Shown: piece after piece, positions 1-64,000 of the stretch
Layout: the number at the start of each line of letters is the position of its first letter
Position numbering within the stretch: position 1 is the first letter of the stretch
NCBI RefSeq assembly: GCF_030169785.1
Contig: NZ_CP125854.1
Span: 2,418,001-2,482,000, forward strand
Source of the DNA: Bdellovibrio sp. 22V
GTDB lineage: Bacteria; Bdellovibrionota; Bdellovibrionia; Bdellovibrionales; Bdellovibrionaceae
DNA: 64,000 bases
Direction of reading: 5' to 3'
The notes under the pieces: generated by a model
Databases searched by the model: none
What the model was told of the DNA's origin: nothing
The model's input: only the letters and a program-made list of their open reading frames with translations
Program-made: the position numbers and the translations under genes

Positions 1-1
1 A

Positions 2-1651
2 ACGAACTCTAGCGGCGGAAATGCTTCTGGCAACTATATCGTTGGTGGAAGCAATAACATCACAACATCTCTTGCGAACTTCTCGTATAACTTATCCGTC
101 TTCGGAAGTTCCAATACCGTCAACAATAACGCTGGAAACGCGATTGTCCTTGGTTATGGCAATACCGTCTCAGCTTCAAACTCCATCTCCATCGGCAGAA
201 GCATTACGAACAGTATTGCCTCAAGTATGATGATCGGTGTTTCGAACACAAATAAAATCACCATGCTTTCGGACGGCAAAGTCGGCTTTAAGACAGAAAC
301 TCCGGCATACGAAGTGGATGTCAACGGCACGCTCAACACCACGACTTTGCGAATTGGCGGCACGGTATTTAATCCCGGCGCGTACGTGGATACTTCGACA
401 AATCAAACTACAATCGCGGGAAATAAAACTTTCACGGGAACTCTGACTGCAGGCGGAGCCGGCACAGGCCTGTCTGTGACAAACAATATGACCGTCGGTG
501 GAATTGCGACGGCGGCTGGTTTTGCGGCAAGCAGCTTGGGTACGGCAAGCTCCCCTGTATTCACTTTCTCTGGCGATCCGAATACGGGTTTGTACAGTTC
601 TGCTGCAGACACCCTCGACGTCTCCGTTGCAGGATCCAACAGAATGCAAATATCTTCGACAGGGAACGTAGGGTTCTCTACAACCACGACCACCGGCGCC
701 CGGGTCACAGTGAACTCCAGCGGGCAAAGCGGACCAGGAACTGCCAGCGGTACCAGCTTGCGTTTAGGACTTTCAACAGCCCTTGATTTCGGTGAATACG
801 CCGGCGGCAATACTTGGATCCAAGCTTCCGATCGAACCACCTTCACAACGAAAAAAAATATTTCCCTAAATCCCGATGGCGGAAACGTTGCTATCGGCAA
901 CACGAATCCGACATACAAGCTAGATATCGGTGCGAATACTGATACAAACAACACCGTCGCCGTGCGCGCGTCATCCGTGACCGCCATGGAACTTATGAAT
1001 TCCACATTCGGCGGCCTGTGGATGGGAGTGAATTTTTCCGGTGCCGCCGTGAACGGGATTCCAGCCAATGGAATAGGGTTTTCTGTCGGCAACAATAATA
1101 TTATTTTCGCAACGGGCACGACTCCTGCCGAGCGTATGCGTATCTCTAACGTCGGAAATGTCGGGATCGGAACGATAAATCCATCGGAAAAATTGGAAGT
1201 TGCAGGAAATGTCAAAGCGACGGAATTTCTGTATACTTCGGATGCGCGTTTGAAAAAAGACGTTGTGACTTTGCCTGATGCTCTGGAAAAAGCGTTGCAA
1301 CTTCGCGGCGTCAACTTCACTTGGAAAGCCGACAATAAGAAAACTGTCGGTTTTATCGCCCAGGAAGTCGAACAAGTGTATCCAGAGCTTGTGCGCACAG
1401 ATGCAAAATCAGGATACAAAGCCGTGCAATATGGAAATATCGTGGCGGTGCTTGTTGAAGCGCTTAAACAGGAACACCGTGAGCGCGTCGAAAACCAAAA
1501 TCTTTGCCAAGCGGAAGTGAAAAACATTTCCCGCCAAATCGCGAGCGCGCAATCCGCAACGGAAGAACGTGTTCGGGTTTTAGAAAAAGAAAATCAAGAA
1601 CTCAAAGCGCGTCTTGAAAGACTCGAAAAAATCATTCTTCAGGGAAAATAA
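2..1651 (+). CDS. Trimeric fibre adhesin with C-terminal S74 chaperone domain (5' end missing)
   Basis: The reading frame is open from base 2, so the gene starts outside the window. The visible part (about 549 residues) begins with short Gly/Asn/Ser-rich repeats such as GSSNTVNNNAGNAIVLG and GNTVSASNSISIG, typical of trimeric autotransporter or tail-fibre shafts. A long low-complexity shaft follows, with GNVGIG-type repeats. From about base 1238 there is a peptidase S74 (intramolecular chaperone of endosialidase) domain starting at SDARLKKD, with the conserved GFIAQEVEQVYPELV segment, and the last 55 residues form a coiled coil. S74 domains trimerise fibres and can cleave themselves at the Ser. 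In Bdellovibrio such proteins are described as mosaic adhesive trimers used for prey contact; that role here is inferred. The domain call is firm, the target unknown. Confidence 0.85.
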   Translation, partial: TNSSGGNASGNYIVGGSNNITTSLANFSYNLSVFGSSNTVNNNAGNAIVLGYGNTVSASNSISIGRSITNSIASSMMIGVSNTNKITMLSDGKVGFKTETPAYEVDVNGTLNTTTLRIGGTVFNPGAYVDTSTNQTTIAGNKTFTGTLTAGGAGTGLSVTNNMTVGGIATAAGFAASSLGTASSPVFTFSGDPNTGLYSSAADTLDVSVAGSNRMQISSTGNVGFSTTTTTGARVTVNSSGQSGPGTASGTSLRLGLSTALDFGEYAGGNTWIQASDRTTFTTKKNISLNPDGGNVAIGNTNPTYKLDIGANTDTNNTVAVRASSVTAMELMNSTFGGLWMGVNFSGAAVNGIPANGIGFSVGNNNIIFATGTTPAERMRISNVGNVGIGTINPSEKLEVAGNVKATEFLYTSDARLKKDVVTLPDALEKALQLRGVNFTWKADNKKTVGFIAQEVEQVYPELVRTDAKSGYKAVQYGNIVAVLVEALKQEHRERVENQNLCQAEVKNISRQIASAQSATEERVRVLEKENQELKARLERLEKIILQGK

Positions 1652-1681
1652 AAAAGGGAGCTGACGCTCCCCGCTTTTTTA
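1652..1681. terminator. Bidirectional intrinsic terminator between fibre gene and pyk
   Basis: A GGGAGC/GCTCCC stem (1656-1661 and 1666-1671) with a TGAC loop is flanked by A-rich sequence on the left and a T run on the right, so it can stop transcription on both strands. It separates the convergent fibre and pyruvate kinase genes, and the pyk stop codon lies in its right flank. Confidence 0.85.
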
Positions 1682-3166
1682 CTCTACAACAGGATCCACC
1701 TGACATCTTAATGGCAATTGATCGTCCGGCAACTTTTGATATTCCTCTCCGTTCACAGTGTGTACGTAGATGGAATTTGTCTTCGCGCCCTGAGCAATGG
1801 GTTGCCCCAACGTCAATATCACGCGATCGCCTGTTTTCGCCAAACCATGCGTCACCAGCAACTGATCCACCTGAGATAAAATATCTTCCATTGTCTTATA
1901 AGGCTTGATCGTGTGCGTTTGCACACCCCACATCAACTCCATGGAATTTAAAACATCCATGTGCTGAGTGATGGAGATAATCCGCGCTCGAGGACGGAAG
2001 CTGGAAATAATATTCGCCGTTTTTCCTGAAGTCGTCAGACAGATAATCGCTGTCGCATTCAGCTTTAATGCACTCAATGAAGCGCTGGCGGCAATCGCCG
2101 CCGGAGCACTCAAGAATTCATTCTCCAACGACAGACGATAATACTCTTCTTCATTGCGCTCAACTTCGCTGATAATCTCGTGCATTGTGCGAATACACTT
2201 AAACGGATACTTTCCGCTTGCGGATTCCGCCGACAACATCAAGGCATCAGAGCCATCCAAAACCGCGTTCGCCACATCCGTGATTTCCGCGCGTGTCGGG
2301 CGAGGATTTTCAACCATGCTATCAAGCATTTGCGTCGCTGTGATCACCGGCTTACCAAGTTCGTTACAAACATGGATGATGCGTTTTTGGAAACCTGGCA
2401 GACGACTTTGCCCAACCTCGACAGCGAGGTCACCGCGGGCGACCATCACCACATCACTAAGACGGCAGATCTCTTCGAGGTTTTCGAGCGCTTCCACCAT
2501 TTCAATTTTCGCGACGATTTTCGCCGTTGATTTTTTAGCTTCGATGATTTCGCGCAACTTACGAATATCGCGGGCATGACGAACGAAACTCAAAGCGACA
2601 TAGTCGACTTTATTGGCAAGACCGAATTCCAAATCTTCCAAATCTTTTTTGGTCATGCATTCGACAGGAAGATTGACGCCCGGAAGATTCATCCCTTTGC
2701 GGTCTTTAAGAATACCGCCGTAAACGACTTCAACGTCGACCTCTTCACCCCGCACGTGCAAAACTTTAAGCTCCATCAAACCGTCATCCAAAAGGATGCG
2801 CGTCCCCGGAGAGCACGCTAACGGCAATTCTTTAAAGTCCGAAGGAATCAGCCCCGTGGTTCCCAAAACGGGAGCCGTCGTCACAACAAGTTTTTCACCA
2901 GGCTTGATTTCAATTGAACCCTTTTCAAACTTGCCTACGCGAATCTTAGGACCTTGCAGGTCTTGAAGAATCGCTACGGGAGCCCGCAACTCTTTTGAAA
3001 GTTTACGCAAAGATTGAATAACTTTGAGGTGGTCTTCATGACTGCCGTGGGAAAAGTTAAGGCGAGCCACGTTCATGCCCGCCTTAATTGCTTTTTCTAG
3101 ATTTTTTTCTTCACGCGTCGCCGGCCCGATAGTGGCCACAATTTTTGCTCGACGATCTGCTAACAT
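1679..3166 (-). CDS. pyk: Pyruvate kinase
   Basis: Cytoplasmic glycolytic enzyme that converts phosphoenolpyruvate and ADP to pyruvate and ATP. The 495-residue protein has the family length. Visible landmarks are the N-terminal RRAKIVATIGPATRE and NVARLNFSHG segments, the catalytic lysine region KIVAKIEMVEAL, the metal and substrate region VMVARGDLAVEVG, and the signature around MLDSMVENPRPTRAE with SDALMLSAESASGKYP. The C-terminal effector domain is present. The start ATG has AAGGA just upstream. The gene lies 5 bases downstream of the coiled-coil gene that starts at 4848, so the two are probably cotranscribed. Confidence 0.97.
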   Translation of the reverse strand: MLADRRAKIVATIGPATREEKNLEKAIKAGMNVARLNFSHGSHEDHLKVIQSLRKLSKELRAPVAILQDLQGPKIRVGKFEKGSIEIKPGEKLVVTTAPVLGTTGLIPSDFKELPLACSPGTRILLDDGLMELKVLHVRGEEVDVEVVYGGILKDRKGMNLPGVNLPVECMTKKDLEDLEFGLANKVDYVALSFVRHARDIRKLREIIEAKKSTAKIVAKIEMVEALENLEEICRLSDVVMVARGDLAVEVGQSRLPGFQKRIIHVCNELGKPVITATQMLDSMVENPRPTRAEITDVANAVLDGSDALMLSAESASGKYPFKCIRTMHEIISEVERNEEEYYRLSLENEFLSAPAAIAASASLSALKLNATAIICLTTSGKTANIISSFRPRARIISITQHMDVLNSMELMWGVQTHTIKPYKTMEDILSQVDQLLVTHGLAKTGDRVILTLGQPIAQGAKTNSIYVHTVNGEEYQKLPDDQLPLRCQVDPVVE

Positions 3167-3171
3167 GTTCC

Positions 3172-4848
3172 TTACGCCTTCCTGCTATATGAACTCATCT
3201 TCAAAGACAAGTTTTGCATATCTTCCTGATGGCGTCTATTCATTCTATCAAGTTGATCTTGATGAGACTCATTGAGTTGCGCGAGCTTGGCTTCATACTT
3301 CATGGACAAGGATTCCTTTTCCATTTTTGTCGCCTTTTCGCGATCTTCTCCACGCTGGGAATACATTTGTTCCAAACGTTTGATCTCACGGTTTTGACTT
3401 TCCTTGAGTTGAGCAATTTTGTCCTCATAGTTCTTCACTGTTTGCTCAAGGCGGCCATTAAACGTCGCTTCCATATTACGGAAACGCTCTGTCATAACCT
3501 TGTTTGTCTGCACCTGATCATTCACGGTTTTATCACGGTAGTCATCCATACGGTTTACGTAATTCGACTTCACCATATCCAGAGAGTCTTGATAGTACTG
3601 CCCCAGTTGTTCCGTATTCTTATTTGTTAAATCCAAGATCTTACGCACACGACCCTCAGCATTATTGCTGACCTGAGTGACTTGGTCTTTATGCTGCTGG
3701 ATCATGTTCTCGCGCTCTTCGCGATGACGCGCATTTGAGACAATGGCTTGAGAACGGTTTTCGCGATCGACGTTGCGAAGAAGCTTGTTATTCTCATGCA
3801 ACACGTTCGTGATACGTTCGTCATTAATCTCTTTCATGCGCTCAACCGCGTCTTCACGCTGTTGATTCACAAGATCGATTCTTTTTTCGTAAGCATTCGT
3901 CAAATTGCGGCGTTCGATACCGCGCAATCTTTCGTTTTTAGACATTTCATTATTCAGCTTGCTGTTCAAACGCTGAATCTGACTGTCACGAGAACGAATT
4001 TGCGAATTCACACGGCCGTTTACGGAATCGCGGAAATCCTGATTTTGCGAATCCATGGTGTCGGCCTTTTTCGCCAAAGCGTTTTCATACTTCGCGCGAA
4101 TGCCTTCACGCTCTTCGTTCATGATTTCCTGTTTCATATCCAAAGAGTCCGAATATTCGGCATCTTTGTTTTTCACGGTGTCCGAATACTTTTGCGACCA
4201 ACGAGCGTTATCGGCTTCTCTTTGACGCTCGCTATTTCTTAAGCGAGCTTCATAAGATTTACGCATTTCGTTTTGATTACGGTCCTTCGAACGAAGGGTG
4301 TCTTCGTACCCCGTCAACATCGCGTTTTTTTCTTTTTCATGGGCTTCGTTCATCTTACGCGTGTTGTTCTGAATAGACTCTTGGGATTTAAGGCGATTTT
4401 GTTCTGACATTTCAGCAAAACGACGGTCACGGGCTTCAACTTCATTGCTGAGTTGTCCCACCAAGTTGTCCTTTTGTGATTCAGAAATTTCTTTTTGCTT
4501 ACGCAGACTTCCTTCAAAGCTTGAACGAGCCTCTTCACGCGCGTTGTAGGCATCTTCCATCTTATTACGCAAAGATTCACGATATGTTTGACGAACTTCA
4601 TCAATCTTACGATTGTTCTCAAAATCTTTTTCGTTCAAACTTTCGCGGTTGCGCTCTTTAAGATCCGCGATGCGATTTTCATATGTGTCGGAAATATTTT
4701 TGATTTCGTCATGATAGCGTTGTTCCAAACGCTTGATTTCCGCGTTACGTCGTTTCGCATTTTCCGATTCGCGATTTTCATACTCTTCCCGAGTTTGGCG
4801 AATCTTTTCTTCCTGACGTGCGCGATCTGATGATGAAATAGAAGACAT
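3172..4848 (-). CDS. Long coiled-coil protein, possibly cytoskeletal (Ccp-like)
   Basis: The 558-residue protein is almost wholly charged or polar (Arg, Lys, Glu, Asn, Gln), with no signal peptide, no membrane segment and almost no proline. Heptad-like hydrophobic spacing runs from about residue 10 to 550, for example REIKRLEQMYSQRGEDREK near the end, so it should form a continuous rod. The sequence EIKRLEQ(R/M)Y occurs near both ends, suggesting internal duplication. The start ATG follows GGGAGGATAGG. It is directly upstream of pyk. Bdellovibrio has a described intermediate-filament-like coiled-coil scaffold protein (Ccp); this may be its orthologue, but I infer that from architecture only. 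Confidence 0.8.
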   Translation of the reverse strand: MSSISSSDRARQEEKIRQTREEYENRESENAKRRNAEIKRLEQRYHDEIKNISDTYENRIADLKERNRESLNEKDFENNRKIDEVRQTYRESLRNKMEDAYNAREEARSSFEGSLRKQKEISESQKDNLVGQLSNEVEARDRRFAEMSEQNRLKSQESIQNNTRKMNEAHEKEKNAMLTGYEDTLRSKDRNQNEMRKSYEARLRNSERQREADNARWSQKYSDTVKNKDAEYSDSLDMKQEIMNEEREGIRAKYENALAKKADTMDSQNQDFRDSVNGRVNSQIRSRDSQIQRLNSKLNNEMSKNERLRGIERRNLTNAYEKRIDLVNQQREDAVERMKEINDERITNVLHENNKLLRNVDRENRSQAIVSNARHREERENMIQQHKDQVTQVSNNAEGRVRKILDLTNKNTEQLGQYYQDSLDMVKSNYVNRMDDYRDKTVNDQVQTNKVMTERFRNMEATFNGRLEQTVKNYEDKIAQLKESQNREIKRLEQMYSQRGEDREKATKMEKESLSMKYEAKLAQLNESHQDQLDRMNRRHQEDMQNLSLKMSSYSRKA

Positions 4849-4934
4849 CCTATCCTCCCAGACCTCAGATTATCATGAGGGCTTGGAAGAAACTTCATAT
4901 CAGATTGAGGCAAATTTAAAATCAGGACTCTGGT

Positions 4935-5672
4935 CTAGCGACCGAATACCTTTTCGCGGTAGAGTTCCTGCACACGGCGGCGCTCCGCCTCTTGACGTTG
5001 AACTTTTTCGGCCTGCAAACGCTGCTTTTCCTGAACAGAAGCGATTTCCCGCTCGGCGACAGCTTTGTAAAGAACCGCACTTCGCTCCGCTAGGTCACCC
5101 CAGTTTTCACGCAAATGAACGACTTCTTTAATGAACTCCTCTTTGCTGCCGCGATAGAGATGGCTCCACAATGGCAACTGCTCTTTCATGTCCACCGGCT
5201 GAAGCATTCCGTATTCAGTTTTGTTTTTAGAGTTGATCGCACCAATCCAGAATTCAAAACCTTCCGGAACTTGCAAGGTCTTTCCGTCGCGCAAAACCAC
5301 TTGAAGATTCGCCGTCATATTACGAACAATCACTTGGTCTTTTTTCCACAAAACCCAGTACTCCCCGTGCGTCGCCTTCATCTTGGCGTGCAGGGTTTCG
5401 ACTTCAACCCCGGGGCCTTCTTCCATCCACAAAGCCCCGCTGACCAGACGCCATTGCTGCGCAGACAAACGCACCAGCGTCGAACCCGCCGTCGCATGCA
5501 ACTTCAACGAGTCTTGAAGCAAATGAAATCCCGACTTCAAAGCTTGTACGGCACATGTTTCTTTTGATTTCATACAAGAGGCCGGCTGTTCCATGTAATC
5601 CGCTGACGCCCGCACGCGAACTTCCATTTGAAAAGCCATTAGAAAAATAAAAAGACGAATCCACTTTCTCAT
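4935..5672 (-). CDS. Exported FecR-like domain protein
   Basis: The 245-residue protein starts with a signal peptide-like stretch (MRKWIRLFIFLMAFQ). The middle part (about residues 55-150) looks like a FecR domain: LHATAGSTLVRLSAQQWRLV, then VETLHAKMKATHGEYWVLWK and DGKTLQVPEGFEFWIG, the pattern of a beta-rich periplasmic sensor domain ending in a P-G-x-x segment. The last 60 residues are a charged helix rich in Glu, Arg and Gln. Its start overlaps the stop of the TPR gene upstream (ATGA), so the two are translationally coupled. The FecR assignment is from pattern only; the ligand and partner are unknown. Confidence 0.65.
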   Translation of the reverse strand: MRKWIRLFIFLMAFQMEVRVRASADYMEQPASCMKSKETCAVQALKSGFHLLQDSLKLHATAGSTLVRLSAQQWRLVSGALWMEEGPGVEVETLHAKMKATHGEYWVLWKKDQVIVRNMTANLQVVLRDGKTLQVPEGFEFWIGAINSKNKTEYGMLQPVDMKEQLPLWSHLYRGSKEEFIKEVVHLRENWGDLAERSAVLYKAVAEREIASVQEKQRLQAEKVQRQEAERRRVQELYREKVFGR

Positions 5673-6349
5673 CGATACTCAACGTTCTGCGCGAGTTTCT
5701 TCGCTTGTTGCTTAAGGTCGTCGTTCTTGAAATTTTTCAGGACGGTTTTATAAATCTCAGAGGCTTCTTCCGCTTGATTATTAAACTCGCTGATCTGCCC
5801 CATACGCAAAAGGATGAAACCCGTAAGATCATGCTGCGGGTATTGCAAAACCATAGTGTCGATTTCCGCTAAAGAACTGCGGAAGTCTTTTTTAAGGAAG
5901 TAACTTTCTGCAATGAAAAAACGCGCCTCGACCCCGTGCGAAGACAAAGGGTACTTATCCAGAAGCTGCGAAAACTCACGAATCGCCTTGTCGTAGTTTT
6001 TACTGTTAAAGAAACGCTTTCCCTTTTCATAGTAAACAGAGGAAAGATCGAGAGCCGATTCACTTGCCGGAGCACGCACAACGGAAGATAAATTACGAAG
6101 CTCATAATGTGCTTGAAGTTTTTTGTCGTCAGGAAGAACTTGCGCAACCGTTTGCTGGAAGTCCTTTAACTGGTAAGTTAAAAGAGAGTTGTTAAATCTC
6201 TCTTTTTCCACCTGTTTTTGCAATTGCGCCAAACGCATTTCATACTGTTCGTGACCGTTAAAGTGTCCGACTAAAAGCGCGTAGCCAAAAAGAAGCCCTA
6301 CAGTCAGACACAAACAGAAAACAATAAAGAAAGAGTTTTGATTCTTCAT
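5669..6349 (-). CDS. Membrane-anchored TPR protein (YbgF/CpoB-like)
   Basis: The 226-residue protein has an N-terminal membrane anchor (about residues 7-27), a short coiled coil (residues 35-65) and, from about residue 105, tetratricopeptide repeats: YYEKGKRFFNSKNYDKAIRE and ARFFIAESYFLKKDFRSSLA, followed by a third degenerate repeat. This order (anchor, coiled coil, TPRs) is that of the periplasmic Tol-Pal coordinator YbgF/CpoB and related envelope scaffolds, but no tol or pal gene is nearby. It is coupled by an ATGA overlap to the FecR-like gene downstream. A small hairpin (6358-6375) sits just before its start. Function unknown beyond envelope protein-protein contacts. Confidence 0.7.
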   Translation of the reverse strand: MKNQNSFFIVFCLCLTVGLLFGYALLVGHFNGHEQYEMRLAQLQKQVEKERFNNSLLTYQLKDFQQTVAQVLPDDKKLQAHYELRNLSSVVRAPASESALDLSSVYYEKGKRFFNSKNYDKAIREFSQLLDKYPLSSHGVEARFFIAESYFLKKDFRSSLAEIDTMVLQYPQHDLTGFILLRMGQISEFNNQAEEASEIYKTVLKNFKNDDLKQQAKKLAQNVEYR

Positions 6350-6357
6350 GTCTCACT

Positions 6358-6375
6358 TATCGGCAAAAACCGATA
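6358..6375. repeat. Small perfect inverted repeat before the TPR gene
   Basis: TATCGG (6358-6363) and CCGATA (6370-6375) flank a six-base A-rich loop, 8 bases upstream of the start codon at 6349. It could be a leader hairpin or an operator; its position on the edge of the start region suggests an effect on translation, which is inference. Confidence 0.4.
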
Positions 6376-6403
6376 AAAATTGAGACTCGAAGAACCTGTC
6401 TCA
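6374..6403 (-). terminator. Intrinsic terminator after the DUF3108-like gene
   Basis: Read on the minus strand, TGAGAC pairs with GTCTCA (6398-6403 with 6381-6386) and is followed by ATTTTTA. It lies 21 bases past the stop of the exported protein gene at 6425 and before the TPR gene. Confidence 0.55.
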
Positions 6404-6424
6404 GTTTGAGACCCCGGAAAAACT

Positions 6425-7165
6425 TTAATTCTGGCCGTAGGTATATACCACTTCAGCGTCGAGGTCTTTCCACTTGCCGTCTTTCATGATTTTTGGCGAA
6501 ACTCGACCCTTCATCATTGTGAGTCTCTTATCCGCCGTCGAGTACCAAAGATAAATAGGGTCCACCAACGCCGCAATCACAAAGCTTGTCGGCTTCATAC
6601 GCAGCTCCATCCATTTTTCCCCTTTGTGCTCCGTCTCGCCTCTTTTTTCTAAAGTAAAGCCTACGGTTTCCAGCCGATCCCAAACGGCGAATCGAACATC
6701 CAAAGCTTTTCCGCTCGAAAGATCATTCCAGTTTTCCGTCACGAAAGCGTTGAAGTTTGCTGTCGATAGAACCGTGCCTTTCACTTTTTCTTCGGCCGAT
6801 TTCTTTTTGCCACCGGGACCTTCGTATTCAAAATGAATCTTGCCATCGACCACCGAGAAGCTGCCTTTTTCTTGCGTCTGAGGGCGATTCACTTCATAGC
6901 GTAGGACTTGCGCTCCTTTAAGGACGCCCTTTTCCTGCACCACCATCGCGCCGTTGAGATCCTTATAAGTCGCTTCAGTATGAACTCCATCCTCGGCAGG
7001 CTGAATCGCGATATGGACCGTATAGAGTTTTTTCGTCTGATTGGACTTAAGATCGTAAAGCGTTCCAGAAGTTATATTTTGTGCAAACGCGAAAACAGGA
7101 AAAAGAACTGCCAGTAAAGCGGACACCGGAAACCTCCTCGATGTTTGTCTACAATACTGCATCAC
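6425..7165 (-). CDS. Exported DUF3108-like protein
   Basis: A 246-residue protein with a signal peptide (hydrophobic core SALLAVLFPVFAFA, likely cleavage after FAQ or AFA). The mature part is beta-rich without cysteines. The pattern of a lipid-barrel-like fold (EGVLKGAQVLRYEVN, KIHFEYEGPGG, RLTMMKGRVSP and a final DAEVVYTY strand) resembles the DUF3108/YhcA-like periplasmic proteins. The alternative start is the second Met. It stands alone, with its own terminator. The family assignment is tentative and no function is claimed. Confidence 0.55.
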   Translation of the reverse strand: MMQYCRQTSRRFPVSALLAVLFPVFAFAQNITSGTLYDLKSNQTKKLYTVHIAIQPAEDGVHTEATYKDLNGAMVVQEKGVLKGAQVLRYEVNRPQTQEKGSFSVVDGKIHFEYEGPGGKKKSAEEKVKGTVLSTANFNAFVTENWNDLSSGKALDVRFAVWDRLETVGFTLEKRGETEHKGEKWMELRMKPTSFVIAALVDPIYLWYSTADKRLTMMKGRVSPKIMKDGKWKDLDAEVVYTYGQN

Positions 7166-7252
7166 ATCCTGGACTCCGACAACGCAAATATCTTGACCAT
7201 TTTAAACGGCAAAATTAGCTTGAGATCCTTTGAGTGAAGGGACAAGTACCTC

Positions 7253-7525
7253 ATGAACAAAGCTCAGCTCGTTGAACTCGTTGCGGAAAAAACCAAGTCC
7301 ACAAAATCACAATCAGAACTTATTTTGGATGCAACTTTGAAGGTGATTCAAGAAGCCCTGAAAAAAGGCGACGAAGTGAAATTGGTCGGCTTTGGCACAT
7401 TCTCCCGCAGCGCGCGCAAACCTCGCCAGGGACGCAATCCTAAAACGGGCGAAACGGTGAAAATCCCCAGCGCTTATGTCCCCCGCTTTAAACCAGGTAA
7501 AGATCTTAAAGACGCTCTTAATTAA
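7253..7525 (+). CDS. hup: HU-family DNA-binding protein
   Basis: A 90-residue histone-like protein of exact family length that binds and bends DNA as a dimer. It shows the N-terminal helix pair (MNKAQLVELVAEKT), the VGFGTFSRSARKPRQGRNP arm signature and the terminal RFKPGKDLKDALN. Transcribed alone; convergent with the GYF_2 gene, whose 3' end overlaps its last 8 bases. HU is a major nucleoid protein, and the divergent spacer of 87 bases to 7165 must hold its promoter. Confidence 0.96.
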   Translation: MNKAQLVELVAEKTKSTKSQSELILDATLKVIQEALKKGDEVKLVGFGTFSRSARKPRQGRNPKTGETVKIPSAYVPRFKPGKDLKDALN

Positions 7526-7925
7526 ACTCGGGGCGATCTAAAAGCCGGCACCAGCCGCTCAACCCTGTTTTCCAGATATATTGATTTCCCGAGACAGTGC
7601 CTGCCGCTAAGGAAGCCTTCAGTTCGCGAATGGAAAATGGCCCTTCTTGCAAAGACGTTTTGCCATTCTCACTGGGCACTAACAAAACCCATTCTTTTTC
7701 ATCTTCAAGAATTTCCGCGCCCGGAATAAAACCTTGAATAGCCGGAAAAAGAGAGCGTTCAAACTCGGGCCACTCGCAGGCCGCCTTCCACTCTCCGGTG
7801 GCATCGCTGCTGATAAGATCGAACAAACCTATTTTGCCGCTATGAATGCGCGCACGCATTTCTTCCAAAGTCAGTGGACCTTGCGGTTTGAGGTTCTCAT
7901 TGTAATACCAAGAGATCTTTTTCAT
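7518..7925 (-). CDS. Protein with two GYF_2 (DUF4339) domains
   Basis: The 135-residue protein consists of two GYF_2-type modules: residues 3-55 (WYYNENLKPQGPLTLEEM, then a SGKIGLFDLISSDATGEWKA segment) and residues 75-130 (QEGPFSIRELKASLAAG, VSGNQYIWKTGLSGWCRL). GYF_2 modules read the local environment or bind peptides in many bacterial membrane and signalling proteins. There is no signal peptide. Its start overlaps the stop of the ChaN-like gene upstream (ATGA at 7922-7925), so the two are coupled. Specific role unknown. Confidence 0.75.
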   Translation of the reverse strand: MKKISWYYNENLKPQGPLTLEEMRARIHSGKIGLFDLISSDATGEWKAACEWPEFERSLFPAIQGFIPGAEILEDEKEWVLLVPSENGKTSLQEGPFSIRELKASLAAGTVSGNQYIWKTGLSGWCRLLDRPEFN

Positions 7926-9550
7926 AACTTCTCTTTCTTGCTGTGAAATGGCGCCGGCAAGGATTCGATCACTTCCAAAATATCGTAATAAGTGACATTG
8001 AAGTTTTCATTATCCACCGTTTTTTTAAGAAACGTAAGAATCGTTTTTGGAGAGATCATTTTTTTGCGATATCCAAAATACAATCGCTCCCCAATCATTC
8101 CGCCAAGGAGTTGAGCCGCCACAAGGTAACTCCATTTTTTTCGTGGCAAAGCCTGCAACCGGTGTTTCGCCACGCCGGTAATCACCATAAGCTCATGCAT
8201 CTTTTGCGCAAGCGCCAACTGCAGGGCTTCTTTTCCCGTCTGCGGACCGCGCGCCGCCAAAGTCGCTTTGATATCCGCAATCGTGTCTGCTTTTCTTTTG
8301 TGATTAATGATCTTAGAGCCGAAGTACGCGACCCCTTCCATCCAAATCAAACGCAGAAAGTCCCCCGGCATTTCAGAGTGCAGCTCTTTCGTGCCGCTGA
8401 CTTGGGCATGCACGTAGCGCATCGCTAAGGACGCCGCATGATTCACCGAAGCTCGCGCCAGATAAGCTGCCCCGACCTCGGGAACGTAAAAAGACATCTG
8501 CTCCGCAATCATCGCCTCGATCCAACGCAATTTTTTAGCATCGCATTTTTCCCGGACCTGACTCCAAAAAGCGCTGTCTCTGGCCGTATAAACAGAAAGC
8601 CCCGCAATAGAAACAGGTGTGCCTAACTCTTCAGAGATAATTTTCACGTAGCGGCCAATATGATCGGTGTAATCTAAGAATGTGTCGTCATCATCTTCGT
8701 CGTCTTCATCGAGTTCGAGATCATAAGCCTGCTCAAGATACATCAGATAGTTTTGCCACTTCACCCACGGCGGCACACTCATCAAACAGAAAATATTCTG
8801 CGACAAACGCACCAAATCCGTGGTGGCTTCCATCTCGCGATTTAAAAGCTGAAAATAAATCTTCTCGGAGTTTTGAAAAATGCGAAGCACCTTCTTGGCA
8901 AAGGACTTCCCTAAAATATTTTCGAGCTCCTGCGGTATATGTGCCCCGGCTAAATGCAAGTCTCCATAAATGACAAAGACCAGATGCTCTGGATTCTGCT
9001 TCACCAGATCCGCAATCAGTTTTCCGGCAAAGACATCCCGGGACTTCAAAGTGGCTGCATTTCTTTTTTTGTAGGTTTTATTAATTCCTTGAACGGAAAT
9101 CTTATGTTTCTGAGCCCACCGCAATAGAGGACGATAATGCTCCCATGGAAAGCCCCACTTGGATTGCCACTGAACCGCTTTTAAAAAGTCCCTCTCTGAC
9201 ATTTTTCCGGAAAGAAATTTATTGAGCTTTTCCTGATCCGCGGCTTCAAAAAATTCGACCGCCAAAATCACTTTTCGTTGCGGCGGCAGCCCCCGTAAAA
9301 TACGTAGCTGAGCTTTTTGTGATTGATGGAGCGCGTGAAAGTCCCCCACCATCACAACTTGGGATTTTTCGATTTGCTCCCACAGAGCTTCTTTGGTTGA
9401 TGCGGTCCATTTTTTCGAGAATTCTTTTTCGTAGATCTTACGATAACGCATCAACTCTGGAGTGTCTTCCCCAAGGCGATGCTGCACTTGCCGTTCCATT
9501 TGCAAGTAAAGATCCTTCCGAATTCTTATCCACTTTTGTAGGTCGTTCAA
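7922..9550 (-). CDS. ChaN-like (haem-binding uptake) domain protein
   Basis: About 542 residues. I chose the TTG at 9550 because AAGGAAGA lies 5 bases before it and a longer frame to 9910 would run across the start of the divergent VKOR gene. Residues about 60-265 match the ChaN/DUF399 family: VVMVGDFHALHQSQKAQLR, ILAVEFFEAADQEKLNKFL, KWGFPWEHYRPLLRWA and FVIYGDLHLAGAHIP, whose aspartate and histidine pairs are the conserved core. ChaN of Campylobacter is an iron-regulated haem-binding lipoprotein. Here there is no signal peptide, and a 270-residue C-terminal helical region, with an acidic DEDDEDDDD run, is extra. The function of this larger cytoplasmic version is unknown. Confidence 0.75.
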   Translation of the reverse strand: MNDLQKWIRIRKDLYLQMERQVQHRLGEDTPELMRYRKIYEKEFSKKWTASTKEALWEQIEKSQVVMVGDFHALHQSQKAQLRILRGLPPQRKVILAVEFFEAADQEKLNKFLSGKMSERDFLKAVQWQSKWGFPWEHYRPLLRWAQKHKISVQGINKTYKKRNAATLKSRDVFAGKLIADLVKQNPEHLVFVIYGDLHLAGAHIPQELENILGKSFAKKVLRIFQNSEKIYFQLLNREMEATTDLVRLSQNIFCLMSVPPWVKWQNYLMYLEQAYDLELDEDDEDDDDTFLDYTDHIGRYVKIISEELGTPVSIAGLSVYTARDSAFWSQVREKCDAKKLRWIEAMIAEQMSFYVPEVGAAYLARASVNHAASLAMRYVHAQVSGTKELHSEMPGDFLRLIWMEGVAYFGSKIINHKRKADTIADIKATLAARGPQTGKEALQLALAQKMHELMVITGVAKHRLQALPRKKWSYLVAAQLLGGMIGERLYFGYRKKMISPKTILTFLKKTVDNENFNVTYYDILEVIESLPAPFHSKKEKL

Positions 9551-9628
9551 AGCTGTCTTCCTTGATAGCCTTTTGATTTTTACATAATTTTGATTGATTT
9601 CAAACACGAATCTAAGTTCAATGGGGAC

Positions 9629-10831
9629 ATGAAAACTACAGCCAGCAAAAACAACTATCTTCTTCTTGCGATTATTGCGACTTTGGTAGCTATCGGAGTC
9701 CACACTTATCTTACGCAGCACTACTACGGCATCAAGTTCGGTATCGCTGAAGGGGACTCCGTCTGTAACATCAGCGAAGTGATGAATTGCGATGCTGTGA
9801 CAGCCAGCAAGTTTTCGGCATTCCTCGGTGTACCTATCGCACTTTGGGGAGCCGCAACCAACCTCATCCTTCTTTACTTCTTGCTGGTCACTCGCTTTAA
9901 CCTTGTTCAAGATCCTGCGAAGACATCTCGTTACGCGTTCTTGCTTTCTTCCGTCACAGTTTTAGCTTCCGTTGTTATGGGCGCGATCAGCTTGACCGCT
10001 ATGAGCAACATCTGCATTTTCTGCGTTTCCGCGTACGTTCTTTCTCTGATCGGCTTCTTCGGAATCTGGAAAGGGGCTGAAGACCTCTCCGTTTCCAATC
10101 TTAAAGAAGACATCAAAGACATCTTTGTCAGCGAAAGATGGGTGGCAGGATTTCTTTTGGCGATTCCAGCTTTGGCCTTCCTTGGAAATATTATGTACCT
10201 TGAAAGCCATGGTCTGACGGAAATCGAAAAAGTCACCAAAGAGCGCGTGGCTTACTGGCAAGTCGCTCCGGTTCAAGAGTTTGATCCTAATGCAGGACTG
10301 GTTCTGCAAACCGGCACAGGCGAACCAAAAATGACGATTGTGGAGTTTGCTGACTTCCGCTGCCCGCACTGTAAACACGCAGCCCCTAGCCTTCACGCTT
10401 TCACAAAAAGTCATCCTGATGTGAAACTGATCTTCAAACCATTCCCTCTTGACGGAACGTGCAACGAAGCTATGCGTGGTGGCGGCGACGGCATCTCTTG
10501 CGGATTGGCCGCAGCGGTTATGTGTGCTGAGAAAATGGACAAAAAAGGCTGGGCTACACACGACTACTTCTTTGAAAACCAAATGCAGATCATCCAAATG
10601 CAAAACTTAGATGAGAACTTGGAAGACGCCGCAAAATCCGTGGGACTTCCTCTTGAAGACCTTAAGACTTGCGTGAAATCTCCAGAGACTCTGGAGCTTA
10701 TCCGCAAAATGGCAAAAGAAGGCGAAGTGGCGAAGATTCAAGGGACGCCCACTGTTTTTGTTAACGGCAAATGGTTGAACGGAGGACAATTGATCCCCGT
10801 TCTTGAAGGCGCCTATAAAACTTTAAAGTAA
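9629..10831 (+). CDS. VKOR-DsbA-like fusion protein, disulfide formation
   Basis: A 400-residue fusion that should both oxidise thiols of exported proteins and be re-oxidised by quinone. Residues 1-200 are a vitamin K epoxide reductase domain with several membrane helices, the loop cysteine pair at C46 and C54 and the active-site pair in SNICIFCVSA. Residues 225-400 are a periplasmic DsbA-like thioredoxin domain with FADFRCPHCKHA and the cis-proline loop IQGTPTVFVNG. I chose the ATG at 9629 (preceded by GGGG) over 9590, since the membrane part follows at once. The product could act on cysteine-rich exported proteins such as that at 44916. Confidence 0.93.
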   Translation: MKTTASKNNYLLLAIIATLVAIGVHTYLTQHYYGIKFGIAEGDSVCNISEVMNCDAVTASKFSAFLGVPIALWGAATNLILLYFLLVTRFNLVQDPAKTSRYAFLLSSVTVLASVVMGAISLTAMSNICIFCVSAYVLSLIGFFGIWKGAEDLSVSNLKEDIKDIFVSERWVAGFLLAIPALAFLGNIMYLESHGLTEIEKVTKERVAYWQVAPVQEFDPNAGLVLQTGTGEPKMTIVEFADFRCPHCKHAAPSLHAFTKSHPDVKLIFKPFPLDGTCNEAMRGGGDGISCGLAAAVMCAEKMDKKGWATHDYFFENQMQIIQMQNLDENLEDAAKSVGLPLEDLKTCVKSPETLELIRKMAKEGEVAKIQGTPTVFVNGKWLNGGQLIPVLEGAYKTLK

Positions 10832-10835
10832 TTCT

Positions 10836-11423
10836 TTAGAATCCGATAATGCTGGCCAACCAATTGGCCGCTTTACCAAAAAGATCGTCGAAGACGATGA
10901 CACTCGTCTTCGCGAGACCATGAACGACTTCCATCCAAAAAGCTAAAATTATAATAGCCAGGAACGAAAACCATAGAGCGCGCACAACATAGATTGTTGA
11001 GCGCACGTCTTGCACGCGCAAATCGCCTTGTATTTTCTCAACAATTTTCAATACATATTGAAGTTCTCTAAAGTGCTCTTTGAATTTCTCGCGCAATTCT
11101 TGTTGCTTTGCACGAGTCAATGAGTTGATACCCGGGAAACTTCTTTTTGCTTTAATCGCGTAGATTAGATCCACCGAATGGTGAATGTAGCGCGTGATCT
11201 TGGATTGAAAATTAGGGTATTCCGAAGGCTTTTCAAGGAAATCTTTAAGTTCTTCGATCGCCCGATCGTAGCGCTCATCCAGAACCCACGTCAGAATATT
11301 AAAACGCAAGGAATCCGGTCTGCCTAGTTCCGCACGATCCACGCCCACGTCGAAAAAGGCCGACTCTTCCTTTTTCTTAAGCTCATCCGGGTTGTTGACT
11401 TCCTTAACTGCGGGTACTGACAT
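10836..11423 (-). CDS. Conserved-looking membrane-anchored protein of unknown function
   Basis: A 195-residue protein that I do not recognise. The first 140 residues are helical and charged (RYDRAIEELKDFLEKPSEYP, then TRAKQQELREKFKEHFRELQ). A single membrane segment lies near residues 148-168 (ALWFSFLAIIILAFWMEVV), followed by an amphipathic tail. The likely topology is an N-terminal cytoplasmic domain anchored by the C-terminal region. Convergent with the VKOR gene, whose stop is 5 bases away. Confidence 0.7.
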   Translation of the reverse strand: MSVPAVKEVNNPDELKKKEESAFFDVGVDRAELGRPDSLRFNILTWVLDERYDRAIEELKDFLEKPSEYPNFQSKITRYIHHSVDLIYAIKAKRSFPGINSLTRAKQQELREKFKEHFRELQYVLKIVEKIQGDLRVQDVRSTIYVVRALWFSFLAIIILAFWMEVVHGLAKTSVIVFDDLFGKAANWLASIIGF

Positions 11424-11498
11424 GAAGTTCTTTTCGGAATTTTCTTTTAGATCATAAAGCTCTTTTCGCTATTCCAAAGTCTAGTCTTAAGCCGTTAG

Positions 11499-11527
11499 TT
11501 TGACTACTTTCGTCTCGGTCTGAGAAT
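11499..11527 (+). promoter_or_regulatory. Possible sigma-70-type promoter of the coiled-coil gene
   Basis: TTGACT (11499-11504), a 17-base spacer and GAGAAT (11522-11527) lie 40 bases before the start at 11567. The -35 is good, the -10 is a 4/6 match. Confidence 0.4.
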
Positions 11528-11566
11528 ATGAGGTATAGGGCGACCTAGACTTCATGGAGGAGGGCT

Positions 11567-12688
11567 ATGGAAACCGAATCATTTCAAACAGCGGTATTAG
11601 GACATCTCGACTTTGAAAATACTCAACCTGCCGTAGGGAACATTCCCCTGCCGGATGAGCTTCCACGTCGTAATGACTTCAGTCATCTTCCCAAAGAGAT
11701 TCTTAAATCTTCCACTGTAGAAAACCTGATTTCCCAGAACGAAGATTTGATGGCGCGTCTTAAAGTGGCGTTGCGCCGCCTTTCTATTCTTGAAACTGAA
11801 AATCAAAAGCTCAGCGACGAATCGAACAAAGCCCGCCTCTCTCAGTCCTCTGTGACAGATCAAATCCTTGTCTGGAAAGAAAAGGATGCGATGTGGAGAC
11901 AAAAAGTCGATCAACTGGAAAAAGACAAAGAAATCCATGTTGAAAAACTGCGTGCGTTGCAAGAGAAAATCCAGACGATGTCTTCGGAGCTTTCCCGTCA
12001 TGTGAAATACCATGAGCGTATCAAAACGCAGGTCAAACCCTACATCTCTCAGCTGAAGGAATACTCCCGCATCCAGGATATCCGTCTGCAGGAGTTTGAA
12101 AATTCTTTGAGCCACAAGGAAGCACAGTTGCGTGACCTTCGCCATCAAGTGATCGAAGTGACGAAAAACTCGCGCTATCAAGTCGAAGCTTCTGAAAAGA
12201 AGGCTCAAGAAATGGTGCACTTCTATGAAGAGCAAATCCAAAGCCTCAACCGTGAGTTGCAAATGCTTCACGGAATTCAAGAGGACCTGGAAGTAAAAAC
12301 TCTGAAGCTGCATTCCGCTTTGGAGCGCCAGGACACTCTTGAAAACGAGATCGTGACACTTCGCCGCAGCAAAGAGGAAATGAAAGAACGTCTTGAAGGT
12401 GAAATCACTCGCCAGCAAGAACGCATGTCTGAACTAACTCGTCAGAATCAAAAACTGGGCGTTGAGCACGCCGATTTGCAAATTCGCGTTGTCGAAGACC
12501 AGGAGCGCATTAAACAATTGGAAAAAGAAAACTTCCAATTCCAAGAGCAACTGGAGAGCCTTCGTTATATGTGGACGGCGAAGAATGAGGAACACGAAAA
12601 GCTCAAGGTCGCGACAGCCGCTTTAGAGCGACTCAACCTTGAGCTCAGCCAGAAGCTCAATGAACTTCGTAAGCAGGACGGGCTCTAG
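11567..12688 (+). CDS. Coiled-coil protein
   Basis: A 373-residue cytoplasmic protein with a 45-residue N-terminal tail followed by an almost unbroken coiled coil (about residues 55-370), rich in Glu, Lys, Gln and Leu with heptad spacing. No signal peptide or membrane helix. A strong GGAGGAGGG lies before the ATG. Its stop overlaps the end of the convergent STAS gene (CTAG shared). Functions of such rods include cell-pole or division scaffolds; nothing in the sequence decides between them. Confidence 0.8.
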   Translation: METESFQTAVLGHLDFENTQPAVGNIPLPDELPRRNDFSHLPKEILKSSTVENLISQNEDLMARLKVALRRLSILETENQKLSDESNKARLSQSSVTDQILVWKEKDAMWRQKVDQLEKDKEIHVEKLRALQEKIQTMSSELSRHVKYHERIKTQVKPYISQLKEYSRIQDIRLQEFENSLSHKEAQLRDLRHQVIEVTKNSRYQVEASEKKAQEMVHFYEEQIQSLNRELQMLHGIQEDLEVKTLKLHSALERQDTLENEIVTLRRSKEEMKERLEGEITRQQERMSELTRQNQKLGVEHADLQIRVVEDQERIKQLEKENFQFQEQLESLRYMWTAKNEEHEKLKVATAALERLNLELSQKLNELRKQDGL

Positions 12689-13011
12689 AAACTTTGCAGA
12701 GCCCCTTCGATACTTTCATGCACTTCCAAGTGCGAACACTCTGAAAAACTGAATAGGCGCTGGAAATCCGGGTTCAAACCCGCGATTTTCGCGTTGAATG
12801 TGTTTTTAGAATTCAAATCATTCAAAACTCCAAAGAAATTCTGAATGCCCGAAGAACCGACAAAGTGGAGGTTTTTCATGCAGAAAACGACCTTTTTATG
12901 GGCAAAATTCTGCAGACATGCTTTTTTGAAAGACTGTGTTTTTTCAATTTCAATACGACCGCTCAAAGACACAACAGTGATATCACCGTCGAGCACGAGT
13001 TTGACTTCCAT
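12685..13011 (-). CDS. STAS-domain protein (anti-sigma factor antagonist type)
   Basis: 108 residues of a single STAS domain: EVKLVLDGDITVVSLSGRIE at the N-terminus, then KKVVFCMKNLHFVGSSGIQ, which is the conserved loop where a serine (here SSG) is phosphorylated by an anti-sigma kinase in SpoIIAA/RsbV homologues. I chose the ATG at 13011, preceded by TGAGG, because residues upstream do not belong to the domain. No kinase or sigma factor gene is next to it. It is divergent from lptD by 58 bases. A regulatory partner-switching role is inferred from the family. Confidence 0.85.
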   Translation of the reverse strand: MEVKLVLDGDITVVSLSGRIEIEKTQSFKKACLQNFAHKKVVFCMKNLHFVGSSGIQNFFGVLNDLNSKNTFNAKIAGLNPDFQRLFSFSECSHLEVHESIEGALQSF

Positions 13012-13069
13012 GTAGAACCTCACGAATTGGTTAAACGCATAGATCTTTACGGCCGAATTTCGTGACATT

Positions 13070-15553
13070 TTGAGTCCAAAAAGAGGCCAGGCAAAAACAC
13101 TTTTCCAACTCGACAAACGCCCAACTGGTCCCTACAATAGTTTGGTGCTTCAGAGCTGGATCTTCTTGTTTTTATTCTTAGTCGTGTCTGTTTTTGCAGG
13201 CACTCCCCTATGGGCTGCCGAACCCACGGCGAAGATCCATGGTATTTTGATCAATGCCGACAGTATGTACCGCGATTCCGAAAAAGAACTGGCCGAACTT
13301 GAAGGCAACGTGCAAATCGTTTTCCAAGGACAGCACATTCGTTCCGACAAAGCCCGCGTGCATTTGCGTTCTCGCCAAGTTGAACTTTTCGGCAATGTTG
13401 AAATCATGGATGCCAAAAACACCATTGTCGGCGATCAAGTGTTCTTGGATTATGAAAACAACACTGGTGTCATTTACAACGGCTTTGTGCAATCCGGCTC
13501 GATCATGTTCTCGGGATCTCTTTTACAGAAAGTGGGAGAGTCCGAATACATCGTGAGTTCCGCCGATTACACAGCCTGTGCGAACTGTCCGCCAAGCTGG
13601 AGTTTTTCAGGAACGACTGTTCGCGCGGAATTAGGCGGTTATGCTTATATCAAAAACGCCGTCTTGCGTTTTGCCGACATCCCCGTTTTTTGGTTTCCCT
13701 ATCTGATCGTTCCCTTGAAGAGTGATCGTCAATCGGGTCTTTTAACTCCCTCTTTCGAGTCTTCTGACAAAGGGGGTTTCACACTTTCACAACCCTACTT
13801 CTGGGCGATTTCCCGCAACACCGATGCCACGTTTACCCTCAAAAATTACGCGAAACGTGGTAACAAGGGTCTTCTTGAATACCGCTATGTTTTGGATGAA
13901 AACTCCAGCGGGACTTTGAATACAGGAACGATCTACGACAACTCTTTTGCCGAAGATTCCCGCCTTAATACCTTCCGTCCTGAATCCGAGAAAGACACGG
14001 TCATTGATCGTTGGTTTGTGAAGTACGATCACTACTTTGAAATGCCCAATGACTTTGTTCATCGTGCCGAGATCAATCTTGCGAGCGACTTGCAATATCC
14101 TAAGGACTTCCCGCTTGAAACTTTGAATCACGGGGACTCGGCGATGGAAAACCGCATGTCTTTCACGCAGAATTCGAAAGACACGCATTGGAGCGTGGAT
14201 TCCTCTTACTACGTAAATCTTTTGAATGCGAACCCGTTGGCGAGCAATGACGATGCCGTTCATCGCGTGCCTGAATTGCGTTTTGCTCAAGCACAAAAAA
14301 ATATCGGCAACACAAATTTCATTTACAACATTGATTTGAACTATGTGGATTTTGCGCGTGCGGGTATCGCTTATGATGACATGACCTACACGACATTGCC
14401 CAATGGTCAGCGCATCGGTTACATCAAAAATACTTGCAACAGCCCGAACTGGGAAGACGACCCGAACTGTAAACGCATTTACGACGGCACCTACGACCCT
14501 GACACCGATATCATTCGCACAGGACAACGTCTCGATTTCCGCCCTGCTCTTTACTATCCGGTGAAGGTGTCAGATGGCTTGGATATTTTACCGAAACTTT
14601 CTTATCGCGAAACCCATTATAATTTTAACGTTGGTGACGAGAAAAACTACGTACGCCGTTATCTGCGCACCGAACTTGCGGGCCGCATGAACTTCAGCCG
14701 CGTGTACGGAGACCTCGTCAGTTCCAAAGCCACCCGCTACAAACACGAAATCATTCCTGAGGTGTCGTACACCAACATTCCTTGGATTGAGCAAGCAAAT
14801 CACCCTTTCTTCGGCCCTGGCAATGTCGACGATGCTCCCTACTCTTCACGTGACAGCATCAATGACGGCGACGTCGCCAGTGATTATCGCGTGCAATTTG
14901 ATTACAACGACCGCGTTTACGATCGCAATCTTGTGACCGTCGGTCTTATCAACAAAGTCACCGAAAAACGCTGGGTTGGAGATCGCCCGGAATATCGTCA
15001 GATCGGTTATTTAAAACTTGCCCAGTCGTACGACGCCACTCAAGAAGGCTCGAGCGGACGCGAGCCTTGGTCCGACATCAATGCGACACTCGATGTGCGC
15101 TTAGATCGTTTTCAAACTTATTCTATTTTAAATTATTATCCTTATCAGAACGTCACGAACATTTCTTCACGTGTGCGTGTGATGAATGAAAAAGGCCAAT
15201 TCGGGCAAGTGCAACTGACTCGTCAGTATAAAATCACTCCCGGTCAGCCTGTGGATACAGACAACCGCACGGAAGACTATACGTTTTCGGCGGGTTTCAT
15301 TTCCCGTCATATCAACTTGATGGGAAAGCTCGTTTACGATGCGAACTGGGCCGCTTCAGGCTCTGAAGATAAAATCAAATCGTGGGCATATATCGCGCAA
15401 TTCAAACCACCTGGAGACTGCTTGATCATCACTTTGATTCAAGACCAAGTCACTGGCGGGGATACGAACTTGAAACTTAATTTCGAGTTTACATTCGATG
15501 GCGTGCCGAAACCGGCGTTGCCGCCAGAAGCTCTCGACACTTACGGATTCTAG
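13070..15553 (+). CDS. lptD: LPS-assembly outer membrane protein LptD
   Basis: The 827-residue protein places lipopolysaccharide in the outer leaflet with LptE. It starts with a signal peptide-like stretch (hydrophobic part FLFLFLVVSVFAGTPLWA, cleavage near WAAEP). An OstA/LptA-like jellyroll (about residues 50-165, with DSMYRDSEKELAELEGNVQI and YENNTGVIYNG) is followed by the large C-terminal beta-barrel with many aromatic-alternating strands and a terminal DTYGF. Cysteines at TACANCPPSW could form the disulfides known for LptD. The start TTG at 13070 has no clear ribosome binding site; a TTG or GTG at 13142/13145 just before the hydrophobic core is possible. LptE is not seen in the window. 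Confidence 0.9.
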   Translation: MSPKRGQAKTLFQLDKRPTGPYNSLVLQSWIFLFLFLVVSVFAGTPLWAAEPTAKIHGILINADSMYRDSEKELAELEGNVQIVFQGQHIRSDKARVHLRSRQVELFGNVEIMDAKNTIVGDQVFLDYENNTGVIYNGFVQSGSIMFSGSLLQKVGESEYIVSSADYTACANCPPSWSFSGTTVRAELGGYAYIKNAVLRFADIPVFWFPYLIVPLKSDRQSGLLTPSFESSDKGGFTLSQPYFWAISRNTDATFTLKNYAKRGNKGLLEYRYVLDENSSGTLNTGTIYDNSFAEDSRLNTFRPESEKDTVIDRWFVKYDHYFEMPNDFVHRAEINLASDLQYPKDFPLETLNHGDSAMENRMSFTQNSKDTHWSVDSSYYVNLLNANPLASNDDAVHRVPELRFAQAQKNIGNTNFIYNIDLNYVDFARAGIAYDDMTYTTLPNGQRIGYIKNTCNSPNWEDDPNCKRIYDGTYDPDTDIIRTGQRLDFRPALYYPVKVSDGLDILPKLSYRETHYNFNVGDEKNYVRRYLRTELAGRMNFSRVYGDLVSSKATRYKHEIIPEVSYTNIPWIEQANHPFFGPGNVDDAPYSSRDSINDGDVASDYRVQFDYNDRVYDRNLVTVGLINKVTEKRWVGDRPEYRQIGYLKLAQSYDATQEGSSGREPWSDINATLDVRLDRFQTYSILNYYPYQNVTNISSRVRVMNEKGQFGQVQLTRQYKITPGQPVDTDNRTEDYTFSAGFISRHINLMGKLVYDANWAASGSEDKIKSWAYIAQFKPPGDCLIITLIQDQVTGGDTNLKLNFEFTFDGVPKPALPPEALDTYGF

Positions 15554-15888
15554 AAATTAACAATCGTTGCGGAAACTTCGATGCCGTCCACGCTGCCGTT
15601 ATCCATTTTCGGGAATACGGCAAAGTCAGGTTGTTGATAGGTTTTCGGTTCTTTGTTGGCTTGATACAAACCATAAGCAATCCCGGCGTAGAGTCCCAAG
15701 GAAGCTCCGCGAGCCACATTATTCCAAGACTCTCCCGGCTGATCTTCGACCGCGAGGCTTGCAACCCCGACGGCGGCTCCGCCAAGAGTTCCCCAAGCAC
15801 AAGACTTTAAAAAAGCCTGAAGCCCTTGAGCATGTGAAGGTGGTGTGAAAGCAAGAACACTCAGAAGAACGAAGAAAATCTTTTTCAT
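15550..15888 (-). CDS. Small exported glycine-rich protein
   Basis: 112 residues with a signal peptide (MKKIFFVLLSVLAFTPPSHA, cut before QGL). The mature part has a Gly/Ala-rich region (GTLGGAAVGVASLAVED, ARGASLGLYAGIAYGLYQA) of the glycine-zipper kind, which inserts in or packs against membranes. It follows yraN on the minus strand after a 32-base gap and ends in a short overlap with lptD. No function is known to me. Confidence 0.75.
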   Translation of the reverse strand: MKKIFFVLLSVLAFTPPSHAQGLQAFLKSCAWGTLGGAAVGVASLAVEDQPGESWNNVARGASLGLYAGIAYGLYQANKEPKTYQQPDFAVFPKMDNGSVDGIEVSATIVNF

Positions 15889-15920
15889 ACATCATTGTCC
15901 CCCGAATGCATGGCATCCGG

Positions 15921-16382
15921 TCAACCACTGATGTCTTCAATCACTGTGACCTTGCCTTCTTTCGTGACAAAGGCCCAGTGGATCTCCACGAGCACCTCGA
16001 ACTGACATGCAAGAAACTGCATCGCCCGGAAAAGACGATTCTTCTGTTTTTGCGATATCCGGTAAAAGTGAAACTCCGCAAGATTTGCGGTCTTCACTTC
16101 AACCATTAAAATATTTCCGTCAGGAGATTTGAAAAGCAGATCCACTTCCGCAAAAGGTGTTTTCACTCTTTGCGCAAGAACTTCGTAACCGGCTTTTTGA
16201 TAAAATCGGAGAACTCTTTCTTCCGAGTCCAGACCACGTTGATGGGCCCAATACTCACTCTTCGGTGATAACGTACTCTTTAACGCCCGCGAAGGATTTG
16301 CGGTGGACGATACACGGCCCGTGCTCGACGATGCTTTGCATGTGAACGGCCGTGGAGTAGCCTTTGTGAACTTCGAAGCCAT
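15921..16382 (-). CDS. yraN: YraN-family (UPF0102) putative endonuclease
   Basis: The conserved part is a Holliday-junction-resolvase-like nuclease fold: [20 protein letters not shown], then [19 protein letters not shown] and [12 protein letters not shown], where the aspartate, glutamate and VEVK lysine are the PD-(D/E)XK-like residues. The family is usually near 120 residues. The only ATG in frame, at 16382, would give 153 residues and overlap rnhB by about 128 bases. The first 40 residues do not look like the family, so a noncanonical start near 16260, at the rnhB stop, is likely. It is the usual neighbour of rnhB. Confidence 0.8.
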
Positions 16383-16968
16383 AGTGAGGATACTTCTCCC
16401 CTAACTCTTTCATCACACGGTCACGCGTGACTTTCGCGACAATAGACGCCGCCGAGATCGGAGCTGCTCGCAAATCGCCTTTCACCAAAGTCGTTTGTTC
16501 AAAGCCTACAATTCCCGGAATCTTCATATTGCCGTCGATCAAAATGTGACCGCCTTGAACACCCAGTTGCTCGACAGCTCTTTTCATCGCCAAGAGTGAA
16601 GCTTGGAGAATATTAAGCTCATCGATTTCTTCCACTGTTGCGAAACCGATACCGACCTGATGTTCTTTGAGAATTTGCTCCGCGATTTCTTCGCGACGAG
16701 CTTCGGAGATCAACTTTGAATCTGTGACAATGTCTTCCAGCGCTTCAGACTTAAAAATCACTGCCGCTGCATAGACCGGTCCCGCAAGACATCCTCGTCC
16801 CACTTCATCGACACCAATCACAGGCATTGGAGAATACGTGCGCCAATCCACTTTCGGGTACTCAACCTTCTTCGCTTTTTTTGCTGTCTTTTTTAAGACG
16901 ATCTTCTTCGCTGCGGATTTCTTTACTGATGATTTCTTTGAAGAGATTTTTTTAGATACTACTACCAT
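16255..16968 (-). CDS. rnhB: Ribonuclease HII
   Basis: 237 residues; removes ribonucleotides and RNA primers from RNA-DNA hybrids. The catalytic core has [20 protein letters not shown] (Asp, Glu), a [12 protein letters not shown] segment and [12 protein letters not shown]-like residues near [13 protein letters not shown]. The first 40 residues are a Lys/Ser/Ala-rich tail that the compact enzymes lack, perhaps a nucleic-acid clamp. I took the ATG at 16968; a GTG at 16977 is also possible. It belongs to the ribosomal cluster, between rplS and yraN. Confidence 0.95.
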
Positions 16969-17126
16969 TACCAACACACCCGAAAGTTTTCGAGTGCATA
17001 TTAGACATAGAGCCAGTTCATGGTCACTTGAATATACTTTTTAACGCGGAGATTTGCTTCGCTTCGAGCGAGGGTTTGAAGCGAAAAACTACACTGAAAG
17101 AAATTGAGTTGAGTTAGGTACAAAAT

Positions 17127-17160
17127 GAAAAACCCAGGACTTTTGGGTCCTAGGTTTTTC
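17127..17160. terminator. Intrinsic terminator after rplS
   Basis: A stem of GAAAAACC with AGGAC and their complements (17127-17140 with 17147-17160, one mismatch) reads on the minus strand as a hairpin ending in GGGTTTTTCATTTTG. It lies 38 bases past rplS and 159 bases before rnhB, so most transcripts of the ribosomal cluster probably end here. The rest of the 229-base spacer holds no gene and must contain the rnhB promoter. Confidence 0.75.
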
Positions 17161-17197
17161 AGTGGTTTTTTCTGTGAAATTCAGAAAGCTTGAGAAA

Positions 17198-17569
17198 CTA
17201 TTCTGCTTTGGAGCTAACCAATTCAGATTCGATCTTAGCAGCTTTACCTTCCAATGCACGAAGGTAGTAAAGTTTAGAGCGACGTACTTTACCAGTAGTT
17301 ACTACTTCAACTTTATCAAGAGCTGGGCTTGAGAACGGGAATGTTCTTTCAACGCCAACGCCTGCAGAGATTTTACGAACTGTGAATGATTTCGCAGCAC
17401 CAGATCCTTGGATCTTAGTTACGATACCTTTGTAAAGCTGAACGCGCTCTTTCTCACCCTCTTTTACTTTAACGAATACGTTAACAGTATCACCAGAGTC
17501 GAAAGTTTGAATGTTTTTGTTAGCAGCTTTAACACTAACGCGACGAACGAGGTTTGTTTCTTTAGCCAT
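17198..17569 (-). CDS. rplS: Ribosomal protein L19
   Basis: 123 residues, family length. Landmarks: [60 protein letters not shown] and [11 protein letters not shown]. It sits at the 30S-50S interface. Close to the 3' side of the trmD cluster, as in most bacteria, and followed by a terminator at 17127-17160. Base use is typical of a highly expressed gene. Confidence 0.98.
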
Positions 17570-17617
17570 TGCTTAATCCTTGTAGCAGTCAATTTTCACA
17601 AAAAGTAAAACAAGGGT

Positions 17618-18199
17618 CTACCATGGACCCATTACGCGGTCAAGACAGATACTTACTGCCGATCTCACAGAAAGATGGCGGTAATCATTAGGGGGAGCCC
17701 CTCGAATACTCTCTAAGACTCCAGAGCAAGACCTAATCAAGCCTTCTGTCATACCGAAACCAGTACCAAATAGCATAAAAACGGGCTTCTTTTCCACATG
17801 CATTTCATGACGCAACTCTGCAAAGCTGAACTTTCTTTGCGCCCATTCCGTACGGGCTGTTGTTGCGATCGTAAGGCAATCCGGGGCACCCCAGTCCGCC
17901 AAAGCGCTCTCCACACTTTCGGCAGTTTTAACGACGCCTAAAGCGGTTTTTCGCATGGGATTGAACTTCGATCCCTGCCCTGTTCGCCAATGATCCAAAA
18001 CCCGCTCTACAAACATGAGCTGCTCTTGCATGGGATGGATAATGTAATATTTTTCCACTCCAAACACAGTCGCCGCCCGGGCGATGTCATGAATGTCGAA
18101 GTTCGTGATGTTAGTCGCCACCGTTTTCTGCAAACGATCGCGCACGGGATGGTGAACCAGTCCAATTGCCAGGCGAGGTACGTAGGGTGTCTCACTCAT
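17618..18199 (-). CDS. SAM-dependent RNA methyltransferase next to trmD (PF09936 type)
   Basis: A 193-residue protein of a SPOUT-like methyltransferase family often encoded beside trmD. Visible parts are [40 protein letters not shown], and [15 protein letters not shown] with the C-terminal [19 protein letters not shown] knot region. The start at 18199, preceded by GAGGAAG, overlaps the trmD stop by 8 bases, so the two are translationally coupled; an upstream Met at 18214 is less likely. The RNA substrate is unknown, probably tRNA. Confidence 0.8.
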
Positions 18200-19019
18200 G
18201 GAAGTCTTCCTCACTCAAATCATCAAGTCCCAAAACACGACGGTCTTTTTCAGCCAAGCTCAGCCAGAACTCTTTGAGCTCTTTCAGCGGAGGCCCCGTC
18301 TTTTTCTTTTTTAAAGCCTGATACTTTTCATTCTCTTGTTGAAGATATTCTTTAAATAAATCCGGTCGTTTTTTCAGCGTCACGAGAGCAGACACTTTCG
18401 TCTTCCACTCTTCGATAAGTTTGTGATTGCCGCTAAGAAGGATTTCAGGAACTTCTTGCTCTAAATACTCGCGAGGTCTCGTGAAATTCGGATGCTCCAA
18501 GAGGCCTGCAGAGAAACTGTCCTTATCCGCCGATTCATTGTGCCCCAGCACACCCGGAATAAATCGCGCGAGAGCATCGATAACAATCAAGGCCCCCAAC
18601 TCCCCGCCAGACAATACATAATCGCCGACGGAAATCTCTTCATCAACAAACGAGTTGATGATCCGCTGATCGATGCCGCCATATCTTCCGCAGATAAAAA
18701 CCAGATGCTCTTCCTTGGAAAGCGCACGGGCTTTCTCGTCTGTCAGAACTTTTCCTTGCGGAGACAGATAAAGGACCTTGGAATTCTTATGTTGCACCTT
18801 TTGAATTGTTTTTTCGAGAGTCTCAGGCAACATGATCATGCCGTCGCCGCCACCGAAAGGACGATCGTCCACTGTGCGATGACGATCTGATGCAAACTCA
18901 CGAGGTGTGTGCGCTTGCACCACAAGAAGATCACTCTTTAATGCCTGCCCGAGAACTCCGTGCGAAACGGCGCCCTCGATCATTTCAGGAAAAAGAGTGA
19001 TCACATCAATCTTAAGCAT
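18192..19019 (-). CDS. trmD: tRNA (guanine-37-N1)-methyltransferase
   Basis: 275 residues. Methylates G37 next to the anticodon and so prevents frameshifting. Landmarks: [32 protein letters not shown], the knot residues [14 protein letters not shown] and [20 protein letters not shown], and a C-terminal helical domain. It overlaps rimM by 8 bases and the following methyltransferase by 8 bases, so rimM, trmD and that gene form a coupled run. The C-terminal tail beyond residue 240 is longer than in short family members. Confidence 0.98.
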
Positions 19020-19527
19020 TCTCTAGATCGAAAAGACCTTCAGGCAAATCCATGATGACAGTCTGGTGTTTGAAATCGATTTTTTTGATGAAAGCGTCCA
19101 CGAAAGGCACTTCCACTTTTTTCCCGCCGGCTTCAACAACCAAAAGATCTTGCACACCATTGGAAGAAAACGCCACGATCTCGCCCAAAAGTTTTTGCTC
19201 GGGATCCTTCAATTTGAAATTCTTAATTTCCGAGAGAAAAATTGTTTCGCCAGGCTTAGAAATCAAAAGGTCGTCTTCGATATGGAACTCCATGTGCTCC
19301 AACGACTCTGCCATTGTGCGATCTGTGACTTCTTTGGCTTTAACGATAAGACCTTTTTTAAAAGGCTTCGTTCTTTCCACTTCAAAAGTCTCCAGTTCTT
19401 CCGCGTCTTTCGCTTTCAACGCAAAACTTTTCATGCGCTTTGCCCAAGAGATATCACCGGAAGGGATGATAACGTAAAGATCTCCTTTAAGACCGTGCGC
19501 TTCGCGAACTTTTCCTACTAATTTCAT
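19012..19527 (-). CDS. rimM: 16S rRNA processing/ribosome maturation factor RimM
   Basis: 171 residues in the usual two domains: an N-terminal barrel beginning [19 protein letters not shown], and a PRC-type C-terminal domain with [36 protein letters not shown] and a final [12 protein letters not shown]. It helps 30S head assembly by contact with S19. Its position before trmD matches nearly all bacteria. It is 100 bases downstream of khpA, with a terminator-like hairpin in between. Confidence 0.97.
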
Positions 19528-19568
19528 ACTTCACTCCAACCCTAGACCTTCAAGAAAGAATCTTGAAA

Positions 19569-19602
19569 CTAAAAAGGGGCTGCCTTCTTCAGACAACCCC
19601 TT
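19569..19602 (-). terminator. Possible internal terminator between khpA and rimM
   Basis: On the minus strand AAGGGG pairs with CCCCTT (19597-19602 with 19574-19579), followed by CCCCTTTTTAG. It lies about 26 bases past khpA inside an otherwise continuous cluster, so it may act as a partial stop that lowers expression of rimM and trmD compared with rpsP. The upper part of the stem is imperfect. Confidence 0.5.
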
Positions 19603-19627
19603 CCCTAGAGACTTATTTAAAAAATCA

Positions 19628-19867
19628 CTATTCAACGATATCTAAGTGATAGCGCTTGTTCAGCTTAGTACCAGCCGCGCGGATGATTGTTCTCATAGCC
19701 GCAGCAGTCTTTCCTTGCTTACCAATAACTTTTCCAAGGTCTTCTTTATCAACCTTCAAAGCAAGAAGAGTAGTTTGCTGACCAGGGATTTCATCAACTT
19801 CGACTTTTTCAGGTTTGTCCACAAGGGACTTCGCCATGAATTCAACGAGGTCTTTCAAGCTATCCAT
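19628..19867 (-). CDS. khpA: KH-domain RNA-binding protein KhpA
   Basis: 79 residues of a single KH domain: KVDKEDLGKVIGKQGKTAAA contains the intact GKQG (GXXG) loop, and the protein ends with NKRYHLDIVE. KhpA (YlqC) binds RNA, with KhpB, and is found between rpsP and rimM in many bacteria. I chose the ATG at 19867 (preceded by GGGGG) rather than the upstream Met at 19897, which adds a non-conserved tail. Confidence 0.9.
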   Translation of the reverse strand: MDSLKDLVEFMAKSLVDKPEKVEVDEIPGQQTTLLALKVDKEDLGKVIGKQGKTAAAMRTIIRAAGTKLNKRYHLDIVE

Positions 19868-19937
19868 AATTACCCCCAACAGATAGTACTTTACCACTTA
19901 CCCGATATTCTACTGAAATCGGGTTCGTTCACAACCA

Positions 19938-20186
19938 CTATTTAGCTTGAGCCAATTTAATAACGTGTTTTACGCGATCAGTAGGCTGAGCACCCTTCTT
20001 GATCCACTCTTCAACTTTAGCAAGATCAAGCTCAACTTTTTTATCGTTACCTTTTGGAGTTGGGATGTAAGTTCCAAGAATATCAAGGAATTTTCCAGTT
20101 ACATAACGACGAGAATCCGCAACAGTGATGCGGTATTTAGGTTCGTGCTTAGCGCCCATACGAGCCAAACGAATTACAACTGCCAT
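19938..20186 (-). CDS. rpsP: Ribosomal protein S16
   Basis: 82 residues, family length: MAVVIRLARMGAKHEPKYRI, then VADSRRYVTGKFLDILGTYI and a C-terminal KVEEWIKKGAQPTDRVKHVI. Binds 16S rRNA in the 30S body. Downstream of ffh by 69 bases on the same strand. The cluster ffh-rpsP-khpA-rimM-trmD-rplS is a widely conserved arrangement. Confidence 0.98.
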   Translation of the reverse strand: MAVVIRLARMGAKHEPKYRITVADSRRYVTGKFLDILGTYIPTPKGNDKKVELDLAKVEEWIKKGAQPTDRVKHVIKLAQAK

Positions 20187-20255
20187 GTTTTAAACCTCAT
20201 GTATCAAAAACAGTAAGACCAAGTGTGTACTGTGTTAACAATTAAATATCAAGCT

Positions 20256-21587
20256 TTAAAATGGGAACTTCATCCCACCTCGACCCATTCCCATCTTCAT
20301 GAGCCCACCCATCATCTTTTTTGCATCCTCAAACTGCTTAATCAGCTTGTTCACGTCCTGAACTTGAGTGCCGCTCCCCTTCGCGATTCTTTGACGACGC
20401 GAAGCGTTTAAAAGCTTATGGTTGTGTCTCTCTTGAAGGGTCATAGAGCGAATGATCGCCTCAATCTTCTTCATTTCAGCATCCGGCGGAGTCATATTTT
20501 TGAGTTGCTTACTCAAATCTCCCATTCCCGGTAAAAATTTCAAAATCGTTTCAAACCCGCCCATCTTTTTAAGCTGTTGGATCTGAGTTAGGAAGTCCTC
20601 CAGAGTGAACTCGTTTTTCATGATTTTCTTCGCAGAATCACGTGCCGATTTTTCGTCGATCACTTCCTGCGCTTTTTCAACCAAAGAAAGAACGTCACCC
20701 ATATCAAGAATACGGCCCGCAAGACGATCCGGATGGAAGACTTCCAACGCGGAAACTTTCTCGCCCACACCGAGGAACTTGATTGGAATTCCTGTCACTT
20801 CACGAATGGATAAAGCCGCACCACCGCGCGCGTCCCCGTCTACTTTCGTTAAGATTAAACCTGTCAAACTGAGGCGCTTATGGAAGCCTTCCGCGACATT
20901 CACGGACTGCTGACCTAACATCGCATCCGCAACAAGAAGAATTTCTTGCGGAGTCCAGATCTCTTTAAGACGTCCCAACTCGCCCATCAACTCATCGTCG
21001 ATTTGCAAGCGCCCCGCCGTATCGACAATCACGACGTCGACCATGTTGTCGCGCGCCCATTGTTTGGATTTTTCTAAAATCTCTTCCGGTTTCATCCCCG
21101 CTTGTGTTGGGAATGTGGGGATGTTGTTTTGACGACCGAGAGTTTGCAACTGATCAATCGCTGCAGGTCGATAAATATCGGCAGGAACCAAGCCCGGCTT
21201 TTTGCCCAACTTCTGGCGAATATACAGAGACAGCTTCGCCGCCGAAGTCGTCTTACCCGCCCCTTGTAAGCCCACGAGGAAAATCACGCTCGGATTTTCA
21301 CGCACGTTAATATCCACGGCTCCGCCACCCAGAACGTTCACAAGTTCATCGTGAACGATTTTAACAAACATTTGACCTGGATTGACGTTTTGAAGAACTT
21401 CCGCGCCTAAGGCTTTGGCTTTCACCTTATCAATAAAGATTTTAACCACTTTGAAGTTCACATCGGCTTCAAGAAGGCTGAGTCGAATTTCTTTGATAAC
21501 GTCTTCAATATTGGCTTCCGTGATCTTGTTCTGACCACGCACCTTTTTAAGACTTGCCATGATTTTATCAGATAAATTCTCAAACAT
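20256..21587 (-). CDS. ffh: Signal recognition particle protein Ffh
   Basis: 443 residues. SRP GTPase that binds signal sequences and targets nascent membrane proteins. NG domain: GLQGAGKTTSAAKLSLYIR (P-loop), DTAGRLQIDDELM, and TKVDGDARGGAALSI. The methionine-rich M domain follows (FLPGMGDLSKQL, then SRRQRIAKGSGTQVQDVNKL) and binds 4.5S RNA, with a C-terminal MMGGLMKMGMGRGGMKF tail. The 4.5S RNA gene is not seen in this window. Length is normal. Confidence 0.98.
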   Translation of the reverse strand: MFENLSDKIMASLKKVRGQNKITEANIEDVIKEIRLSLLEADVNFKVVKIFIDKVKAKALGAEVLQNVNPGQMFVKIVHDELVNVLGGGAVDINVRENPSVIFLVGLQGAGKTTSAAKLSLYIRQKLGKKPGLVPADIYRPAAIDQLQTLGRQNNIPTFPTQAGMKPEEILEKSKQWARDNMVDVVIVDTAGRLQIDDELMGELGRLKEIWTPQEILLVADAMLGQQSVNVAEGFHKRLSLTGLILTKVDGDARGGAALSIREVTGIPIKFLGVGEKVSALEVFHPDRLAGRILDMGDVLSLVEKAQEVIDEKSARDSAKKIMKNEFTLEDFLTQIQQLKKMGGFETILKFLPGMGDLSKQLKNMTPPDAEMKKIEAIIRSMTLQERHNHKLLNASRRQRIAKGSGTQVQDVNKLIKQFEDAKKMMGGLMKMGMGRGGMKFPF

Positions 21588-21721
21588 TTGAAACTCCTGA
21601 AGGAACGACTTTTAACACGCCCCGCATTCAAAGCCACCCTGTAATAAGGTTAGTCACGGCGCATTGAGTGATTCAATCGCGAATCTTTCCCGGTATGAGC
21701 TACGAAAAAGGGGCACTGACT

Positions 21722-22006
21722 ATGAAAAAACTCGTACTCATTTCTATTCTTGGTGCAGCGATAACAGCTGCAGCTCAACAAGCATCTTATCACTATTCCG
21801 CTGCGGAGGGTTTGAAACAAGCTCGCGTTCAGATGGAAAAAGAAACTGAGTTGAAACTTCTTGAGGCTCTCGAGCAACAACGTCTTCAGGAAGAAAGAAA
21901 CCGCATGAAAACTGTGGAAACTTTGAACTTCAATATGGTCGCTGAACCAACGTCTGTTCCAGCTCCTGCAGCTGTGATTACGACAACAGAACCTGCGACA
22001 TTCTAA
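21722..22006 (+). CDS. Small exported protein of unknown function
   Basis: A 94-residue protein with a signal peptide (MKKLVLISILGAAITAAAQ) and a short mature chain: a charged helix rich in Glu, Gln and Arg (residues about 30-65) and a Pro/Ala/Thr-rich end. I chose the ATG at 21722, preceded by AAAGGGG, over one at 21668. It is transcribed alone and has its own terminator. No homology recognised. Confidence 0.65.
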   Translation: MKKLVLISILGAAITAAAQQASYHYSAAEGLKQARVQMEKETELKLLEALEQQRLQEERNRMKTVETLNFNMVAEPTSVPAPAAVITTTEPATF

Positions 22007-22029
22007 GTCCTCATTTTTTAGTATCACAT

Positions 22030-22065
22030 AAAAGAGGGGGCTTTAAATTCCCTCTTTTATTTTTC
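22030..22065 (+). terminator. Intrinsic terminator
   Basis: AAAAGAGGG (22030-22038) pairs with CCCTCTTTT (22050-22058) and is followed by ATTTTTCTTT. It stops the small exported protein gene before the convergent ABC transporter permease, and its A-rich left flank allows weak action on the other strand. Confidence 0.8.
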
Positions 22066-22084
22066 TTTATCAGATATTTTATTT

Positions 22085-22858
22085 CTACCAGCGTTGGAAA
22101 GAGCCTTTCTTAAGACTCCAGCGTGCGACAACATAAAAGAACAAAAAGCCCACCACTGAAATCGTGGCTGCGGTCCAGACATTCACGTCACTCACACCCA
22201 GAATTCCGTAGCGAAGTCCGTTGATCAGATACAAGAGAGGATTGAATTTAGAAACCATCTGCCAGAACGGATGAAGATGTTCGATCGACAGGAACACGCC
22301 TCCCAAATAAGTCAGTGGCAGCAAGATAAAGGCTGAAAACGCCGAAAGCTGGTCAAATGTTGTCGCCCAGAACGCGATGCTAATCCCGATCATTCCAAAA
22401 ATCAGTCCCGCCACAAGAAGGAAGAACAAAGTGAGCAGAGGATGAGCCACCGTCAGCCATTGTCCCTGCTGATACCAAAGAAATGCAGAGCCAACAATGT
22501 ACGTGATCAACGCCACCAACGAGCCGCGCACAACCGCGCCCAAACTCATAGCCCAGATAATTTCTTGATCTGTGATGGGTGCCACGCGCAGATCTTCAAG
22601 GTCCCCGGAAAATTTAGAAGACACAATGGACGATGACGAGTTTTGAAAGGCATTGTTGATAAGTCCCATCATCATCAACCCGGGAATCAAAAAAGCCAAA
22701 TAGCTGACCCCTTGATGGGACGCCATTTGTTCGCCTAAGGAAACTCCGAAAATAAGCAAATATAAGAATGAAGATACAAACGGCGTGACAACCGTCTGAA
22801 CGATCACTTTAAGGAAACGTGCGATTTCTCGCTGAAAGATTGTGACAAAGCCAGACAT
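22085..22858 (-). CDS. ABC-2 type transporter permease
   Basis: 257 residues with six membrane segments. It has the ABC-2 features: a hydrophobic start (VTPFVSSFLYLLIFGVSL), the LAFLIPGLMMMGLINNAF segment, SGDLEDLRVAPIT in the cytoplasmic loop, and FILLPLTYLGGVFLS near the end. It pairs with the ATPase at 22858-23778 as a drug, polyketide or lipid-type exporter. The start codon overlaps the ATPase stop (TAATG), so translation is coupled. Substrate unknown. Confidence 0.92.
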   Translation of the reverse strand: MSGFVTIFQREIARFLKVIVQTVVTPFVSSFLYLLIFGVSLGEQMASHQGVSYLAFLIPGLMMMGLINNAFQNSSSSIVSSKFSGDLEDLRVAPITDQEIIWAMSLGAVVRGSLVALITYIVGSAFLWYQQGQWLTVAHPLLTLFFLLVAGLIFGMIGISIAFWATTFDQLSAFSAFILLPLTYLGGVFLSIEHLHPFWQMVSKFNPLLYLINGLRYGILGVSDVNVWTAATISVVGFLFFYVVARWSLKKGSFQRW

Positions 22859-23778
22859 TACAGAGCCTCTCGCACTTCTTTGTTATTGCTGACAAGTTTT
22901 AAGAAAGCTTCTTCCAGATCGCCCTCTTCAATGTGCACGTCTTTGATCAGATTTGTCGGGATGGCGACCTCACTCAGAAACTCCCCTAGCGGTTTGTTCT
23001 GGGGAACGATGAAGAGCATTTCTTTGCCCTTTTCCTCGATAAGGAATTGCGAGCGCAAATGCAAAGGCTCTGTCAACACAACGCGGATTTTTTTCTGGGT
23101 GTATTGGCGGATGATTTCTTTGGTATCCCCCAAACAAGCCAGAGCGCCGAGATTAATGATTCCCACACGATCACACAGCTGCTCGGCTTCCTCAAGATAA
23201 TGAGTTGTGAGAAGGATGGACATCCCCTCCCCGCGCAACTCGCGCACGAACTTCCACAGATCTTCACGCAAACTGATGTCGACCCCTGCGGTCGGTTCAT
23301 CCAAAAGCAATAACTTCGGATTATGAACAAGGGCCTTGGCGATCATCAGGCGACGCTTCATCCCGCCCGATAACTGCTTCACCTTTTTCTTTCGATGTTC
23401 GTAAAGAGCCAGTTTGTTTAAAACAAAATGAATACGTTCAGTGTTTTTCCGAAGGCCGTAATATCCCGAATGAAATTGCAGAATTTCTTCGACATCAAAA
23501 AATCCAGAGTTGATCACCTCCTGATGAACGACACCAATCTGTCTTTTTGTGAACATAGGATCTTTTGTGACATCCATGCCAAAGACTTTCACTTCGCCAG
23601 AAGTGGGGGTTTCCAAGGTCGTGATGGTCGAAATGATCGTCGTCTTTCCTGCGCCGTTAGGCCCTAAAAGACCGAAGATTTCGCCGGGATTGACATTGAA
23701 GGAAACACCTTTGACGGCTTCCACAATTCCATCCTGATAGCGCTTACGAAGATTCGTAATTTCTAATGGCAGAATCAC
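22858..23778 (-). CDS. ABC transporter ATP-binding protein
   Basis: 306 residues of the DrrA/NodI-like class. Walker A GLLGPNGAGKTT, signature QLSGGMKRRLMIAKAL, Walker B LLLLDEPTAGVD and switch His in ILLTTHYLEEAEQL are all intact. The C-terminal 90 residues are the extra regulatory domain common in these exporters. It drives the permease encoded next, and no third component is nearby. The cargo cannot be deduced. Confidence 0.95.
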   Translation of the reverse strand: MILPLEITNLRKRYQDGIVEAVKGVSFNVNPGEIFGLLGPNGAGKTTIISTITTLETPTSGEVKVFGMDVTKDPMFTKRQIGVVHQEVINSGFFDVEEILQFHSGYYGLRKNTERIHFVLNKLALYEHRKKKVKQLSGGMKRRLMIAKALVHNPKLLLLDEPTAGVDISLREDLWKFVRELRGEGMSILLTTHYLEEAEQLCDRVGIINLGALACLGDTKEIIRQYTQKKIRVVLTEPLHLRSQFLIEEKGKEMLFIVPQNKPLGEFLSEVAIPTNLIKDVHIEEGDLEEAFLKLVSNNKEVREAL

Positions 23779-23811
23779 TTCTACTCCCCTTCTGAACCCA
23801 AGGGTTCATGC

Positions 23812-25419
23812 CTAACGTGCGCGTGAAATACTGGTGTGGAACTCAACATCAGGATTTTCACGTTTAAGCCAGTTCAAATCCCATTCTTGGTTCACCAAAA
23901 CGACCGGGTTGTCTTGCAAATCACGGAACATATTCGCGCCGCCCTTAAGATCACTGACCGGCTTGCCGTCGGCGGTTCTTGGCCAACGAGCGACACCGTA
24001 AGGCAGGCGATTGAGTTTAACTTCCAGATTGTATTCATCCATAAGACGACGCAACAGAACTTCAAACTGGAGCTCACCGACCGCACCAATGATCGGATCT
24101 TGCGGACCGATAAGAGGATCAATGAAAAGCTGAATCGCGCCTTCTTCAGACAAGTGATTTAAAGCTTCTTGCATTTTTTGGCGCTTCAAAGCGTCGCGCA
24201 CGGACAGGCGACCAAAAAGCTCGGGAGCAAATTTCGGAATGTCTTCAAAATGAATTTTTCCAGAGGCGTAAACGCAGTCTCCGATTGCAAAGTTGCCGGT
24301 ATCGCCGACACCGACGATGTCGCCTGCATAAGCGTCATCGACCGTTTCTTTATCCGCCGCTACGAATTGACTGGCATAAGACAAACGCAATTCTTTGTCG
24401 TGACGAGAATGCTTCACCTTCATGCCGCGCTCAAATTTTCCTGAGCAAATACGAATGAAAGCGATGCGGTCGCGGTGACGACGATCCATGTTGGCTTGAA
24501 TTTTAAAGACAAAGCCCGTGAAGTTCGCATCACAAGGATCCATTTCCTTATCGTCTTTCGTGCGACGAGGCTGCGGACCTGGTGCGTATTTCGTAAAGAA
24601 CTGCAGGAAGGTATCCACACCGAAATTTTGTTTCGCAGAACCGAATGTGACCGGCGAAATCGTGCCGCTCAGGAATTCGTTTACATCAAATGGCGGAAGA
24701 GCGCCTTCAATCAAATCAAGCTCATCAATCACTTGATCCGCGGACTCTTTATCAAGGTATTCGTAAAGAATCTGATCGTCTTTGCCTTTTTCGAATGGAA
24801 TGATTTTGTAGTCCTCAACCTCTTCGCGGCGCTGATCGTAAATCCAGATCTCTTTTGTCAAACGGTTGTAAATTCCGCGGAAACGCTGTCCAATCCCCAA
24901 AGGCCATGTCACAGGATAACATTGCATATTGAGAGTTTTTTCCACTTCATCAATCAAAGTGAGAGGATCTTTACCTTCACGGTCAAGCTTGTTGACGAAT
25001 GTAAAAATAGGAATATTGCGAAGACGGCAAACTTCGTAAAGTTTCTTCGTTCGCTCCTCGACACCTTTCGCAACGTCGATCAGCATGCACGCAGAGTCGA
25101 CCGCCATCAAAACACGATACGTATCTTCCGAGAAGTCTTTATGGCCGGGAGTATCGAGAAGGTTCACGCGCAAACCATCGAAGTCGAAAGTCATGACCGA
25201 AGACGTGATCGAGATCCCTTTTTCTCTCTCCATCGCCATCCAGTCGGAAGTCACGGCTTTGGTTCCGCTTTTCCCTTTCACCTCTCCCGTTTCGTGAATC
25301 ACGCCCCCATGATAGAGCAGCTTTTCCGTCAAAGTCGTCTTACCCGCATCCGGATGCGAGATAATGGCGAAGGTGCGACGGCGTTGAATTTCTTTTTGAA
25401 CTTGGGGCGTAGCGAGCAT
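23812..25419 (-). CDS. prfC: Peptide chain release factor 3
   Basis: 535 residues. GTPase that removes RF1/RF2 from the ribosome. G motifs: ISHPDAGKTTLTEKLLYHGG (G1), LDTPGHKDFSEDTYR (G3), FVNKLDREGKDP (G4). RF3-specific parts are YPVTWPLGIGQRFRGIYNRL and a C-terminal VGELQFEVLLRRLMDEYNLE. I chose the ATG at 25419, preceded by AGGA, over one 42 bases upstream. It stands apart from the ABC genes. Confidence 0.96.
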   Translation of the reverse strand: MLATPQVQKEIQRRRTFAIISHPDAGKTTLTEKLLYHGGVIHETGEVKGKSGTKAVTSDWMAMEREKGISITSSVMTFDFDGLRVNLLDTPGHKDFSEDTYRVLMAVDSACMLIDVAKGVEERTKKLYEVCRLRNIPIFTFVNKLDREGKDPLTLIDEVEKTLNMQCYPVTWPLGIGQRFRGIYNRLTKEIWIYDQRREEVEDYKIIPFEKGKDDQILYEYLDKESADQVIDELDLIEGALPPFDVNEFLSGTISPVTFGSAKQNFGVDTFLQFFTKYAPGPQPRRTKDDKEMDPCDANFTGFVFKIQANMDRRHRDRIAFIRICSGKFERGMKVKHSRHDKELRLSYASQFVAADKETVDDAYAGDIVGVGDTGNFAIGDCVYASGKIHFEDIPKFAPELFGRLSVRDALKRQKMQEALNHLSEEGAIQLFIDPLIGPQDPIIGAVGELQFEVLLRRLMDEYNLEVKLNRLPYGVARWPRTADGKPVSDLKGGANMFRDLQDNPVVLVNQEWDLNWLKRENPDVEFHTSISRAR

Positions 25420-25706
25420 ATTGCGTGTCCTATTTAAAACATCCTTTTTACGGGAAAACACCGGGGGTTACAAGTATTTGCCGCAGCGCCACCACGAACG
25501 ACCTCAAGAAAAAACAACCGACGGTGGATTTCGCCGCAAATATGAGCACGGTCATAGCTTCAACTTGGAATTTCGTTCAAATTTCCGGGGTGTTTGAGGC
25601 CAAGATAGGGCTTAGACTTGCGGGATTCGCAAATTGCCCTTATAACCTCGTAGAACTTTCAACTCCCCCTGGTTTGGAGCCGGGACTGGATAACTGAGGT
25701 GCATAT

Positions 25707-26744
25707 ATGACTGCGACGTCGAACTATTATGTTACGACTTTCTATAAATTTCTCGTCCTCTCGGACGTTCCTAAAGTACAACAAGATCTTGAAAACAAAG
25801 CGGATGAATTGAACATCAAGGGTCTTATTATCCTGGGCACGGAAGGTTTTAATTCCACAGTGGCGGCCTCTTCGGTTGAGAGCTTCGCAGCGTGGAAGCA
25901 GTTTATTCGCGATTACTTCTCTGTTCCGAACTTGTTCTTTAAAGATTCCGTGTCTCCGAAGGCGCCTTTCCGCCGTTTCAAAGTGAAAGTGCGTGAGGAG
26001 ATCGTGACGACAGGTATTCCTGAGATGATGCCTCCGGAAGGAAAAAATCATCATTTAAGTCCTGCCGAATGGAATCGCGTCCTTAAAGAAGAAAATGACT
26101 TTGTGATGATTGATACGCGCAACTGGTACGAATACAAAATCGGCACCTTCAAAGGCGCTTTAAATCCCAACATCGAAAAATTCACGGACTTCCCGCAGTA
26201 CATTGAAAGCCAAGGTATTGCCAAAGACAAAAAAATGCTGATCTTCTGCACCGGCGGCATTCGCTGTGAAAAAGGCATTCTTGAATTGCAGAAGCAAGGT
26301 TATGACAACGTTTTCCAATTGGAAGGCGGCATCATCAACTACATGAAAGAGTTCCCGAACGATCAGTTCGAAGGTGAATGTTTCGTATTCGATCATCGCG
26401 TGGCTTTGGATCAAGATCTGCAGCCTTCCACCAAATACGGCTTGTGCCCGCACTGCGGTCAACCTTCTGAAATCAAGATTTCGTGCAAACGCTGCGACTC
26501 GGAAGAGTTGATCTGTGTTGATTGCTCTGAAATGGAATTTAGAAAAGACACTTGCTCAAAAAACTGTGCGCATCAGTACAAACTTCATCCCGGCAAGAAA
26601 GGCCCCAAACAACTTGTGCCTTTTGAGATCGAAAAGATGAAGGCACTAGGCACCGACGAACTGCCGACCATTCGTGTTTCCAAAACCAAAATCGTCACCG
26701 TGAACGACAAAGGCGAATCGGAAACAGTGACGAGCAAAAACTAA
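25707..26744 (+). CDS. trhO: tRNA uridine-34 hydroxylase TrhO (rhodanese-family)
   Basis: 345 residues. Adds a hydroxyl at uridine-34 of some tRNAs in an oxygen-dependent way. It has the family's N-terminal acylphosphatase-like domain (NIKGLIILGTEGFNSTVAAS), a rhodanese domain with MIDTRNWYEYKIGTFKGAL and the active cysteine in IFCTGGIRCEKG, and a C-terminal cysteine-rich domain (LCPHCGQP, SCKRCDSEELICVDC). Older annotations call such proteins sulfurtransferases. The ATG follows GAGGTG. It is a single gene. Confidence 0.93.
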   Translation: MTATSNYYVTTFYKFLVLSDVPKVQQDLENKADELNIKGLIILGTEGFNSTVAASSVESFAAWKQFIRDYFSVPNLFFKDSVSPKAPFRRFKVKVREEIVTTGIPEMMPPEGKNHHLSPAEWNRVLKEENDFVMIDTRNWYEYKIGTFKGALNPNIEKFTDFPQYIESQGIAKDKKMLIFCTGGIRCEKGILELQKQGYDNVFQLEGGIINYMKEFPNDQFEGECFVFDHRVALDQDLQPSTKYGLCPHCGQPSEIKISCKRCDSEELICVDCSEMEFRKDTCSKNCAHQYKLHPGKKGPKQLVPFEIEKMKALGTDELPTIRVSKTKIVTVNDKGESETVTSKN

Positions 26745-27727
26745 TTTCCGCCGCCGGCTGGCTGACGTTGCGCCCGGTAAAAATCCCGGGCGAAAAGCCG
26801 CACGACCCACGTATCGTTCAGCATCACTTGAGAATTGGAAAGATCTAACTTCACTTGCGAGCGATAATGCGGATCGTATCCTATCGAGCGCGGATCAACA
26901 CCAGCTGCACTCAGAAATTTCATCATCTCTTGGGCGGCAACGTCCGCATTGTAAACACCGTTGGTATTCAGGTTTTTTTCCATCTGCTCGCAAAAACTGA
27001 GTGCTGCGGGTTCCCGGGCCAGTTCCGGCCTTTGCGCAATCGCGCGAGTCAGATAGTGCATGTTATAAGATTTTTGCAGAATCACATCCATATCGGCGAT
27101 GTGCCCTTTCAAAAAATCTCCGGCACGATAAATTTCATAGTAGAATTCGGCTTTCTTAAGAAGACTTAGATCTTGAGCCTCCTCGGCCCGCACAATCATA
27201 TCAACGACGGACTGCATGCCCGGCGCGCGAAACACGTAACGCAAAATGGGCGCGGCCGTTTCCACCAAAGGGTCTTTTTCTTCTTGCGCGAGACTGTGAA
27301 AAAAGTATTTTGAAGACGCGCTTTCGGGATCTCTTAAAAGATCACTCTGGGACGCTTTTTCAAGATGCCGGCATCCTGTGACGAGCGGTTTGCGAGAATC
27401 AACGAAGTCTTCGAGTAAAACCTTTGTCGTATCCATCACGATTTGATTCTGCGGGATCGGCGGTTCTGAGGATTTTTTAGAAGGCCCTTTTGCAGACTCC
27501 GCGGCTTGGGCTACGGCCCCTTTCATAAGAGGATTTGTTTTCATCCGAGAAACTTTTCTGTCACCGGCATTCCTGTCTGCTGCCGCAAGCGCCGGAGGCG
27601 TCAGACTTTTTTTAATTTCAAAAGCGGACGGCAGGCGCGAAAGCCCCCACACGATCAATCCTACGAAAGTGGCAGAGAGAACAAAAAAACTGACGGAAAC
27701 GATTTTGAAAGCGCCTTTCCAGTTCAT
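26741..27727 (-). CDS. Exported or membrane-anchored protein of unknown function
   Basis: 328 residues with one N-terminal membrane segment (VSVSFFVLSATFVGLIVWGL). A Pro/Ser/Lys-rich linker follows, then a helical domain (about residues 115-320) without known motif; two cysteines occur (GCRHLEK, SFCEQME). The ATG at 27727 is preceded by GGAGA. It is convergent with trhO (4-base overlap) and alone. I do not recognise it. Confidence 0.65.
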   Translation of the reverse strand: MNWKGAFKIVSVSFFVLSATFVGLIVWGLSRLPSAFEIKKSLTPPALAAADRNAGDRKVSRMKTNPLMKGAVAQAAESAKGPSKKSSEPPIPQNQIVMDTTKVLLEDFVDSRKPLVTGCRHLEKASQSDLLRDPESASSKYFFHSLAQEEKDPLVETAAPILRYVFRAPGMQSVVDMIVRAEEAQDLSLLKKAEFYYEIYRAGDFLKGHIADMDVILQKSYNMHYLTRAIAQRPELAREPAALSFCEQMEKNLNTNGVYNADVAAQEMMKFLSAAGVDPRSIGYDPHYRSQVKLDLSNSQVMLNDTWVVRLFARDFYRAQRQPAGGGN

Positions 27728-27820
27728 GAATATCTCCTCGGCGGAGGCGAATACAACATGGATTGTTTTACGTGACAATAAAGCTGCCGAAGAAACAGGC
27801 GTTCCTTCGGCATTCTTAAT

Positions 27821-28324
27821 CTATTGAAAGTACTCTTTGCCTTTACCTTGCAGACTTGAAATATCACCGGGCTTGTCATACTTCTGCAAATCATCCACGA
27901 CCGATTTCACGCCCGGAACGCTTTGCACGCAAGTGAGCAGCTGATCGACCTCTTTTTTAAGAATGGGTCCTGAAAGAGTCACACGGCCATCAACAGCATA
28001 CACATGAATGGCGCGCGCATGACTGACTTTGCGCCCAAACTCGGAGCGCACCCGCTGCTCGAGAGTCGCATCGTCGATCTCCTCTTGGCGCATGTGACGT
28101 TGAACTTCTTTGACCGTGCCACGGGCGCGATTTGAGAGATCTTCCGTGATTTGTTCGCCTCGTCTTTCAATTCTTTTCGCTAAACTAAAGAATTTATCGC
28201 GTGCGACAGCTCTTCTTTGATTTCCTCTTGTTGGATCAAAGAAGTACATCGCAGCAGCACCCAACGAGGCACCGAGAAGAAAGCCCATGACACCGCCACC
28301 TGATTTGTCTTTTGACTCGTTCAT
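27821..28324 (-). CDS. BON-domain protein with a membrane-insertion N-terminus
   Basis: 167 residues. Residues 10-35 contain GGGVMGFLLGASLGAAAMYFFDP, a YtxH/glycine-zipper-like stretch. The centre is charged helix. Residues about 95-150 are a BON domain, with VRSEFGRKVSHARAIHVY, DGRVTLSGPILKKEVDQLL and VPGVKSVVDDL. BON domains bind lipids or polymers and occur in periplasmic and stress proteins such as OsmY. The ATG follows GGAG. Likely an envelope stress protein, inferred. Confidence 0.8.
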   Translation of the reverse strand: MNESKDKSGGGVMGFLLGASLGAAAMYFFDPTRGNQRRAVARDKFFSLAKRIERRGEQITEDLSNRARGTVKEVQRHMRQEEIDDATLEQRVRSEFGRKVSHARAIHVYAVDGRVTLSGPILKKEVDQLLTCVQSVPGVKSVVDDLQKYDKPGDISSLQGKGKEYFQ

Positions 28325-28457
28325 ATTTTTTCTCCTGCTTTGGGGTTATGAGGAAATTCTCATTCAGAAAAAAAAGAAGCAGAAGTCGAGATCAGAAAGT
28401 TCGGCTAAGAGACAAAATGATACATGGTATTATCTTTCAAATAACAAAGATGAAGCA

Positions 28458-28486
28458 TTGACCTTACCGAGGATGTCACCTATAAC
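28458..28486 (+). promoter_or_regulatory. Sigma-70 promoter of the initiator tRNA gene
   Basis: TTGACC (28458-28463), a spacer of 17 bases and TATAAC (28481-28486) lie 24 bases before the tRNA 5' end. This is the best promoter match in the window. Confidence 0.8.
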
Positions 28487-28510
28487 TGTCCTTCTAGCGT
28501 AACGCTTTGT

Positions 28511-28587
<77 letters not shown>

Positions 28588-28589
28588 AT

Positions 28590-28621
28590 AAAGGCTCGAT
28601 GGTAAACCATCGGGCCTTTTC
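28590..28621 (+). terminator. Terminator of the tRNA gene
   Basis: AAAGGC and CGATGGT pair with ACCATCG and GCCTTT (28590-28603 with 28606-28619, one bulge) with a T run at the end. It begins 2 bases after the encoded CCA. Confidence 0.85.
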
Positions 28622-28699
28622 CATTTTTATGGATTCTTCGCAACTCGCTTTTCTCTCCAGACAGCATTGACACAAACCTGCTCTCCCACGATCCTGTAA

Positions 28700-28720
28700 T
28701 AATGCCATTTTCTGGCATTA
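28700..28720 (+). repeat. Perfect inverted repeat before the nucleotidyltransferase gene
   Basis: TAATGCCA (28700-28707) and TGGCATTA (28713-28720) with a five-base spacer lie directly upstream of the AAGGAGCAG ribosome binding site for 28734. It may be an operator or a leader hairpin. Confidence 0.6.
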
Positions 28721-28733
28721 AGGAGCAGAATTC

Positions 28734-29522
28734 ATGTTACCGAAGATTCATCAACAGTTCTTAGATGAAGCTTTATCAAAGTTACAAGCTGACTTGCGAA
28801 TTTTGGGAGTGGCGGGTGCCGGATCCCTTATATCTGGAAAAATGGATGAGTATTCCGATTTGGATCTTATCGTCGTTGTGCCTGATACGAAATTCAACGA
28901 AATCATGGCCGAAAGATTCAAAATTGTTGCAGGATTGGGAAACCACCTCACTGGCTTCACGGGAGAACATGTCGGAGAGCCGAGACTGATCATTTCTCTT
29001 TTTGACGAACCTCTTTTGCACGTCGATGTTAAGTTTGTCTCCCTTTCTGATTTTGGCAATCGAGTTGAAAATCCCGTCGTGCTTTGGGAAAGGGACACAG
29101 ACTTGTCGGATACTATCCAAAAAACGACTCCGCACTACCCAACGCCCGACTTGCAATGGATCGAAGACCGTTTTTGGATTTGGATTCACTACGCAGCTTT
29201 GCGCCTTGGCCGAGGTGAATTATTTGAAGTGATTGATCATCTCTCCTTCATGCGACAAGCCGTGTTTGGCCCCTTATCCCTGGTGCAACACGGACATTTA
29301 CCCCAAGGAGTACGTAGGCTGGAGATGTTGGCCCCTCGGCATTTAGAAATGATGAAGCAGACGGTTGCAGGCTATGAACGCTCTTCTTGCGTGCAAGCGA
29401 TAAGAGCTGCGATCGAGTTGTACCGAACTCTTCGATCCGAAGCCTCCTTGAGCACACTTGTTTTAAAAAATGAGGCTGAGTCGGCTGCTGTTGCCTACTT
29501 TGAGCAAGTCGCATCGACTTAA
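28734..29522 (+). CDS. Nucleotidyltransferase-fold protein
   Basis: 262 residues. An N-terminal nucleotidyltransferase domain with AGAGSLISGKMDEYSDLDLI (the G-S and D-x-D residues) and later DEPLLHVDVKFVSL, where a third carboxylate is expected. The C-terminal half is helical (WIHYAALRLGRGELFEVIDH) as in aminoglycoside nucleotidyltransferases and MNT-type enzymes. No antitoxin (HEPN) partner is adjacent. An inverted repeat precedes it. The substrate is unknown; nothing shows that it modifies antibiotics. Confidence 0.75.
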   Translation: MLPKIHQQFLDEALSKLQADLRILGVAGAGSLISGKMDEYSDLDLIVVVPDTKFNEIMAERFKIVAGLGNHLTGFTGEHVGEPRLIISLFDEPLLHVDVKFVSLSDFGNRVENPVVLWERDTDLSDTIQKTTPHYPTPDLQWIEDRFWIWIHYAALRLGRGELFEVIDHLSFMRQAVFGPLSLVQHGHLPQGVRRLEMLAPRHLEMMKQTVAGYERSSCVQAIRAAIELYRTLRSEASLSTLVLKNEAESAAVAYFEQVAST

Positions 29523-29669
29523 GTTAAGAAATCAAATACAAATGACCCTATCTGCTGATATCGAAACAGGCCCTGACGCAACCCGCAACCTAGTTCCTTC
29601 GTTTTCGAACAGCAAATAGGTGCATGAATTTATTATTTTCGCTAAATTAGAGCCTTTAGAGGACACATC

Positions 29670-31610
29670 ATGCAGCCAGGAAAACCAGAAAATAAATTTG
29701 CACCCCCTTCTGACGTTAAATCTGTTTTGAGCAACCACAAAAAGCCCAAGAAGGTCACGGTCACAGCCGGCATGCCTTACGCCAACGGCCCTCTGCATTT
29801 AGGTCACTTGGCGGGAGCTCACGTTCCTGCTGACATTTACGCTCGCTGGATGCGCATGTTGATCGGAGCCGAGAATGTTCTTTTCGTTAACGGCAATGAC
29901 GATCATGGTTCCACGAGCGAAGTCGCCGCCGTTAAAGCGGGAAAAACAATTCGTGAGTTTATCGACACGATTCACGAACAACAAAAAGCGACTCTAAAAA
30001 AATACTCCATTCAAACGGATGTGTTCACGGGAACTTCCCGTCCAGAGACCTATCCTCTGCACGAAGCTTACTCACAGGATTTCTTGCGCCGATTGTATAA
30101 GAACGGTCTTTTAGAAAAACGCATCACAAAACAGTGGTTCGATCCGAAAATGAATCGCTTCCTGCAAGACCGCTTCGTGCGTGGGACATGCCCGAACTGC
30201 GGCAACAACGAAGCTTATTCTGACGAGTGCGATGCCTGCGGCACTCAGTTTGATCCAAGCACACTGAAAGATCCACGCAGCCAGTTGAGCGACGCCCAGC
30301 CGGAGCTTCGTGATACCGCTCACTGGTGGCTTGATATGTGGAAGGTCGCAGATCCTTTGAAAGCTTGGATCGAGACGAAACAAAAAGTATGGCGTTCTGC
30401 TGTCGTTCAAGAAGTGAGCAACACTGTTTTGATCGGCTGTCGTTTTGAAAACACGCACGAAGAAAAATACAAAGAGATCAAAGAGACTTTGCCAAAACAT
30501 AAATCCCGTTACGTTCCCGGCAAAAAAGTCGAGTGCTTGTTTGATACGAAAGCGGATCTTGCAAAAGCGCAACAGGTTCTTGAAGCCAACGGTATTCCTT
30601 CTGTCGTCACAGACAAATGGGGCTATCGCCCAATCACGCGCGACGTTTCTTGGGGTATTCCTGTTCCGGCAGAGCTGGATCCGGAAATGAAAGGCAAAAC
30701 TCTTTACGTGTGGCCGGACTCATTGATCGCGCCGATTATTTTCACGCAAGTGGCACTGACGCAAGCAGGCCGCAAAGCGGATGAGTACAAAGATTTCTGG
30801 TGTGATCCTGACGCAACCGTCGTTCAGTTCTTGGGACAAGACAACGTGTTCTTCTATACGATCATGCAGGGTTCGATGTGGCTTGGTCACAAGGAAGATC
30901 CGCAGCATCTTCCGCAAAAAGGTGATTTGCAAATGACGGAAATTTTGAGCTGTTACCACTTGATGGTGAACGGCGAAAAAATGAGCAAATCCAAAGGCAA
31001 CTTCTATACCGGAGATCAACTGCTTGAGATGGGCTATGCGCCGGATCAAGTCCGTTATTTCCTGGCGATGTTAAGTCTTGCGGTGAAAGCTTCGAACTTT
31101 GATTTCGAACACTTCAAAGAAAGAAACAAATTCCTTGCCGGCCCGATGAATGCCGCTTTCGAAAAACCGATTTCGGCGTGTCACTCGAAGTATGGCGGAA
31201 AAGTTCCTGAAGGAAAGTTGATCGGCAAAGCGGAAGCTGAAACCGTAAAACTTGTGCAAATGTATTTGCGCTCAATGCAAAAAGGCGATTATGCCATTTT
31301 GTTGGGCCAAGTTGAAAACTATGCAAGACAGATCAACTCGCTCTTTTCGCAATACAAACCGCACGATGACCGTGCCCCCGAAGCGGAAAGAAAAGATGCC
31401 TTGTTCACGTGCTTCTATGTGCTGAAGAATTTGATGATTATGTTGGCACCGTTCGTTCCAGAAACAATGAACGAGCTTCGCAAATCTTTAAATTTGCCTG
31501 AAACTGTATTCAGAGCCGAAGAGCTTGGAACAGGCATTCCTGCAGGTCACGTCATTAACGCCAAAGGGGTTTACTTCCCGGCTGTGGCAGACGAAGCTTC
31601 GAACTCTTAG
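29670..31610 (+). CDS. metG: Methionyl-tRNA synthetase
   Basis: 646 residues. Charges tRNA-Met, including the initiator tRNA encoded 1.1 kb upstream. The catalytic Rossmann fold has MPYANGPLHLGHLAGAHVP (HIGH-type, residues 43-46) and VNGEKMSKSKGN (KMSKS at 437-441). A zinc knuckle is formed by CPNCGNNEAYSDECDACG. An extra segment of roughly 65 residues (about residues 252-317, with KHKSRYVPGKKVECLFDTKA) interrupts the catalytic domain before TRDVSWGIPVP. The C-terminal EMAP-type tRNA-binding domain of some MetG proteins is absent. The ATG follows GAGGA. Confidence 0.95.
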   Translation: MQPGKPENKFAPPSDVKSVLSNHKKPKKVTVTAGMPYANGPLHLGHLAGAHVPADIYARWMRMLIGAENVLFVNGNDDHGSTSEVAAVKAGKTIREFIDTIHEQQKATLKKYSIQTDVFTGTSRPETYPLHEAYSQDFLRRLYKNGLLEKRITKQWFDPKMNRFLQDRFVRGTCPNCGNNEAYSDECDACGTQFDPSTLKDPRSQLSDAQPELRDTAHWWLDMWKVADPLKAWIETKQKVWRSAVVQEVSNTVLIGCRFENTHEEKYKEIKETLPKHKSRYVPGKKVECLFDTKADLAKAQQVLEANGIPSVVTDKWGYRPITRDVSWGIPVPAELDPEMKGKTLYVWPDSLIAPIIFTQVALTQAGRKADEYKDFWCDPDATVVQFLGQDNVFFYTIMQGSMWLGHKEDPQHLPQKGDLQMTEILSCYHLMVNGEKMSKSKGNFYTGDQLLEMGYAPDQVRYFLAMLSLAVKASNFDFEHFKERNKFLAGPMNAAFEKPISACHSKYGGKVPEGKLIGKAEAETVKLVQMYLRSMQKGDYAILLGQVENYARQINSLFSQYKPHDDRAPEAERKDALFTCFYVLKNLMIMLAPFVPETMNELRKSLNLPETVFRAEELGTGIPAGHVINAKGVYFPAVADEASNS

Positions 31611-32629
31611 TGCGAAGCTTGCACGCGTTTTTGCAACGTCCCCTGTGATTCTTTTTGCAGATTTAAAATCTCTGCGTAAGCATCCCCTTGGATACCCAGA
31701 GCCTGTGCGAAAGCCGGCTCTGTTTTTATCTTCTGCGCACGCAGCAACTGAATTTTCCTTTTCAAAGGCCATCCACCGCACTTTAAAAGACGTTCTTCTG
31801 CTAAGAAGTGTCGATACGCTTTTTGTTGGACGGTCTCGCGATTCTGAACAAAAATCTCGAAAGGAATTTCGTCGAATCGGAAGTTCGCCATCAGCGTATC
31901 CAAACCGTCCACCACAAGCTTTTGAACTTTAAAATCCGGGATCTCAGAATAATGCTCGCGCAGTTCTTGCTCTATCTGACTCAGATCATCCGCGCGCAAA
32001 AGAATATCCAAGTCTGAGCCCGCTGTCGCGATATCCAGCGGAAAGGTTCCCGCGACAAGCGGATCGTATTTTTTGAAGTCCTTAAGGATGCGTGATTCTT
32101 TCAAGGCCTTGTACACACGCTGATTCTTTTCAAGGTTGATAACAGAGTTGAGCGAAAGTAGATGAAATTTTAGATTTCTTTCTCCCAAACAGATTTCAAG
32201 CTCTTGATTAAAATCTTTCGCCAGGCCTCCGTGATCCATTTTCAGAGCCTTGTATTTTTCCATGAGGTGCGCCAACGGCATATCACAAACGACTTCAATA
32301 TGCTCAAAGCCTTCGGGCGTGGGCTTTGTCGGTTTCGGCGCCGGAAGCTCGACAACTTCAATAGACCAATTCATAAACGGCACTGCGGAATGCAGTTTAT
32401 AAGTTGCAATAGGACGACCGTTCACGTCGCTTTCAATCAGAAGATCTGCAAAGCTCGCGAAGCTTTTCTTCATTTCAACGTAGCGCTCGATACTGCTCAC
32501 ACGATAACAAAGATGATCGATATCCCAGTGTTCTTCAATCTGCACTTGATGCTCTTGAAGTTCGGAAAAAAGTTTTTGCAGGAATTCTTGAGCTAAAGAA
32601 TGAAAATGGGCGGCTGTCATGAGCCGCAT
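31607..32629 (-). CDS. YecM-like / DUF4269 fusion protein
   Basis: 340 residues with two joined domains. Residues about 5-170 match YecM (VOC-like fold): WDIDHLCYRVSSIERYVEMK, MNWSIEVVELPAPKPTKPTP, GFEHIEVVCDMPLAHL and LKFHLLSLNSVINLE. Residues 172-335 match DUF4269, a nucleotidyltransferase-like fold: LVAGTFPLDIATAGSDLDIL, FEIFVQNRETVQQKAYRHFL and KTEPAFAQALGIQGDAYAEI. In the VOC part, His and Glu residues (DHLCYR, EHIEV) could bind a metal. The stop overlaps the metG end by 4 bases (convergent). It starts 1 base after the protease gene's stop, so it may be the last gene of that operon. Function unknown. Confidence 0.88.
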   Translation of the reverse strand: MRLMTAAHFHSLAQEFLQKLFSELQEHQVQIEEHWDIDHLCYRVSSIERYVEMKKSFASFADLLIESDVNGRPIATYKLHSAVPFMNWSIEVVELPAPKPTKPTPEGFEHIEVVCDMPLAHLMEKYKALKMDHGGLAKDFNQELEICLGERNLKFHLLSLNSVINLEKNQRVYKALKESRILKDFKKYDPLVAGTFPLDIATAGSDLDILLRADDLSQIEQELREHYSEIPDFKVQKLVVDGLDTLMANFRFDEIPFEIFVQNRETVQQKAYRHFLAEERLLKCGGWPLKRKIQLLRAQKIKTEPAFAQALGIQGDAYAEILNLQKESQGTLQKRVQASH

Positions 32630-32630
32630 A

Positions 32631-33464
32631 CTACAAGTTCTTGAAGACTTTTTGAATGGGAATGATCTTTTCGCCTAAACAATCGGCAGCGCCGCAGACT
32701 TTAAGTACAAGCTGATCCGGATTCTTTTCAGAAGACACAAAGTCTGACTCACCGCCCACTAAAATACCGAGGAGTTCGTGCGTTTCAGATGAAAAGACTG
32801 GAGACCCCGAGTTGCCCGCAAAAACGTCGAGATCAGAAAGTACAATATTGCGGTCTAGAGAAAGGATCTGACCCTCGGCCTTTTTCTTAAATGCTCCGAG
32901 CGGATAACCAAGAGTATAGATTTTGCCTTTGAGCTTCGGCGAAGAATTAGAGATGCGCACCGAGGTCCCTAAAATCGGGGCGCTCAGACGCAGAAGTGCA
33001 TAGTCCAAATCTTCAGCATTTTCCTGTGCAATAACTTCCGCACAAGTACGAGAGATCACGTCCTCTGTTTTGCTGCTCTGAAAGTTAAAAAGAAAAACCG
33101 TTTCTTTGCAGGGAGCAAACCTTAGACAGTGCGCGGCCGTGAGAACAACATCGTCTTTGATTAAAACACCCGAGCAGTGAGCCACGGCGGGCTGATCTGT
33201 CCACGAAAGAGGATGACGTCCGTACAATTCTGACACGGTCGCCACCGAATTCCCCACGAGATACTCTGTTGCCACGCTTTGGCTGGTGAGCGCCACACTC
33301 ACACTGGCATTCGGGGTTTCGAGATCCACTTCGACTAGGGAATCAGTCCCATAAATCACGGCACTTTGAGACGGCGTTTTCTCAATAATGCCTGTTGCGG
33401 GATCCAACCCGCAACCTAGCATCTGAAATAAGAGCAGTCCTAAAAGAGCGTGAAGCTTATGCAT
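32631..33464 (-). CDS. Secreted trypsin-like serine protease, lipoprotein
   Basis: 277 residues. A lipoprotein signal peptide ends in the lipobox QMLGC (C18). The chymotrypsin-like domain has an intact triad: His in VVLTAAHCLRF, Asp in LDYALLRLSAPI and Ser in VFAGNSGSPVFSS. The chain has further cysteines (VAHCSGVLI, CKETVFLF, RTCAEVIA, VCGAADCLGE) that may form disulfides. Its start codon overlaps the stop of the deacetylase-like gene (TAATG). The protease should sit in the envelope or be released; a predatory role is inferred. Confidence 0.93.
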   Translation of the reverse strand: MHKLHALLGLLLFQMLGCGLDPATGIIEKTPSQSAVIYGTDSLVEVDLETPNASVSVALTSQSVATEYLVGNSVATVSELYGRHPLSWTDQPAVAHCSGVLIKDDVVLTAAHCLRFAPCKETVFLFNFQSSKTEDVISRTCAEVIAQENAEDLDYALLRLSAPILGTSVRISNSSPKLKGKIYTLGYPLGAFKKKAEGQILSLDRNIVLSDLDVFAGNSGSPVFSSETHELLGILVGGESDFVSSEKNPDQLVLKVCGAADCLGEKIIPIQKVFKNL

Positions 33465-35113
33465 TAATGGCCTTTCGAGAAATCCATCTCGTCCGCATGG
33501 GCTTCAGGCAGGTGTCCTTGCACCCAACGCTCTTCGAGATTTTCTGCAAGCACGGCTTCATTCTCACTTCCAATAGCGAAGATCTTGTACGTCGCTGTCG
33601 CCACTTCTTTTCCATGGCGGTCCGAAATCGCCATTCTGACAAGAGCGTCTTTGTCCCCTTGAGCGGCTTTGCGAACGTCGTCAAGTTGCACAACAAGGCT
33701 TTCAGAAACGGACACGCCATTCACCGTCGCTTTTGGCTTAAGTCCCGTGCGCTCGGCATCAACACCCGTCAATACAAATTTCATAGCTTGGGCATCCGCA
33801 GTCATATCAATCTGCAGGTCCCAGTGATGCGCGATCGCTGCGGATTTAGGACGAGACATTTTAACAAAGGCGCCATTTTTATATGCTTCCAACTGCGCGG
33901 GCGATTTCGTCTCGACGAAATTCATGAGTTCGGCGTAAGTACCGCACTTCACTTCGGGCTTTGCGCAAACTTCTTTTGCAAACTCATAAAACACTTCGTA
34001 ATAAGCGCCGCTCATCCATTGTGAAAAGTGATGGCCAATGTGCACGGGTGCTCTGTTGCCGTAATAGTTTTTCTCGAAGTATGAGCGGTACAATGTCATC
34101 ATATTCTTTTTCACCTTCGCTTTTTGCGCAGGTGAAACCATATTCAAGCAGGCTCTGTTTTTATTTGCTTTCACTTCCTGGTTCTTCTTGGCATCAAATA
34201 CCGTCAGAGCCATGGTTTGCGGCTCTTCAGAAAGCACACGCGCGGAATCGCGCACACAAAAGTTATAATCCATTGAAATCCAGCGGCGAGCTCCGCCTGG
34301 TTCTTGAATTTCTGCCAATGGGAAATTCCAAGTGCCATACTCATTTCGCTGAGGCCAGTAAGTTTCACGATTTACTTTCGACGTATCATAGGAAATACCG
34401 AACTTGGGAAGATTTGACCAAAGCCCTTCACTCACACCCAATACAGGAGCGCGGAATCCTTTGATGTCCTCTTTGCCAAAGAGCCACTTTCGGGATTTCA
34501 TTTTTACGGAACGCAGATCATTGAGTCGGAAAACGTTTTCAACGATATTATAAAACTGTTCAAACTCGCTGCGCCAGTCAGCCTCACTCCAAGCCAGATT
34601 CCATTTCCAAAGAATACCGCCACTGCCGTCGCGCTGGCATTTTCTTGTCGCCGGATCGATATGACATTCTTTATAGCCGCCATCGAAGTGCCCCACGGCA
34701 TGGGAGCCGATCTCGTGCCCTTCACGGTAAGCATCGTTCATATGGTCGATGCGAATCCCGATATCTTGATTGTCATCACCCCACCCGATCGCAGAACCAC
34801 GATTGCGAACCGTAACGACCTCGCCTTTGCGGGTTTCTAAACGATATCCAGGAGGTTGATAATTGGAAGAAGTTTCCGGCGTTAAAAGATAGACGGGATT
34901 TATAAAGTAAGTAAAACGCGTGTCGACGCCTTTTTGCTTCAGCTGTTTTGTAAAATCACGGGAGTATTGCCAGACTTCATTGTTATAAGAACCGTCAAAC
35001 GCAAAAAGAACAAACTGAGGCGGTCTTTGCACGGTTTTATTTTGCGCCCAAGAAAACTCCTGCGCAAAAATCATCGAAGCGATAAAACCTTTCAGCAACC
35101 AGCCTTTTTTCAT
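33464..35113 (-). CDS. Exported polysaccharide deacetylase-like protein
   Basis: 549 residues with a signal peptide (MKKGWLLKGFIASMIFAQEFSWA). The NodB-type domain has the catalytic Asp in VLFAFDGSYNN and the metal site EGHEIGSHAVGHFDGG, where the His-x-x-x-His pair binds metal. The second half of the chain (from about residue 370) has no known motif but contains several cysteines. NodB enzymes remove acetyl groups from peptidoglycan, chitin or other polymers; Bdellovibrio is known to modify prey peptidoglycan this way, so the target may be prey wall. It is followed at once by the protease gene. Confidence 0.85.
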   Translation of the reverse strand: MKKGWLLKGFIASMIFAQEFSWAQNKTVQRPPQFVLFAFDGSYNNEVWQYSRDFTKQLKQKGVDTRFTYFINPVYLLTPETSSNYQPPGYRLETRKGEVVTVRNRGSAIGWGDDNQDIGIRIDHMNDAYREGHEIGSHAVGHFDGGYKECHIDPATRKCQRDGSGGILWKWNLAWSEADWRSEFEQFYNIVENVFRLNDLRSVKMKSRKWLFGKEDIKGFRAPVLGVSEGLWSNLPKFGISYDTSKVNRETYWPQRNEYGTWNFPLAEIQEPGGARRWISMDYNFCVRDSARVLSEEPQTMALTVFDAKKNQEVKANKNRACLNMVSPAQKAKVKKNMMTLYRSYFEKNYYGNRAPVHIGHHFSQWMSGAYYEVFYEFAKEVCAKPEVKCGTYAELMNFVETKSPAQLEAYKNGAFVKMSRPKSAAIAHHWDLQIDMTADAQAMKFVLTGVDAERTGLKPKATVNGVSVSESLVVQLDDVRKAAQGDKDALVRMAISDRHGKEVATATYKIFAIGSENEAVLAENLEERWVQGHLPEAHADEMDFSKGH

Positions 35114-35211
35114 GCGTCCTCCCTATCCGTTCTGTAATGGATAGCAAGGAGCATACCTCTATTACGCCTTCTTAATGAAAGCTTGCATGTCTATTTCTTA
35201 ATCAAGAGACG

Positions 35212-35250
35212 ATTAAAGGTGCTGTCTAAAAATGAGACAGCACCTTTAAT
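35212..35250. terminator. Perfect 16-base inverted repeat, probable terminator
   Basis: ATTAAAGGTGCTGTCT (35212-35227) and its complement (35235-35250) flank a seven-base A-rich loop. It lies 4 bases past the stop of the gene at 35255-35857 and before the deacetylase gene. The last arm ends in TTTAAT, so a poly-U-like tail is short. Confidence 0.65.
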
Positions 35251-35254
35251 CGGA

Positions 35255-35857
35255 CTACTTCTTGACCGACTCAATGGAAACGGCCATCGCTTCTGTATAG
35301 GTCGCTTCGATCTGATCACCGACTTTGATGTTCTTCATTACGTCAGGCTGGGGTATTTGCAGCACGACGATTTTTTGCGGGCCTTGCACAGTGACCTGCT
35401 GATTTTTCTGATCGACTTTGATGACATTGCCGCGGGCTTTGACCGTTTGTGAAGCTACGCCCGCAGGTTTTTCGCCTTTCTTAGCACGATCCATTTCCGA
35501 TTCTTCCGTGCGCATAAGAGGTTCGCCGCCGCCTTTTTTGAGTTCAAGCGCCAGAGACTCCATATAGCTCACGCGCAGAAGATCGCCTTTTTTGATTTTA
35601 TCAAAATTCTGAATTTCGTCCCCGGCGGTGACGGTCATCTCTTCGCCGCTTGCGGGTTTGAGTTTTAATTGTCGCTTCTTTTTATCGACAGACACGACTT
35701 TAGCTTCGACTTCCACCGCGTCGAAAGCCTCCATGGATTTTCCATCCGAGCTTGTTCCTACAACTCCGCTCGGAGGAGACACCACAGTGTCTTGCGCTTG
35801 AACTGCGGAAACGCCCAGCAAAGAAACGACCGAGGAAAACAACACGGCATATTTCAT
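35255..35857 (-). CDS. Exported protein with two OB-like repeats
   Basis: 200 residues with a signal peptide (MKYAVLFSSVVSLLGVSAVQA). Two similar units follow: EVEAKVVSVDKKKRQLKLKP with a GDEIQNFDKIKKGDLLRVSY part, and KARGNVIKVDQKNQQVTVQG with QPDVMKNIKVGDQIEATYTE. Both end in the Y-x-E-(S/A)-x-A pattern. The pattern suggests small beta-barrels of the OB type, as in some periplasmic metal- or stress-related proteins. No cysteines or histidine clusters are visible. Function unknown. Confidence 0.7.
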   Translation of the reverse strand: MKYAVLFSSVVSLLGVSAVQAQDTVVSPPSGVVGTSSDGKSMEAFDAVEVEAKVVSVDKKKRQLKLKPASGEEMTVTAGDEIQNFDKIKKGDLLRVSYMESLALELKKGGGEPLMRTEESEMDRAKKGEKPAGVASQTVKARGNVIKVDQKNQQVTVQGPQKIVVLQIPQPDVMKNIKVGDQIEATYTEAMAVSIESVKK

Positions 35858-36122
35858 ATCGAGTCCTTTTTAAGAGTAGTTGATAAAAATCTTCTCTTAC
35901 TGCAACAAACCTAGTTTAGGAGGTCAATGAGTCTGAGTTGAGATTGCGTCGCTACAAATTTCTTATACCAAAATGAGGACTTAGATAGAGCTACCTTCAA
36001 CAAATCCCTCTATTCCAACACGGAATCTCTCCCCCTTTTAGCAAAGAGTTCGTTTCGGCTTTTAGGTTTCGATCTCTTCCGTTACCGTGACTCCTCAACA
36101 ACCTACATCCAATGGAGGAAAA

Positions 36123-37076
36123 ATGCTTAAGTTCATTGCGCTCGCACTGACTGTATGGACTGTCGCCGGAGCAGCTACAAGCTGGGCCGAGACTGAAACG
36201 GAAAACACTCAGCCTTTCGTCGTCGCAGGTCCGCCGGCCACACTCACACCTCTGCATGACGATCCCACGACACCCGGATGGTCACCATGGCTCAACATTG
36301 GTGGCATCGGAACTTCCGATCCCGCGGCCTGCTCGCGCGACGGTTATAAAACCGATGTCTTCGTGAGAGGCACGGACAATGCTCTTTGGTATCGACACTG
36401 GAATGGTTTTTCGTGGTCTGCGTGGGTTTCATTGGGTGGCGTGCTGACGTCTTCTCCGGGAGTTGCGTGCTGGGGTCCGAACCGCATCGACGTCTTTGTG
36501 CGTGGAACTGACAATGCTCTCTGGCAAAGAACTTTCCGCCGTAGCTGGCAACCGTGGGTTTCTTTGGGCGGAACTCTTGCTTCCGGTCCCGGAGTTTCTT
36601 CATGGGCGCACGGACGCCTTGATGTGTTCGTCAGAGGCACCGACAATGCTCTATGGCACAAGTGGTTCACACGTGGCTCATGGTCCGGCTGGGAATCTTT
36701 GGGAGGCACTTTCAAGGATGATCCTGCGGCTGTGTCTTGGGGTAACAATCGCATCGACGTTTTTGTTCGAGGCGGTGACAATGCTCTTTGGCACAAATGG
36801 TGGAATGGCTCGTGGTCAGGATGGGAGTCTTTGGGTGGTATTCTGACTTCATCTCCTGACGCCGCTTCGTGGTCTAATGGCCGACTGGATGTTTTCGGTC
36901 GCGGCACTGACAATGCTCTTTGGCATAAATGGTTCCAGGGCTCATGGTCCGCTTGGGAATCTTTAGGCGGCACCTTGACGTCGGGACCTGGCGCGACTTC
37001 TTCGGCTCCAGGTCGATTGATGGTCTTTGTTCTTGGAACAGACTTCCGCGTTTATTTCCGCGCGTATCGTAACTAA
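36123..37076 (+). CDS. Exported PLL-like (DUF346) lectin with six repeats
   Basis: 317 residues. A signal peptide (MLKFIALALTVWTVAGAATSWA) is followed from about residue 60 by six repeats of 45-49 residues, each with a W-x-x-W-x-S/N-L/I-G-G start and a core V-R-G-T-D-N-A-L-W. The first repeat has GWSPWLNIGG and the last WSAWESLGG. These are the marks of the Photorhabdus luminescens lectin (PLL)/DUF346 beta-propeller family, which binds fucose and related sugars. PLL has seven blades; only six units are seen here. The start is preceded by GGAGG. The sugar bound, and whether it is secreted, is unknown. Confidence 0.88.
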   Translation: MLKFIALALTVWTVAGAATSWAETETENTQPFVVAGPPATLTPLHDDPTTPGWSPWLNIGGIGTSDPAACSRDGYKTDVFVRGTDNALWYRHWNGFSWSAWVSLGGVLTSSPGVACWGPNRIDVFVRGTDNALWQRTFRRSWQPWVSLGGTLASGPGVSSWAHGRLDVFVRGTDNALWHKWFTRGSWSGWESLGGTFKDDPAAVSWGNNRIDVFVRGGDNALWHKWWNGSWSGWESLGGILTSSPDAASWSNGRLDVFGRGTDNALWHKWFQGSWSAWESLGGTLTSGPGATSSAPGRLMVFVLGTDFRVYFRAYRN

Positions 37077-37088
37077 CGCGAGTTCAAT

Positions 37089-37118
37089 AAAAAAGGCCGC
37101 CTTGCCGTGGCCTTTTTT
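37089..37118. terminator. Intrinsic terminator after the lectin gene
   Basis: AAAAAAGGCC (37089-37098) and GGCCTTTTTT (37109-37118) form a stem with a ten-base loop and a U-run on both strands. It lies 12 bases past the lectin gene and touches the end of the next gene on the other strand. Confidence 0.9.
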
Positions 37119-37539
37119 ATGCTGGTGCACTGAGGAGCTCTTTCACGCGAAGACGTAATTCTTGATAAATGGAAGAATCGCCGACCATTTCAATATTCAC
37201 TTCATAATCGACCGGAACACAGAGAAGTTCTTTGACGGGTTCACTCATTCCCACGATGTTTTTACGGCGCAGAGGCTCTTTAAAAACACTTTCAAGAGCT
37301 TTTGCCTGATCGCTGGTATAGAGAATCAAAGCGCGGAAGTCTTGAGCTGCTGGAGAAGGAGGATTCTGTAAAGCCTGAAGGATCGCCGTGAACTGCAGGG
37401 CCTCTAACGTTTGTTCCGCGACCGCAATTCCCGAGCGCAGAGCTAGAACATGATCGTCGGAAGTAATACAGTGAACCCAAGCACCCGCTTTGGATTCTGA
37501 ATCAAGCTCAGCATAGAAGTAGATCTTGAAAACCGTCAC
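37117..37539 (-). CDS. Unknown protein, possibly RNase H-like fold
   Basis: 140 residues. No signal peptide or membrane helix. The N-terminal 95 residues have the alternating pattern of an RNase H-like fold: KIYFYAELDSESKAGAWVHC, VAEQTLEALQFTAILQAL and RALILYTSDQAKALESVF. The catalytic carboxylate of RNase HI in the first strand is replaced, so activity is doubtful. The C-terminal part (DYEVNIEMVGDSSIYQELRL) is a helix-strand tail. Shares the lectin's terminator region. Fold call is tentative. Confidence 0.6.
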   Translation of the reverse strand: MTVFKIYFYAELDSESKAGAWVHCITSDDHVLALRSGIAVAEQTLEALQFTAILQALQNPPSPAAQDFRALILYTSDQAKALESVFKEPLRRKNIVGMSEPVKELLCVPVDYEVNIEMVGDSSIYQELRLRVKELLSAPA

Positions 37540-37606
37540 TCAACCGATTGTAAACACCCCCATGTCTACAATCAAGTTTTAGTTTGTAGCCGGATAAATA
37601 TTTTTC

Positions 37607-38266
37607 TTAGAGCACCGCTAACACTCTTAAAAAACTATGACGCGCCTTAGAGTCCAGCTTCATCGCATTCTCGTGAATTTTTATGGCAGCCCAACACGTC
37701 TCCTCGTCATCTTTGATCAAATAATTGTGCAAAATTTCAGCAAGTTTGAATTGCTCTTCCGGGCCATTCACGCTGACAACCTGAAGCAAGCCTTCTTGAA
37801 ATTCTTTTTGAATGTTTTGGTTGTCGAGGGGCTCGGCGCGCTGGATGGATTGTTTTGCCGCGGTCAGAGAAAGAGCGATCCACGTTCTGGCGCTCTTTTC
37901 GCCGATTTGGGCAAAAGCTTGCGTGATATCTTTTTGTGATGTGCCTCCGCGAATGTAGGACACGCAAAGTTCCGGCGAACTCTTGGCCATAGCGATGCGA
38001 ATCTGATTCCAGGTATCGAGTTCTTGAGGAGACAGCCAATACAAACCATTGTGCGCACTTCGCGAAACAAAGGCGGCCACCTCAGACGCCGGCATGCGCG
38101 ACAGCTTTGCTTTCACCACTGGATCTGCGAAAAATTCTTTTTCCAGTTGCACCGCTATTTGGTCCAGGCTGTTTTTTTTAGCCGACGTCACATAAAAAAG
38201 ACCCATCACCAGGGCGCCTAAAGTCACTCCTAAGGCGGCTTTCGCTATATTCTCTTTAGCACTCAT
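37607..38266 (-). CDS. Membrane-anchored helical protein of unknown function
   Basis: 219 residues. One N-terminal membrane segment (ALGVTLGALVMGLFYVT) is followed by a helical domain with a regular pattern of Ala, Leu and charged residues (DQIAVQLEKEFFADPVVKAK, then ARTWIALSLTAAKQSIQRAE). The ATG at 38266 follows AGAGG. The domain probably lies in the periplasm. I do not recognise the family. Confidence 0.65.
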   Translation of the reverse strand: MSAKENIAKAALGVTLGALVMGLFYVTSAKKNSLDQIAVQLEKEFFADPVVKAKLSRMPASEVAAFVSRSAHNGLYWLSPQELDTWNQIRIAMAKSSPELCVSYIRGGTSQKDITQAFAQIGEKSARTWIALSLTAAKQSIQRAEPLDNQNIQKEFQEGLLQVVSVNGPEEQFKLAEILHNYLIKDDEETCWAAIKIHENAMKLDSKARHSFLRVLAVL

Positions 38267-38418
38267 ACACACCTCTTAGATAAGACTAGGGAAGCTCGTT
38301 AAAGAGTTAAAGCTTTTTAAGTTTTATAAATTAAAAATGACGAGAGTCGGTCCGGCTTATGATATCTGACACAGTGGCCGCGCTGCTAAAACTTGTTATA
38401 ATATTCTTGGAGGCTTTT

Positions 38419-38649
38419 ATGGATAAAAGCAAAATTCCAAAATCCACTGTCAACGAAAGCAAACGTTTTGATTTCGGCGGACGCGCTTCTGAAAGAAAAG
38501 CGCGGGCTTCAGGTTATACAAACAAAGAAGGCAAGGCTGTCGATCTGGCGAAAAAAGATGTTCCTGGTACTCCGACGGGAGCACTGACGGATATTGGAGC
38601 TGGCCGCTCTTCCGCCGTGCGCCCTTCAGAAAAAAAGAACCGACATTAA
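38419..38649 (+). CDS. Small basic protein of unknown function
   Basis: 76 residues, rich in Lys, Arg, Gly and Ser, without signal peptide or membrane helix (DFGGRASERKARASGYTNKE, AGRSSAVRPSEKKNRH). I chose the ATG at 38419 because GGAGG precedes it. Such short disordered basic chains are often nucleic-acid or ribosome associated, but that is a guess. Confidence 0.6.
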   Translation: MDKSKIPKSTVNESKRFDFGGRASERKARASGYTNKEGKAVDLAKKDVPGTPTGALTDIGAGRSSAVRPSEKKNRH

Positions 38650-39023
38650 AGAAGCTCTTGCGGAACCTGACTGATAATGGCGCCGACAAAGAGGGGGCGC
38701 CATTGCTGTTCGCGCAGCCCGAGCATAATATCAAAACGGTCGCCGACACGCAGACGTTGGCAAATCTCTTTATTGAGAGCCAACACTCCCAAGCTTTCGC
38801 CGCTATCCCGCGCCAGCGTCACGGTCTGCCCGGAAACTTTTGTTACAAGCACCATCCCCCGATACATTCGTTCGTATTTCTTTTCCGCCGAAGCCGGCTT
38901 GCGCAAACTCAATTCCTCTTTTTCTATTAACGAAAAAAGCTGGAGCAAAATATCTTTGCGGAAGTTTTCTTTTTTAAAAAAATCGTTCATTTGCAGGGAA
39001 TTATTTTCTGAACACTGAAACAT
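38646..39023 (-). CDS. Small protein of unknown function
   Basis: 125 residues; ATG at 39023 with GGAG 6 bases upstream. The first 55 residues are charged and helical (LLQLFSLIEKEELSLRKPAS), the rest is beta-like (RMYRGMVLVTKVSGQTVTLA, VGDRFDIMLGL). The beta part could be a small PilZ- or OB-like barrel. Overlaps the 3' end of the small basic gene by 4 bases. Confidence 0.6.
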   Translation of the reverse strand: MFQCSENNSLQMNDFFKKENFRKDILLQLFSLIEKEELSLRKPASAEKKYERMYRGMVLVTKVSGQTVTLARDSGESLGVLALNKEICQRLRVGDRFDIMLGLREQQWRPLFVGAIISQVPQELL

Positions 39024-39103
39024 GGGGCACTCCTTTTTTTTAAAAAAATCAGAAGTGCAATAAGAGGTCTCAAACTTATGGAAAATGAAGGCGCTCAGAA
39101 ATC

Positions 39104-39748
39104 TTAAGAATCCGAATCACGAATAAAACAGTTTTGCCATTCGGGATGTTTAAAAAGTTTTCGCAACGCCTGAGCCAGCTTTGTTTTACCGGGCTCTGTG
39201 TGCGGCCAGCTCGACGCCCCACTCGGATGCGGAAGGGCAATCACTTCCACGTCCTCACCGTGGAATCGCGCTTTCAGCGGTTTCCCGACGACGTCATTCA
39301 GTGTGCTCTTCTTAGAAAAGACTTCGGGACCTAAGACTTCAGAAATAGCCAGACGACCCACGGCTATGACCAGTTTCGGTTTCAAAATACCTATCTCTTT
39401 TTGCAGATGGCGCCGACATTGCGCAATCTCTGCGGCTGACGGTTCACGATCGCCATGTCCGCTGGGTGATTTGCCGGGAAAACACCGTGCGACAGCGCCA
39501 ATGTAGACGCGCTCTCGCACGTCTTCTTCGGTAACGCCTCCCTGAGCCAACCACTTGAACAAAGTCTTTCCCGCAGTGTAAGCCCACGGTTTTGCAAAAC
39601 GCGCTTCATGAGGACCGGGTGCTTGACCAATAAGAAATACCGCCGAGTCCACGGGCGCGCCATGCACAGGGCTTCCGCACATCTGCGGGCAAGAGCGGCA
39701 CTCTCGAATCTGTTTTTGAATACTCGCAAGCTTTCTTACTTTCGACAT
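39104..39748 (-). CDS. Uracil-DNA glycosylase family protein (family 4/5 type)
   Basis: 214 residues. The N-terminus has CRSCPQMC (C17, C20, C24) as iron-sulfur ligands. The motif VFLIGQAPGPHEARFAKPWA is like the water-activating and uracil-pocket loops of iron-sulfur uracil-DNA glycosylases, and IALPHPSGASSW is the DNA-binding loop. VYIGAVARCFPGKSPSGHGD is the further conserved cysteine loop. The usual glutamate or aspartate in GEAPG is Gln here. The ATG at 39748 has no strong ribosome binding site; an upstream Met exists. It should remove uracil from DNA. Confidence 0.85.
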   Translation of the reverse strand: MSKVRKLASIQKQIRECRSCPQMCGSPVHGAPVDSAVFLIGQAPGPHEARFAKPWAYTAGKTLFKWLAQGGVTEEDVRERVYIGAVARCFPGKSPSGHGDREPSAAEIAQCRRHLQKEIGILKPKLVIAVGRLAISEVLGPEVFSKKSTLNDVVGKPLKARFHGEDVEVIALPHPSGASSWPHTEPGKTKLAQALRKLFKHPEWQNCFIRDSDS

Positions 39749-39897
39749 TTTTCTACTATAAGATATTTTTGTGTTTTGAAAAACCCTGGACGGAAAGACA
39801 GTTCCCATTCATGCATTCGCACATCCCGTCTTTAAGATATTAGCCCTTGCTGCGAGCTTTTCCTAAGATAACGACTCCACTCATATTTGGAGGAAAG

Positions 39898-40491
39898 ATG
39901 GCACAACTCTCAGAGAAAAAAGTCGCAATACTCGCCACCGACGGTTTTGAAAAAGCGGAGCTTTTGGATCCGAAAAAAGCTCTTGAACAAGCAGGCGCTG
40001 AAGTGACCGTGATTTCGTTAAAGTCGGGGCAAATTAAATCTTGGTCGGAAGGCAACTGGAGTGATCCTATTCAGGTGGATCTCACGTTGGATAAAGCTCG
40101 CCCGGAAAATTTCGATGCACTGATGTTACCAGGAGGCGTGATCAACCCGGATAAACTTCGTATGGAGCCCAAGGCCGTCGAATTTGTTCGTTCTTTTGTG
40201 GATTCAGGAAAACCCATCGCCGCTATCTGCCATGGGCCGCAAACTCTTATTAATGCCGAAGGCGTGGAAGGTCGACGCATGACATCTTGGCCGTCGCTGC
40301 GTGCAGATCTTGAAAACGCCGGCGCCGAGTGGGTGGATGAAGAAGTCGTCACCGATCAAGGCCTGGTCACAAGCCGAAAGCCCGCAGACATCCCCGCCTT
40401 TAATCGCAAAATGATTGAAGAGTTCGCCGAAGGACGTCATCAAACTCCGCAAAGCAAAGCGGCGCGCGCTGAACAACGACCTCGTCACTAG
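39898..40491 (+). CDS. DJ-1/PfpI family protein
   Basis: 197 residues. The fold is class-I glutamine amidotransferase-like: KVAILATDGFEKAELLDPKK, then DALMLPGGVINPDK with the catalytic cysteine in PIAAICHGPQTLINAEGV, next to a histidine. Family members are deglycases, chaperones or proteases, and the true activity is debated. The ATG follows GGAGG. Convergent with nothing on its right; it has its own terminator. Confidence 0.92.
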   Translation: MAQLSEKKVAILATDGFEKAELLDPKKALEQAGAEVTVISLKSGQIKSWSEGNWSDPIQVDLTLDKARPENFDALMLPGGVINPDKLRMEPKAVEFVRSFVDSGKPIAAICHGPQTLINAEGVEGRRMTSWPSLRADLENAGAEWVDEEVVTDQGLVTSRKPADIPAFNRKMIEEFAEGRHQTPQSKAARAEQRPRH

Positions 40492-40524
40492 AAAAAAAGC
40501 CCGCACTAGCGGGCTTTTCTTATT
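40492..40524 (+). terminator. Intrinsic terminator after the PfpI gene
   Basis: AAAAGCCCGC (40495-40504) and GCGGGCTTTT (40509-40518) form a perfect stem with a four-base loop and a T-rich tail. Confidence 0.9.
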
Positions 40525-40586
40525 TCCTTCTAGAGAAATGAATTTGACAAAGATATGATTTCAGAAAAGATTTTATCGATCTTTTC

Positions 40587-40593
40587 GAGGAGG
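40587..40593 (+). promoter_or_regulatory. Strong ribosome binding site fixing a TTG start
   Basis: GAGGAGG lies 6 bases before the TTG at 40600, whereas the ATG at 40555 has no such site. Confidence 0.7.
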
Positions 40594-40599
40594 ATATCT

Positions 40600-41487
40600 T
40601 TGGCGTTTCGATGGTTAGGAAAATCAGCAGATGGTAAAACCGTCACCCTTCATAAACTTGAAGGCTGCCCCGTGACTCCCCCAACTTATTCCGTTCCCGC
40701 TTGGATCGAAATGAACGCAGACATCGTGCGCACGGGAATCGTTTTGGACGTGGAAACGACAGGCCTGAATCAAGCCGAAGATGCCATCATCGAAATCGGT
40801 ATCAGACAGTTTCTTTTCAATCGCAACACCGGCGAAATTCTGGGCTTAGGAAAATCTTACTCGAGTTTTCAAGATCCGGGTCGTTCCATCTCTGCAGAGA
40901 TCACAGAGTTGACGGGAATCACGAACGAAATGGTCGAAGGTCAACAGATTGATTGGACTGCCGTCCACTCTCTTTTTGAAGAAGCCAGCGTGGTGATCGC
41001 ACACAATGCACGTTTCGATCGTCCCTTTATTGATCGCAAGGCGAAAATTTCCAGCGAGAAAATCTGGGCATGCACTGTAAAACAAATTTCTTGGAGCGAC
41101 AAAGGTTTCACGAGTTCCAAGCTTGAACTTCTGAATATCTATCATGGCTTTTTTACGGACTCACATCGCGCGATCAACGACGTCGATGCTCTTCTTTATC
41201 TAATTAGTCTTCCGGATGCGGAAACACAAAAGCCTTATTTATTCGAGTTGTTAAATAACGCCCGCCGAACAATGACACAAGTTATTGCGAGTGCCGCTCC
41301 GTTTGAATCAAAAGATCATTTAAAAAGCCGCGGCTATAGCTGGGACAGCACCAATCGCTTCTGGGCGAAAACGATTTTTAAAGACGACGTTCACGGCGAA
41401 TTAAAGTGGCTTGAGGAAACTGTTTATTGCGGGCCTTTTGGGGGCCTTACCCGCGATATAGCATTAAACGACGCATTTAAAACTTAG
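40600..41487 (+). CDS. DEDDh exonuclease (DnaQ-like) with extra C-terminal domain
   Basis: 295 residues. The exonuclease part has all acidic and histidine residues: GIVLDVETTGLNQAEDAII, ELTGITNEMVEGQQ, VVIAHNARFDRPFI and DSHRAINDVDALLYLISL, matching the DnaQ epsilon-like 3'-5' exonucleases. The N-terminal 50 residues and the last 65 (LKSRGYSWDSTNRFWAKTIF) are extra; the C-terminal piece looks like a small DNA-binding domain of unknown type. I chose the TTG at 40600 because of the strong GAGGAGG. It could be a repair nuclease rather than the replicative epsilon subunit. Confidence 0.88.
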   Translation: MAFRWLGKSADGKTVTLHKLEGCPVTPPTYSVPAWIEMNADIVRTGIVLDVETTGLNQAEDAIIEIGIRQFLFNRNTGEILGLGKSYSSFQDPGRSISAEITELTGITNEMVEGQQIDWTAVHSLFEEASVVIAHNARFDRPFIDRKAKISSEKIWACTVKQISWSDKGFTSSKLELLNIYHGFFTDSHRAINDVDALLYLISLPDAETQKPYLFELLNNARRTMTQVIASAAPFESKDHLKSRGYSWDSTNRFWAKTIFKDDVHGELKWLEETVYCGPFGGLTRDIALNDAFKT

Positions 41488-41513
41488 AAGATCAAAATAA
41501 ATTTTATTCAAAC

Positions 41514-41538
41514 AAAAGCGCTGACATCAGCGCTTTTT
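41514..41538 (+). terminator. Intrinsic terminator before lon
   Basis: AAAAGCGCTGA (41514-41524) and TCAGCGCTTTT (41527-41537) form an 11-base stem with a two-base loop and a T run. It ends the exonuclease gene 86 bases before lon. Confidence 0.85.
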
Positions 41539-41623
41539 GTTTTTGCAGACTTGACGAATCTCACCGGGGACTCATGTTTACTATAATCCCCCGCCCTTTA
41601 TTCGGGGAAAAAGTGAGGTACAC

Positions 41624-43996
41624 ATGTCTTACGTCTCTGGTTTTGTCCCAGTGATTCCTCTCAAGAACTCAGTTTTGTTTCCTGACATTAGTATGCCCTT
41701 ACGAGTCGGAAGAGAACGAAGCATCTCTGCGTTGCAGAAAGCCTTGCGAGAAACCCAGTGGATTGTGTTGTTAACACAAAAAAATCCTCAAGCGACGGTA
41801 GAAAAATTTGAAGATCTTTATCAAATAGGAACACTTGCTAAAGTCGAGTCGTTCCGAATGGATGAAGATGGAAGTTACAGTATTTTTGTCAAAGCACGCC
41901 AGCGTGTGCAGGTGGTGCAACACAAAATTACGGATGGTTTTTTCGAAGTGCAAACGGAAGCCTTGGAAGATCGCGGTTATCTGGATAAGAAAACCGAGGA
42001 AGCTCTTTTGGAAAGTCTGCACGAACTTGCGGAAGATCTGTTGGATCAACTTCCCGGCAATACGAAACAAGTCAAAGATGTTCTGAATGAAATTGAGGAT
42101 TTGCAAACGCTTGTAAATATGTGCGCGGCTTATGCGGATATTTCCCCGATTGAAAAGCAGGAGCTTTTGGAAACTGTCGTTCTAAAAGATCGTGCTTTGA
42201 AATTATTGGATCGCCTGCAAGATCTTAAAGAACGATTGAAAATTCAAAAAGGCATTCGCGATAAACTCAACGAGTCCTTCCAGCAAACGCAAAAAGAAAG
42301 TATTTTGCGCGAGCAAATGCGCGTGATCCGCGAAGAGCTTGGCGAAGGAGAAGGCGAAGATCTTTTCAAAAAATTCAAGGACCGCATCGACAAGGCCGGA
42401 ATGCCGCAAGAAGCTTTGGATTTAGCACGCACACAGCTAAAACGTCTTGAGACAATCAATGCCGCTTCTCCTGAATATCAGATGATTCGCACGCATCTAG
42501 AATTGATGCTGGATCTGCCGTGGTCTAAATCTTCCGCGCAAAAAGAAATCGATTTGGATGCTGCGGAAAGAATTTTGAATGAAGACCACTATGGACTTGA
42601 GAAGATCAAAAAACGCATTCTGCAGCATTTAGCGGTGATGAAACTGCGTAAAAGCCATCAGGGTTCGATCCTGCTCTTCATTGGCCCCCCTGGGGTTGGC
42701 AAAACATCTTTAGGAAAAAGTATTGCGCGCGCCTTGGGTAAAAAATATGTGCGCGTGAGCTTAGGCGGCGTTCGTGATGACGCGGAAATTCGCGGGCATC
42801 GCAGAACATACATCGGCGCTTTGCCCGGACGTATTATTGCGGGAATAAAAAAGGCGGGAGAAAACGATCCGGTCTTTGTGCTCGACGAGATCGATAAACT
42901 GACACGCGGTTTTGGCGGAGACCCCGCCTCGGCGATGCTGGAAGTCTTGGACCCTGAGCAAAACAACTCGTTCCAAGACCATTATTTGGATACGCCGTTT
43001 GATCTTTCAAAAGTGTTCTTTATTGCCACAGCCAACTCTCTGGAAGGCATTCCACTGCCTTTGCTCGACCGTATGGAGGTCGTCGATTTAAGTGGTTACA
43101 CTTTGGATGAGAAAAAACAAATCGCGCAGAAATATCTTTGGCCTAAACAGCTTAAAGAACACGGTTTAGACGAAAAATCTTTAAGTATTACGGATGAAGC
43201 GTTAACGGCGCTTCTCACGCACTACACTCGCGAAGCCGGCGTTCGCGATTTGCAAAGAAAGATTGCGACGATCTGTAAGTTCATGAGTTTAAAGCTTGTG
43301 AAGATAGACGGACAAGGTTTGGTCGTGACTGAAAAAGACCTGGAAGAAATTTTAGGCGCTGAACGCTTTCAGTCCGATATGATCGAAAGCCTTTTGCCTC
43401 CGGGAGTTGTCACGGGCCTTGCCTGGACGCCTGTGGGTGGCGACATCCTTTTTGTCGAGTCGGCGCAAATGAACGGTACCGGCCAATTGCTCTTGACGGG
43501 ACAACTGGGCGAAGTGATGCAAGAATCCGCGAAGATTGCGTTGAGTTTGTTGAAGTCACGTCTGCCGCTGTACGATCCTCTTTTGGATTTCAGCAAAAAA
43601 GACGTGCATGTTCACGTCCCCGCTGGAGCCATTCCTAAAGACGGTCCTTCTGCAGGCGTGACGATGCTCGCATCGATGGCCTCTCTGTTCTTGAATAAGT
43701 CCGTGAGTCCTAAGATTGCGATGACCGGTGAAATTTCCCTGCGCGGCACCGTTTTGCCTGTGGGTGGAATTAAAGAAAAAGTCATCGCGGCCCATCGCGC
43801 CGGCGTTCGTGAGATCATCTTGTGCCGTAAAAACGAAAGAGATCTTAAGGAGATTCCGGCAGAGGTTCGTAAGGACATTCATTTTCACCTCGTAGATAAC
43901 GTGAATGAAGTTCTTAAACTCACAGTGGGTATCGAGCTGCCAAAATGGAATCAATCCTCGATCAATCCAGGAACTCCCTTGCTTCCCGCAGGGTGA
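41624..43996 (+). CDS. lon: ATP-dependent protease Lon
   Basis: 790 residues. Degrades misfolded and regulatory proteins. The N-terminal LON domain (VPVIPLKNSVLFPDISMPLR) and coiled coil are followed by an AAA+ domain with LLFIGPPGVGKTSLGKSIA and FVLDEIDKLTRGFGGDPASA, then the protease domain with the catalytic serine in VPAGAIPKDGPSAGVTMLAS and the lysine in PVGGIKEKVIAAHRAG. Length is normal. A possible heat-shock promoter was not identified. Followed 30-73 bases later by an inverted repeat. Confidence 0.98.
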   Translation: MSYVSGFVPVIPLKNSVLFPDISMPLRVGRERSISALQKALRETQWIVLLTQKNPQATVEKFEDLYQIGTLAKVESFRMDEDGSYSIFVKARQRVQVVQHKITDGFFEVQTEALEDRGYLDKKTEEALLESLHELAEDLLDQLPGNTKQVKDVLNEIEDLQTLVNMCAAYADISPIEKQELLETVVLKDRALKLLDRLQDLKERLKIQKGIRDKLNESFQQTQKESILREQMRVIREELGEGEGEDLFKKFKDRIDKAGMPQEALDLARTQLKRLETINAASPEYQMIRTHLELMLDLPWSKSSAQKEIDLDAAERILNEDHYGLEKIKKRILQHLAVMKLRKSHQGSILLFIGPPGVGKTSLGKSIARALGKKYVRVSLGGVRDDAEIRGHRRTYIGALPGRIIAGIKKAGENDPVFVLDEIDKLTRGFGGDPASAMLEVLDPEQNNSFQDHYLDTPFDLSKVFFIATANSLEGIPLPLLDRMEVVDLSGYTLDEKKQIAQKYLWPKQLKEHGLDEKSLSITDEALTALLTHYTREAGVRDLQRKIATICKFMSLKLVKIDGQGLVVTEKDLEEILGAERFQSDMIESLLPPGVVTGLAWTPVGGDILFVESAQMNGTGQLLLTGQLGEVMQESAKIALSLLKSRLPLYDPLLDFSKKDVHVHVPAGAIPKDGPSAGVTMLASMASLFLNKSVSPKIAMTGEISLRGTVLPVGGIKEKVIAAHRAGVREIILCRKNERDLKEIPAEVRKDIHFHLVDNVNEVLKLTVGIELPKWNQSSINPGTPLLPAG

Positions 43997-44025
43997 GTTC
44001 TCATTTTGAGACAGAGTTTCCCGGG

Positions 44026-44069
44026 ATTCTTTAACACTGTTAGCGGAGACTTTACAGGTGTTAAAGAAT
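44026..44069 (+). repeat. Inverted repeat between lon and the PilZ gene
   Basis: ATTCTTTAACAC (44026-44037) and GTGTTAAAGAAT (44058-44069) are exact complements with a 20-base spacer. No T tract follows, so it is more like an operator or RNA leader structure than a terminator. It lies 78 bases before the start at 44147. Confidence 0.6.
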
Positions 44070-44146
44070 TTCCGCCCGAACTCGCTCCTGGCTCGCTGTT
44101 TTCTTGGCTCCGTCCTTGCTTTAGAGACTCGCAAGGGAGGATCTTG

Positions 44147-44809
44147 ATGATGAAAACAAAGATCTTAATTACAGGGGCTTCGGTTATTCCAAAAAAACTC
44201 AAAGAAGAAAAATCTTTCGAGTGCAGTCTGGTTGAAAACCCCTACGAATTGCGTTCCGCTTTACAAGGCTCTGAAGGAGATAAAATCATTGTGGCCTTCT
44301 TGCCGTTCCTTGAAATCAGGCACTTCGAACTTTATACGTTTATTCAGAAGACAACACCCCATGTGAAAACTGTTTTTGTGGTGAACGAGCTTTCCAGCAA
44401 CATGAAGCTGAAACTGAAACACAACAAAGACTTTATTGTCCTGTGGAGAACGGAAGAAGGCCAAATCAAAGAAAACATTATGACCTATCTTGAAGGCCGC
44501 GACATCCGTTTGCGCCAAGATCGCCGGGAGCCTCATCCTATGAAGGCCCTTTTAAGTCCTTCACTGCTCCCGCAAGGCACCGCCAACAAAGGCTTTCAGC
44601 CCATCTTGGGCGGAAGCTTTGAGAATCTTTCCGCACACGGGTCTTGCCTGCGCATTAAAGCTCCGTTTTATGACAAGAAAGACTTCGTGAATCTGACGTA
44701 TCAGACGAACGAGGGCGAGTTTGTCACGCTCGAAGGTCAAGTGCGCTGGGCAAAATGGAATGAAAAAGAACAAACCCAGGAACTGGGCGTTCACTTTGTT
44801 TCAACATAA
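44147..44809 (+). CDS. PilZ-domain protein with a receiver-like N-terminus
   Basis: 220 residues. The C-terminal 100 residues resemble a PilZ barrel (GGSFENLSAHGSCLRIKAPF, then EGEFVTLEGQVRWAKW and TQELGVHFVST), where ENLSAHG stands for the D-x-S-x-x-G motif of c-di-GMP binders. The arginine pair needed for high-affinity c-di-GMP binding may be the RRE at residues 124-126, upstream of the barrel. The N-terminal 120 residues look like a receiver or Rossmann-like fold (KTKILITGASVIPKKLKEEK, IVAFLPFLEIRHFELYTFIQ) without clear phosphorylation site. The ATG follows AGGGAGG. Likely a c-di-GMP effector; target unknown. Confidence 0.75.
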   Translation: MMKTKILITGASVIPKKLKEEKSFECSLVENPYELRSALQGSEGDKIIVAFLPFLEIRHFELYTFIQKTTPHVKTVFVVNELSSNMKLKLKHNKDFIVLWRTEEGQIKENIMTYLEGRDIRLRQDRREPHPMKALLSPSLLPQGTANKGFQPILGGSFENLSAHGSCLRIKAPFYDKKDFVNLTYQTNEGEFVTLEGQVRWAKWNEKEQTQELGVHFVST

Positions 44810-44812
44810 CTC

Positions 44813-44836
44813 AAGGGTCCTCACGGACCCTTTTCC
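44813..44836 (+). terminator. Intrinsic terminator after the PilZ gene
   Basis: AAGGGTCC (44813-44820) and GGACCCTT (44825-44832) with a four-base loop and a T run, 4 bases past the stop. Confidence 0.85.
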
Positions 44837-44915
44837 TTGTGACGCTCTGTTACTCCCAACCTACATATTGCTTCGTGTTCTAAACTGTGAGTTGATTGTT
44901 TCATAGGGGGAACCT

Positions 44916-45260
44916 ATGACGAAAACACTTCTTGCAATGCTTGCAATTCCAACTTTTGCAATTCTTATGTCACAGAGTGCTTGGGCCCGGACGGTTTATG
45001 TTTCGGGTCACGGCGCTGAGAACTCTTTCTGCAACGCCAATAGCGGATATTTTTGTTTCGACAATATCAAACGGCGCGCAATCTCTGAAGGCGAACGCGA
45101 TACGCGATGGACTTGCGAGATGAACCAGCGTGGGCGCTCGCTCACGTACACCTTGTCTTGCAACACATATTGCTCGCCAAGCTACCTTCCGCCGAATCAT
45201 GACGGCACGTGGGTGAATTGCCGTTCGGACTGTCGTATGCAATGTGAAGTGCAAGATTAA
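44916..45260 (+). CDS. Exported cysteine-rich small protein
   Basis: 114 residues. A signal peptide (MTKTLLAMLAIPTFAILMSQSAWA) leaves a mature chain of 90 residues with eight cysteines (C39, C47, C67, C82, C86, C102, C106, C110), an even number that could give four disulfides. It starts RTVYVSGHGAENSFCN, with no known motif. AGGGGGAA lies before the ATG. Coupled by 2 bases to the nitroreductase gene. Unrecognised; may be a disulfide-stabilised secreted factor. Confidence 0.75.
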   Translation: MTKTLLAMLAIPTFAILMSQSAWARTVYVSGHGAENSFCNANSGYFCFDNIKRRAISEGERDTRWTCEMNQRGRSLTYTLSCNTYCSPSYLPPNHDGTWVNCRSDCRMQCEVQD

Positions 45261-45262
45261 TT

Positions 45263-46030
45263 ATGTCGGATACGGTTTTTAGCCAAGTTCCAGAACTGAA
45301 GTACTCTGAACCTGCCGCGGCTGTGAATTTTGATGAATTCAAAAAGGTCGTACAAAGCCGTCGCTCTGTACGCGTCTTTACTGAAGAATCCATTCCTGAA
45401 GAAACCGTGCGCGAATGTTTGGAACTCGCTCTTCTTGCGCCCAACTCTTCCAATCTGCAACCGTGGGAGTTTTATTGGGTGCTTGATCCTGATAAGCTGC
45501 GCACTTTGAAGTATTACTGTTTAAATCAACCCGCTGCTAAAACCGCATCGACATTAATCGTCTGTGTGGCGCGACCGGATTTATGGAAGCTGGGGCAAAA
45601 AATCAATCTTGATTATTTTAAAACTCGCAAGGACACGCCCCCAGCGGTGCTGTCCTACTATAAAAAACTCGTTCCGTTTGTGTATGGTAACGGTCCTTTG
45701 CATATCTTCGCTCCATTTAAAACTTTGGGAGTTTTCTTCGCAGGCCTTTTTCGCGTAGTCCCTCGCGGGCCTTTCGGTCGCAGCGGCAATCTTTTGTGGG
45801 CTACCAAAACGACATCGCTCGCGTGTGAAAATCTGATGCTTGCATTTCGTGCTGCCGGTTATGACAGCTGCCCGATGGAAGGCTTTGACGAAGTCCGGGT
45901 TAAAAAACTTCTGGGTCTGCCCCGCGAAGCCAGCGTCACAATGGTGATCAGCGCCGGGAAACGCGCAACAAACGGCGTTTATGCAGAACGAATTCGCGGC
46001 TCGTCTGACATTTTTATTAAAAAGGTGTAG
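45263..46030 (+). CDS. Nitroreductase family protein
   Basis: 255 residues. FMN-dependent NAD(P)H oxidoreductase: KVVQSRRSVRVFTEESIPEE and LLAPNSSNLQPWEFYWVLD are the FMN-binding motifs, and AFRAAGYDSCPMEGF with EVRVKKLLGLP is the later conserved region. The middle insert (about residues 115-165, LGVFFAGLFRVVPRGPFGRS) is longer than in short family members. Starts 2 bases after the cysteine-rich gene. Substrate unknown; may reduce quinones or nitro compounds. Confidence 0.92.
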   Translation: MSDTVFSQVPELKYSEPAAAVNFDEFKKVVQSRRSVRVFTEESIPEETVRECLELALLAPNSSNLQPWEFYWVLDPDKLRTLKYYCLNQPAAKTASTLIVCVARPDLWKLGQKINLDYFKTRKDTPPAVLSYYKKLVPFVYGNGPLHIFAPFKTLGVFFAGLFRVVPRGPFGRSGNLLWATKTTSLACENLMLAFRAAGYDSCPMEGFDEVRVKKLLGLPREASVTMVISAGKRATNGVYAERIRGSSDIFIKKV

Positions 46031-46034
46031 TGCT

Positions 46035-47105
46035 ATGTTTGATATTTTTAAATCCAAATCGCAAACTTTTTCTTGGATTGTTCTGATCCTCTTTACTTCC
46101 GCATTTCTATTTATCAATTTCCCGTTTGTCGTTCCGTTGGCCCTTGCGGGAATCTTCGCCCTCGGGCTGAACGATCTTATTCAGCGCTTGAGTTCTAAAT
46201 TTAAAATTCGCCGCAATCTTTGCATCGCTTTAACTTTATTTGCAGGCCTGGCTTTGTTCTGGGTTCCTATTTCTCTGGCGATCTATCGTATTGTTGTTAA
46301 CATCAGCGATCCCCAGGCAATGGGTTCAGACCAAATCGTTTCACAAATTCATAAGCTGAAAGATTTCTTGTTAGAGTGGCTGCAAAAAATTTCTGAGTGG
46401 ACCGGCACGGACCTTGCCGGCCCAGCCCGCGCCATGATGGAAAATATTCTGCGCAAAACAGGCGAGATTATTTTAAACTTCTCAACACAGCTTCTGGGAC
46501 AATTGCCTGCGATCTTTTTGGCGAGCTTTGTTTTCGTCATTGTGTTAGCGGTTCTTCTTGTGAAAGCCAGCTCCGTGAAAAGCGTCGTCATAAAATACAC
46601 TCCGTTTTCACAGACAACAACGGAGTCTCTGGTAAAGGTTTTTAAAAGCAGCTGTTCCATCACACTGTTTTCAACTTTGGTGGTCGGTATGATTCAGGCC
46701 TCCATCATCGGTGTCGGCAGTTTGATTTTTGGTGAAGGTGATTTTTGGCTGGTCCTAACTGTCACCTTCTTTGTGTCTTTCATTCCGGTGATTGGCGCGG
46801 CCCCTGTGGGCTTTCTTCTGGCGGTGTTGGCCTTCATTGGAGGACGCATCGGCCCCGGCATAGGCTTAACTGTGGTCGGAATTATCGCCGGCAGTATCGA
46901 TAATATCCTAAAGCCTTTTATATTGGGGAAAGACTTCGACATCAATCCTGTGATCGGTTTCACCAGCGTCGTAGGCGCGATCATTATGATGGGCTTACCG
47001 GGGTTGATCCTCGGTCCTGTAATAATGAATCTGTTCGTGGGGATCACGCCTCTGCTTTTAAAAGAGCAAGAGATCGGCAGCAATGGCGAAGGCGAGGTTC
47101 CTTAA
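46035..47105 (+). CDS. AI-2E family (UPF0118) membrane protein
   Basis: 356 residues with about eight membrane segments. The family marks are LFINFPFVVPLALAGIFAL, a long cytoplasmic/periplasmic middle with coiled parts, then SFIPVIGAAPVGFLLAVLAF and GSIDNILKPFILGKDFDINP near the end. Members export autoinducer-2 or sodium ions, or have unknown roles; TqsA is the known example. The ATG follows AGGTG, 4 bases after the nitroreductase stop, so the two are cotranscribed. Confidence 0.9.
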   Translation: MFDIFKSKSQTFSWIVLILFTSAFLFINFPFVVPLALAGIFALGLNDLIQRLSSKFKIRRNLCIALTLFAGLALFWVPISLAIYRIVVNISDPQAMGSDQIVSQIHKLKDFLLEWLQKISEWTGTDLAGPARAMMENILRKTGEIILNFSTQLLGQLPAIFLASFVFVIVLAVLLVKASSVKSVVIKYTPFSQTTTESLVKVFKSSCSITLFSTLVVGMIQASIIGVGSLIFGEGDFWLVLTVTFFVSFIPVIGAAPVGFLLAVLAFIGGRIGPGIGLTVVGIIAGSIDNILKPFILGKDFDINPVIGFTSVVGAIIMMGLPGLILGPVIMNLFVGITPLLLKEQEIGSNGEGEVP

Positions 47106-47179
47106 ACGTCGCGCTCGCCCCTAGCACAAGGTCGCGTCTAATAAAGATATCAAACCGCCAAGCCGATAAGCTTCTCACC

Positions 47180-48223
47180 ATGAAAGCTTTCGGGATCGTA
47201 TTCATTTTATTGCTATCTTGGGCGCACGCGGAAGAAAAGTGCTCTGCCATTGATTATCGCAAGGAGCTAGGACCCAACCGGGATCAAGGCGACTTGAGCT
47301 GGTGTTTTGCCTACACTTCCGCAGATCTTATTTCTCAGCGTGTGAAAAAACGTGTTTCGGCCACAGACATCGCATCGACATTTATTCTAGCCGATCCCTA
47401 CAAACTCGAAGACGCAACTCAGCCCGCAGTGAAAGAATACCTTCAGGAAAACCCTCAGTTTTATACGCGCTTACAAAAAGTTCGTGCGGAAGCCGCCGGA
47501 AAGTATGATCCGCAGCACATCCTAAAAAAGGAAGGCCTCACCGACACCGGCGGGCAAGAAGACGCAGCGATTATGCTGGCGAACACCAAAGGACTTTGTG
47601 CCGAGGAAAAGTTTCCTTCTACGGAGTCCAATCAGACGAAGTTTCTAGATGAAATCGTAAAGCTTTACAAAAAACGAAACGCCGCCCACATAAAACAAAA
47701 TAATTGTGACTTGTTTCAGACCCAGGCCGACTTTACCTCTGCCGTCGTCAACCCTGTTTCCGTCGCCATTACGAGCGTGTATGATGAAGAGCGCGATCGC
47801 CGCTGCCAGCGCAAGCCTTGGCCGGTGCCTCTGATTCCGGTGATGACGAAGTTTGGCGACAGCCATGAAGAATATGAAACGGCGATCAAAAAAGGCGAAA
47901 TCACGAAAGAGCAAGGTTCCAAAAAACTTTTTGAGACGATTGATTATGCTCTTGAAAATGGTCGCATCGCGGCCATTGGTTACAACGCCTACAACATCAT
48001 GGAGCCTGAAGAGGGAGCGGACACCAAACACGCCGATCACTCAAGTGTGATTGCCGCACGCAAAATGGTTCAGGGAAAATGCCAGTACTTGATTCGCAAT
48101 ACCTGGGGCAGCGACTGCTCCATTTACTATAAAAAGTTTCAAGGCCGCTGCGAAAAAGGTAATATCTGGATAACAAAAGAGGAACTCAAAGAGTCCCTCT
48201 ATAGTGTTGTTTACATGAAATAA
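47180..48223 (+). CDS. Exported papain-like cysteine protease
   Basis: 347 residues with a signal peptide (MKAFGIVFILLLSWAHA). The papain-fold (C1) residues are in order: Gln and Cys in GPNRDQGDLSWCFAYTSADL (C at about 42), His in KHADHSSVIAARK and Asn-Trp in YLIRNTWGSDC. A long insert (about residues 75-260, rich in Lys and Glu) separates Cys and His. Further cysteines may form disulfides. An exported protease could digest prey proteins; this is inferred. It ends 5 bases before the convergent fumarase gene. Confidence 0.85.
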   Translation: MKAFGIVFILLLSWAHAEEKCSAIDYRKELGPNRDQGDLSWCFAYTSADLISQRVKKRVSATDIASTFILADPYKLEDATQPAVKEYLQENPQFYTRLQKVRAEAAGKYDPQHILKKEGLTDTGGQEDAAIMLANTKGLCAEEKFPSTESNQTKFLDEIVKLYKKRNAAHIKQNNCDLFQTQADFTSAVVNPVSVAITSVYDEERDRRCQRKPWPVPLIPVMTKFGDSHEEYETAIKKGEITKEQGSKKLFETIDYALENGRIAAIGYNAYNIMEPEEGADTKHADHSSVIAARKMVQGKCQYLIRNTWGSDCSIYYKKFQGRCEKGNIWITKEELKESLYSVVYMK

Positions 48224-48228
48224 TACTT

Positions 48229-49845
48229 TTACAGTTTGCGAATCACCGACTTAAAGAAGTCATTCCCCTTGTCATCGACAATGATAAAGGCCGGGAAGTC
48301 TTTCACTTCGATCTTCCACACCGATTCCATTCCCAATTCAGGGAAGTCTAAGACCTCCACTTTCGTGATACACTCTTTCCCCAAACGCGCCGCCGGCCCG
48401 CCGATGGAGCCAAGATAGAAGCCACCGTACTGCTTACACGCTTCCGTGACTTGCGGACTGCGGTTCCCTTTGCCAAGCATGATCATGGAAGCACCCATGC
48501 TTTGGAAAGTTCCCACGTAAGGGTCCATACGCTCACTTGTCGTTGGACCGAAGGAACCTGAAGCGTATCCTTTCGGAGTTTTCGCAGGACCCGCGTAATA
48601 GACCGCGTAGTTTTTGAAGTACTCTGGAACGCCTTCGCCTTTGTCGACTTTTTCTTTAAGCTTTGCATGCGCAATATCGCGCGCCACGATCATCGGGCCG
48701 CTTAACATCACACGCGTTGCGACTTTTTGCTGTGACAGGATTTTCAATGTCTCTTGAATCGGTTTGTTCAAATCAATTTGAACCGCTTCGGCTTCAGCGC
48801 TTTGCAAATGGTTCGGCAAATACTGCTCCGGATGCAATTCCAATTGTTCTAAGAAGACACCTTCACGCGTGATTTTACCTTTGATGTTGCGATCCGCGGA
48901 ACAGCTCACACCCACACCAATAGGACAGCTTGCTCCGTGGCGAGGCAAACGAATCACGCGCACGTCGTGCACGAAGTATTTCCCGCCGAATTGCGCGCCA
49001 ATCCCCGTCTCACGCGCCCAGCCTTCAATTTTCTTTTCCATTTCAAGATCACGATAAGCGCGACCGCCTTCACTGCCAGAGGTAGGCAATCCGTCAAGAT
49101 AACCTGCAGAAGCATACTTTACGATTTTCAATGTTTCTTCCGCAGAAGTACCGCCCACACAGAACGCCAGGTGATACGGAGGACACGCCGCCGTTCCCAA
49201 AGAGTTCAACGTTTCGCGCACGAATTTTTCAAAACCTTCCGGATTCAAAACCGCTTTCGTTTTTTGGTAAAGATAAGATTTGTTGGCGCTACCGCCCCCT
49301 TTTGCCAAAAACAAAAAGTGGTACTCGTCACCCTGCTCGGAATAAAGATCAATTTGCGCCGGCAAATTCGAACCTGTGTTTTTCTCTTCAAAGAAAGACA
49401 AGGGAGCCATTTGCGAGAAACGGAGGTTGCGTTTTTGGTAGGTATTGAAAATACCTTTAGAAAGATGCTCTTTATCATCGACGCCCGTAAATACGCGCTC
49501 GCCTTTTTTACCGACAACGATGGCTGTTCCCGTGTCCTGACAAGATGGAAACTCCATTTGCGCCGCGATGATCGCGTTTTTAAGAAGGTCTACCGCGACG
49601 AAGCGGTCGTTCGGAGACGCCTCGGGATCTTGCAAGATTTTTTCAAGTTTTTCCAAGTGACTCGGACGAAGAAGATGCGAGACATCGCTCAAAGCTTCTT
49701 GCGCCAAGAGCTCCAAGGCCTGAGGCTCAACAACAAGAACTTCCCGATCGCCTAATTTTTCAACGCGCACGTGGTCGGAAGTGATTTTTTTGTATTGTGT
49801 GGAATCTTTTTGTTTTTCGTAGAGAGGAAAATATTTGAATGACAT
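48229..49845 (-). CDS. fumA: Class I fumarate hydratase
   Basis: About 538 residues, the length of iron-sulfur fumarases of the FumA type. Converts fumarate to malate in the citric acid cycle. The 4Fe-4S cysteines are in [27 protein letters not shown] and [14 protein letters not shown]. Other landmarks are [20 protein letters not shown] and [16 protein letters not shown] took the ATG at 49845, although it has no good ribosome binding site; a TTG 36 bases upstream is possible. The symbol follows family; fumB-type enzymes are equally similar. Confidence 0.93.
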
Positions 49846-50317
49846 GCCATGAAAGTAGCATTGCGTCGTGAGCGCGCGCAAGCCTCGGTGCGGCTTTTAG
49901 ATGGGATTTTTTGGTGGGAATTTAGGAGCCGTGAGTACGGCAAATTTTGGGGACCGGGCTCTCTCTTTGCGTCGGAGAGGTGGTCAAGGACCTTACCGAG
50001 GGTCGAAGGATTTTTCGTTGTCTCCTTCTGAAACACAACATATCGCCCTGGACCTATAAGCACAAACTCATAATTTTTAGACTTTCCATAAGTTTTGCTT
50101 ATGCTAATTCTGCCTTCAAAATAAACACAGTTTGGGCGCCGAGGTTTGAAGTTTTTGCATCGTATCACTCTTATTTCAGAGTGAAACTCAAGCTGGGAGC
50201 GGTTTTCCTTCCGTCTTAACACAATCCTAAAATTCCCAGAGTCCTCTCTAAGGCTCTTTCGATAGACATTGTGCGGTTTTTCATTTAGTTTTGCGGAAAT
50301 TTTTTACTGGAGGCTCC
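49846..50317. other. Intergenic region without a supported gene
   Basis: The 472 bases between fumarase and the organophosphate transporter hold no convincing gene: open frames on both strands have no family pattern and their starts have no good ribosome binding site. A possible stem is GACC (49952-49955) with GGTC (49982-49985), enclosing CTCTC and GAGAG. Promoters of both divergent genes must lie here but I see no clear match. Confidence 0.4.
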
Positions 50318-51862
50318 ATGGCGCTTTTCCTCGTAGGCTTATGTCTCGCGGCGGTCATCACGCTGTACTTTAAGAACAACCCTTTGGGTCACTCTCGCAA
50401 GTTCATGTTCCGTCGTTTCATCAACTGGTTCCCTCTCGGAATGACATACGCTTTCTTGTACATGGGACGTTACAATCTCAACGTTTCCAAAAACGCCTTG
50501 GGCGACATGATGACCAAAGAACAATTTGGTTTGATCTTCGCAGCCGGTACAATCACTTACGGTTTCTCTTTCCTTCTTAACGGACCTATCGTTGATAAAA
50601 TCGGTGGTAAAAAAGGCATCATCATCGCAGCTCTCGGTTCTTCATTGATGAACCTTTTGATGGGTGGCGTGACTTATCTTTATTTGATGGGTCGTTTAAA
50701 AACAAACATGGTTCTTGCGTTCTCTGTTTTGTTCGCACTGAACATGTTCTTCCAATCTTATGGTGCGGTTTCCATCATCAAGGTCAAAGCTTATTGGTTC
50801 CACGTGCGTGAGCGCGGCGTCTTCGGCGCGATCTTTGGAACTTTGATTTCTTTCGGGGTGTACTTCGCGTTTGACTGGGGTCAGGCGATTGTTGAAGCTT
50901 CCAAACTCCAAATCGAAGGTACAAAAACAGCGTTCCAAAGTTTCATTCAACACATCTTTGCGATCGACACCGGCACGACAAATGCAACTTGGTTGGTCTT
51001 CACGATCCCGGCATTCCTTTTGATCTGCTGGGCTTTGATCGACATGGTGCTTTTGAAAGATTCTCCCAAAGATGCGAACTTCGACGACTTCGATACAGCC
51101 GACGCATCTTCTGCTCCAGGTGAAAACGACGAAAACTTGAAGATCTCTATCGGCTTCATGCTAAAAAAGATCTTCACGAATCCAATCATGATCACAATCG
51201 CTCTTGTGGATTTCACTTCAGGTGTTTTGCGTAACGGTATCATGCAATGGTACTTGGTTTTCGCTCATGAAATGAAAGATAAAGATGCTGTGTTTTATGA
51301 AGGCTCGCAATTCTTCATTAAAAACTGGGGTCTTTTGCTCTGCTTGACCGGTATCTTCGGCGGCTTCATGGCCGGTATGATGTCAGACCGTTTCTTCCAG
51401 TCTCGACGTGGTCCTCCGGCGGCTATTAACAACGCGCTGATGATCGTTCTTTTGATTGTCATGAGTTTCTCATTGATGAAAAACCCGACAGTCTTGGGTA
51501 TCGCCGCAGTCATGATCACATTGACTGTTATCGGCGTTCACTCTTTGATGTCAGGAACTGCCGCTGCGGATTTCGGCGGAAAGAAAATGACTGCAACAGC
51601 TTCCGGTATCGTTGACGGTTGCGTGTACTTGGGAAGCGGTATTCAGTCTTTGGCGATCGGTTATCTTTCACACAAAGACTGGCACTACTGGCCTTTGTTC
51701 TTGATCCCGTTTGCAGCCATGGGTCTTTTCTTGTCGATTCGTATGTGGAATGAACTTCCCGCGGCGACAAAGAAATACATCCTTGAAGTCGAAAAAGCGG
51801 AAGAGAAAAAGCAACAACAGCAAGGAGCTCTTTCCACGACTCCAAGCACGGACCCTGCGTAA
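50318..51862 (+). CDS. MFS transporter of the GlpT/UhpT organophosphate class
   Basis: 514 residues with about 12 membrane segments. The family mark is FLYMGRYNLNVSKNALGD, like the Y-x-x-R-x-N of organophosphate antiporters, with GPIVDKIGGKKGIIIAALGS in the first loop. ATASGIVDGCVYLGSGIQSL is near the end. An inserted segment at about residues 200-280 carries Asp/Glu-rich linkers. It may import phosphorylated sugars, glycerol phosphate or nucleotide-like compounds by exchange with phosphate, but its substrate is unknown. The ATG follows GGAGG. Confidence 0.85.
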   Translation: MALFLVGLCLAAVITLYFKNNPLGHSRKFMFRRFINWFPLGMTYAFLYMGRYNLNVSKNALGDMMTKEQFGLIFAAGTITYGFSFLLNGPIVDKIGGKKGIIIAALGSSLMNLLMGGVTYLYLMGRLKTNMVLAFSVLFALNMFFQSYGAVSIIKVKAYWFHVRERGVFGAIFGTLISFGVYFAFDWGQAIVEASKLQIEGTKTAFQSFIQHIFAIDTGTTNATWLVFTIPAFLLICWALIDMVLLKDSPKDANFDDFDTADASSAPGENDENLKISIGFMLKKIFTNPIMITIALVDFTSGVLRNGIMQWYLVFAHEMKDKDAVFYEGSQFFIKNWGLLLCLTGIFGGFMAGMMSDRFFQSRRGPPAAINNALMIVLLIVMSFSLMKNPTVLGIAAVMITLTVIGVHSLMSGTAAADFGGKKMTATASGIVDGCVYLGSGIQSLAIGYLSHKDWHYWPLFLIPFAAMGLFLSIRMWNELPAATKKYILEVEKAEEKKQQQQGALSTTPSTDPA

Positions 51863-51890
51863 TCTCGAGTTTTAATCTTAATAAAATTCT

Positions 51891-51928
51891 AAAAGAAGCC
51901 CACTTCCCGGTGGGCTTTTTTATTTTTC
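51891..51928 (+). terminator. Intrinsic terminator
   Basis: GCCCAC (51898-51903) and GTGGGC (51910-51915) form a stem followed by TTTTTTATTTTT. It separates the transporter from the LTA-synthase-like gene. Confidence 0.9.
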
Positions 51929-51945
51929 TGTATTAAATCTTTTCT

Positions 51946-53805
51946 ATGTCGTTCTTATTATCTTCCGCTCGCTACTTAGTTCGCATGGTTCTTTTCGGCA
52001 TGGCGGCCCGGGCCGTCGTCGCGCTTTATCTCAATCTTTGGGACTTTGCGAATCCTGAAAGCTTCAGCAATACAGCCGGTCCGTTCTTGTACGGATGGCA
52101 TTTCGATCTTGCGATTGCGAGCTTCTTTTATCTTTTGCTTTATGGAAGCTCCGTTATCTTCGGCTTTAAAGAGAAAACGTTCTTTCGCCTGAACTCTTTA
52201 TTTCTTTTGATCTACACCGTTTTTATTACGACGGATGCGATCTATGCGAAAGAATCAGGCCGTCACATTTCTTATGAGGTTTATAATCTTCTTACCATTC
52301 AAGGCACACTAGGTGGATTGATTAAACAGTACTGGCTGCAGGCGCTTTTCGCATTTCTTGCGGCCTCTTTCGCAGGACGCTTCCTAACGCCGCGATACAC
52401 ACCCGTTAAAGGATTATTCAAACGTCTCTTTGCAACTCTGTTCGTACTTGTGATCAGCGTGGTGTTTGCGCGCGGCTTCGAGGGCATTCCGCAAGACCCC
52501 TCTTGGGCTTACCGCTCTGGCGGAGGCAGCAAAGGTGCGACGCTCGCGTTGAACGGCGCTTACGGCGTTGTTTGGGCGGCCTTCGCCGGAAAAAAATCCA
52601 GCAAAGAGCGCATCGACGTTCCGGAGCATATCAAAAGCCAAGAGATCTTTGAAAAGTGGAAATCCCTTCGCGGCATTCAAACTCCGCACGGCCGTTTCGA
52701 CGGCAACATCGTGATTGTTTTTCTTGAAGGCTGGATGGGATCTTACGTCGACAAAAAAGTAGGCGATGAACTTGTGCTCCCTTTCTTTAGCACACTCAGA
52801 AAAGAATCCTTGCATGTCGACGTGATGCTCGCGGGCGGCCACAGAACTTCGGAAGGAATCTTCGCGACACTTTGCAGTCTTCCGAATCCTCCAGGGAAAA
52901 GCATTATGTTTTCGGAAATTGAGAACAAAGACTTTCCGTGTGTGCCACAGTTCTTGACGCAAAAAGGTTATAGCTCGGCTTTTTTTCAAGGCTCTGATCA
53001 GTTCACCAGCGGTGTGGGACTGCTTGTTCTAAAAACAGGCTTTCAAGAATCTTTCGGAAAAAGAGAAGTGCCGGAGTGGCAAGAGCGTGAGCAAAACACA
53101 TGGGGTCTTTACGATCAGGATTTGTACAAATTCACCATGGCCCGCATGGATCAGATGCAGGAGCCTTTGTTAATCGGTATTAACACCAATACGACTCACG
53201 ACATGATGTTGCCTCAAGGCGTTCGCCCCGCTTTCGGCGAAGAGAACCAAGGCTCCCGTCATCTGAGTGTCGCGCATTACGCCGACAAAGAGTTGCGCGA
53301 CTTCTATGAGGCTCTCAAAAAACGCCCGTGGAAAAAAGATTGGCTATTGGTTCTTGTTGCCGATCATACAAGTTTTTCTGCCAGCAGTATTTACGACAAT
53401 TATTCCATTCCGTTCTTGATGAAATATCACTCTGTCAGCGAGAAGAAAAAAGACAAGATTCCGTTTGCGGAAAAACTTGTTGAAGGCGCTTTCACCCAAA
53501 ACGATGTCGGCGCGACCTTGGCGGATTTTACGGGAAGTCCCGCGCCTTCGTTTCTGGGTCGTTCTATGTTGCGCCCCCAGGACTTTGCCGACGGAGCGAG
53601 TATTTTCCATTTAGGCCAATCGGTGTGGTTTGAAGGACCGTGGGCTGTCATTTTCAATATTCGTGATTTTGGCAACTATCGTTGTTATCGCTGGAAAACG
53701 GACATGGCTTTCCACTATCAGCTACCGTGCCCGACCGAGGGCGAAGACATGTATCTTCGCGGTCTTAGCTACATCAAAGAATCTCAGGAACTTCTTTTCA
53801 AGTAA
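51946..53805 (+). CDS. LTA-synthase-like sulfatase-family membrane enzyme
   Basis: 619 residues. About five N-terminal membrane segments (residues 10-170) lead to a periplasmic alkaline-phosphatase-fold domain: IVIVFLEGWMGSYVD, VMLAGGHRTSEGIFATLCSL with the nucleophile threonine, and WLLVLVADHTSFSASSIYDN with the metal-binding Asp-His. This matches phosphoglycerol transferase/LtaS-like proteins. In Gram-negative bacteria such enzymes add phosphoglycerol to glucans or modify lipid A. No clear ribosome binding site is seen. The acceptor is unknown. Confidence 0.9.
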   Translation: MSFLLSSARYLVRMVLFGMAARAVVALYLNLWDFANPESFSNTAGPFLYGWHFDLAIASFFYLLLYGSSVIFGFKEKTFFRLNSLFLLIYTVFITTDAIYAKESGRHISYEVYNLLTIQGTLGGLIKQYWLQALFAFLAASFAGRFLTPRYTPVKGLFKRLFATLFVLVISVVFARGFEGIPQDPSWAYRSGGGSKGATLALNGAYGVVWAAFAGKKSSKERIDVPEHIKSQEIFEKWKSLRGIQTPHGRFDGNIVIVFLEGWMGSYVDKKVGDELVLPFFSTLRKESLHVDVMLAGGHRTSEGIFATLCSLPNPPGKSIMFSEIENKDFPCVPQFLTQKGYSSAFFQGSDQFTSGVGLLVLKTGFQESFGKREVPEWQEREQNTWGLYDQDLYKFTMARMDQMQEPLLIGINTNTTHDMMLPQGVRPAFGEENQGSRHLSVAHYADKELRDFYEALKKRPWKKDWLLVLVADHTSFSASSIYDNYSIPFLMKYHSVSEKKKDKIPFAEKLVEGAFTQNDVGATLADFTGSPAPSFLGRSMLRPQDFADGASIFHLGQSVWFEGPWAVIFNIRDFGNYRCYRWKTDMAFHYQLPCPTEGEDMYLRGLSYIKESQELLFK

Positions 53806-53829
53806 CATGCAATTTCTTGTTTCATAACA

Positions 53830-53848
53830 AAGGCCTCGCAGAGGCCTT
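53830..53848 (+). repeat. Hairpin after the LTA-synthase-like gene
   Basis: AAGGCCTC (53830-53837) and GAGGCCTT (53841-53848) with a GCA loop, 25 bases past the stop. It lacks a T tract; probably a weak terminator or mRNA 3'-end stabiliser. Confidence 0.55.
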
Positions 53849-53896
53849 GCTCTGTCTTCTCCCCTTCGGCGCAATAGTATTAAAGGCGGAGGGTCT

Positions 53897-54871
53897 ATGA
53901 GAATCATCTGGGCGATAGACGCGTTTGAAGACAATAAAGAACTCAACCAAAAAATGGCCGACTATATCACCCATCTTCACAACACGACGGGGGCCGATAT
54001 TGAGCCACTTTATTTGCTTCGAGAAAATGAAATTGTTCTTCCTACTTACGAAGTCCCTGCCTGGGTCACGGATCATTCACGGACCGCGGAATCGCTTTTT
54101 AGAGAGGTATTGGCGGATTACAATCTGCCTTTCCTGATGGACGCTAAGGTTATTCCGCACGCTTCACAATCGCATGCAGGAGCTGCGGAAACTTTGTCGA
54201 ATTACGCGATGAAAGTAAAAGCCGATCTTATTGTTGTCGGAAGTCACGGCCGCCAAGGTTTTCAAAGATTCATTCTGGGAAGTTTTGCGGAAAGCCTGCT
54301 TTTGCAATCCGAGGTCCCGGTATGCGTCGTCGGCAGTCACGCCATGAGCACGCGCTCAACAAAGAATATTCTTTTCCCCACCGAGTTCGGTGAACACTCT
54401 AAAGACAATTTCAAACACATTCTGCAACTGGCAAAAATGCTTCGAGCGGAAGTGCTTTTGCTTCACGCGATTGCGCGACCGATTGAAAGTCTGTTTGATC
54501 TCGACACGCGCCCGCGAGTTTACAATTACAAAGGAAAGATGCTGACGCTTGAACAGATCGTCGAGAGCCAAATTGAAAGCCAATCCCACCACGCCCAACT
54601 CTGGGTGGATTGGGCGCAAAAAGAAGGCGTCACCGCGCACTTCTTTATTGATAGCAGCTTTAAAGCTGTCGACGAGTTGGTTTTAGAAGCCGTTCAGAAG
54701 CATGAGGCCGATTTGATTGTGATGGAAGCTCAGAGCGGCCCGATGAGCGCCGCTCTTTTAGGAAGTTACACTCGTAACGTCGTTCGCAAGGCTCCGTGTC
54801 CTGTCTATGTTCTGACACGACACTTTTACGATAAGCAGGAAGATCGTTTCACGGAAGTGCCGGCGCCTTAG
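53897..54871 (+). CDS. Tandem universal stress protein
   Basis: 324 residues made of two UspA domains. The first (residues 1-150) ends with DLIVVGSHGRQGFQRFILGS, which has the ATP-binding G-x2-G-x9-G-S pattern. The second (residues 155-320) ends with DLIVMEAQSGPMSAALLGSY, a weaker version lacking some glycines. Usp proteins act in stress and growth arrest. The ATG follows GGAGGG. Its stop overlaps the LuxR-type gene on the other strand by 4 bases. Confidence 0.93.
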   Translation: MRIIWAIDAFEDNKELNQKMADYITHLHNTTGADIEPLYLLRENEIVLPTYEVPAWVTDHSRTAESLFREVLADYNLPFLMDAKVIPHASQSHAGAAETLSNYAMKVKADLIVVGSHGRQGFQRFILGSFAESLLLQSEVPVCVVGSHAMSTRSTKNILFPTEFGEHSKDNFKHILQLAKMLRAEVLLLHAIARPIESLFDLDTRPRVYNYKGKMLTLEQIVESQIESQSHHAQLWVDWAQKEGVTAHFFIDSSFKAVDELVLEAVQKHEADLIVMEAQSGPMSAALLGSYTRNVVRKAPCPVYVLTRHFYDKQEDRFTEVPAP

Positions 54872-55383
54872 CCGCGCACTTGTGACGGGCGCATTGATGC
54901 CGGCAATTTCTTATAGATATTGTTCAAATGCGTCTTGAGGGTGGCCTTCGAAATAAAAAGTTTTTCCGCGATCGATGCATTCGTCATGCCCTGCAAAACC
55001 ATTTGCATGATACGAATCTCGCTTTTTGTAAGACCGCGCTCCTGGAAGTACAGCTCTTGCTTCTTAAATTTTTCCTGGTCTTCATCCAAAGGATACAAAA
55101 GAGTTGTGATGCGCTCGCCGTCGTTCACGATGAGAGCATCGACCTTGTGGCCTTCGACGTCGACAGCTTTAAAAAGACGCATACCTTCGGAAATCGCAGA
55201 ACACTCTTCCACTTGGGTATAGAGAGTGTTGCAAGCTTTGGCGCAAACTTCACCCATCATAAGGCCGCAGGTCTTCACACAGTTTTCGTTTTGAAAAAGA
55301 ACTCGTTTGTCCTGCCCGCGCACGCAAAGACCGATCTTTTTGCCTAAATTAAGAAAGTGCTTTTCACCATGATTTGCGTCCAT
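54868..55383 (-). CDS. LuxR-type regulator with N-terminal cysteine cluster
   Basis: 171 residues. The C-terminal 60 form a GerE/LuxR helix-turn-helix: LTKSEIRIMQMVLQGMTNAS, IAEKLFISKATLKTHLNNIY. The N-terminal part (residues 1-100) looks like a PAS-like sensor (RVLFQNENCVKTCG) and has six cysteines at 20, 35, 39, 47, 51 and 61, spaced in C-x3-C pairs that could hold an iron-sulfur cluster or act as a redox switch. The start at 55383 follows GGAGGG. No sensor kinase is adjacent; it is divergent from a 513-base spacer. Confidence 0.85.
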   Translation of the reverse strand: MDANHGEKHFLNLGKKIGLCVRGQDKRVLFQNENCVKTCGLMMGEVCAKACNTLYTQVEECSAISEGMRLFKAVDVEGHKVDALIVNDGERITTLLYPLDEDQEKFKKQELYFQERGLTKSEIRIMQMVLQGMTNASIAEKLFISKATLKTHLNNIYKKLPASMRPSQVRG

Positions 55384-55896
55384 GAAGCCCTCCTTCATAC
55401 TCTTTATTTTAGTTCACTAAATAAGACTGTCGATGACCGCCGTCATGATTCCGCAAAATGTGAGGAACGAGATTAAAATCGAAATTCGCGCCGCGCCATA
55501 CGAATGCGTTTCGGCTTCTACATAAACGCGAAAATGGCCACAAATAGGCTCTTTTTACTCTTGTGAGGGGTGTTGATCTTCAAGAAAGATTCAAAAATTT
55601 TAAAAAATGAGTCCACAAAAACTCGATAAACTGTTACTTATTAAGTGAAAACATAAGGTTAAGCTCTTATTTACACTGTTTTTTGATTGCAGTAGAGTAA
55701 TACTTCTAGAAAATAGCCCAGTAGAACCAAAATAAGACGATAGTTCGGTAATAATTGTTAAGTTTCAGTAAAGATGTCCTACCACGGAGGACTCTGGTAC
55801 CATAAAACGATACTTCGGGTCCTGGTATTGAATATTAGTCCCTAAAGACCGAATATGAACCTGAGCAAAGTTTATAAGCCTCGAAAGGAGGAATTT
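55384..55896. other. Intergenic region between LuxR-type and TetR genes
   Basis: This 513-base, A+T-rich spacer has no gene I can support. It separates two divergent regulators and so should hold both promoters and perhaps operators. I see no perfect palindrome long enough to name as an operator and no clean -35/-10 pair with normal spacing. Confidence 0.4.
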
Positions 55897-56523
55897 ATGG
55901 GTGCAGCTCCTATTCAACACACTAATCCTGAAAAGAAATACATGCTCAAAATCCCGGTGCAAAAACGTTCTAAAGAAACGGTTGCGAGCATTGTAGAGTC
56001 CTGTGCACGATTGCTTGTCCAAGAACCTTATCATGCGATTACAACCGATAAGATTGCCGAAATGGCAGGCGTCAGTATTGGCTCTCTTTATCAGTTTTTC
56101 GCGAACAAAGAAGCCATTGTGGCTGCGGTGATCGACGATCTTCTTCAAAAAGACCTTGTATACATTGAAGAAAACTTAGCGAAATTGCAGACAACGGATT
56201 TGGATTCGAAAGTTCACGCATTTATCGACATCGGCTTTACGCGCTTCCACGACAACCGTCCTTTAAGAACGGCGTTGCAAGGCGTGCAAGGCATGCTGGA
56301 TTATTGGGACACTCGCCGCGTGTTCTTTGAGCACTACCAAAAAGCGGTATTGGCTCATATGCCGGAAGTTCCAGGCCGTGACCGCGAGATGATGGCTCTC
56401 TTTATCGTGAGCTGTTTCAACAACATCTTGCACTTGGCTCTTTTAGGTCCTCAATCTCCTGAAAGAGAAGAAGCGATTAAGAAAGAAGTTTTCGTTCTTA
56501 TTCGTCGCTACTTGAATCCTTAA
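55897..56523 (+). CDS. TetR/AcrR family regulator
   Basis: 208 residues. The helix-turn-helix is in residues 25-75: HAITTDKIAEMAGVSIGSLY and QFFANKEAIVAAVIDDLLQK. The rest is a helical ligand-binding domain with no recognisable subtype. I chose the ATG at 55897, since AGGAGG precedes it, over one at 55855. It is upstream of the nitronate monooxygenase gene, after a terminator. It may control that gene or itself; not shown. Confidence 0.92.
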   Translation: MGAAPIQHTNPEKKYMLKIPVQKRSKETVASIVESCARLLVQEPYHAITTDKIAEMAGVSIGSLYQFFANKEAIVAAVIDDLLQKDLVYIEENLAKLQTTDLDSKVHAFIDIGFTRFHDNRPLRTALQGVQGMLDYWDTRRVFFEHYQKAVLAHMPEVPGRDREMMALFIVSCFNNILHLALLGPQSPEREEAIKKEVFVLIRRYLNP

Positions 56524-56544
56524 AAATTCCCTTGCCTCCTCCGC

Positions 56545-56585
56545 CCCTCCTCGTATCCTGAAAAGAATGAGGAGGGTCTTTTTTT
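56545..56585 (+). terminator. Intrinsic terminator between tetR-type gene and nitronate monooxygenase
   Basis: CCCTCCTC (56545-56552) and GAGGAGGG (56569-56576) with a 16-base loop are followed by TCTTTTTTTG. Confidence 0.85.
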
Positions 56586-56603
56586 GACCCGGAGGTTTTC
56601 ACC

Positions 56604-57602
56604 ATGCTTAAAAAAATTAAAACGCCTTTCTCGGAAATGATGAATGTGGATTTTCCCATCATCGCCGCGCCGATGTTTTTGGTCAGCAATACGGATATCG
56701 TGGTGGAAGCCAGTGAAAGCGGCGGTATCGGCACTTTCCCGGCCTTAAATTATCGTCCGATTGAAAAGTACGAAGAGGCTTTAAAGATTATTAAAAGCCG
56801 CACGAAGAAACCTGTGGGCGTGAACATTATTGTTAATAAAAGCAACGCCCGCCAGGAGCAGGATCTTAAAATCGCCCTTGATCACGGCGTTGATCTTTTC
56901 ATCACCTCTTTAGGCAGTCCTAAAAAAGTTATCGAAGAAGCTCACAAAAACGGTGCAAAAGTTCTTTGCGACGTCACCAATCTTGAACACGCCGTTAAGG
57001 TGCAGGACATGGGTGCCGACGGTGTGATTGCGGTAGGCACGGGAGCCGGCGGGCACGCGGGACCGATTTCTCCTCTCGTATTAATTCCTTGGCTGAAAAC
57101 ACGTTTGCAAATTCCTATTATCGCTGCAGGCGGAATTTCTCACGGCTCGATTATCTCGGCATGTCTCGCCCTCGGCGCTTCAGGCGTCAGCGTAGGAACA
57201 CGTTTTATCGCCAGCCAGGAAGCGCAAGTAGATCAAGCCTACAAAGATGCCATTGTCAGTTCCACTCCTGAAGACATCGTTATGACGACGCGAGTTTCCG
57301 GGACACCGGCGGCCGTGATCAACACGCCTTACGTGCAAAAACTGGGAACTGATTTACCGTGGGCAATGAAAGTTTTAAAAGATCACAAGCTGACAAAGAA
57401 ATACATGACGCCATTGATTCATCTGATGGGTATGAAGTCCTTGGAAGAGGCCGCAGTGAAGCCCACTTGGAAAACCGTTTGGAGTGCCGGTCAATCCGTG
57501 GGCCTGGTTGAAGAAATTCTGACTGTGCAAGAAATTTATCAAAAACTTATCGCCGAATACGACGACAGCGTAAAAAAACTTTCGTCGTTAGGACTTGAGT
57601 GA
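56604..57602 (+). CDS. Nitronate monooxygenase family flavoprotein
   Basis: 332 residues of a TIM-barrel FMN enzyme: FPIIAAPMFLVSNTDIVVEA, GADGVIAVGTGAGGHAGPIS and LQIPIIAAGGISHGSIISAC are the flavin-binding loops with the conserved His-Gly-Gly region. Nitronate monooxygenases oxidise alkyl nitronates; related enoyl reductases (FabK) share the fold. The ATG follows GGAGG. Its last 15 bases overlap the convergent DUF4442 gene. Confidence 0.9.
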   Translation: MLKKIKTPFSEMMNVDFPIIAAPMFLVSNTDIVVEASESGGIGTFPALNYRPIEKYEEALKIIKSRTKKPVGVNIIVNKSNARQEQDLKIALDHGVDLFITSLGSPKKVIEEAHKNGAKVLCDVTNLEHAVKVQDMGADGVIAVGTGAGGHAGPISPLVLIPWLKTRLQIPIIAAGGISHGSIISACLALGASGVSVGTRFIASQEAQVDQAYKDAIVSSTPEDIVMTTRVSGTPAAVINTPYVQKLGTDLPWAMKVLKDHKLTKKYMTPLIHLMGMKSLEEAAVKPTWKTVWSAGQSVGLVEEILTVQEIYQKLIAEYDDSVKKLSSLGLE

Positions 57603-58073
57603 GCGATTGCGCACGGACAGCGTGAGCTCGTACGTCATGACGGGCTCCGTTTCACTCACCGAAGGCACAACGGCGTAACCTTTTAGTTTTCTTTCGATAC
57701 GCGCCGGATTGGTTTTCGCCTCTTCAATCAAAGCTTTCACCGCTTCAATTTCTTCGCAAATAAAATGCACGTGTCCATCCGCGCGTTTTAAATACTGTGC
57801 CGAATAGTCTTTAAACACGAAATCGATTTTCTGCTTACTTTCGGCAATGGCCATCACTGCCGCTGCCGCAATGGACAGTTCAGCGCCGATTCCCAATGCT
57901 CCGAAATACATCGAGCCCAGGTGATTTTTGTTTCTAAACAAAAGAGGGATCTTTAACACAAACCGCTTGTCTCCAGCTTCGATAACGCGCGGACTGACGA
58001 AAAGAACCAGGGGGATCTTAAAAAGACCGTAAAGATTCACGAACATTGTGTATTTGAGATTTTTCATATTCAT
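57588..58073 (-). CDS. DUF4442 hotdog-fold protein
   Basis: 161 residues. DUF4442 proteins belong to the hotdog thioesterase-like superfamily; here NHLGSMYFGALGIGAELSIA is the helix with the N-H-x-G/S-x-x-x-G-A pattern, and DFVFKDYSAQYLKRADGHVH follows as a core strand. No acyl-CoA substrate can be named. A Met at 58067 is an alternative start. Alone on its strand. Confidence 0.8.
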   Translation of the reverse strand: MNMKNLKYTMFVNLYGLFKIPLVLFVSPRVIEAGDKRFVLKIPLLFRNKNHLGSMYFGALGIGAELSIAAAAVMAIAESKQKIDFVFKDYSAQYLKRADGHVHFICEEIEAVKALIEEAKTNPARIERKLKGYAVVPSVSETEPVMTYELTLSVRNRSLKS

Positions 58074-58289
58074 ATTTACATCTTAGGACCGGCGCCTAGA
58101 GATGGACCAGCGATTTTACTCGACCGCCTCGCCTTTTGACAAAACGCACCATGAGGAGTGAAATAGAGCTATGGAGAGTCCGTGGATTTCCTCATCCCCT
58201 TATCTCATCCCTCCTTCTCACGGACTTTCCTTGACCCCTTCGTTCAAGGCCTTTAAAGGAGAGGAGACTTGAATCAAGGGGCTTTTTGT

Positions 58290-58511
58290 ATGGACATGGA
58301 ACAAGCACCGGCAACAAAACCGAAATTCTTAGATCGTTGGACTCCGAAAGTAGTCCGCGAAGCCAAACAGGTTTTCAAAGAATCTGGGATCAAAGGCGTC
58401 GTTCGTCGTTATGGCTGGAAAATCTTTGCTGTGTTTTTCGTTTATTACTTGGTTCGCGACGTCACTTTGTACATTATCTTGCCGTGGTATATTGCGAACA
58501 AACTGCTGTAA
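58290..58511 (+). CDS. Small membrane protein of unknown function
   Basis: 73 residues. The N-terminal half is charged (RWTPKVVREAKQVFKESGIK) and the rest is one membrane segment with a short tail (WKIFAVFFVYYLVRDVTLYI). The ATG at 58290 follows AAGGGG; a TTG at 58269 with GGAGAGGAG just before it would add 7 residues. I do not recognise it. Convergent with the DUF1634 gene. Confidence 0.7.
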   Translation: MDMEQAPATKPKFLDRWTPKVVREAKQVFKESGIKGVVRRYGWKIFAVFFVYYLVRDVTLYIILPWYIANKLL

Positions 58512-58910
58512 TTAGATTTCAATTCCCAGCGTAAAGCTGGCGATCAACGCAAGAAAGACCAGCAAGGCCATCACAGCCAAAAGATAATCTTTCTGCTTTA
58601 CGAATAAAAAAGACGTTAAAAGAACACGCAACAAAGGCAGCGACACCAGCGCCGCCAATCCGACAAAGCTCACGATAAAAGCGCGGTCGTTCATAATGAG
58701 GGCCCACTGAATTCTCTCCCACAGAGGTTGAGATTCATAGACCGAGAAGCTTTGCAATTGATCGCCGTTATTGTACCAAAGCCAGACCCAGCCGACGCTC
58801 AATAAAGCTCCTGCAAGCAAAACACCCGAGCGCAACATGCGGCTGATCGCATATTCAAGCTTGTGAAGAGAATCCTCTTGCGGCGCCGGAGCGTTCGTTT
58901 CTTTTATCAT
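58512..58910 (-). CDS. DUF1634 membrane protein
   Basis: 132 residues with three membrane segments: SGVLLAGALLSVGWVWLWY, IVSFVGLAALVSLPLLRVLL and YLLAVMALLVFLALIASFTL. This matches DUF1634, a family commonly encoded next to TauE/SafE permeases, as here: its start overlaps the permease stop (ATGA). Probably a small partner of the permease. Confidence 0.88.
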   Translation of the reverse strand: MIKETNAPAPQEDSLHKLEYAISRMLRSGVLLAGALLSVGWVWLWYNNGDQLQSFSVYESQPLWERIQWALIMNDRAFIVSFVGLAALVSLPLLRVLLTSFLFVKQKDYLLAVMALLVFLALIASFTLGIEI

Positions 58911-59722
58911 GACAGACCTTTGATAATCATTTGGATAGAAACAATACTCAAGACGACAACAAAGATCTGACGAATCCGTTGCGCCGGCATTCTCACCATT
59001 GCTTTCGCACCCAGGTAAGAGCCGATGATAATTCCCACAGCGACAGGGGCGGCAATCTCGGGCTTGATATCCCCGCGCAAAAGATAAGCACCTGCACTCG
59101 CAGAGGCCGTTACGCCGATCATAAAATTCGAAGTTGCTGAAGAAACTTTAATCGGAAGCTTCATCGCCCCGTCCATCGCAAGCACCTTCAGAATACCGCT
59201 GCCGATACCCAGCAGAGCCGACAACACCCCGGCGCCAAACATCACAAAAAGTCCTAAGGGCACTTGTTGAACTTTGTAATAAACCCAACGTTCGTCGCTT
59301 TCAGGATAGGAACCATCAAGACGAAGTTTTTCGGCCCAGGGATGATTTGTCGTCGACAAATGCTCGTGACGCTTTCGAAGCATCATCAAGGCTGAGAAAA
59401 GAAGGAAGACTCCGAAAAGAAGAAAAAGAAATTGCGACTTGATGTAAGAAGAAATCAAAAAGCCGACAATGGCGCCGCTGACCGTTCCCACTTCAAGAAA
59501 AACAGCCAGACGTAAATTTGTGAGTGAATCTTTAAGATAACTAGCCGCTGCTCCGGAAGAAGTCGCCACGATTGAAATCAAGCTTGCGGCAATGGCATAG
59601 CGAATATCGACATGATAAAGAAGCGTTAACACCGGCACGATAATAATGCCGCCTCCCAAACCTAACAAGGCTCCGAGAAAGCCAGCAGCAACAGCCGTGA
59701 GAAGTAACAGAATCTCTAACAT
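58907..59722 (-). CDS. TauE/SafE family permease
   Basis: 271 residues with about eight membrane segments. The TauE marks are GFLGALLGLGGGIIIVPVLT at the N-terminus and the second half repeat GAGVLSALLGIGSGILKVLA. Family members export sulfite, sulfoacetate or other organosulfonates; the substrate here is unknown. Cotranscribed with the DUF1634 gene after it. Confidence 0.92.
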   Translation of the reverse strand: MLEILLLLTAVAAGFLGALLGLGGGIIIVPVLTLLYHVDIRYAIAASLISIVATSSGAAASYLKDSLTNLRLAVFLEVGTVSGAIVGFLISSYIKSQFLFLLFGVFLLFSALMMLRKRHEHLSTTNHPWAEKLRLDGSYPESDERWVYYKVQQVPLGLFVMFGAGVLSALLGIGSGILKVLAMDGAMKLPIKVSSATSNFMIGVTASASAGAYLLRGDIKPEIAAPVAVGIIIGSYLGAKAMVRMPAQRIRQIFVVVLSIVSIQMIIKGLS

Positions 59723-59740
59723 CCCCTTTAGCGTTCCTAA

Positions 59741-60130
59741 CTATTTCGGGCACTCATAAAGGCGAACCAGACGCGCGCCAAAGAAAGTGTCTTTCTTTGT
59801 GAATTCCCAAGGTGGATAAGGAAGGAAAACCGCCTCCGCACACTGGCCTTTCTGCGCGACAGCCCATTGGCGGTCTTCAGAGGACGCTGTGTAAATCTCT
59901 CCGGTCTTCATGTCTTTGATACCAATTGCAAAAGAAAAGACTTTAGACGTGATATCACTGTTCGCACGTGTGACCAAGGCGACGGGAAGCTCGACGCGCT
60001 CAACACCTGTGATCTCGCCGACGACTGTTTTTGAGAAAATAACACTGTAGTTCGCCAATACGATCCAGGCCAAACCGACGATAACCACGAGAACTATAAT
60101 AAACTTCGTAAACTTCCAAATAGTTGCCAT
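59741..60130 (-). CDS. Membrane-anchored small protein of unknown function
   Basis: 129 residues with one N-terminal membrane segment (FIIVLVVIVGLAWIVLANY). The rest is a beta-rich domain with two cysteines (GQCAEAVFL, LYECPK) that could pair. It precedes the TauE/SafE permease by 18 bases on the same strand and may be cotranscribed. Not recognised. Confidence 0.7.
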   Translation of the reverse strand: MATIWKFTKFIIVLVVIVGLAWIVLANYSVIFSKTVVGEITGVERVELPVALVTRANSDITSKVFSFAIGIKDMKTGEIYTASSEDRQWAVAQKGQCAEAVFLPYPPWEFTKKDTFFGARLVRLYECPK

Positions 60131-60169
60131 GGAAATGGATTATCGGTTAGTTTGGTAGTCGTCAACAAA

Positions 60170-60174
60170 AAGGA
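60170..60174 (+). promoter_or_regulatory. Ribosome binding site fixing a GTG start
   Basis: AAGGA lies 7 bases before the GTG at 60182; the upstream TTG at 60152 has none. Confidence 0.55.
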
Positions 60175-60181
60175 CCCCGCC

Positions 60182-61426
60182 GTGTTTTCCAAACAAGAAA
60201 AAATCCTCTTAGGCATTCTCGCTTCCATTCAATTTAGCTCGATCGTGGACTTCATGATCATGATGCCGCTGGGGCCGCAGTTGATGCGCATGTTTGCGAT
60301 CAATCCGCACCAATTCGGACTCCTTGTGTCATCTTATACCTTCAGTGCGGGCTTAAGTGGATTCGCGGGCTCGTTCTTTATGGATAAGTTTGATCGCAAG
60401 CTGACACTTTTTGTTTTCTTTATTGGTTTTTCACTGGGCACGATTGCGTGCGCTCTTTCACCGACGTACGAAGTCCTTCTTTTCGCGCGCGGCCTGACGG
60501 GAATCTTCGGAGGCGTTCTTAGTTCGCTTGTTCTTTCGATCGTGAGTGACTCGATTCCTTACGCTCGTCGCGGCAGTGCGATGGGTGTGGTCATGACGTC
60601 TTTTTCAATGGCGTCGATTCTTGGCGTGCCTTTCAGTTTGTTTTTAGCAAACCAATTCAACTGGCACGCGCCGTTTTTATTTCTCGGCATCGCTTCCTTA
60701 GTTTTGTGCGCAGTTATCTGGTTCTTCATTCCGCCGATGCGCATTCACTTGCAAGAGAAGCAGGAGAAAGAACCGCTTCTGCGCACCCTCACACGCATCT
60801 GGAGCAACACGAATCAACGTCGTGCTTTGGTTTTCATGTCATCAGTGATGTTTGGCCACTTTGCGATCATTCCATTTTTATCGCCGGGCCTGGTGGCGAA
60901 CACGGGAATGACCGAAGCGCAATTGCCGTTCATGTATATGGCAGGTGGCTTGTGTACGATCTTCTCGTCGCCTTTCGTGGGACGTCTGGCGGATCGCTAT
61001 GGAAAACATAAAGTCTTCGTTTGGGGTGCGTTGATCACGCTGATTCCTTATGCAGTGATTACGAATCTGGGCATAACACCTCTTTGGTTTGTGTTGGCGA
61101 TCTGCGCTTTCTTTTTCATGTCTTCCAGTGGGCGCATGATTCCCGCAACGGCGCTGGTTTCAGGTACGGCTTTACCGCGCAATCGCGGCAGCTTTATGAG
61201 CATCGTGAGCTGCATTCAACAACTTTCCGCGGCGGCCTCTTCTTACATCGCAGGCTGGATCGTCACAACAGGAACCAATGGACGTTTGGAACGTTACAAT
61301 GTTGTGGGTTATGTCGCGATTGCTTTCACATTCGTGGCGATTTATCTATCACGCAAAATTCACGCGATCGAAAGCACGGAATCGGCTCCTGTGGTCGAAG
61401 CTCACGTGGGTGAACCGGTCGTTTAA
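60182..61426 (+). CDS. MFS transporter
   Basis: 414 residues with 12 membrane segments. The family loop appears as FMDKFDRKLTLFVFFIGFSL after helix 2 and as GRLADRYGKHKVFVWGALIT after helix 8. The sequence is like the sugar-efflux or drug-exporter class (YdhP/AraJ-like). I chose the GTG at 60182. Convergent with the arfB gene (4-base overlap). Substrate unknown. Confidence 0.9.
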   Translation: MFSKQEKILLGILASIQFSSIVDFMIMMPLGPQLMRMFAINPHQFGLLVSSYTFSAGLSGFAGSFFMDKFDRKLTLFVFFIGFSLGTIACALSPTYEVLLFARGLTGIFGGVLSSLVLSIVSDSIPYARRGSAMGVVMTSFSMASILGVPFSLFLANQFNWHAPFLFLGIASLVLCAVIWFFIPPMRIHLQEKQEKEPLLRTLTRIWSNTNQRRALVFMSSVMFGHFAIIPFLSPGLVANTGMTEAQLPFMYMAGGLCTIFSSPFVGRLADRYGKHKVFVWGALITLIPYAVITNLGITPLWFVLAICAFFFMSSSGRMIPATALVSGTALPRNRGSFMSIVSCIQQLSAAASSYIAGWIVTTGTNGRLERYNVVGYVAIAFTFVAIYLSRKIHAIESTESAPVVEAHVGEPVV

Positions 61427-61827
61427 GTCCGAACTTTTTGGCGCAAAGATTTGATTTCAGAATGCTGCTTTTTGCTTTCAAGTCTTTTGCGAACGGAGCT
61501 TTTGGTGGGCTTCGTGGCGACACGTTTTTTCGGAACAAAAAGAGCTTTGCGTAACGTCTCGTGCAGACGGCGGATGCACTCAGAGCGGTTCTGGTCCTGA
61601 TCGCGGTGCACATCGCTGCGAATGATTAAGTTCCCTTCTTCCGTCAGCTTGCCGTGAAGTTTTAACGCCAGTTTTTCTTTCACCTCGCTCGACAAAACTT
61701 GCGACTGCCAAAGATTCCAGCGCAGAATCGCCGCCGAATTGGTGCGATTGACATTTTGCCCGCCCGGTCCCCGCGAACGCGCATAAGTGAAATCCATTTC
61801 TGCAAATGGAATCTGCACGGAAATCAT
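61423..61827 (-). CDS. arfB: Alternative ribosome-rescue factor ArfB-type hydrolase
   Basis: 134 residues. The class I release-factor fold has the catalytic motif SRGPGGQNVNRTNSAAILRW (GGQ), which cuts peptidyl-tRNA on stalled ribosomes, and a C-terminal basic tail (KRLESKKQHSEIKSLRQKVR) that enters the mRNA channel. Length matches E. coli ArfB/YaeJ. Its start overlaps the osmC stop (ATGA), so they are coupled. Confidence 0.94.
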   Translation of the reverse strand: MISVQIPFAEMDFTYARSRGPGGQNVNRTNSAAILRWNLWQSQVLSSEVKEKLALKLHGKLTEEGNLIIRSDVHRDQDQNRSECIRRLHETLRKALFVPKKRVATKPTKSSVRKRLESKKQHSEIKSLRQKVRT

Positions 61828-62285
61828 TCTGCGTTACCTGAAAAGTCAGCTTGCCCCTGACCGATGGGATTGCCATTCAAAAAGACTTCATAAAACATGG
61901 GAGAAGCCTTCACCACCATGGCACTGACGCCACAGTATTTCGTCATCGAAAGCCGAACAGCCTTCAAAGCCTGCTCCGCTTTGATATCCGAGCCGTCAAT
62001 ACGATATTGCAGCATTACTTTTTCAAAAATCGAAGGATAGCCCGCGGTCGTGTCCGTTTGCGCGTTCACCTCGCACGAAATCAAATCGACTCTCATCTTT
62101 TGCAGGATGGAGGCGACATCCATTCCCGAACAAACACAGATACTCGCTAAAAGCACTTCTTTCGGGCTTGGTCCTTGGTCCTTGCCGTTTTCGCCGCGGG
62201 AGTCCATTACGAAGCTGTGCTGGCGAATTTGCGCCTCAAAACCGAGCCCACCCAACCATTTTGTTTTGCACTCCATATGCGACAT
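61824..62285 (-). CDS. OsmC-family protein
   Basis: 153 residues. Redox-active OsmC/Ohr-like fold: QGPSPKEVLLASICVCSGMD with the first catalytic cysteine and LSMTKYCGVSAMVVKA with the second. The sequence is closer to the YhfA/OsmC-like branch than to Ohr. It should reduce hydroperoxides. Coupled to arfB by ATGA. Confidence 0.9.
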   Translation of the reverse strand: MSHMECKTKWLGGLGFEAQIRQHSFVMDSRGENGKDQGPSPKEVLLASICVCSGMDVASILQKMRVDLISCEVNAQTDTTAGYPSIFEKVMLQYRIDGSDIKAEQALKAVRLSMTKYCGVSAMVVKASPMFYEVFLNGNPIGQGQADFSGNAE

Positions 62286-62410
62286 ACGTCCTCCTGCACT
62301 TTCCTAGGCTACATTTCATAACGCCAGAAGTAAAGAAGACCTCAAATAACACGAGAATTTGCGTTGATTCACATCAACGGCTACACTTGTATGGTTAGGA
62401 GTAACACAGA

Positions 62411-63994
62411 ATGATTGCAATGATTGCTACAGCCCTTTTCGCACTTATCGCCGGTGGTGGCGCAGGCTGGGCCTTGCACAAATTTCAGAATGCACGCACG
62501 TTACGCCATGCTCGTGAAGAAGCTCAAGATATCGTCGGTGAAGCCAAAGAAGCCGCCGAACTCAAAGCCCTCGAAGAGCGCGAACGCGTCCAAGAAATTG
62601 AAATGGAGATGTGGACCAAAGTTGAACCTGATATGTTGAAGGTTGAAGGCCGCATCGAAGAACTGCAAGAGCTTGCCAGCGAGAAAAAATCCAAAGCCGA
62701 CTCGATCGTTCATGAAGAAAAGAAAAAGCTTCAGGAGCGTGAGGCCGACATCAAAGCGCAAGAACAAGTTTTGCGCTCTCAAGAAAGCGAACTTAATAAA
62801 CTCAAAGACACGCAGAAATCTTTTAATAAAGATCTTGTGCAAAAGCTGACTGAAAAGCTGGGAACGTCCGCGGAGGAATTTAAAACTCAATTGAAAAATC
62901 AATTGGAAGAAGAGTCCCGCCGTCGCGCCGCCCGTTTCATTCAGGAGTCTGAAGAAGATTTGAAAGAGCATGCCGAAACCAGAGCCAAGCGCATTTTAAG
63001 TTTGGTTATTGACCGTTTCGCGCGTCCGTACTGTGCGGAACGCGGTATCGGCGCGGTGAACTTTCCCGACAATCACATTCGCAAACTTTTCTGCGATCCC
63101 GCAGGAAACAACATCAAGGCCGTTCAAGATGCATGCGGTTGTGACATTATCGTCGAAGAAGGCATGGATATGGTCGGCGTCGCCGGCTTCGATCCAGTTC
63201 GCCGTGAACTGACGCGCAGAACGCTGGAGCGTATTTTCAAAGAAAAGAAAAATATCAATCCTGATTTCATCAGAAAAATCGCTGAGAATCAGAAAAAAGA
63301 ACTTTTCAAAAACATCAAACACGATGGCGACGCTCTCGCAAAAGAATTGAAACTTGAAGGACTCAATGCCGAGATCCGTCAGATGATGGGTTCTTTGCGT
63401 TATCGTTATTCCTTCACGCAGAACCAATATTTTCACTGTGGTGAGGTCGGCTGGCTTGCGGGCCTTATGGCAGCAGAGCTTGGTCTTGATATTAAAAAAG
63501 CGCGCCGTGTGGGCATGCTTCACGATATCGGTAAATCTATGGACCACGTGATGGAAGGCGGCCACGCCGTGATCGGTGCGGATTTTATTGCCGCTCGCGG
63601 GGAAGCGCCGGATGTGGTTCATGCCGTTAAAGCCCATCACTTTGATGAACAACCTTCCACAGATCATGCGTTCCTTGTGATCGCCGCCGATGCTGTGTCA
63701 GGAGCTCGCCCGGGGGCGCGTCGTTCAACAATTGAATCCTACAATCAAAAAGTTTCCGAACTTCAAGATATCGCCCGCAGCTTTCCTGGAGTTACAGACT
63801 GCTTCGTGTTAAGTGGTGGCCGCGAATGTCGCGTCCTTGTGAATGGAAAAAAAGTCGACGACACACAAGCGCTCGATTTGTCCCGCAAGATTGCCGCACG
63901 TATTGAAGAAGAGTGTAATTATCCCGGCCAAATCAAAGTGGTCGTTGTTCGCGAAACTGTTGTCACAGAACAAACAAGGAAAGAGCTCGCATAA
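62411..63994 (+). CDS. rny: Ribonuclease Y homologue
   Basis: 527 residues. The architecture is that of RNase Y: an N-terminal membrane anchor (IATALFALIAGGGAGWALHKF), a coiled coil (about residues 30-190), a KH domain (205-275) and an HD domain (360-450) with RRVGMLHDIGKSMDHVMEG and HAVKAHHFDEQPST. It starts mRNA decay at the inner membrane. In the KH loop the usual I-I-G-R-E-G-R-N is replaced by LFCDPAGNN, so the first glycine of GXXG is lost. The ATG follows TAGGAG. The window ends 6 bases after the stop codon. Confidence 0.92.
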   Translation: MIAMIATALFALIAGGGAGWALHKFQNARTLRHAREEAQDIVGEAKEAAELKALEERERVQEIEMEMWTKVEPDMLKVEGRIEELQELASEKKSKADSIVHEEKKKLQEREADIKAQEQVLRSQESELNKLKDTQKSFNKDLVQKLTEKLGTSAEEFKTQLKNQLEEESRRRAARFIQESEEDLKEHAETRAKRILSLVIDRFARPYCAERGIGAVNFPDNHIRKLFCDPAGNNIKAVQDACGCDIIVEEGMDMVGVAGFDPVRRELTRRTLERIFKEKKNINPDFIRKIAENQKKELFKNIKHDGDALAKELKLEGLNAEIRQMMGSLRYRYSFTQNQYFHCGEVGWLAGLMAAELGLDIKKARRVGMLHDIGKSMDHVMEGGHAVIGADFIAARGEAPDVVHAVKAHHFDEQPSTDHAFLVIAADAVSGARPGARRSTIESYNQKVSELQDIARSFPGVTDCFVLSGGRECRVLVNGKKVDDTQALDLSRKIAARIEEECNYPGQIKVVVVRETVVTEQTRKELA

Positions 63995-64000
63995 AACGCG

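What the first reader, a model, noticed from the sequence alone, without database searches (positions are those of the whole stretch)
36123..37076. Six-unit PLL-like lectin
A signal peptide followed by six nearly identical repeats of the PLL/DUF346 family suggests a secreted sugar-binding propeller. Known PLL lectins have seven blades, so six units may form an incomplete ring, or another unit comes from the N-terminus or a second chain.
Basis: partly seen in the sequence, partly recalled or inferred. Interest (0 to 1): 0.6.

Follow-up and report, generated by a model that had tools for sequence, protein, structure and literature searches.

The report
Six-bladed secreted PLL-type propeller lectin
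A predatory Bdellovibrio encodes a secreted ring-shaped protein that is probably a sugar-binding lectin; its six repeats form a complete six-bladed ring built from blades known only in seven-bladed lectins, so nothing is missing, and similar six-blade rings occur in many bacteria.

Summary
In detail: ORF 36123-37076(+) encodes a signal peptide, a short linker and six DUF346/PLL-type units of 43-45 aa. They are 40-68% identical, so "nearly identical" overstates it. The "incomplete ring" idea does not hold. AlphaFold2 gives a confident model (pLDDT 93, pTM 0.90) that superposes end to end on closed six-bladed fucose lectins (AFL/AAL, Z about 31, 2.2 Å, 257-262 residues). A seven-unit relative, modelled as a control, instead superposes on seven-bladed PLL (Z about 40). 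Six is the normal number: 90 of 98 intact arrays have six units, one has 12 (2×6) and seven have seven. The chain starts with an outer D strand and ends with strand C, so ring closure is inferred to be velcro-type, one strand out of register with PLL. The PHL hydrophobic (fucose/O-methyl sugar) pocket is conserved at most sites; the polar galactose pocket is not. Across 27 lineages only unit parity is conserved, which points to a triplicated two-blade module. Function: probable secreted multivalent lectin for deoxy- or O-methylated sugars; ligand and biological role are untested. Novelty: a six-bladed variant of a known lectin family.

The parts
36123..37076 (+). CDS of the six-bladed PLL-type lectin (317 aa, P0001)
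   Evidence: open reading frame, RBS, DUF346 and PLL/PHL matches
36114..36118 (+). Shine-Dalgarno-like GGAGG before the ATG
   Evidence: Read directly from the sequence
36123..36188 (+). Signal peptide (residues 1-22, SWA|ET), no lipobox cysteine
   Evidence: Sequence inspection; hydrophobic N-termini also in the Bdellovibrio orthologues
36189..36278 (+). Linker, residues 23-52; ends HDDPTTPG, a motif shared by many Bdellovibrio orthologues; mostly low pLDDT, so probably flexible
36279..36413 (+). Unit 1 (residues 53-97); its first strand WSPWLNIGG is inferred to be the D strand that closes blade 6
   Evidence: DSSP strands; strand register
36414..36545 (+). Unit 2 (residues 98-141)
36546..36680 (+). 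Unit 3 (residues 142-186)
36681..36812 (+). Unit 4 (residues 187-230); Thr of the sugar site replaced by Gly218
36813..36944 (+). Unit 5 (residues 231-274)
36945..37073 (+). Unit 6 (residues 275-317), diverged; sugar-site Trp replaced by Tyr311; chain ends after strand C
37087..37120 (.). Terminator-like hairpin between convergent genes (AAAAAAGGCC...GGCCTTTTTT)
   Evidence: MFE -20.6 kcal/mol, z -3.67, 0 of 200 shuffles as stable

Best explanation
The gene encodes a secreted six-bladed beta-propeller lectin made of PLL/DUF346-type blades. Residues 53-317 form a complete ring. The chain starts with the outer D strand WSPWLNIGG, runs through five repeats of A-B-C-D and ends with A-B-C, so the N-terminal D strand zips into the last blade (velcro closure). 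Sugars are expected in up to six grooves between neighbouring blades, in the hydrophobic PHL/PLL-type pocket: the Trp of RGTDNALW from one blade faces the second Trp of WSxW from the next, with Thr and main-chain contacts. Four sites are fully equipped (units 1, 2, 3 and 5), one has lost the Thr (unit 4) and one has Tyr for Trp (unit 6). The second, polar galactose pocket of PHL is largely lost, because the blades lack four to five residues of the loop and the Gln. Likely ligands are therefore weakly bound monosaccharide termini with a methyl or methoxy group (L-fucose, L-rhamnose, O-methyl sugars), held on surfaces by avidity. In a predatory Bdellovibrio the likely target is a glycan of the prey or of its own envelope. 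Shown computationally: the unit count, relationship, fold model and site residues. Inferred: closure by the D strand, sugar binding, ligand class, location outside the cell, and role.
For: Closed six-bladed ring: AF2 pLDDT 93, pTM 0.90 from 60 sequences. VIA-align ranks AFL/AOL/AAL/SapL1 six-bladed lectins first (Z 30-31, rmsd 2.1-2.3, 254-262 residues, model range reaching residue 295). PLL/PHL superpose worse (Foldseek rmsd 4.1-4.7, TMq about 0.70) although they are closest in sequence (41-46% identity). Control: a seven-unit relative modelled the same way fits seven-bladed PLLs (Z 39-41, 300 residues, rmsd 1.7-1.9), so the method distinguishes six from seven. Unit counts: 90 six, 7 seven, 1 twelve, mostly at 44-46 aa spacing. 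Register: the seven-unit model aligns to PHL only from residue 25, just after its first D strand, and PHL ends with a D strand (SWSPWISLGGVLID). Sugar site: PHL 3F uses Thr194, Trp199, Trp214 and Val172 main chain (PMC5584973). The Trp199-equivalent is Trp in 53, 54, 55, 48, 32 and 47 of 60 sequences for units 1-6, and the Trp214-equivalent in 55-60 of 60. The six-unit arrangement is old in this group: 85 of 114 Bdellovibrio units match best at the same position.
Against: No binding has been measured here for any six-unit member. The coordinates could not be inspected, so D-strand closure comes from strand order and alignment ranges. Some relatives attach the propeller to kinases or phage-tail-like proteins, so binding to non-sugar ligands is possible. 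Units 4 and 6 lack key site residues. The gene is absent from a minority of Bdellovibrio genomes, so it is not essential for the lifestyle.
Confidence: 0.8

Rival explanations
1. The six units form an incomplete seven-bladed ring that is completed by a second chain or by the N-terminal segment.
For: All solved close sequence relatives are seven-bladed, and fragments of seven-bladed WD40 propellers can assemble into oligomers with other blade numbers (PMC6805158).
Against: The model superposes on closed six-bladed rings along its length. Six-unit arrays dominate, and the 12-unit protein is 2x6. The N-terminal residues have low pLDDT and no unit-like sequence.
Confidence: 0.05
2. A six-bladed propeller that no longer acts as a lectin and serves as a protein-protein interaction or structural module in the envelope.
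For: Propeller fused to a Ser/Thr kinase in Thermogemmatispora and to a Baseplate_J protein in Nitrotoga. Unit 6 has lost a site residue. The second copy in this genome is strongly diverged (44-45% identity).
Against: The two-Trp pocket is conserved in units 1-5 here and across the family, more than the fold alone would seem to need. Other fusions are to secreted proteases with peptidoglycan-binding domains, which fits a carbohydrate-targeting module.
Confidence: 0.2
3. An accessory lectin whose real target is a self glycan or matrix sugar of Bdellovibrio rather than prey (a version of the best explanation, so the confidences overlap).
For: The gene is patchy within the genus and stands at different chromosomal sites. 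No shared neighbour links it to known predation genes.
Against: No direct evidence either way.
Confidence: 0.35

Closest known systems
PLL/PHL lectins of Photorhabdus (PLL, PLL2-PLL5, PHL; PF03984/DUF346; UniLectin PropLec7A)
   Same: Same blade sequence motif (WSxWxSLGG ... RLxVFxRGTDNALWH), 41-46% identity in the Foldseek alignments, same hydrophobic two-Trp inter-blade sugar pocket
   Different: Six blades not seven; blades 43-45 aa not about 49; signal peptide present (PLLs have no recognised one, PMC12203525); chain starts with strand D instead of A; polar galactose pocket (Gln and Ser/Gly loop) missing
AAL/AFL/AOL/SapL1 six-bladed fungal fucose lectins (PF07938) and the related RSL bacterial lectins
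   Same: Six-bladed closed ring, best structural match (Z 30-31, rmsd 2.1-2.3)
   Different: Only 13-19% identical; the Pfam Fungal_lectin model does not match this protein; fucose is bound in a different, hydrogen-bond-rich way (PMC5584973)
Seven-unit DUF346 proteins of Bacteroidota, Chloroflexota and Actinomycetota (L036, L043, L040, L034, L032, L070)
   Same: Same 45-aa blade and same starting strand
   Different: Seven blades, fitting PLL at Z about 40; in the tree they fall among the six-unit proteins (weak support 63)
BP39L and CV39L lectins (Burkholderia pseudomallei, Chromobacterium violaceum)
   Same: Bacterial propeller lectins found by Foldseek
   Different: 16-22% identity, about 360 aa; they superpose on the seven-unit control (Z 31-36)

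Membership tests
DUF346 / PF03984 repeat family | Score over the curated cut-off of the Pfam model | tested here: met
   55.3 bits against 22; four stretches
PLL lectin family (PropLec7A) | Sequence homology to PLL/PHL | tested here: met
   PHL E = 2e-112, PLL2 2.8e-94; no other solved family matched at E below 0.01
PLL lectin family (PropLec7A) | Seven-bladed propeller | tested here: not met
   Six units; model fits six-bladed lectins while a seven-unit control fits PLL
PLL lectin family (PropLec7A) | Hydrophobic fucose / O-methyl pocket (Thr194, Trp199, Trp214 of PHL) | tested here: met
   All residues in units 1, 2, 3 and 5; Gly for Thr in unit 4; Tyr for Trp in unit 6
PLL lectin family (PropLec7A) | Polar galactose pocket (Arg, Glu, Gln, Ser/Gly, two Trp of PHL) | tested here: not met
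   Arg and Asp (for Glu) mostly kept, but the Gln position is not Gln and the following loop is 4-5 residues shorter. PLL3 itself has only some polar sites, so this is not strictly defining.
PLL lectin family (PropLec7A) | Binds fucose or O-methylated sugars | not testable with these tools
   Needs purified protein
AAL/AFL fungal fucose lectin family (PF07938) | Six-bladed ring | tested here: met
   Z 30-31, rmsd 2.1-2.3
AAL/AFL fungal fucose lectin family (PF07938) | Match to the Fungal_lectin sequence family | tested here: not met
   No match for P0001 up to E = 1; relatives L017 and L055 show only sub-threshold matches

The most novel reading that the evidence does not exclude
A widespread, unrecognised class of six-bladed PLL-type lectins built as three copies of a two-blade module (A-B)3. 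In each lineage the blades were re-amplified or homogenised so that only parity, not position, is still shared between phyla, yet the count returns to six. In Bdellovibrio it is a secreted multivalent binder of prey-envelope deoxy- or methylated sugars.
Probability: 0.3. Interest if true: 0.55.

Novelty: new variant of a known kind. Interest (0 to 1): 0.36.

Why it matters
The characterised PLL-type lectins found here are all seven-bladed, and UniLectin files DUF346 under its seven-blade class (PropLec7A, PMC7778903). The same blade building complete six-blade rings in many phyla, and seven-blade rings in others, gives a natural pair for asking what sets propeller ring size. The parity signal suggests growth by blade pairs, which can be tested. 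For Bdellovibrio it adds a secreted candidate glycan binder to the surface-fibre (MAT) adhesins already shown to bind prey glycans.

Tried and rejected
Phage or plasmid origin: no match in the phage records and no pattern hit in viral contigs; plasmid matches are all below 60% identity and mostly Streptomyces. Operon with the neighbours: the flanking genes on both sides run on the minus strand, and none of the 14 window genes tested except the lectin itself matches the DNA around the other Bdellovibrio copies, so genomic context says nothing about function. Empty-site test: inconclusive. The right neighbour (P0002) has no homologue in 23 other genomes of the genus; the left neighbour (P0003) is found in nine of them but without the window's own adjacent genes apart from one MetG. 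Promoter scan: no sigma-70-like site on the + strand, count as in shuffles. Published Bdellovibrio propeller lectin: none found in the open-access library. Z-score lists were not used to exclude any family.

Full report
WHAT IS THERE. The ORF at 36123-37076 (+) starts with ATG after GGAGG and encodes 317 aa. Residues 1-22 look like a signal peptide ending SWA|ET, with no lipoprotein cysteine. Residues 23-52 are a low-confidence linker ending HDDPTTPG, a motif also present in many Bdellovibrio orthologues. Six units of 45, 44, 45, 44, 44 and 43 aa follow, 40-68% identical to one another. A stable hairpin with T/A runs lies just after the stop codon, between convergent genes. DUF346 is over its cut-off, and the only sequence relatives of known structure are the Photorhabdus PLL/PHL lectins. 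The genome is a single 3.6-Mb contig; its closest named relatives in the searches are Bdellovibrio, with Bacteriovoracaceae joining the same branch.

SIX IS A COMPLETE NUMBER. A unit HMM run on all fetched loci finds 90 proteins with six units, seven with seven and one with twelve; successive units start mostly 44-46 aa apart. The 12-unit protein (L009, Azohydromonas) is two six-unit blocks. Two metagenome loci (L076, L081) show shorter arrays that could be real, truncated or mis-assembled. A few loci enter twice, because the same genome was reached by two searches (for example L004 and L086). The sample was drawn with the window protein as query, so it may favour six, but seven-unit proteins were also found, at 45-55% identity.

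STRUCTURE. AlphaFold2 on the mature protein with 59 relatives gave pLDDT 93 and pTM 0.90. Foldseek orders PLL/PHL first by E-value, which includes sequence similarity, but with rmsd 4.1-4.7 and TM about 0.70. VIA-align, by structure, puts the six-bladed AFL, AOL, AAL and SapL1 fucose lectins first (Z 30-31, rmsd 2.1-2.3 over 254-262 residues at 13-19% identity). As a control I modelled a seven-unit relative (L036, pLDDT 91.8): it matches PLL2/PLL4/PHL at Z 39-41 over 300 residues at 1.7-1.9 Å. So the same blade makes a six- or seven-membered ring according to the number of units.

HOW THE RING PROBABLY CLOSES. PHL begins with strand A and ends with strand D (its last aligned segment is SWSPWISLGGVLID). 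The window protein begins with the D-strand motif WSPWLNIGG and ends with strand C (VYFRAYRN). The seven-unit model has the same permuted start and aligns to PHL only from its residue 25 on. The simplest reading is that the N-terminal D strand completes the last blade, a velcro closure. I could not inspect coordinates, so this step is inferred.

SUGAR SITES. In PHL the fucose pocket between blades uses Thr194, Trp199 and Trp214 and main-chain atoms of Val172; a separate polar galactose pocket uses Arg, Glu, Gln, Ser/Gly and Trp residues (PMC5584973). The Thr/Trp/Trp set is complete for units 1, 2, 3 and 5 here, lacks Thr in unit 4 (Gly218) and has Tyr311 for Trp in unit 6. Across 60 relatives the second Trp is present in 55-60 sequences at every unit and the first in 32-55. 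The polar pocket has Arg (Lys in unit 1) and Asp (Met in unit 6), but Phe/Trp or another residue where Gln would be, and the loop is shortened by 4-5 residues, which is also why these units are 44 rather than 49 aa. The inferred ligand class is therefore fucose-like and O-methylated sugars, as reported for the PLL/PHL hydrophobic sites (PMC6943638; PMC5584973). Binding itself is untested.

EVOLUTION. Within Bdellovibrio each unit best matches the unit at the same position in orthologues (85 of 114; Bacteriovoracaceae 11 of 18; other phyla 84 of 390 where chance is 65). Between 27 lineages, units of the same parity are more alike than units of opposite parity (difference 0.043; 0 of 2000 random phase assignments reach it), while same position adds almost nothing beyond parity (0.635 against 0.632). 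The alternation is strongest in L009 (about 0.90 against 0.76) and clear in the window protein only for units 3 and 4. This suggests a two-blade module used three times, with later re-amplification or gene conversion in separate lineages; the two cannot be told apart here. Published work reports that propellers are continually re-amplified from single blades (PMC9218822); a two-blade period for this family was not mentioned in the passages I read.

DISTRIBUTION AND CONTEXT. 17 of 59 related genomes have a match, in only two genera. The Bdellovibrionota copies form one group in the tree (SH-aLRT 99). The copies stand next to different genes: an AbgT transporter and histidine kinase, an OPT transporter and AHSA1 protein, a flavodoxin, or a universal stress protein. 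The window copy shares flanking genes with none of them. The genome's second copy (L104) occupies the OPT-AHSA1 site, as does the G020 copy L088, but is strongly diverged (45-50% identity; branch 1.72). Relatives elsewhere carry the propeller behind matrixin with peptidoglycan-binding domains, subtilase, M23 peptidase or kinase domains, which fits a targeting module.

VERDICT. A real, complete six-bladed variant of the PLL/DUF346 lectin family, secreted, with most hydrophobic sugar sites intact. Membership of PropLec7A in the strict sense fails on blade number; it is better called a six-bladed PLL-type lectin. Which glycan it binds, and whether the target is prey or self, remains open. MAT fibre adhesins are the Bdellovibrio proteins already shown to bind prey glycans (PMC10769870); this protein is unrelated to them as far as I can tell.

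Noticed in passing
L009:3791-5647 (Azohydromonas caseinilytica): Twelve-unit protein: two tandem six-blade rings, with very strong alternation of two blade types (about 90% identity at even spacing, about 76% at odd).
   Followed up: partly
G000:C1:362234-363031 (L104): Second copy in the same genome, only 44-45% identical, on a very long branch, at the same chromosomal site (OPT transporter / AHSA1) as a normal-looking copy in genome G020; site residues look eroded.
   Followed up: partly
L011:2612-6190 (Candidatus Nitrotoga); similar large proteins L041, L081 (Nitrosomonadales, Gallionella): In L011 a six-blade propeller sits in the middle of a protein with a Baseplate_J domain (phage-tail or contractile-injection-like); L081 seems to have only about four blades, though it comes from a metagenome assembly.
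   Followed up: no
L075, L077, L079, L080, L082 (Thermogemmatispora): Six-unit propeller at the C-terminus of long proteins; L075 was scanned and has an N-terminal Ser/Thr protein kinase, perhaps a sugar-sensing receptor kinase.
   Followed up: no
L010, L013, L016 (a cyanobacterium, Mycobacterium, Ferruginibacter): Same three-part protein (PG_binding_1, matrixin protease, six-blade propeller) in three phyla, suggesting horizontal transfer of the whole gene.
   Followed up: no
window 37117-37539 (-): P0002, a 140-aa protein with no Pfam match and no homologue in 23 other genomes of the genus.
   Followed up: partly
window 31607-35857 (-): Run of four minus-strand genes, including a predicted secreted trypsin-like protease, a large secreted protein that looks like a polysaccharide deacetylase (both read by eye, not searched) and P0003 with a weak sub-threshold CusF match.
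   Followed up: no
window 36000-37000: GC content rises to about 55% over the lectin gene against about 46% around it; may reflect Trp/Gly-rich coding or foreign origin.
   Followed up: no
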